A DNA stretch of 25,190 bases from a virus: positions 1 through 25,190 of IMG/VR virus record IMGVR_UViG_3300009440_000030; one strand, given 5' to 3'. This document shows positions 1 to 25,190 of this stretch, piece after piece (within the stretch, counting starts at the first letter, position 1; each line of letters starts with the position of its first letter). The notes under the pieces are model-generated. The model was given only the letters and a program-made list of their open reading frames with translations, searched no databases and was not told where the DNA came from. Made by a program: the position numbers and the translations under genes.

Positions 1-1
1 A

Positions 2-1684
2 AATGCAACTATGCCCATAGGGTTGAATGTTTTAGAATTTCAAAGACCAAATAACACGTCTTCTTTCTTCGGCAAAACAAAAGCACTTGCAGTTTGGAAA
101 GAGGCTTTAAGCGACCAAGAACTCGCTGACCTTACATACCCAACACCAACTGATCCTACGTTTGCTTTAGACTTTGATACGATAGCAACTGATTTCACAT
201 TTGCTAGAGGCTCTGAGGCTACATACGTAGATGCACAGGGGTTAATACAAAGTACTAATGAGCTAGGACCAGAAGAAATTACAAATGGAGATTTTTCTAC
301 TGATGGTATACCAAGTACAACATCTTGGTCTTTAGGTTGGTACTCTCAAACGTCAAATGTATTAATATCGGGAGGTAAACTAACACTTACAAATTCAGCA
401 TCCCAATCAACTGCATTGGCTTATGCAACGGATGGCGTATCTTCTTTAAACGTTGTAACGGTAAATAAAACTTATAAATTACAATATCGAGTAATAGAAA
501 ATAATGGAGTTACAAGTTTTAAATATTATTCTGCTGGTGGTTCTTTTATAGTTGCTCCTACTGATTTAGGGGTAACACATACAATTTATATAAAAAACAC
601 AGCCAATCAAATTTTCTTGTTTCAAAACGCTACAACAAACTCAAGTATATCAATAGACAACGTATCTATAAAAGAATACAAAACTGAAACCAACACTCCT
701 AGAATAGATTACTCAACTGGCACAGAGGCATTTTTACTAGAGCCGCAGAGTACGAATTTAGTACCTTATTCAGAGGATTTTGAAGTTTGGAATCAAATAC
801 AAAATGTAAATTTAATCTCAAATTCTACCATAAGTCCATCTGGAGAAAATAATGCTACTAAATTCTTAAGTACAACGGGAAACTCTAAAGTTAGAAATAA
901 TTTTTCAGTAGTAAGTGGAACTACATATACCTTTAGTGTGTATTGTAAAAATATAGACGCTACTTTTGTTAGGCTATTGGCTTATGATGGGGCAAATGAA
1001 TTTAGTTTGAATGTTGTTTCTCAAATAAACACATCTACTTGGACTAAAGTTTCTTTAACTTTTACAGCGACAAACACTTCAGGTTCTGGGCAAGTTCAAA
1101 TAGCAAGAGATTTACCTGATGGAGAGTCTTTGTATTTTTGGGGCGCACAATTAGAACAACAATCCTACGCAACTTCGTATATCCCAACATCGGGAACTAC
1201 AGTTACACGTAACCAAGAAACTTGTATAAACGCAACACCAGAGATAAACAGCGAGGAAGGTGTATTGTATGCAGAGATAGCTAAAAGACAAGAGGACAAT
1301 GATAATTTTATTTTAATATCATTGAATAACGCAGCTAGCAATAGCGATGCTAATAGTGTCACAATAGGTTTTAGTAATGACACAGATTTTTACTCAAGGG
1401 TAAGAGCCAATGCAGTAAATGTAATGACAGATACAACTGTTGCGACTAATGCAAATCAATTTTACAAAGTAGCGTTAAAGTACAAGAGTGGTAATATATC
1501 TGTTTTTATTGATGGGGTTAATGTTGTGAGTAATACTACAGCCTTTTCTTTTGGTGCTGTATTAGATAATTTATCTTTTGATTACAACGGTAATGGAACT
1601 TTACCTTTCTTCGGTAACACTAAAGACTTACAAGTTTACACAAAAGCATTATCAGATGCAGAACTAATAAAACTAACAACATGA
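2..1684 (+). CDS. Tail fibre / receptor-binding protein with lectin-like domains (5' end outside window)
   Basis: The frame is open from the first bases, so the real start lies upstream; the ATG at 11 is internal. The 560 or so visible residues are almost all predicted beta structure, rich in Thr, Ser and Asn. Counting from the ATG at 11, residues about 19-43 form the end of a LamG/concanavalin-A-like domain (FFGKTKALAVW, then ALSDQELADLT). A phage-fibre motif follows (FTFARGSEATYVDAQG, about 62-77), then two jelly-roll, carbohydrate-binding-module-like stretches (about 87-225 and 250-395, the second ending ATSYIPTSG). A complete LamG-like domain closes the protein, and its last 25 residues (FFGNTKDLQVYTKALSDAEL...) copy the first motif. 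Such proteins usually sit on phage tails and bind surface polysaccharide. The domain calls come from pattern recognition; the receptor role is inferred from domain type and position in a virion gene block. Confidence 0.75.
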   Translation, partial: NATMPIGLNVLEFQRPNNTSSFFGKTKALAVWKEALSDQELADLTYPTPTDPTFALDFDTIATDFTFARGSEATYVDAQGLIQSTNELGPEEITNGDFSTDGIPSTTSWSLGWYSQTSNVLISGGKLTLTNSASQSTALAYATDGVSSLNVVTVNKTYKLQYRVIENNGVTSFKYYSAGGSFIVAPTDLGVTHTIYIKNTANQIFLFQNATTNSSISIDNVSIKEYKTETNTPRIDYSTGTEAFLLEPQSTNLVPYSEDFEVWNQIQNVNLISNSTISPSGENNATKFLSTTGNSKVRNNFSVVSGTTYTFSVYCKNIDATFVRLLAYDGANEFSLNVVSQINTSTWTKVSLTFTATNTSGSGQVQIARDLPDGESLYFWGAQLEQQSYATSYIPTSGTTVTRNQETCINATPEINSEEGVLYAEIAKRQEDNDNFILISLNNAASNSDANSVTIGFSNDTDFYSRVRANAVNVMTDTTVATNANQFYKVALKYKSGNISVFIDGVNVVSNTTAFSFGAVLDNLSFDYNGNGTLPFFGNTKDLQVYTKALSDAELIKLTT

Positions 1685-2028
1685 TGCAAATTTATAAGAC
1701 TGTATTTGATACAGAACAACAAGGAAAAGATGTGCTAATATCTAAAGGGGTATGGCAAGAGGTAACCGAAGAGGGTGTAACAACCATGCAGTTTACAAAC
1801 GGAACAGCAGCAGTAGTAAACATTGGTAAGGTGGTTGAGATACCAGGGACTTACGATCCTGATGGTCACGAGATAACACCACCAGTTTATTACCCAGGGT
1901 GGGCGTATGATGTAATGTCTAGCGATCTACTTGATTTCGGAACATACGAAGTGTTCCCAGGGGATGTAGCGGCACATAGTTTTATGGGTTGGCCTAGAGG
2001 CGCAGAAGTACCACCTGTTGACCAGTAG
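1681..2028 (+). CDS. Small conserved hypothetical protein coupled to tail-fibre gene
   Basis: A 115-residue protein whose ATG overlaps the tail-fibre stop (ATGA), so the two are probably translationally coupled. A second in-frame ATG three bases later is an equally possible start. The sequence has no signal peptide or membrane segment. It contains a Pro/Tyr/Gly-rich central part (around residues 55-80, PPVYYPGWAYDV) and an acidic tail. I recognise it only as the kind of small protein often found directly behind lectin-domain fibre genes in marine phages. A fibre chaperone or fibre-tip partner role is a guess from position. It ends in TAG, followed after three sense codons by an in-frame TAA. 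Confidence 0.6.
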   Translation: MMQIYKTVFDTEQQGKDVLISKGVWQEVTEEGVTTMQFTNGTAAVVNIGKVVEIPGTYDPDGHEITPPVYYPGWAYDVMSSDLLDFGTYEVFPGDVAAHSFMGWPRGAEVPPVDQ

Positions 2029-2097
2029 ACTATTAAATAAGGTTATTTTCACGTAATAATGTAACTATAATAATAAATTATATAAAATCAAGTAAAA

Positions 2098-2400
2098 ATG
2101 GAAAAAGTAAAAGATTACACGGAGTTCGAAGAAGTTAACAATGACTCTACACCTAAGAAAATAAGTGACGTGGAACTCAAGGAATTGCAAGAAGCAATGT
2201 ATGATGTGAATCAAGCACAAATGCAAATCGGTGGAGTTGAAGCGCACAAAATAGATCTTGTATCTAAATTCTCTATATTGCTAAAAGAATTAGAAAGTAC
2301 TAAAAACATTCTGGAAAGTAAATATGGGTCTGTGAATATAGATATAAATACAGGTGAAATTCAAGATATAGAGAAAGATGAGACTAATACGAAAGATTAG
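2098..2400 (+). CDS. Small hypothetical coiled-coil protein
   Basis: A 100-residue, highly charged protein with a predicted helical core (about residues 25-80) whose heptad-like leucine/isoleucine spacing (ELKELQEAMYDVNQAQMQIG, then KFSILLKELESTKNILESKYG) suggests a coiled coil and oligomer formation. It ends with an acidic tail. It follows a 69-base AT-rich gap and starts with an A-rich leader (caagtaaaaATG) without Shine-Dalgarno. Function is not recognised. It stands in front of the co-chaperonin and terminase genes, so a role in head assembly or packaging is possible but unsupported. It ends in TAG, with an in-frame TAA five codons further on. Confidence 0.6.
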   Translation: MEKVKDYTEFEEVNNDSTPKKISDVELKELQEAMYDVNQAQMQIGGVEAHKIDLVSKFSILLKELESTKNILESKYGSVNIDINTGEIQDIEKDETNTKD

Positions 2401-2596
2401 TATTGGTCGGGACTATAAAAGTGATGCCATGCACTACTCTGTTGGACAGGAAGTGTATGGTGGTCATATTATAGAGAACATCATAGAGGAGGATAATAAG
2501 TTTTCGGTTTATATAAAAAAAGCTGACGAATTAATGCCTTGGAAAGACTTTTACAAAACAATGTCTATTGCTGTTGAATATGATCTACAGTACTAA
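2378..2596 (+). CDS. Small hypothetical protein
   Basis: A 72-residue protein. The upstream ATG at 2378 overlaps the previous gene by 23 bases. An in-frame ATG at 2429 (residue 18, MHYSVGQEVYGG) would remove the overlap and leave a 28-base gap. Similar short phage proteins, as I remember them, begin near this VGQ-V-G motif, so the later start is plausible. The remainder looks like a small beta-barrel with a WKDF motif and ends EYDLQY. Its TAA stop overlaps the next ATG (TAATG), implying translational coupling to the co-chaperonin-like gene. No function is known. Confidence 0.55.
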   Translation: MRLIRKISIGRDYKSDAMHYSVGQEVYGGHIIENIIEEDNKFSVYIKKADELMPWKDFYKTMSIAVEYDLQY

Positions 2597-3234
2597 TGAA
2601 AGGGTATTTAGATTTTATTGTAAAACCAGTTGATGGTAGGTACAACAATAGAAAATTTGTTGATGGTAAGGAATTGATATTAAATACGGAGTTAGAAAAC
2701 CACAACTACGTTAGTAGGATAGCTGAGGTAGTGTACGAACCGTATAAGAATGAAACAGGTATAAGCGTTGGTGATAAGGTTATAGTGCATCACAATGTAT
2801 TTAGATGCTTCAGGGACATAAGAGGAGAGGAAAAGAATAGTAAGAGTTATTATGGTGATGGTATGTATATTGTACAGTTAAACCAGATATATGCTTACGA
2901 TAAAGTAGATGAGAGTTGTAACTGCCCTAGGTGGTTTGCTTGTGAAGGCTTTAATCTAGTTAAGCCAATAAAAGAAACTAAAATGTTTTCAAGTAATTTT
3001 GAAAAACCACTAGTTGGTATTTTAAAACTAAAAGATCCAAAATTAAATGGATTACATGAGGGAGACTTGATCGGATTTGGACCAAGCTCTGAATATGAGT
3101 TTATTATAGGTGCTCAAAGATTATATAGAGTACCAACCACTTCAATAACAATTAAATATGAACGTACAGGAAACGAAGAAGAATATAATCCTAGCTGGAC
3201 AGAAAGCGGTGGAGGAATTAATAAAAGTAGCTGA
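2596..3234 (+). CDS. Probable GroES-like co-chaperonin (two beta-barrels)
   Basis: This 212-residue protein appears to contain two GroES-type barrels. The first (about residues 1-125) has a loop with a hydrophobic triplet (GKELILN, 24-30), placed where GroES carries its IVL mobile-loop motif that contacts GroEL, followed by SVGDKVIVHHNVFR (57-70), matching the GroES VGD-V-F strand. The second (about 136-190) has HEGDLIGFGP (154-163) and ends in a GroES-like terminal strand (LYRVPTTSITI). Between them lies a Cys cluster (C108, C110, C116) that might bind metal. Phages such as T4 (gp31) and RB49 encode GroES substitutes to fold their capsid proteins in host GroEL; the position just ahead of the terminase and head genes fits that role. 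The assignment rests on motif likeness, not on a search. The last 23 residues overlap the next gene and are probably dispensable. Confidence 0.6.
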   Translation: MKGYLDFIVKPVDGRYNNRKFVDGKELILNTELENHNYVSRIAEVVYEPYKNETGISVGDKVIVHHNVFRCFRDIRGEEKNSKSYYGDGMYIVQLNQIYAYDKVDESCNCPRWFACEGFNLVKPIKETKMFSSNFEKPLVGILKLKDPKLNGLHEGDLIGFGPSSEYEFIIGAQRLYRVPTTSITIKYERTGNEEEYNPSWTESGGGINKSS

Positions 3235-3439
3235 AGAAGCTATAGTTGATTCTGGGGACGATCTAACAGCCGACAAACTAAAAAATGCAGCTGCTACTAA
3301 GAAGTTAGCTATATTTGATGCGTTTGAAATATTGAGTAGAATACAGGAGGAAGAGGATTTATTAAATAACAAGCCAAAGGAGCAGGTTGAAGAAAAAAGC
3401 TTCACTGGTTTTGCAGAAAAAAGATCTAAGAATAAATGA
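3158..3439 (+). CDS. Probable terminase small subunit
   Basis: A 93-residue, mostly helical protein directly before the large terminase; its stop overlaps that gene's start (ATGA). The start at 3158 lies 77 bases inside the preceding gene, but the N-terminus (MNVQETKKNIILAGQKAVEEL) matches what I remember of small-terminase-like proteins of Bacteroidetes phages, so I keep it. A charged helical core (residues about 10-75, DLTADKLKNAAATKKLAIFDAFEIL) is followed by a basic tail, GFAEKRSKNK. In that family the small subunit recognises the packaging site and stimulates the large subunit. The identity is inferred from gene order, size and resemblance; no helix-turn-helix can be read with certainty. 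Confidence 0.6.
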   Translation: MNVQETKKNIILAGQKAVEELIKVAEEAIVDSGDDLTADKLKNAAATKKLAIFDAFEILSRIQEEEDLLNNKPKEQVEEKSFTGFAEKRSKNK

Positions 3440-5646
3440 TCTACAAGCAAACCTTATACAGTATCGTAACACCTGTTAGGCAAAATACCATATCCAGACT
3501 GAACAAGTCTAAGAAGTGGTCTTATGGCTATAACAAAGAACATGATATAGTTGTTATAAGTAAAACTGGTCAAATAGGTGAGATATACAGTATAAACAAC
3601 TTGAATATAGCTCTACCAAAAGAACCTGCTAAAATAGATAGATCTACTAACAAGTGGAAGGCTGAAGAATATCCTAAAGAACTCAAGTCTGTTGAGAGTA
3701 TATTCGAATGGAGAGATTATCCAGAAGACTTTCAAAATAAATGGGAACCATATATAGATGAACAATTCAGAAGAAGAGACGAAGGCCATTGGTTTAATAA
3801 TAAAAGCGTGGCTACTTACATTACTGGTACTCACTTTATGTACCTGCAGTGGTCCAAGATTGATGTTGGGAAACCAGACTTTAGAGAAGCAAACAGATTA
3901 TTCTTTATATTCTGGGAAGCTTGCAAAGCAGACAAAAGATGTTATGGAATGTCCTACCTCAAGAACAGACGATCTGGATTTTCTTTTATGGCTTCCGGCG
4001 AGACTGTTAACCAAGCAACAATATCTTCAGATGCTAGATTTGGAATACTGTCAAAATCTGGATCCGATGCAAAGAAGATGTTTACGGACAAAGTTGTACC
4101 AATATCGGTTAACTATCCATTCTTCTTTAAACCAATACAAGACGGAATGGACCGTCCAAAGACAGAACTCGCATACAGAATCCCAGCCTCTAGACTTACA
4201 AGAAAGTCAATACAATCAAAACAAGGAGCAGAGAAACTCGAAGGTCTCGACACAACGATTGACTGGAAAAACACAGGTGATAACTCCTACGATGGAGAAA
4301 AACTAAAGCTATTAGTACACGATGAGAGTGGGAAATGGGAGAGACCTGATAACATATTAAACAACTGGCGAGTTACTAAAACTTGTCTAAGATTAGGTAA
4401 TAGAATTATAGGTAAGTGTATGATGGGTTCAACATCAAATGCTTTAGATAAAGGAGGTGCTAATTTCAAGAAGTTATTCAACAGCTCAGATACATCTAAT
4501 AGAAACAGAAATGGACAGACAGCATCTGGATTGTACTCTTTGTTTATACCTATGGAATGGAATTACGAAGGCTTTATAGATGAATACGGTCACCCTGTTT
4601 TTGACACACCTACTGAAGAAGTTCTAGATACATATGGTGATGTTATAGAAATGGGTGTTATAGAGAACTGGAATAATGAAGCAGATGGTTTAAGAAATGA
4701 TCAAGATGCTTTAAACGAATTCTACAGGCAATTCCCTAGAACAGAAGAGCACGCGTTTAGAGATGAGACAAAAAACAGTTTGTTTAATTTAGTTAAGATA
4801 TACGAACAAATTGATTACAATGAAGATCTAAAAAACAGTAACGTTATAACTACTGGTAGTTTTCAGTGGGAGAATGGTATAAAAGACTCTAGGGTTGTTT
4901 TTACACCAAACCCAAATGGGAGGTTTAAAGTTTCTTGGATACCAAATTCAAGCTTGCAAAATAGTCAGACATTGAAGAATGGAGTTAAATTCCCAGGCAA
5001 TGAACACATGGGTGCTTTCGGGTGTGATAGCTACGATATATCAGGTACAACTGACGGTAGAGGTTCTAAAGGAGCTTTACATGGTTTAACCAAGTTTAGT
5101 ATGGAAGATGCTCCTCCTAACACTTTCTTTTTACAATACATAGCTAGACCACAGACAGCTGAGGTGTTTTTTGAAGATGTATTAATGGCCTGCGTATTTT
5201 ATGGCATGCCAATACTTTGTGAGAATAATAAACCAAGGCTACTGTATCATTTTAAGAGAAGAGGTTATAGAGGCTATTCTATGAATAGACCTGATAAACT
5301 TTGGAATAAGTTGTCTATAACTGAGAAGGAACTAGGTGGAATGCCAAACTCCAGTGAAGACATAAAGCAAGCTCACGCAGCTGCTATAGAGACTTATATA
5401 GATAAAAACGTTGGGTTAAAATCAGATGGACAATACGGTGACATGTACTTTACGGAAACACTAAATGATTGGGCAGGTTTTGATATAAATAAACGAACTA
5501 AGTTTGATGCAGCTATTAGCTCTGGTTTAGCTATAATGGCTTGTAACAGAAACTTATATAGACCTAATCAAAATATACAAAGACCTAAATTAGATTTAAA
5601 AATAGCAAGATACACTAATGATGGTGCATTTTCTAAAATAATATAA
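3436..5646 (+). CDS. terL: Terminase large subunit (DNA-packaging ATPase/nuclease)
   Basis: This 736-residue protein has the motor-plus-nuclease layout of large terminases, which pump phage DNA through the portal and cut it. The ATPase half shows a deviant Walker A, KNRRSGFS (176-183), of the R-x-x-G-x-S kind seen in phage terminases in place of GxxxxGKT. Walker B with catalytic Glu is LLVHDE (292-297), and the coupling motif is GST (331-333). The C-terminal RNase-H-like nuclease offers three acidic metal ligands: D531 (with D534 near it), E596 in ILCENNKP, and D691 in KFDAAISSGLAIMA, the usual last-Asp helix. The length is somewhat above the 450-650 residues typical of the family, with an extended N-terminus of about 130 residues. 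It overlaps the small subunit by four bases and is followed nine bases later by the portal gene. Confidence 0.92.
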   Translation: MIYKQTLYSIVTPVRQNTISRLNKSKKWSYGYNKEHDIVVISKTGQIGEIYSINNLNIALPKEPAKIDRSTNKWKAEEYPKELKSVESIFEWRDYPEDFQNKWEPYIDEQFRRRDEGHWFNNKSVATYITGTHFMYLQWSKIDVGKPDFREANRLFFIFWEACKADKRCYGMSYLKNRRSGFSFMASGETVNQATISSDARFGILSKSGSDAKKMFTDKVVPISVNYPFFFKPIQDGMDRPKTELAYRIPASRLTRKSIQSKQGAEKLEGLDTTIDWKNTGDNSYDGEKLKLLVHDESGKWERPDNILNNWRVTKTCLRLGNRIIGKCMMGSTSNALDKGGANFKKLFNSSDTSNRNRNGQTASGLYSLFIPMEWNYEGFIDEYGHPVFDTPTEEVLDTYGDVIEMGVIENWNNEADGLRNDQDALNEFYRQFPRTEEHAFRDETKNSLFNLVKIYEQIDYNEDLKNSNVITTGSFQWENGIKDSRVVFTPNPNGRFKVSWIPNSSLQNSQTLKNGVKFPGNEHMGAFGCDSYDISGTTDGRGSKGALHGLTKFSMEDAPPNTFFLQYIARPQTAEVFFEDVLMACVFYGMPILCENNKPRLLYHFKRRGYRGYSMNRPDKLWNKLSITEKELGGMPNSSEDIKQAHAAAIETYIDKNVGLKSDGQYGDMYFTETLNDWAGFDINKRTKFDAAISSGLAIMACNRNLYRPNQNIQRPKLDLKIARYTNDGAFSKII

Positions 5647-5654
5647 CAATAAAT

Positions 5655-8087
5655 ATGGCTCAGTTACCAATAACAAGTTATTTTCCAAGCCAGATTGCTA
5701 GCGATCGTGAGAAAGCATCACTCAAATATGGTACCTTAATAGGTAGAGCTATAGAGAGTGAGTGGTTCACTTCTGGTAGTGGAGGAAGTGGTAGTAGATT
5801 TGAGAGTAATAGAAATACTTTCCATGGACTAAGATTGTACTCTAGAGGAGAGCAACCTGTTCAAAAATACAAAGACGAATTATCTATAAATGGTGATATG
5901 TCTTACTTAAACCTAGATTGGAAACCAGTACCTGTTATTCCTAAGTTTGTAGATATAGTAACAAATGGTATATCAGATAGAGCATTTGATATAAAAGCTT
6001 ACTCTCAAGATCCTTTTGGTGTAGATAAGCGTACTAAGTATATGGAATCTATACTGCGTGATATGCAGACTAGACAACTAACCGAGCAGGTTCAAGCTGA
6101 CTTCGGTATTAGCTTATTTGAAAATGATCCAGAGACTTTACCTAAAAACAAAGAAGAGCTAGATCTACACATGCAGTTGACTTATAAACAAAGTGTTGAG
6201 TTAGCTGAAGAACAAGCAATAAACGTTCTTTTAAATGGAAACAAATACGACTTAATAAAGAGAAGATGTAATTATGACTTGACAACTATAGGTATAGGTG
6301 CTATTAAAAATAGATTCTCTAAATCAGAAGGAGTTAAAGTTGAGTATGTTGATCCAGTTAATGTAGTTTACTCTTATACAGAGTCACCTTATTTTGATGA
6401 CTTATATTATGTTGGAGAGGTTAAGAGTGTACATTTAAACGAATTGAAGAAACAATTCCCAGGTTTAACAGATGAAGATCTTAATAAAATAGCGGGGCAG
6501 TCATATAGTAATAATAGTTCATATGATAGGAATCTACAAGATTATAGTGAAGACGATAGTAATACCGTACAGGTTTTATACTACAACTATAAAACATACA
6601 CTAATGAGGTTTACAAAGTAAAAGACACATCGACAGGAGCATCTAAGCTAATACCTAAAGATGATGAGTTTAATCCACCACCAGAATTATATGAACAATA
6701 TGGCATAGAAAAACTATCTAGATCGGTAGAGGTTTTATATGAAGGTGTTAAAATACTAGGTGGAATGACTTTAGAGTGGAAGCTAGCAGCTAACATGATA
6801 AGACCTAAAAGTGATTTTACTAAAGTAAAAATGAATTACAGTATAGTTGCACCCAGAATGTACAAGGGTCGCATAGAATCAATTGTAAGCCGTATAACTG
6901 GCTTTGCTGATATGATACAACTAACTCATTTAAAACTGCAACAGGTGCTATCTAGAATGGTTCCTGACGGGGTTTATCTAGATGCAGATGGTTTGGCTGA
7001 GGTAGATTTAGGTAATGGTACAAACTACAACCCACAGGAGGCGTTAAATATGTTCTTCCAGACAGGTTCCGTTATAGGTAGATCATTTACCCAAGAAGGT
7101 GATATGAATCCTGGTAAAGTTCCTATACAGGAAATAACAAGTGGTTCAGGTGGTAGTAAGTTATCTGCTTTAATAAACACATATAATTACTACCTTCAAA
7201 TGATACGTGATGTAACTGGCTTAAACGAAGCTAGAGACGGAAGTACTCCTGATGCTAGAGCTTTAGTTGGTGTTCAGAAAATAGCTGCTGCTAATTCAAA
7301 CACAGCAACTAGACACATATTAGATGGTAGTCTGTTCTTAACATCTGATCTAGCAGAGAATCTATCTCTTAGGATATCTGATATATTAGAGTATTCTCCA
7401 ACAAAAGAAGCTTTTATACAGAAAATAGGTAATCAGAATGTAGCTGTGTTAGAAGAGATGAAGGATTTATACTTACACGATTTCGCTATATTTATAGAGT
7501 TACAACCTGATGAAGAAGAAAAAGCTGTGTTAGAAAACAATATACAAGCAGCTATATCTTCTGGTTTAATAGATATTGACGATGCTATAGATCTTCGAGA
7601 GATAAGAAGTACTAGACTAGCTAATCAGTTATTAAAAATAAGAAGAAAAGCTAAGCAGGAGAGAGATATGCAGATGCAACAGCAGAACATACAAGCTCAA
7701 GCAGACGCTAACGCTCAAGCACAACAAGTAGCAGCTCAGGCAGAGGTTATGAAAAACCAAGCAATAACTGCTCAAAAAGCAGAGCTGTTACAGATTCAAG
7801 CTGCTATAGATAAAGAGAAAATGATGCAGGAAGTAGCTTCTAAAAAAGAATTAATGCACTTGGAATTCAAGATGAATTTAAAACTTAAAGAAGCGGAATC
7901 AAGTGGGAAAAGAGGTGAAGAAGTTCTTAGAGAGAATAGAAAAGACGATAGATCTAGAATGGAAGCAACTCAACAAGGAGAAATAAAATACCGAAGCCAA
8001 ACAAATCAAGTACCAAAGAATTTTGAATCAGCGGGAAATGATGTAATAGGTGGTGGTTTTAACTTAGATTCTACGGATCCTAGGTAA
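5655..8087 (+). CDS. Portal protein
   Basis: An 810-residue protein immediately behind the large terminase, where tailed phages encode the dodecameric portal that forms the DNA entry/exit vertex. The N-terminal half (LDWKPVPVIPKFVDIVTNGISDRAFDI around residues 90-117) and the centre (VAPRMYKGRIESIVSRITGFADM, around 397-419) resemble portals of crAss-like and related podoviruses as I remember them. A helical, Gln/Ala/Glu-rich C-terminal extension (about residues 655-780, QMQQQNIQAQADANAQAQQ) should form the long helical barrel that projects into the capsid in P22-type portals. A Gly/Ser-rich linker lies at about residues 40-48. The ATG follows an A-rich leader (ataaatATG). Stop codons are stacked (TAA TAA TAG). 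Identification rests on position, size and overall pattern. Confidence 0.85.
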   Translation: MAQLPITSYFPSQIASDREKASLKYGTLIGRAIESEWFTSGSGGSGSRFESNRNTFHGLRLYSRGEQPVQKYKDELSINGDMSYLNLDWKPVPVIPKFVDIVTNGISDRAFDIKAYSQDPFGVDKRTKYMESILRDMQTRQLTEQVQADFGISLFENDPETLPKNKEELDLHMQLTYKQSVELAEEQAINVLLNGNKYDLIKRRCNYDLTTIGIGAIKNRFSKSEGVKVEYVDPVNVVYSYTESPYFDDLYYVGEVKSVHLNELKKQFPGLTDEDLNKIAGQSYSNNSSYDRNLQDYSEDDSNTVQVLYYNYKTYTNEVYKVKDTSTGASKLIPKDDEFNPPPELYEQYGIEKLSRSVEVLYEGVKILGGMTLEWKLAANMIRPKSDFTKVKMNYSIVAPRMYKGRIESIVSRITGFADMIQLTHLKLQQVLSRMVPDGVYLDADGLAEVDLGNGTNYNPQEALNMFFQTGSVIGRSFTQEGDMNPGKVPIQEITSGSGGSKLSALINTYNYYLQMIRDVTGLNEARDGSTPDARALVGVQKIAAANSNTATRHILDGSLFLTSDLAENLSLRISDILEYSPTKEAFIQKIGNQNVAVLEEMKDLYLHDFAIFIELQPDEEEKAVLENNIQAAISSGLIDIDDAIDLREIRSTRLANQLLKIRRKAKQERDMQMQQQNIQAQADANAQAQQVAAQAEVMKNQAITAQKAELLQIQAAIDKEKMMQEVASKKELMHLEFKMNLKLKEAESSGKRGEEVLRENRKDDRSRMEATQQGEIKYRSQTNQVPKNFESAGNDVIGGGFNLDSTDPR

Positions 8088-8119
8088 TAATAGTAATAAC
8101 ACTTATATAATATTTTATC

Positions 8120-9280
8120 ATGTCAGAACAAACACAAGAAGTACCTGAGGTAATCGATGAGGTTACAGCAGAGGTAGAGAGTAAGCCAATATCATTCGAT
8201 GATGGCATAATAAAGGTTGACTTGTCAGAGCTAAATAAGCCAGAACAACAAGAACAGCCTGAGCAACAAGAACAGGAGGTTATTGAATCAGCTGTAGAAG
8301 AAGTTGTTGAACAAGTACCTGAAACAACTACTGTTGAAGAGGTTATTGACTCCGTTATAGAGGAGATAACAGAAGAAGAGGTTGTGGAACAGGTTCAAGA
8401 CTTAGCAGAAGAAATTCAAGAAGCTGTAGAGCAAGAGCAAGTTACTGGGGTTGAATTACCAGAGAATATACAAAAAGTTGTTGATTTCATAAATGAAACT
8501 AACGGTACTTTAGAAGATTACGTTAAGTTAAATCAAAACTATGACGACTTAAACGAAGATCAACTACTAATAGAGTACTATAATAGTACTAAACCACACT
8601 TAGATAGGGAGGATATAGATTTCTTAATGGAAGACAACTTCTCTTATGACGAAGACTTAGATGAAGAGAGAGATATAAGACGTAAGAAGTTAGCTATAAG
8701 AGAGGAATTAGCTAAAGCTAAGAGTCATTTAGATGGTTTAAAAAATAATTATTACGAAGAAATAAAAGGTGGTAGTAAACTATTGCCTGAACAAAAAGAA
8801 GCGGTTGACTTTTTCAATCGCTATAAAAAGGAAAACGAAGAAGCTACTAAAATAGCTGAACACAACGTGTCTACGTTTAAGAAAAAAACAGAAAATGTCT
8901 TTTCTAAGGAGTTCAAAGGTTTTGATTACTCCGTTGGTGATAAGAAATTTAGGTTTAAAGTAAACAACGCAGACGAAGTAAAGACAAACCAAAGCGATAT
9001 CAATAATTTTGTCAAGAAGTTCTTGAATGAAAAAAATGAGATGTCAGATGCTAAAGGTTATCATAAATCTTTATTTACTGCTATGAATCCTGATAAGATT
9101 GCACAGCACTTTTACGAACAAGGTAAAGCCGATGGCGTAAGAGACAGTATAATGAAGTCTAAAAATATTGATATGGATCCTAGAGGGACACATGAGAAAG
9201 TCAGTAATGAGGGTGGATTTAAAGTGCGAGCTGTAAAGGATTCTAAAACTTCTAAGTTTGGAATTAGACGAAAAAAATAA
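8120..9280 (+). CDS. Probable capsid scaffolding protein
   Basis: A 386-residue protein between portal and major capsid genes, the usual place for a scaffold, which directs procapsid assembly and then leaves or is degraded. The first 115 or so residues are strongly acidic and low in complexity (repeated EQQEQ, EEVVEQV, EEI). They are followed by a helical, charged middle (about 165-265, including a likely coiled coil DEERDIRRKKLAIREELAKAK) and a basic C-terminus ending KFGIRRKK, the end that in other phage scaffolds contacts the capsid protein. No protease motif is visible and no maturation protease gene lies beside it. The function is inferred from composition and position. Confidence 0.65.
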   Translation: MSEQTQEVPEVIDEVTAEVESKPISFDDGIIKVDLSELNKPEQQEQPEQQEQEVIESAVEEVVEQVPETTTVEEVIDSVIEEITEEEVVEQVQDLAEEIQEAVEQEQVTGVELPENIQKVVDFINETNGTLEDYVKLNQNYDDLNEDQLLIEYYNSTKPHLDREDIDFLMEDNFSYDEDLDEERDIRRKKLAIREELAKAKSHLDGLKNNYYEEIKGGSKLLPEQKEAVDFFNRYKKENEEATKIAEHNVSTFKKKTENVFSKEFKGFDYSVGDKKFRFKVNNADEVKTNQSDINNFVKKFLNEKNEMSDAKGYHKSLFTAMNPDKIAQHFYEQGKADGVRDSIMKSKNIDMDPRGTHEKVSNEGGFKVRAVKDSKTSKFGIRRKK

Positions 9281-9297
9281 CTTAAAATTTAAAAATT

Positions 9298-10737
9298 ATG
9301 GCCGCAAACGGTTCTTTTACTGGTAGTGCAGGTGCTTTAGCACATTTAACACCTAGACCTACCCAAACATTATTTAATGACAATTACCTGTCTTTAACAG
9401 ACATGGATTTTACACAACAATTCTTACCAGAGGTATATGAGAAAGAAGTTGAGCGTTTTGGAAACAGAACAATCTCTGGATTCTTACGTATGGTTGGAGC
9501 TGAAATGCCTATGGCATCTGATCAAGTAGTTTGGTCTGAGCAAGGTAGATTACATATTGCATATGACAATGCAACAATTGCGTCAACAACTTCTTTAACT
9601 ATACCTGCAAATGCTGGTGCTTCTACAAACCTTATCGGACCTGGAGCTACTATCGTTATTGCTAGTGCTGATGGTTTTACAGTAGATAAAGCATATGTGC
9701 AAACTGTCGCTACAGTTGCTGGTGTTGCTACTATTACTTTTGCTTGTTACGGAGCTACTCAAACCACTGCTATTACAGGTACTGGTGATGTTAAAGTATT
9801 CGTATATGGTTCTGAGTATGCAAAAGGAACTCAAAATGCTGGTACTTCTGTAGATGCTGCTTTCGAGCAATTCAACAACAAGCCAATCATCTTGAGAGAC
9901 AAGTATTCAGTTAATGGATCTGACACTGCTCAAATTGGGTGGGTTGAAGTTACAACTGAAGCTGGAACATCTGGTTACTTATGGTACTTAAAATCTGAGC
10001 ATGAAGCTCGTATTCGTTTTGAGGATCAATTAGAAATGTCTATGATTGAAGCTGAACGTACTGCTGCTGGTACTACTATTACTCCAGGAGCTGGATTTGG
10101 TGGTGGAACTGCTATCACTGGTTCTGACGGTTTATTTTCAGCGCTAGAAGAAAGAGGTTTAGTTTACACTGATGCTGATTTTGATGGTGCTACTGGTTTA
10201 GATGATTTTGATCTTATTCTACAGGAACTTGACAAGCAAGGTTCTATTGAAGAGAACATGTTATTCTTAGATCGCGCAACTTCATTAGGTATCGACAATA
10301 TGCTAGCTGCACAGAATTCTTACGGAGCTGGAGGAACATCTTATGGTGTATTCGAAAACTCTGAAGATATGGCACTTAACTTAGGATTCTCTGGATTCCG
10401 TCGTGGATCTTACGATTTCTATAAAACTGACTGGAAATACTTAAACGACGCTACAACTCGTGGATTAGTTGGTGATGTTCAAGGGGTATTAGTACCTGCT
10501 GGAACTTCTTCAGTTTATGACCAAATGCTAGGGCAGAACATCTCGAGACCTTTCTTACATATTCGTTACAGAGCTTCTGAAGCGGATGACCGTAAGATGA
10601 AATCTTGGATTACTGGATCTGTTGGAGGTAATTTTACTTCTGACGAAGATGCAATGAACGTTCATTTCTTATCTGAAAGATGTTTATGTGTTCAAGCTGC
10701 TAACAACTTTATCTTGTTCAAAGATCTAGCTGGATAG
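9298..10737 (+). CDS. Major capsid protein
   Basis: A 479-residue protein in the canonical place behind portal and scaffold, and followed by a terminator. The N-terminal arm (TQTLFNDNYLSLTDMDF, DFTQQFLPEVYEKEVERFGNRTISGFLRM, about residues 22-65) and the C-terminal end (FLSERCLCVQAANNFILF) fit major capsid proteins of crAss-like/marine Bacteroidetes phages, which have the HK97 fold. A Thr/Ala/Val-rich insertion at about 88-170 looks like an extra beta domain. Codon use differs from its neighbours: of 19 Arg codons, 11 are CGT/CGC and 8 are AGA, whereas the terminase uses almost only AGA/AGG. This suggests selection for high expression. The stop is TAG; reading through it would give nine codons running into the terminator stem, so TAG is very likely a genuine stop here. 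Confidence 0.88.
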   Translation: MAANGSFTGSAGALAHLTPRPTQTLFNDNYLSLTDMDFTQQFLPEVYEKEVERFGNRTISGFLRMVGAEMPMASDQVVWSEQGRLHIAYDNATIASTTSLTIPANAGASTNLIGPGATIVIASADGFTVDKAYVQTVATVAGVATITFACYGATQTTAITGTGDVKVFVYGSEYAKGTQNAGTSVDAAFEQFNNKPIILRDKYSVNGSDTAQIGWVEVTTEAGTSGYLWYLKSEHEARIRFEDQLEMSMIEAERTAAGTTITPGAGFGGGTAITGSDGLFSALEERGLVYTDADFDGATGLDDFDLILQELDKQGSIEENMLFLDRATSLGIDNMLAAQNSYGAGGTSYGVFENSEDMALNLGFSGFRRGSYDFYKTDWKYLNDATTRGLVGDVQGVLVPAGTSSVYDQMLGQNISRPFLHIRYRASEADDRKMKSWITGSVGGNFTSDEDAMNVHFLSERCLCVQAANNFILFKDLAG

Positions 10738-10754
10738 TTAATTATTTATAATAA

Positions 10755-10793
10755 TTACCCCTGCTGAAAATGTGGGGGTAAATATTATTTTTG
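10755..10793 (+). terminator. Factor-independent terminator after the capsid gene
   Basis: A ten-pair stem, TTACCCCTGC (10755-10764) with GTGGGGGTAA (10772-10781), contains two G-T pairs, has a seven-base loop (TGAAAAT) and is followed by a T-rich run (TATTATTTTT). It starts 17 bases after the capsid stop codon. It would end or reduce transcription after the most heavily expressed gene while allowing lower expression of the genes behind it. Confidence 0.75.
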
Positions 10794-10866
10794 TGACATT
10801 AGCTAGTTATATATATAGTAACAGGCTATTGTCAATTTTTTAATAACATTTATATTATATCATATC

Positions 10867-11706
10867 ATGGCTAACAAAAAAGCTACAGCAAAAAAAGTTG
10901 AGGTTGCTCCTCAGGAATTAGAAAACGTTTTACCTGAAACTAAGGTTAAACAAAAAGAGATTAAAAAACCAACATGGGAATTCAAAGATAGGACATATTA
11001 TCTTAAAACTGGAAAATCACCATTAGTATATACTATACCTTCTAGGCATAGTCAAAAGAAACCACTACTATACTTCGATAAAGAAAAAGGTTATCAAAGA
11101 GAACTGAGGTACGCTACAAACCATGCTTCACCATTCGTTGATGAACAGAAAGGACCAGTAACTCTCGGTAGAATAGTACTTAGAGATGGAGTTATAACAG
11201 TTAAAAAACAAGATGTTTGCTTGCAAAAGCTATTATCTTTTTACCACCCATTTTTAAACAAAGTGTATTCTGAGCATAACCCAGTACAAGATTCTAAGAA
11301 TGAACTTGATTGGATAGAATTAGAACTAGAGGCTTTAAATACCGCTAGAAGTCTAGATATAGAGCATGCAGAAGCTATTTTAAGAGCTGAATTTGGTAGT
11401 GCTGTATCTAGTTTATCTTCAAGTGAATTAAAGAGAGACCTAATGATATTTGCTAAGAGACAACCAGCTTTATTTATAGAACTAGCTAACGATGAAAATG
11501 TGCAATTAAGAAACACTGGAGTCAAAGCTACAGAAGCTGGAATACTTAACCTATCAGCTGACCAAAGAACATTTACGTATGGTCAATCTAGTAGAAAATT
11601 AATGACAGTTCCATTTGATGAACATCCTTATTCAGCTTTAGCTGCATACTTCAAGACAGATGAAGGGATGGAAGTTTACAAATCAATACTAAAGAAACTT
11701 AAATAA
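10867..11706 (+). CDS. Conserved hypothetical protein, head/neck region
   Basis: A 279-residue protein following the capsid gene after a 129-base gap that holds the terminator. The N-terminal 35 residues are Lys/Ala/Glu-rich and probably disordered. The rest is mixed: a beta part (about 36-130, with KPTWEFKDRTYYL, GKSPLVYTIPS, LRYATNHASPFVDEQKG and a repeat-like VTLGRIVLRDGVITV), a helical centre (about 140-205, NELDWIELELEALNTARSL), and a C-terminal helix rich in Lys. It looks like proteins of unknown function found behind the capsid gene in marine Bacteroidetes phages. A capsid-decoration or head-completion role is a guess from place in the order. No enzyme motif is visible. Confidence 0.65.
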   Translation: MANKKATAKKVEVAPQELENVLPETKVKQKEIKKPTWEFKDRTYYLKTGKSPLVYTIPSRHSQKKPLLYFDKEKGYQRELRYATNHASPFVDEQKGPVTLGRIVLRDGVITVKKQDVCLQKLLSFYHPFLNKVYSEHNPVQDSKNELDWIELELEALNTARSLDIEHAEAILRAEFGSAVSSLSSSELKRDLMIFAKRQPALFIELANDENVQLRNTGVKATEAGILNLSADQRTFTYGQSSRKLMTVPFDEHPYSALAAYFKTDEGMEVYKSILKKLK

Positions 11707-11715
11707 GTTACTTAC

Positions 11716-11756
11716 TATAGCGGTTAGGCTGCTTTAATAGTAGCCTAGTCACTATA
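11716..11756 (+). other. Long intergenic hairpin without U-tract
   Basis: Between two genes, TATAG (11716-11720) pairs with CTATA (11752-11756). After one C/A mismatch, an eleven-pair stretch follows (11722-11732 with 11740-11750, including TAGGCTGC/GTAGCCTA and three G-T pairs), closed by the loop TTTAATA. What follows is A-rich (AAAACAAAATAAAC), not T-rich, so it is not a standard terminator on this strand. It could be an RNA-processing or stability element, or a bidirectional structure. The start codon of the next gene is 15 bases beyond the stem. Confidence 0.45.
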
Positions 11757-11770
11757 AAAACAAAATAAAC

Positions 11771-12502
11771 ATGAGCGTAAGCATAGATACTGTATACCAA
11801 AGGGTATTAGGAATACTTAACAAGGAACAAAGAGGGTATGTTACGCCTCAAGAATTTAATCTATTTGCAAATCATGCTCAAGGAGACATGTTTGAACAAT
11901 ACTTTTATGATATAAATCAATTCGGAAGAATAGCTGGAAACAGTACTGAATATTCTGACATGCTAAATATCTTAAATGAAAAAATAAATATATTTGAAAC
12001 ATCAATACAACCAACATATACCGCAGGATCTTTCGATGAACCTGCTGACTTATATAGACTAGGTACTGTTGTTTATAAGAATACTACAACAGATCCTTTC
12101 GGTGTAGTATCCGTTCAGCCTATAGAAGCTGAGAGAATAAATGCTAATGATTTCTTATATATAAATTCTTCACCTTTAACAAAACCAAAAAATACACGCC
12201 CAATATTTGTTGCTAACTCAAATGGCATAAAAGTATATGGAGATTCAGAAGTAACACAGGTTGCTGAGGTTGAATTGCAATATATAAAGAAACCTGCTAA
12301 AGTAGAATGGGCTTATCAAATGGTTTTCGGAGAAGCATTATACAACGCTAACGAGTCAGTTGATTTCGAACTACATCCATCAGAAGAAACTGAACTAATT
12401 GTTAAAATACTAGAAATGGCTGGTCTACTGGTTAAAGACTTAAGTCTATACCAAGTGTTTAACTCAGAGGAACAAGAAGCAATTCAACAAGAAAAATCTT
12501 AA
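11771..12502 (+). CDS. Probable portal-proximal ring/adaptor protein
   Basis: A 243-residue protein whose beginning (YQRVLGILNKEQRGYVTPQEFNLFANHAQ, about residues 9-37) is a pattern I associate with ring or head-tail connector proteins of crAss-like and marine Bacteroidetes podoviruses, where helices near the N-terminus pack against the portal. The middle (about 85-190) is beta-rich, and the C-terminus (HPSEETELIVKILEMAGLLVKDLSL, about 203-227) is helical with an acidic/Gln tail. It precedes a second putative ring protein by only three bases. No catalytic motif is visible. The role follows from gene order and remembered resemblance and is not tested by a search. Confidence 0.6.
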   Translation: MSVSIDTVYQRVLGILNKEQRGYVTPQEFNLFANHAQGDMFEQYFYDINQFGRIAGNSTEYSDMLNILNEKINIFETSIQPTYTAGSFDEPADLYRLGTVVYKNTTTDPFGVVSVQPIEAERINANDFLYINSSPLTKPKNTRPIFVANSNGIKVYGDSEVTQVAEVELQYIKKPAKVEWAYQMVFGEALYNANESVDFELHPSEETELIVKILEMAGLLVKDLSLYQVFNSEEQEAIQQEKS

Positions 12503-12505
12503 TAT

Positions 12506-13408
12506 ATGGGGCTAATAAATCAAACAGATGAACAATACTACCTAGGGCCTGATGGCGTGTGGGATAGTTGGGATGAAAACTACGGATCATACCAGTTCAC
12601 TAGCATAAAAGACATAATAAATAACTTTATAATATCATATGTTGGGGAAGACAAAATAATAAGTAAAATAAGAAGAACTGACGTTGCTTTTCACGCTCAA
12701 AGAGGAATACAAGAGTTTAGTTTTGATATATTACCGTCTGTTAAGTCTCAAGAGATAGAAGTTGGTCCAGCATTAAACTTTATACTGCCAAAAGACTATG
12801 TTAATTACGTAAAAATGGTTTGGGTTGATGGTAATGGTATAGAGAGAATAATATACCCAGCTATAAAAACAAGTAATCCACTACCTTTACTTCAGGATAA
12901 TAACTACGAGTATTTATTTGATGAGCAAAACGGTGAGATTATAACAGCTGACGAGTCAGTCACTAGACAAAGGTTTCAGACAAGGAGAAGCGAGACTCAA
13001 GAAGAGGTTGGAGTAGGTGAGTTACTAGGTCTAAACCACTTTGGAAGGAGATACGGTCTAGATCCTCAACACGCTCAAACCAATGGTACTTTTTATATAG
13101 ATCCTATATCAAATATAGTTTATTTTGATTCAAATATGGCTGGTAGAGTCGTGACGTTAAAGTACATATCAGATGGTTTAGGTACAGATGAGGAGATGGT
13201 TGTTCATAAGTTTGCTGAAGAAGCACTTTACAAGTATATAGCCTACGCTATACTATCAACTAGAGCTAATACACAGGAATACATGGTTGCTAGATTTAAG
13301 AGAGAGATGGTTGCAGCTAAAAGAAATGCTAAGCTAAGGTTATCTAATATAAAGATAGAGGAGATAACACAGATAATGAGAGGCAAGTCTAAGCAGATAA
13401 AACACTAA
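12506..13408 (+). CDS. Probable tail-tube/ring adaptor protein (P22 gp4/T7 gp11-like position)
   Basis: A 300-residue protein between the first ring protein and the giant hub protein. Features seen are a helical segment IRRTDVAFHAQRGIQEFSFDIL (about 54-75), a beta region (80-150), a flexible basic/acidic middle, and a C-terminal helical bundle with KFAEEALYKYIAYAILSTRA (about 236-255) followed by a long basic stretch ending RGKSKQIKH. In podoviruses this slot is taken by the adaptor that forms a twelve-fold ring below the portal and links to the tail hub. The helix-rich frame around a beta core fits that family, but the assignment is from order and pattern only. Ten bases separate its TAA from the 5' end of the next gene's leader region and its ATG lies in A/T-rich context. 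Confidence 0.6.
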   Translation: MGLINQTDEQYYLGPDGVWDSWDENYGSYQFTSIKDIINNFIISYVGEDKIISKIRRTDVAFHAQRGIQEFSFDILPSVKSQEIEVGPALNFILPKDYVNYVKMVWVDGNGIERIIYPAIKTSNPLPLLQDNNYEYLFDEQNGEIITADESVTRQRFQTRRSETQEEVGVGELLGLNHFGRRYGLDPQHAQTNGTFYIDPISNIVYFDSNMAGRVVTLKYISDGLGTDEEMVVHKFAEEALYKYIAYAILSTRANTQEYMVARFKREMVAAKRNAKLRLSNIKIEEITQIMRGKSKQIKH

Positions 13409-13414
13409 TATTTA

Positions 13415-16400
13415 ATGGCGGAACTAATACACACATTTAACGCGGGGAAGATGAATAAGGATCTCGATGAAAGATTGGTCCCTAATGGAGAATATAGAGA
13501 TGCTTTAAACTTAGAAATTGCATCGTCAGAAAGCTCACAAGTTGGTGCTTTTCAAAATATAAAAGGTAACTTAGAACTAAAGAATAAGACTTACAATGCC
13601 TCAACAGGTGCTAATACACTTTGGGAAGATGTTGATTATATATCTAGTCTAGTTAATCCTGTGTGTATAGGCTCTGTGTCTGATGAAAATTCTGATAGAA
13701 TATATTGGTTTATAGCATCCACAGGTGCTAGTGTTGTGGCTATGTATAATACTATAACTAAAGTTACCTCACCTTTGATAGTTGATAAAAACAACATATT
13801 AAAGTTTAGTGAGGATAAATTAATTACAGGCGTTAACGTGCTAGAAGGCATGTTACTTTGGACAGATAACCAAACAGAACCTAAAAAGATAACTATAAAA
13901 GACTGGGAGAACTCTACACTAAACTTTAATGTACACTCTCAAATATATGGTAGGGATTTTATAGAGCAGGATTTAACCACTATAAAGAAGTATCCTCTAC
14001 AACCACCTACTATAACTATGTCTTCTACAAAGCAAAAAGATGAGAGTGGAACTATAAGAAATGTTACAACAAATGTTAACACATCTTTCGTATACGATGA
14101 TGGTAATGGTAATATAATACCATTGACAGTAGATAGTGATCCTATAACTGTAACTTGGGAACAACAGAATGATCCAGCCTATTATAGGACAGGAGATATA
14201 TTGAATTTTGAGTTAACCGAAAACGATGCTATATTAGAAGACGCTATTATAAGATGTAGAGTTATATCAGTAATACCAACTAACATTAATGCAACTCAAA
14301 CTGGAGCAATACTGCAGGTTTTAACCGTTGGACCTCAAACAAGTGGAACCACTACTAATGATCAGTTATACAAGGTAACTCTTGAACAAGAAGATCCTTT
14401 CTACGAATTCAAATTTGCTAGATTTGGCTACAGGTACAAGTATAAAAACAACGAAATATCAGCATATTCACCTTTTTCTAATGTAGCTTTTCTACCAGGT
14501 GCATTTGATTATTCGCCTAAAGAAGGTTATAACTTAGGTATGACAAATAATGTCAGGCAGTTAGAGATATCTAATTTTGTACCGTCGGATATACCTATAG
14601 ACGTTGATGAGGTTGATGTATTATACAAAGCTACAAACAATTCAAATACATACATTGTAGATAGTTTTAAGCCTACTGACGATGAGTGGATTAATAATTC
14701 TTTTGAGATAAATACTGAGATAATAAAGTCAGTTGTAGAAAGCAATCAGTTACTAAGATCTTATGATAACGTGCCTAGATGGGCGCTAGCTCAAGAGATT
14801 TCAGCTAATAGATTATTGTATGGTAACTATACTCAAAACTTTAATTTATTAAACCCGTATACTCTAAACTCAAGTAAGATAAACATGAATGTTGGCATAC
14901 AGCCGACGGAAATAGCAACAGAGTCTACGTCACCCACAGGTAACATAGTTAGTCTAGATGGAAACTTAGTATATCCTTCTGTTAAATCTATCAGAACATA
15001 CCAACTAGGAGTTGCATACATGGATGACTATGGTAGAACAACACCTGTACTAACTAGCAATAATTCTTCTATAGTAGTTGACAAGTCTAGTGCGCAGTTC
15101 TCTAACAAGCTAACTGTTAAGTTGACAAACGTATTACCAACATATAACGGTGTAGATCAATTTCCTTATTTTAAGTACTACGTAAAAGAGACCTCTAGGG
15201 AGTATTACAATGTATGTTTAGATAGATTCTACGATGCAGAAGATGGTAACATATGGTTATCTTTTCCATCTGCTGAAAGAAACAAGATAGATGAAGAGAC
15301 CTTCTTGATACTGAAAAAAGAACATGACAACGATAAACCTGTAACTGAAAACGCTAAATATAAAGTTATAGCTATAGAGAACGAAGCGCCTTTGTTTCTA
15401 AAAGAGGAGAAACTTTCTAAGGGAACAATGGATACTGATTTCGGTGGTATAGTGGGTTTATTCCCAACAGAAGGTACAAACGAAATATGGGTTGAAAAAG
15501 ATGGAGCTACTGGATTTGATGAGGTGTTTGGAGTAGAAACAAGAGCTACCTCAGGTCAATTACTTAGGATACTAGGGGGTGTAAATGTAAGTGAATACTA
15601 TAAGATATCAACTTTCACAGTAGTTGGTACTAAAGTTAGAATGGTTATTTCTAAAGTTTTTGGACCTGACGTTGGTTTTACAACTGACGAGAATGGTAAT
15701 GCAACAACTGGTTTGAGTTTAGGTATATACGAAGTTACTTCAGATAACAAACCGGAATTCACCGGTAGATTCTTCGTTAAAGTAAACCAAGATAATATAC
15801 TGAAAGAAAAAATATTAGCAGCTGGATCTTCTAGTAGAAAATATATAAGAAAAGCTATTTCACCGTTGTACTATGCAAGCTGGAATACTCAACCAAGTGA
15901 GAGCTTTTGGAAAGATCAATGGAGAGATGCTGATTTACAGGGTCAAGTAGACAGGTTGTTCATAGATAAAATAAGAACACAATGCAATGAGCTAGCGACA
16001 AGGGGTACAGGTACTGATATTGATGGAGTTATACAAATAAGCCACGCAACTGGTTATGGTAGATCAAGGTCTACACCTCCAAACGCTCACGGTATAGTTG
16101 ATCAAAACCCTCAAATGCTAGAGCAGTTGAATACTAATGGGGCATTATTTAGGTTTGTAAACTTAGGTAATGGAGTTGGTTTTAGTGCAGACGAAGCTAC
16201 GGTATATCAAGTAACAAATACTACAGAGACACTAGGTACTACATATGATTGCCAGAACAACACAGGTGTATTTTCAGCAGGTGATGAGTGGGACGCTATA
16301 TCAAATAACATAGCTAGATGGACTATAAACTTCAAGCAGTTGGAAACAGGTAACCAGCAACTAGCATGGAATCCAATTGGTGGTGGATCAAACAATATAG

Positions 16401-17722
16401 TGCAGTGGACACAGGGTAGTCTTGATGCAAAATCGTACATAGGTATAGAGTTTTTAGATACTAATCCAGAAGATGAGACTTTTAGTAGCACTAACCCAGC
16501 GATATTCGAGACAGAACCAAAGGAAGCTACTGAGTTAGATATATACTTTGAGGTACCTGTGTCTTACACAGCTGCAGATCATGGTAATACACATGTTTTA
16601 GACTGGTTTAACTGCTATTCGTTTGGTAACGGTGTGGAATCTGATAGAATACGAGATGACTACAATCAACCAGTTATAGGCGATGGTGTTAAAGCTTCCG
16701 CTACACTAGATGAACCATATAGAGAAGAACACAGATCTAATGGTATTATATTTTCACAAATATTCAACTCAATATCTGGAGTAAACAACCTTAATCAATT
16801 TATACAAGCAGAGGGAATAACTAAAGATGTAAATCCAGAATATGGTAGCATACAGAAACTTCATTCTAGAGACACGGATTTAATAACCTTGTGTGAAAAC
16901 AAGTCTATGAGGATTCTAGCTAATAAGGATGCTCTATTTAATGCGGATGGAAGCGCTAACGTAACATCTAATAGAGCTGTTCTAGGTCAGACAGTAACTT
17001 TTGCTGGAGAATTCGGTATTGCTACAAATCCAGAATCATTTGCTAGTTTTGGTTTTAGAATGTATTACACAGATGCTAATAGAGGAACTGTTATAAGACT
17101 ATCTAGAGATGGTATAACTGAAATATCAGACTATGGTATGGATTCATTCTTCTCTGACAACTTGAGGTTGAACAATAAAATAATTGGATCTTGGGATATT
17201 GAAAAGAAAAACTACAACATATCGCTAAATAAATTAACACCATATTGGCAAAACACACTAGGTGTTGGTCAGTTCGATAGATATAATAAAGATCCTGATT
17301 GTAATCAATTTGTAAACTCACTTCCAACGCTTAGTACTACCGTTTCTTTTAAAGAGTCAGTTAACGGTTTTACTTCTAGGAAAGTATATATACCTGAGTC
17401 TGGTGTATCTATGAATAACACATACTTTACATTTAAAAATGGTCTAATATGGGAGCATGATGTTAACCCATTGTATAATACGTTTTATGGAATAGGACCT
17501 GATACTGTTAGTTTAGGATCATACTATGAGAGCTCTTTTAACGTTATATTCAACGAAAGTCCCGCTTCCGTAAAAGGTTTTAAAACACTTAACTACAGTG
17601 GTACTGGTTCAAGAAACTACATATATAAGTTATCTAGCACGGGTGATTTAGAGTATTCTATACAACAGGTTGTTGCTAACAATATAGTGCCAACTTCTTT
17701 TGAAAAGACTAAAGGTTGGTAG
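13415..17722 (+). CDS. Giant tail-hub ('muzzle'/stabilisation) protein, ended by an in-frame amber codon
   Basis: A 1435-residue structural protein. The N-terminal motif FNAGKMNKDLDERLVPNGEYRDALN (about residues 8-32), then SSQVGAFQNIKGN, matches what I remember as the hallmark start of the 'stabilisation' protein of crAss-like phages, identified as the tail 'muzzle' in the structurally solved member. Most of the rest is beta-rich, with segments such as SDRIYWFIAS and GMLLWTDNQTEPKKI near the N-terminus that suggest a beta-propeller. Conserved-looking late segments (LHSRDTDLITLCENKSMRI, RGTVIRLSRDGITEISDYGM) suggest a second propeller-like domain. The gene ends at TAG (17720-17722), but the frame stays open beyond it (next entry), so the intact protein may be 1512 residues. 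It probably closes the short tail below the ring proteins. Confidence 0.8.
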   Translation: MAELIHTFNAGKMNKDLDERLVPNGEYRDALNLEIASSESSQVGAFQNIKGNLELKNKTYNASTGANTLWEDVDYISSLVNPVCIGSVSDENSDRIYWFIASTGASVVAMYNTITKVTSPLIVDKNNILKFSEDKLITGVNVLEGMLLWTDNQTEPKKITIKDWENSTLNFNVHSQIYGRDFIEQDLTTIKKYPLQPPTITMSSTKQKDESGTIRNVTTNVNTSFVYDDGNGNIIPLTVDSDPITVTWEQQNDPAYYRTGDILNFELTENDAILEDAIIRCRVISVIPTNINATQTGAILQVLTVGPQTSGTTTNDQLYKVTLEQEDPFYEFKFARFGYRYKYKNNEISAYSPFSNVAFLPGAFDYSPKEGYNLGMTNNVRQLEISNFVPSDIPIDVDEVDVLYKATNNSNTYIVDSFKPTDDEWINNSFEINTEIIKSVVESNQLLRSYDNVPRWALAQEISANRLLYGNYTQNFNLLNPYTLNSSKINMNVGIQPTEIATESTSPTGNIVSLDGNLVYPSVKSIRTYQLGVAYMDDYGRTTPVLTSNNSSIVVDKSSAQFSNKLTVKLTNVLPTYNGVDQFPYFKYYVKETSREYYNVCLDRFYDAEDGNIWLSFPSAERNKIDEETFLILKKEHDNDKPVTENAKYKVIAIENEAPLFLKEEKLSKGTMDTDFGGIVGLFPTEGTNEIWVEKDGATGFDEVFGVETRATSGQLLRILGGVNVSEYYKISTFTVVGTKVRMVISKVFGPDVGFTTDENGNATTGLSLGIYEVTSDNKPEFTGRFFVKVNQDNILKEKILAAGSSSRKYIRKAISPLYYASWNTQPSESFWKDQWRDADLQGQVDRLFIDKIRTQCNELATRGTGTDIDGVIQISHATGYGRSRSTPPNAHGIVDQNPQMLEQLNTNGALFRFVNLGNGVGFSADEATVYQVTNTTETLGTTYDCQNNTGVFSAGDEWDAISNNIARWTINFKQLETGNQQLAWNPIGGGSNNIVQWTQGSLDAKSYIGIEFLDTNPEDETFSSTNPAIFETEPKEATELDIYFEVPVSYTAADHGNTHVLDWFNCYSFGNGVESDRIRDDYNQPVIGDGVKASATLDEPYREEHRSNGIIFSQIFNSISGVNNLNQFIQAEGITKDVNPEYGSIQKLHSRDTDLITLCENKSMRILANKDALFNADGSANVTSNRAVLGQTVTFAGEFGIATNPESFASFGFRMYYTDANRGTVIRLSRDGITEISDYGMDSFFSDNLRLNNKIIGSWDIEKKNYNISLNKLTPYWQNTLGVGQFDRYNKDPDCNQFVNSLPTLSTTVSFKESVNGFTSRKVYIPESGVSMNNTYFTFKNGLIWEHDVNPLYNTFYGIGPDTVSLGSYYESSFNVIFNESPASVKGFKTLNYSGTGSRNYIYKLSSTGDLEYSIQQVVANNIVPTSFEKTKGW
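17720..17722 (+). other. In-frame TAG interrupting the tail-hub gene
   Basis: The codons read ...AAA GGT TGG TAG ACT AAT TCT ATA ATA ACT GAT... The family pattern I remember has a Gly-Trp-Tyr followed by a similar Ser-Ile-x-Thr-Asp-x-Gln string, so TAG would stand where Tyr (TAT/TAC) is expected, one base away. Suppression, readthrough, mutation or base-calling error would all explain it. Confidence 0.7.
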
Positions 17723-17953
17723 ACTAATTCTATAATAACTGATTTACAGGAAGGTCAAGTAAAAGAGTTTGTTGATAAAGAGGGTAAAAAGTTTAATTAT
17801 ATAACAGGATTAGACACTTTTTTCACTAGCAACTGTAAGACAAACGTAGATACTAAGGAGTTCAACGTACAGGGCATAGGTAAAGCCTCTGCTATAGTAT
17901 TTCCTCCTCAAACATTGTTCAAGGTAACAAACACTTTGAACGAAGATTGCTAA
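17723..17953 (+). pseudogene. In-frame C-terminal continuation of the tail-hub protein (76 codons)
   Basis: Directly after the TAG the same frame is open for 76 codons and ends in TAA at 17951-17953. It contains no ATG, so it is unlikely to be a separate gene. The translated stretch looks like ordinary coding sequence of this phage (DLQEGQVKEFVDKEGKKFNYI, then a FNVQGIGKASAI segment) and resembles the C-terminal end of crAss-like stabilisation proteins as I remember it (KEGK-x-FNYI and FQGIG-type motifs). It fills almost all of the 250-base gap before the next gene, in a window where other gaps are at most about 130 bases. I mark it as a remnant or suppressed part of the upstream gene; which of the two cannot be told from one sequence. 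Confidence 0.7.
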
Positions 17954-17972
17954 TCAAACAAAACACAAATAA

Positions 17973-19565
17973 ATGGCAGTACCAATTAATTATACAGTAA
18001 CAGAGGTAAGTTTCTTAGAGACTGCTGGCGTTGACTTTTCTATAGATCAGCCATCAGTAACACTTTTGCTAACACCAAACCAAGGTTACACATTAAATCT
18101 CAGTGACTTTACTGTTGTTACACCTTTGCCAAACTATGTTAGTTCTGTTGTTTTCTCTGAAGGTATTGTAGCTGGAACTCTTAACTGCTTAATAACCTAT
18201 CTACAGCCAAGTATAATGCCATTCACTGATGTACTTGTAGATGTCTGTTCTACAGGTTCAGCTGTCTTTATTGGTTATAATATTAGTGGTACTATATCTC
18301 AATGTGATGTAAGTAACACAAAAATACCAGTATCCAGCGACCCTCCGGTGCAATATTCGGGTACAGGTTTCTATAATACAACAACTACTTTCGCTACATA
18401 TGTTGTGACAGCAGAAACAACATACTACTACCCAACAGCACCAACATTGTCTGTGGTAGTTGGAAATCCTAGTGATTATTCAATAACAGCAGTTAATACA
18501 TTAGATTTACAAGGCAGAATAACTGAAACTACATTTACTATTCAGTATACTTTTCCAGCTATAGACGTTTCAAGCGATAACATATGCTTGGTTGCAAATG
18601 CTGTTTCTATATACAATCCACAAGTAAAAATAAATTCTTACAGCTTTGCACCTGGTGCAACAGTAGATCAAGATGGACAAACAACGGATTTCATAATAAA
18701 TGGTATAGAAGGTGCCAATTGGACATTGAATGTGCTATCTTCTAACTTAGTTAACATAGTTAATACATCGGGAGTTATTGATTCTACAGGTACTTTCACT
18801 GTGCCTATACCATTTCCATCTACGTTAATAGATCAAACATGGACAATAACACTAGCTGGTGGAGACTTGTCTAGTTCTTTTGATACACCTAACGGTCAGC
18901 CATCTGTAATTGTACTAAATCAATATATAGATACTACTTTAGGCTTCGCTTTTACTAGCACCAACTCCGGTATAACAGTAGGATCAGCTACTACTCTAAC
19001 TTTTCCACCTTATGCGCAGCAATACCAATCACCGTTTCAGTATATAGTAACAGCGACATCCACTAATGATGTTGTTTTGTCACCAATACCTTTTAATAAT
19101 GCTTGGACTAACCAAAACGCTAGTGGAAATTTATATATTCAAGAGGTTGTAGGTTCTTCTTTTGTTATAAACAACAATACCACGCCGTCTACTATTACAG
19201 CAACTTTATCCGTGTCAGTAGATCAAGCAGGTAGACCTAATATGGTTAGTGAACTTGACTTAGACGGATACATACAAGAAGGTGGTTGCTGGGAGGTTAC
19301 ACTTTGCGGTAGCGCCACAACATACAACGTGAGTAATACCTTAGGGTACTCTGGTACATTACCAAGCGTGTTAGGTAACTTAAACTATGCTTGGGCTGTC
19401 AATGATATTGTTCAATTTAAAGATGTCCCTAGTGGAACACTATATTGTGGTACAATAACGGCATTTCTTCCAAACATATCTCCAGATCATTACATAGATG
19501 AGGGTTTAAATGGCGACATAACACCATTCAACAACTGCTTAACATGTGAAAATCAACTTCCTTAA
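17973..19565 (+). CDS. Beta-sandwich appendage protein with a BACON/Ig-like domain
   Basis: A 530-residue protein, rich in Thr, Ser, Val and Asn with few charged residues, predicted nearly all beta. The N-terminal part (about 25-95, LLLTPNQGYTLNLSDFTVV...) is an Ig-like repeat of a kind common in marine phage structural proteins. A second similar unit covers about 150-210. Residues about 245-300 (NWTLNVLSSNLVNIVNTSGVID, then FTVPIPFP, then WTITLAGG) follow the BACON pattern of W-T-V, TSG, FTV-x-PN and a final TITV strand. BACON domains are carbohydrate-binding-like modules in Bacteroidetes and in the tail protein of crAssphage. The C-terminus carries Cys pairs (CWEVTLC, CLTC). It is likely a tail appendage or glycan-binding protein. 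The BACON call is weak; the beta-rich structural nature is firm. Confidence 0.6.
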   Translation: MAVPINYTVTEVSFLETAGVDFSIDQPSVTLLLTPNQGYTLNLSDFTVVTPLPNYVSSVVFSEGIVAGTLNCLITYLQPSIMPFTDVLVDVCSTGSAVFIGYNISGTISQCDVSNTKIPVSSDPPVQYSGTGFYNTTTTFATYVVTAETTYYYPTAPTLSVVVGNPSDYSITAVNTLDLQGRITETTFTIQYTFPAIDVSSDNICLVANAVSIYNPQVKINSYSFAPGATVDQDGQTTDFIINGIEGANWTLNVLSSNLVNIVNTSGVIDSTGTFTVPIPFPSTLIDQTWTITLAGGDLSSSFDTPNGQPSVIVLNQYIDTTLGFAFTSTNSGITVGSATTLTFPPYAQQYQSPFQYIVTATSTNDVVLSPIPFNNAWTNQNASGNLYIQEVVGSSFVINNNTTPSTITATLSVSVDQAGRPNMVSELDLDGYIQEGGCWEVTLCGSATTYNVSNTLGYSGTLPSVLGNLNYAWAVNDIVQFKDVPSGTLYCGTITAFLPNISPDHYIDEGLNGDITPFNNCLTCENQLP

Positions 19566-19574
19566 TAAATAAAT

Positions 19575-19916
19575 ATGGGTATTATAACTATAACTTTTCC
19601 AAATCCACTAAATGTTTCTATACAAGAAGGAGACACTGCTTACTACACTAATGATGTCAACGGTAAGAACATACAAGTGATAGGTGAGATAACCTCTGTT
19701 TCTGGATCTACTATAATGGTTGAAGAGCAGCCAACACTAGCTACGGTGTCTGAAGGCGTCTTAACACTTGATAGTTTCATATTGTTTAGTAAAACATCTC
19801 TAGTTAATTCAAGTGGTTTAAAAGGGTATTACGCTGAGATGCAGTTCAAAAACGATGCAGTGGATTACGCTGAGCTATTCCTTGTTGGTTCTGAAATATT
19901 TGAGAGTAGTAAATAA
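19575..19916 (+). CDS. Small conserved hypothetical virion-block protein
   Basis: A 113-residue protein starting nine bases after the previous stop with an ataaatATG leader. It is a small beta protein: MGIITITFPNPLNVSIQEGDTAYYT at the start, GEITSVSGSTIMVEE in the middle and FILFSK (about 67-72) followed by GYYAEMQFKNDAVDYAELFLVGSEIFESSK at the end. I remember near-identical layouts (FILFSK..., GY-AE...F-N, SEIFESSK) in many marine phages of unknown function, always in the tail or internal-protein region. The role is unknown; adaptor or tail-tip part is conjecture. Confidence 0.65.
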   Translation: MGIITITFPNPLNVSIQEGDTAYYTNDVNGKNIQVIGEITSVSGSTIMVEEQPTLATVSEGVLTLDSFILFSKTSLVNSSGLKGYYAEMQFKNDAVDYAELFLVGSEIFESSK

Positions 19917-19948
19917 TGTGTGATAATAAACTATAAAACAATACAATA

Positions 19949-20584
19949 ATGGTAGGAGCAATAATGGGAGCCGTTGGAGGAGTAGCGCAGATAGCGGGAG
20001 GACTCATAGGCGGAGGTAAAAGAAGAAGAGAAGCAAGAGGAGCTAAAGAAGAAATGATGCGTAGGAAAGCAGCTTATGAAGGCGCTGATACATCTAATGT
20101 TTATGCTGGTATGCAGAACACTATGGAAGATCTAACGGTGAATACTCAAGCAGCAGAATTTCAAGCACAGCAACAGCAACAGGGTATGGCTAACATAATG
20201 GGTAGCATGTCAAGCGCTGCTGGTGGATCAGGTATAGCATCCTTAGCTCAGTCAATGGCTAATCAACAAAACCAAAATTTACAAGTAGCATCAGCAGATA
20301 TAGGTAGACAGGAGCAAGCTAATCAAATGGCGGAGCGTCAACAAGCTGGCAGGTTGCAAATGTACGAAGCTAAAGGTGAGTTGATATCTAGAGATGCTGA
20401 ATCTGAGAAAAATGAAACACTACTTGGTATGGCACAACAAAGAAGTGCCGCTGCTAATGAAGCAATTCAAGCAAGTAAGAATTCAGTGATGAGTGGTATA
20501 GGTTCTATAGCTGGTGCTGCAGCAGGTGGAATAGGTGGAGGTGAAGGTAGCTTCTTGGGGAATTTAGGTTTTCCAACTAGATAA
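19949..20584 (+). CDS. Probable internal (ejected) virion protein, T7 gp14-like position
   Basis: A 211-residue Ala/Gly/Gln/Met-rich protein. A hydrophobic Gly-rich N-terminus (IMGAVGGVAQIAGGLIGGG, about 5-23) is followed by a basic patch (KRRREARGAK), and a second Gly/Ala-rich hydrophobic stretch lies near the C-terminus (about 180-200). Between them is a long helical Gln-rich part with ANTQ/AEFQAQQQQQGMANIMGSMSSAAGG. Glycine-zipper-like ends flanking a Gln-rich helix are typical of membrane-active internal proteins of podoviruses (T7 gp14, P22 gp7-like), which leave the particle with the genome and help to span the host envelope. It is the first of three such genes in a row. Function is inferred from composition and order. 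Confidence 0.65.
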   Translation: MVGAIMGAVGGVAQIAGGLIGGGKRRREARGAKEEMMRRKAAYEGADTSNVYAGMQNTMEDLTVNTQAAEFQAQQQQQGMANIMGSMSSAAGGSGIASLAQSMANQQNQNLQVASADIGRQEQANQMAERQQAGRLQMYEAKGELISRDAESEKNETLLGMAQQRSAAANEAIQASKNSVMSGIGSIAGAAAGGIGGGEGSFLGNLGFPTR

Positions 20585-20601
20585 TAGCAATAAAATATAT
20601 T

Positions 20602-21990
20602 ATGATAAATAGAGACTTAATAAGAGGGGAGAAAATCCGTAGAAAGACACAGAGGTTTTCTGACCCAGGAGCTAGCGTAGTGCAAGGTATGCAGTCGTCA
20701 ATTAATTTGATAAGTGGAGATATAGCCAAGAGAGACGCTAAAAAGAACATGGCTAATCAAAGGATTGCAACTTATATAGATCAACTAAGTTCTGATGTGG
20801 ACTTAACTGAGCTTACTGCAGAACAACAATCTAGTGTTACTGAGTTTCTTGTTAATGGTAGAAACGAATATGCTGAAGCAGCTAATGCTTTATCTAAAAT
20901 AGATGACTATTCATCTCCACTTTACATGGAATACAAAGGCACTTTAGACAGGATTAATAGGTCTTTTAAAAGTTTAGCTGGTCAAATAGATAATTACAAA
21001 AATGACAAGATATCTTACCTCAAAGATTATGATGAGAGTTTATTGTCAAGTGGCAATACAGCTCGTGACATGGATGAGTCTTCAAAAATGTATACAAACG
21101 AAGCTCAATTAGGTGTTGGAGCTGGTGGTCAACTTGTTTTCTGGAATGAAGACGATGCTAAATATACAAATTATGGTGAGATGCCAAAACCCTTTTTAAA
21201 AGACTTTACATCTGCTGATTCTATAATCCAAATGAACCAGAGTTTGTATAGCGCTGGTCAAGCTTTAACAGGTGCTACGGAAACACTTACTCGTCAAAAA
21301 CTACAAAACTTAGTTTCTAAGGGAGGTAGAGATACTCTACTATCATTAGCTTCTGATGACTTCATACTAGAAGGTGGTTTAGGTTTACAAGATCCATCTC
21401 TTTTCGAGGTTGGAAACGATGATGCTCTTAGAGCAGCAGTTGTAGATAGTTACATGAACGTACTGTCTGAATCAGCTAGAGCTGGTCAGTTGGAGAAAAA
21501 ACCTAAATCAGGTAGTGGTGGAGGATTTGGTGGAGCACTTAGAGATGAAATATCTGTATCTGGACCACTAATTCAAGGTGCTTATGATTTCTCAAAAATG
21601 GCATCTAATGATTCTTCTTTAAAAGACATGGTTAATACTTTAAATACTATAGATCCTAGTAATCCAGGTGATTATCTAACTAAAGACGATGTATATCTTA
21701 TGTTTTTAGAATCTTACGAGATGGATGATGAACCAGAAAGCTTAGCTGCTTTTAAAAGGAACTATGGAGACAGTGATATATTCGTAGCTTCAGGTGATGA
21801 CGTCGTAGGTATACCATTAGATACTAGTGATCCTAAAGATCTACACAAGCTATATATACAGAGTACTAAGCTAAGTAACAAAGCAAAAAGCCATTTTATA
21901 GGAAAGTATGGTAATGCGGAGAGTGATAGTAAAACAGTTTCTAGTAAGAAACCAACAGCTGAGGAATTAATACAAAAATATAGAAATTAA
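20602..21990 (+). CDS. Probable internal virion protein, T7 gp15-like position
   Basis: A 462-residue, mainly helical, charged protein between the Gly/Gln-rich small internal protein and the giant one. The N-terminal 150 residues are helical with coiled-coil potential (IAKRDAKKNMANQRIATYIDQL and NEYAEAANALSKI). The centre has a Gly-rich loop (KSGSGGGFGG, about 303-312), and the C-terminal tail is basic with a short helix, TAEELIQKYRN. No enzyme signature is seen. Its TAA stop is directly followed by the next ATG, with no spacer, indicating coupling. The order small, medium, giant mirrors the T7 gp14-gp15-gp16 series and the 'cargo' proteins of crAss-like phages. The role is inferred from that order. 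Confidence 0.6.
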   Translation: MINRDLIRGEKIRRKTQRFSDPGASVVQGMQSSINLISGDIAKRDAKKNMANQRIATYIDQLSSDVDLTELTAEQQSSVTEFLVNGRNEYAEAANALSKIDDYSSPLYMEYKGTLDRINRSFKSLAGQIDNYKNDKISYLKDYDESLLSSGNTARDMDESSKMYTNEAQLGVGAGGQLVFWNEDDAKYTNYGEMPKPFLKDFTSADSIIQMNQSLYSAGQALTGATETLTRQKLQNLVSKGGRDTLLSLASDDFILEGGLGLQDPSLFEVGNDDALRAAVVDSYMNVLSESARAGQLEKKPKSGSGGGFGGALRDEISVSGPLIQGAYDFSKMASNDSSLKDMVNTLNTIDPSNPGDYLTKDDVYLMFLESYEMDDEPESLAAFKRNYGDSDIFVASGDDVVGIPLDTSDPKDLHKLYIQSTKLSNKAKSHFIGKYGNAESDSKTVSSKKPTAEELIQKYRN

Positions 21991-24900
21991 ATGGATGAGT
22001 TAAATGATATTGTTCAAAAAATGATTGACTCGGGTGAGTCAGAGGAGAACATTAAAACAGTAATAGAAGGATACAAGCCGCAAGAAGGACCAATGACTAT
22101 GGATGAGTTGGAGAGTAGAGCGGGAAAGCCACAAGACTCTGTAAGTGCGGATCCAACTGCGGAGTCAAGAGATATGGATTCAACATCGGAAGAACCTTTA
22201 TCGGCTTGGCAGTCGGTTAAAAACTCATTTTCAAACCTAGGTGAACAAATAGGAGACGTTAAGGAATTTTGGCTTGATGATGATGGTGCAAATGCATCGT
22301 TACAAATAGCTACTAATGCTGTTGCTAGTATGGTTTTTGGCCAAGATAGCGTTGATAAATTCGTTGAAGGAGATGAGAACAAGATGGGTCTAGGCTCTGA
22401 GACAACTCTAGAGAACATCGAAGCATTTAAAAAAGAAAAGCTAGAATCTAAAAGAACAGTAGGTATAATAGACAGCGTTAAAGAAGGTGATATCGGTGGT
22501 GTTATAGCAGGTAGTATAAACGCTGTGACTAGTATGCTTGGTAGTATCGCCTACGGTGCTGGTACATTAACAACTGGTTTCTTCATGGACTACGCTGCAG
22601 AGAACTACGTATCGTTCAATGAAATGAAGGCAGAAAATCTAGGCCTAAGTTTAGATGAGCTTATAAAGTCAGGGGAAGCTGATACGGCTATCCCTGTTGG
22701 TATGGCTGCTGTTTCTCAAGGTCTAGAGATGGTTGGACTTGGTACTATCTTAAAAGCATCTAAAGGAGCATTTAAGGGTACTGGTGGATCTGGATTAATG
22801 GGTACTGGTAGTAAGTATTTAGCTGAAAAGTTAATATATAGTAAAAGTGCTAGATCAACTATGAATGTTTTATCCACTGGTTTAACAGAAATGTCAACTG
22901 AGATATTACAACACGCTGCTGACGAGGTAAACAAAGAATATGGTAGAGTTTCTGGAACAGAAGAAGAAGCTAAAGCCGGTAAAGCGTTTATAGATGCTGT
23001 AACTAGTCAAGAAGGTTGGGAGGCAGGTATACAAGGTTTCTTAGGTGGAGCTGGTATGGTTGGTGGTACCTACTCCGCTAAAGCTATGAACACTATAAGG
23101 ACTGTAGTTGATGGTGATGCTATAGAGACGAAGATAAACGAGTTATCTGGTCTTAGAAATGAAATGAAGCAAGCTAAAGATAAAACTGTAATAAGTGGCT
23201 TGCAAAAGAAGATAGATGCTAAGGAATCTGAGATATCAGACTCTATAGTCAGAGGTAACGAAATATTCGAGAGTTTAGATCCAAAGCAAGTTAAAGAAAT
23301 AGATAACTTAACAGATCTTGCTGATGCTGCTGCTTTTAATATAACAGAGCTAAATAAGAAGTTAAGAAGAGGTGTTATATCTGAGGCTCAGTATGAGTCT
23401 GCTAAAGAAGGTTTCACAATGGAATACGACTCGGCTAAGTCTAGGTTAGTTGAGATGAGGTTAGGTGAAAACATAGCTTTTGCTCAAAAAGAAGCTGCTA
23501 AAAGAGGTTTGGAAGTTGAAGTGTATGAAACTACAGCTGAGACAGAGCAAGCTCTTGAAGCAACTAATGTGAAAGAAGAAGGTAAGCAAGAGTTTAGAGA
23601 TTCTAAGAATAACATAGCTGGATTTGCTGTTGGTAGAAAGATATTTATAAACAAAGAAGTCGCTAGAAACACAGGTGCTATAAACGTTGGTAGTCACGAG
23701 TTGTTACACCCTATACTTAAGGTTATGGTTGGTGATACACAGGCTCAAAGTAAGATAGTTAAACAGTTTAGAAAATCAATGACATCGACGCAAAGAAGAG
23801 TTATTGATAAGCAGATGAAAGACAGGGGATACACCTCGGCTAGTCAAGTAGCAACAGAATACATAAATGTATTTTCAGACGCATTAGCTAAAGGTCAGAT
23901 AAACTATGACAAGACATCTATGGAGAAAATAGGTGATGCTATTGTTGGGTTATTCAAACCTAAAGGTTTTGAGAATATATCTTTTGAGAGTGGTCAAGAT
24001 GTTTACAACTTCATGAAGGAGTATGATAAGAGTGGTAAAAAAGGTAAACTAACTAAAGCAGCTAAAAAAGCAATAGATAGTGAAGGAAAGATGATGACTA
24101 CGCCTGTACAGAATCTCCAGAAAGACGGTGATATAAAGAAGAGTCAATCAAAGTCCGATGTATCTTTTTCTAAAAACAAAGTAGCAGACCTAGAACAAGA
24201 GCTAGAGACACTTAACGAATTAGAGTATGAGTTAGATCAAGACGATTTTGTAAATCTAAAGTCTAATCTAGAGTTGAAGATAAGAATGGCTAAGAAAAGC
24301 CAAGCTAAAGCTGCTGAAGAAGGACCTAAGGAGGTTAAGAAGGATACTAAAAAGAAAGATAAAAAAGAGGTTAAGAAGGAAGACGGTAAAAAGAAGAAGA
24401 ATAAAAAGAAAGAAGCAAACAAGTTAGCCGGTAAGTATAAAGACGGGAGCATAACACCTGCTGAGGAAGCTGAGTTGGTTAAACAATACCAAGCTATAGC
24501 CGTAGAAGCTCTTGGTTATAGAGAAGCAAAAGGTAGTATAACTAGAGCTGAAGCTATTTCTTTTGTTGATCAGTTTTTTGAGGGTATACTCAATAGGTAT
24601 AATCCCTATACGTCTAAATTCTCTACATTCATAAACAGTAATATAAGACCTAAAAGACAGGCTTTTTATCAGCAAGAAATAGGTGATGGTTATTTAAGTA
24701 GAATTGATGATCCAGAAAACAAAAAACAAATAGCCAATCAAGAGGTTGAAAGAACTAGTGAGGTATCTGCTCAGAATGAACAAAAACTTATCGATGTAAG
24801 AAATAGTAGGTATGTTAAAGACAAGATGGCAGATATAGAGAATGCTGTTGACGTTAAACCAGAGGAGTTATCCTTCTATACATTTAAGGTTGTCGCTGAT

Positions 24901-25190
24901 AAGTTCGCCGCTAAAGTTGCTGAAATAATATTCGATGTGCCATTAAAGAAGCTAGACAACCCTCAGAATAATTTAACATACGCTAAGAAATTTGTTAATG
25001 GATATCCTGAGAAATCTGAAGCTGGTCGTATACAAGATTTATTTAGAACGTCTGAAGAAACAAAAAGCTTTATAAAAACCTTACCTGAGTTTAACATAGC
25101 AGGTAATGAGGTTAATGTAAACGAAACGGGTGAAATAATAGATGTTTCAGATACTGCAAAAGGTTATTCTTTGAATACGCCTTCTCTAGT
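21991..25190 (+). CDS. Giant internal virion protein with zinc-peptidase signature (3' end outside window)
   Basis: The frame is open from ATG 21991 to the window end: at least 1066 residues, no stop seen. Residues 1-90 are acidic and likely disordered. Hydrophobic Gly/Ala segments follow at about 169-200 (GGVIAGSINAVTSMLGSIAYGAG...) and about 341-358 (GIQGFLGGAGMVGG), separated by amphipathic helices. A charged coiled-coil part covers about 370-500. A probable zinc metallopeptidase domain spans about 540-640: strand KIFIN, then HELLH (569-573), then EYINVFSDAL with E623 as possible third zinc ligand. A Lys-rich linker (about 771-811) leads to a helical part (about 825-895, RYNPYTSKFSTFINSNIRPKRQAF) that recalls sigma-70 region 2. 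The layout suits a protein injected with the DNA. The metal-ligand assignment and the sigma likeness are inferences. Confidence 0.75.
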   Translation, partial: MDELNDIVQKMIDSGESEENIKTVIEGYKPQEGPMTMDELESRAGKPQDSVSADPTAESRDMDSTSEEPLSAWQSVKNSFSNLGEQIGDVKEFWLDDDGANASLQIATNAVASMVFGQDSVDKFVEGDENKMGLGSETTLENIEAFKKEKLESKRTVGIIDSVKEGDIGGVIAGSINAVTSMLGSIAYGAGTLTTGFFMDYAAENYVSFNEMKAENLGLSLDELIKSGEADTAIPVGMAAVSQGLEMVGLGTILKASKGAFKGTGGSGLMGTGSKYLAEKLIYSKSARSTMNVLSTGLTEMSTEILQHAADEVNKEYGRVSGTEEEAKAGKAFIDAVTSQEGWEAGIQGFLGGAGMVGGTYSAKAMNTIRTVVDGDAIETKINELSGLRNEMKQAKDKTVISGLQKKIDAKESEISDSIVRGNEIFESLDPKQVKEIDNLTDLADAAAFNITELNKKLRRGVISEAQYESAKEGFTMEYDSAKSRLVEMRLGENIAFAQKEAAKRGLEVEVYETTAETEQALEATNVKEEGKQEFRDSKNNIAGFAVGRKIFINKEVARNTGAINVGSHELLHPILKVMVGDTQAQSKIVKQFRKSMTSTQRRVIDKQMKDRGYTSASQVATEYINVFSDALAKGQINYDKTSMEKIGDAIVGLFKPKGFENISFESGQDVYNFMKEYDKSGKKGKLTKAAKKAIDSEGKMMTTPVQNLQKDGDIKKSQSKSDVSFSKNKVADLEQELETLNELEYELDQDDFVNLKSNLELKIRMAKKSQAKAAEEGPKEVKKDTKKKDKKEVKKEDGKKKKNKKKEANKLAGKYKDGSITPAEEAELVKQYQAIAVEALGYREAKGSITRAEAISFVDQFFEGILNRYNPYTSKFSTFINSNIRPKRQAFYQQEIGDGYLSRIDDPENKKQIANQEVERTSEVSAQNEQKLIDVRNSRYVKDKMADIENAVDVKPEELSFYTFKVVADKFAAKVAEIIFDVPLKKLDNPQNNLTYAKKFVNGYPEKSEAGRIQDLFRTSEETKSFIKTLPEFNIAGNEVNVNETGEIIDVSDTAKGYSLNTPSL

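Follow-up and report, generated by a model that had tools for sequence, protein, structure and literature searches.

The reading frame that opens at 13415 on the plus strand of the window (the whole stretch analysed, 25,190 nucleotides of IMG/VR record IMGVR_UViG_3300009440_000030) raises the question of what a single in-frame TAG means in a phage virion gene. The first-pass annotation described a 1435-residue ORF (13415-17722) that ends at TAG 17720-17722 (codon 1436), followed by 76 sense codons without a Met (17723-17950) and a TAA at 17951-17953. All of this was confirmed in the sequence, and the two motifs quoted from the stretch after the TAG, EFVDKEGKKFNYI and FNVQGIG, are indeed there. 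Read through the TAG, 13415-17953 gives a product of 1512 residues, and the next ATG lies at 17973, 20 bp beyond the TAA. Recoding, readthrough, nonsense mutation and sequence error had all been listed as explanations; the last two stood up to analysis, and the first two did not. We give a probability of about 95% to the reading that the locus is one muzzle gene of 1512 residues, in which the Tyr codon 1436 was turned into TAG by one private base, either through a sequencing or assembly error or as a rare amber allele.

Family and predicted fold of the gene

The gene at 13415-17953 matched phrog_14478, a virion structural protein family, with an E value of 1.5e-127. The Pfam domain crAss_MUZ_C was matched at E <= 0.01 by 59 of 60 relatives. 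Three relatives (L020, L050 and L085) exceeded the curated Pfam cut-off, and L020 and L085 carried both crAss_MUZ_C and crAss_MUZ. AlphaFold2 models, built from an intact sibling of the window's gene, reached medium confidence. The top fold match of the C-terminal 362 residues was the muzzle protein of phicrAss001 (E 1.3e-5), and that of a 1200-residue model (residues 313-1512) was 7qol_P (Foldseek E 1.0e-16). Compared with the phicrAss001 muzzle, residues 313-1512 gave a VIA Z score of 12.4 over 427 residues, the best of 995 chains. The medium-confidence model thus resembled in fold phicrAss001 gp44, a protein with a β-propeller, Ig and crass domains (PDB 7QOK, 7QOL; PMC10172136; Pfam PF25729 crAss_MUZ_C and PF25731 crAss_MUZ). 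Although gp44 was the best fold match, a sequence-profile search against PDB chains returned no match for the gene, and the window's own Pfam muzzle score (18.1 bits) stayed under the curated cut-off of 27. In the last 76 residues the prediction had low confidence (pLDDT ~33-64), so that the model gives no guide to the fold of this tail end.

The gene order was consistent with this assignment. The window carries TerL, portal, further virion structural genes and then the muzzle gene, which thus lies in the structural block after the terminase, portal, capsid and ring-like genes. In Calle_1, the terminase, portal, structural and muzzle genes follow the same order. The virion structural proteins of Cellulophaga phages phi38:1 and Calle_1 (Pervagoviridae, Callevirus) and of Flavobacterium phage elemoA (Elemovirus) were matched by tblastn with E values of 3e-41 and 3e-46. 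They resemble the window in the gene order around the muzzle gene and in a C-terminal KEGK...Y motif, whereas their identity is only ~30%, their C-termini are longer and diverged, and they have no stop at the TAG site. We also considered the "structural protein x2" annotation of elemoA phages as a possible split muzzle gene. The second feature proved to be the gene next upstream, with a 13-bp overlap, and the muzzle ORF is unbroken.

Taken together, the PHROG match, the Pfam matches of the relatives and the fold match bore out the proposed membership of the crAss-like muzzle family, and by these matches and the model the gene is a homologue of the crAss-like tail muzzle protein. Compared with the earlier name, "tail-hub gene", muzzle gene is the better one. 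In phicrAss001 the muzzle forms a hexameric gate at the tail tip (PMC10172136).

Conservation beyond the TAG

Scanning IMG/VR with the read-through protein identified 79 loci with relatives. The alignment of the 1512-residue protein with these relatives, a step proposed in the first-pass annotation, placed the TAG mostly opposite Tyr. The codon aligned to the TAG was a sense codon in all 68 relatives that cover the site, with no stop and no Gln. It encoded Tyr (TAT or TAC) in 50 of them, Phe in five and Thr in three; Trp, Ala and Val occurred twice each, and Arg, His, Lys and Ser once each. The expectation of a Tyr at this position, one base away from TAG, thus agreed with the family residue.

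The continuation of the gene past the TAG was equally regular. None of the 68 homologues ended at the equivalent site, and every one aligned on through the stretch in the same ORF, as would be expected if the gene carries on through the 76 codons. In a set of 19 close copies, made up of the sibling L013 and 18 relatives, the stretch was under purifying selection, with a median pN of 0.217 and pS of 0.758, much like the 285 codons preceding the TAG site (0.190 and 0.718). Two residues within it, G1447 and E1456, were invariant in 50 of 50 aligned sequences. In relatives matched to the domain end, the crAss_MUZ_C match ran 28-30 residues past the TAG-equivalent residue and finished in a KEGK-x-[FY]-x-Y-like motif, one that the first-pass annotation had noticed. 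The last third of crAss_MUZ_C therefore falls beyond the TAG, which splits a single domain. Given the stop frequency of 8.2% in the window's non-coding frames, 76 open codons would arise by chance with P ~0.0015. The chance opening of such a frame is irrelevant here, because the 76 codons are homologous to those of 68 relatives.

The same-ORF continuation, the selection, the invariant residues and the Pfam domain running past the TAG indicate that, as judged by sequence comparison, the 76 codons (17723-17950) form the C-terminal end of a single gene of 1512 residues. Its ordinary stop is the TAA at 17951-17953, where the gene of the intact sibling L013 ends as well. An independent downstream gene at 17723-17950 was rejected, since the stretch has no ATG and no family of its own and aligns inside the muzzle ORF in all relatives.

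Records of the same virus

Two other IMG/VR records represent the same virus, being 99.94-99.98% identical to the window, and both have TAT at codon 1436. The first (L013/G001, 3300025632_000051, 30,690 bp) shares 21,776 bases with the window and differs at 4 of them; the second (L083/L088/G002, 3300025874_000131, 19,657 bp) differs at 11 of 19,108. When IMG/VR was scanned for the 40-bp context and any base was allowed at the third codon position, these two siblings were the only matches and no record had TAG, although records very near the window's own may have been left out. Because the near-identical records both have TAT, the TAG is, on the assembled records, a one-base change private to this contig.

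Only four differences were private to the window, at 8697, 10545, 10557 and 17722. Those at 10545 and 10557 were synonymous. The base at 8697 produces Ile193 in the gene at 8120-9280; the two siblings have Arg there, and Ile occurs in none of the 76 relatives covering the site. A random substitution in these genes yields a stop ~5% of the time, so a nonsense change among four private ones, with an unremarkable probability of 0.18, is not surprising.

A separate feature was seen in the second sibling, L088, which breaks off in a carbohydrate-binding tail gene (window 1173-1270 and 1606-1649). Five synonymous differences within 38 bases are followed there by a copy of 1173-1270 at 94% identity, a pattern suggesting that the stretch is repeated or recombining.

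Origin of the private base

According to the proposed reading, 13415-17953 would encode a single protein of 1512 residues, the tail muzzle that forms the hexameric gate at the tail tip of crAss-like podoviruses, and in the assembled copy one base change causes Tyr codon 1436 to be read as a TAG stop. The change would have come from a sequencing or assembly error, or from a rare nonsense allele in the sampled population. From the assembled sequence, the odds between error and a rare natural amber allele are about even. The second private non-synonymous change (8697), at a site where close relatives agree, leans slightly to error. An assembled consensus base is usually backed by several reads, which leans somewhat to a real allele. 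The main Illumina error motif is a 3-mer ending in GG (PMC4787001). This motif was discarded as a direct cause, since 17722 is preceded by GTA on one strand and, when the other is read, by AGT, neither of which ends in GG. If the TAG is real, the product would be a truncated muzzle of 1435 residues lacking the conserved last 77, and a virus carrying it would probably be defective unless its host had an amber suppressor.

One further lone in-frame stop in the muzzle gene was found among the 79 relatives, a TAA at 10544-10546 of L044 (3300021197_000448), at or beside a conserved Glu. It differs from the window's TAG in place and in stop codon, and the two have no link through the genetic code. 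This unrelated case shows that isolated stops occur in such contigs. A literature search for comparable lone nonsense calls found nothing useful. The lone TAG in the muzzle gene is an ordinary finding.

Alternative readings of the TAG

Among the alternatives, the one that survived best is a real amber allele sustained by a host whose chromosome encodes an amber-suppressor tRNA, which would make the phage conditional in the manner of laboratory amber mutants. A host suppressor tRNA can suppress an in-frame TAG. However, both sibling records have TAT, and nothing in the data points to such a host, so we consider this reading very improbable. There is a similarly slim chance that a muzzle amber allele in the marine phage population is read through in suppressor tRNA hosts as an early step to TAG recoding. 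Should the allele prove real and be suppressed, it would exemplify early stop-codon reassignment in nature, a direction to which nothing here points.

Recoding of TAG by the phage itself, in which a suppressor tRNA inserts Gln at TAG codons of late genes (code 15-like), as in several gut crAss-like phages, had been emphasized in the first-pass annotation. In Crassvirales, TAG or TGA is recoded chiefly in late genes (PMC7886860, PMC9523058), and the gene here, with its in-frame TAG, is broadly of this type, a late structural gene. Unlike the code 15 phages, it has a single TAG, in one contig only. No second in-frame TAG occurs in the ~8,200 codons of the window, and TerL, portal, the gene at 8120-9280 and the capsid-region gene at 9298-10737 have none. 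TAG is the plain stop of three other genes in the window, and relatives of 9298-10737 stop, by TAG or TAA, no more than a few codons from where the window's gene does. Reading TAG as sense raised the coding density by only 1.1%, compared with the gain of >10% used as the criterion for contigs of 5-100 kb (PMC9523058). Gln was found at the aligned site in 0 of 68 relatives, and the siblings' TAT adds to the evidence against recoding. The search for a suppressor tRNA proposed in the first-pass annotation found none with a CUA anticodon in the window (an incomplete phage genome), in 45 loci or in 19 whole related records. The 19 records had tRNAs for Met and Ala only, and neither the window nor the 45 loci contained any tRNA gene. 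The siblings' TAT, the lone TAG and the TAG stops elsewhere thus contradict the emphasis on recoding, to which we assign almost no probability. Since an ordinary amino acid stands at this position in two near-identical copies and in 68 of 68 related genes, the TAG would be an error or a chance nonsense mutation, and the claim of a new reading of the genetic code is not supported.

Programmed or leaky readthrough, with products of 1435 and 1512 residues, is known as a mechanism from the RNA phage Q-beta and from luteovirus coat proteins, and the open frame and conserved C-terminal extension would suit it; but programmed readthrough stops are conserved, whereas this one is private, occurring in none of the 68 relatives and in neither of the two siblings (both TAT), and it falls inside a single Pfam domain, so that the suggestion of two products found no support and is extremely unlikely.

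Adjacent genes and other features of the window

The gene that follows (17973-19565, plus strand, 530 aa) has its own ATG. It is separate in most relatives, while in a few its homologue is fused into the muzzle ORF (L062:10001-15970, L041:10001-16003, and also L050, L037 and L039). In L010, L008, L006 and L022, the muzzle end is followed first by ~410 extra C-terminal residues of unrelated sequence and then by a separate homologue of the 530-aa protein. Gene fusion and splitting seem to take place at the C-terminal end of the muzzle. The 241 positions of phrog_18548 matched two places: its first part matched muzzle 17336-17614 (residues 1308-1400), and its last part a separate 113-aa gene at 19575-19916. 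As both are matched by one PHROG, this hints that the muzzle C-terminal region and the 113-aa gene are joined in some phages.

Elsewhere in the window, the gene at 2596-3234, shortly upstream of the terminase gene, matched phrog_13932, the phage co-chaperonin GroES family (E 4.6e-15). An open-ended gene of at least 1066 residues (21991-25190) had no Pfam or PHROG match.

Implications

The analysis clears away a misleading hint of recoding in marine crAss-like phages. It also offers an example of a conserved virion gene split by one private base in a metagenome contig. A 1512-residue protein family of marine phages is now tied, through the sequence and fold matches, to the crassvirus muzzle.
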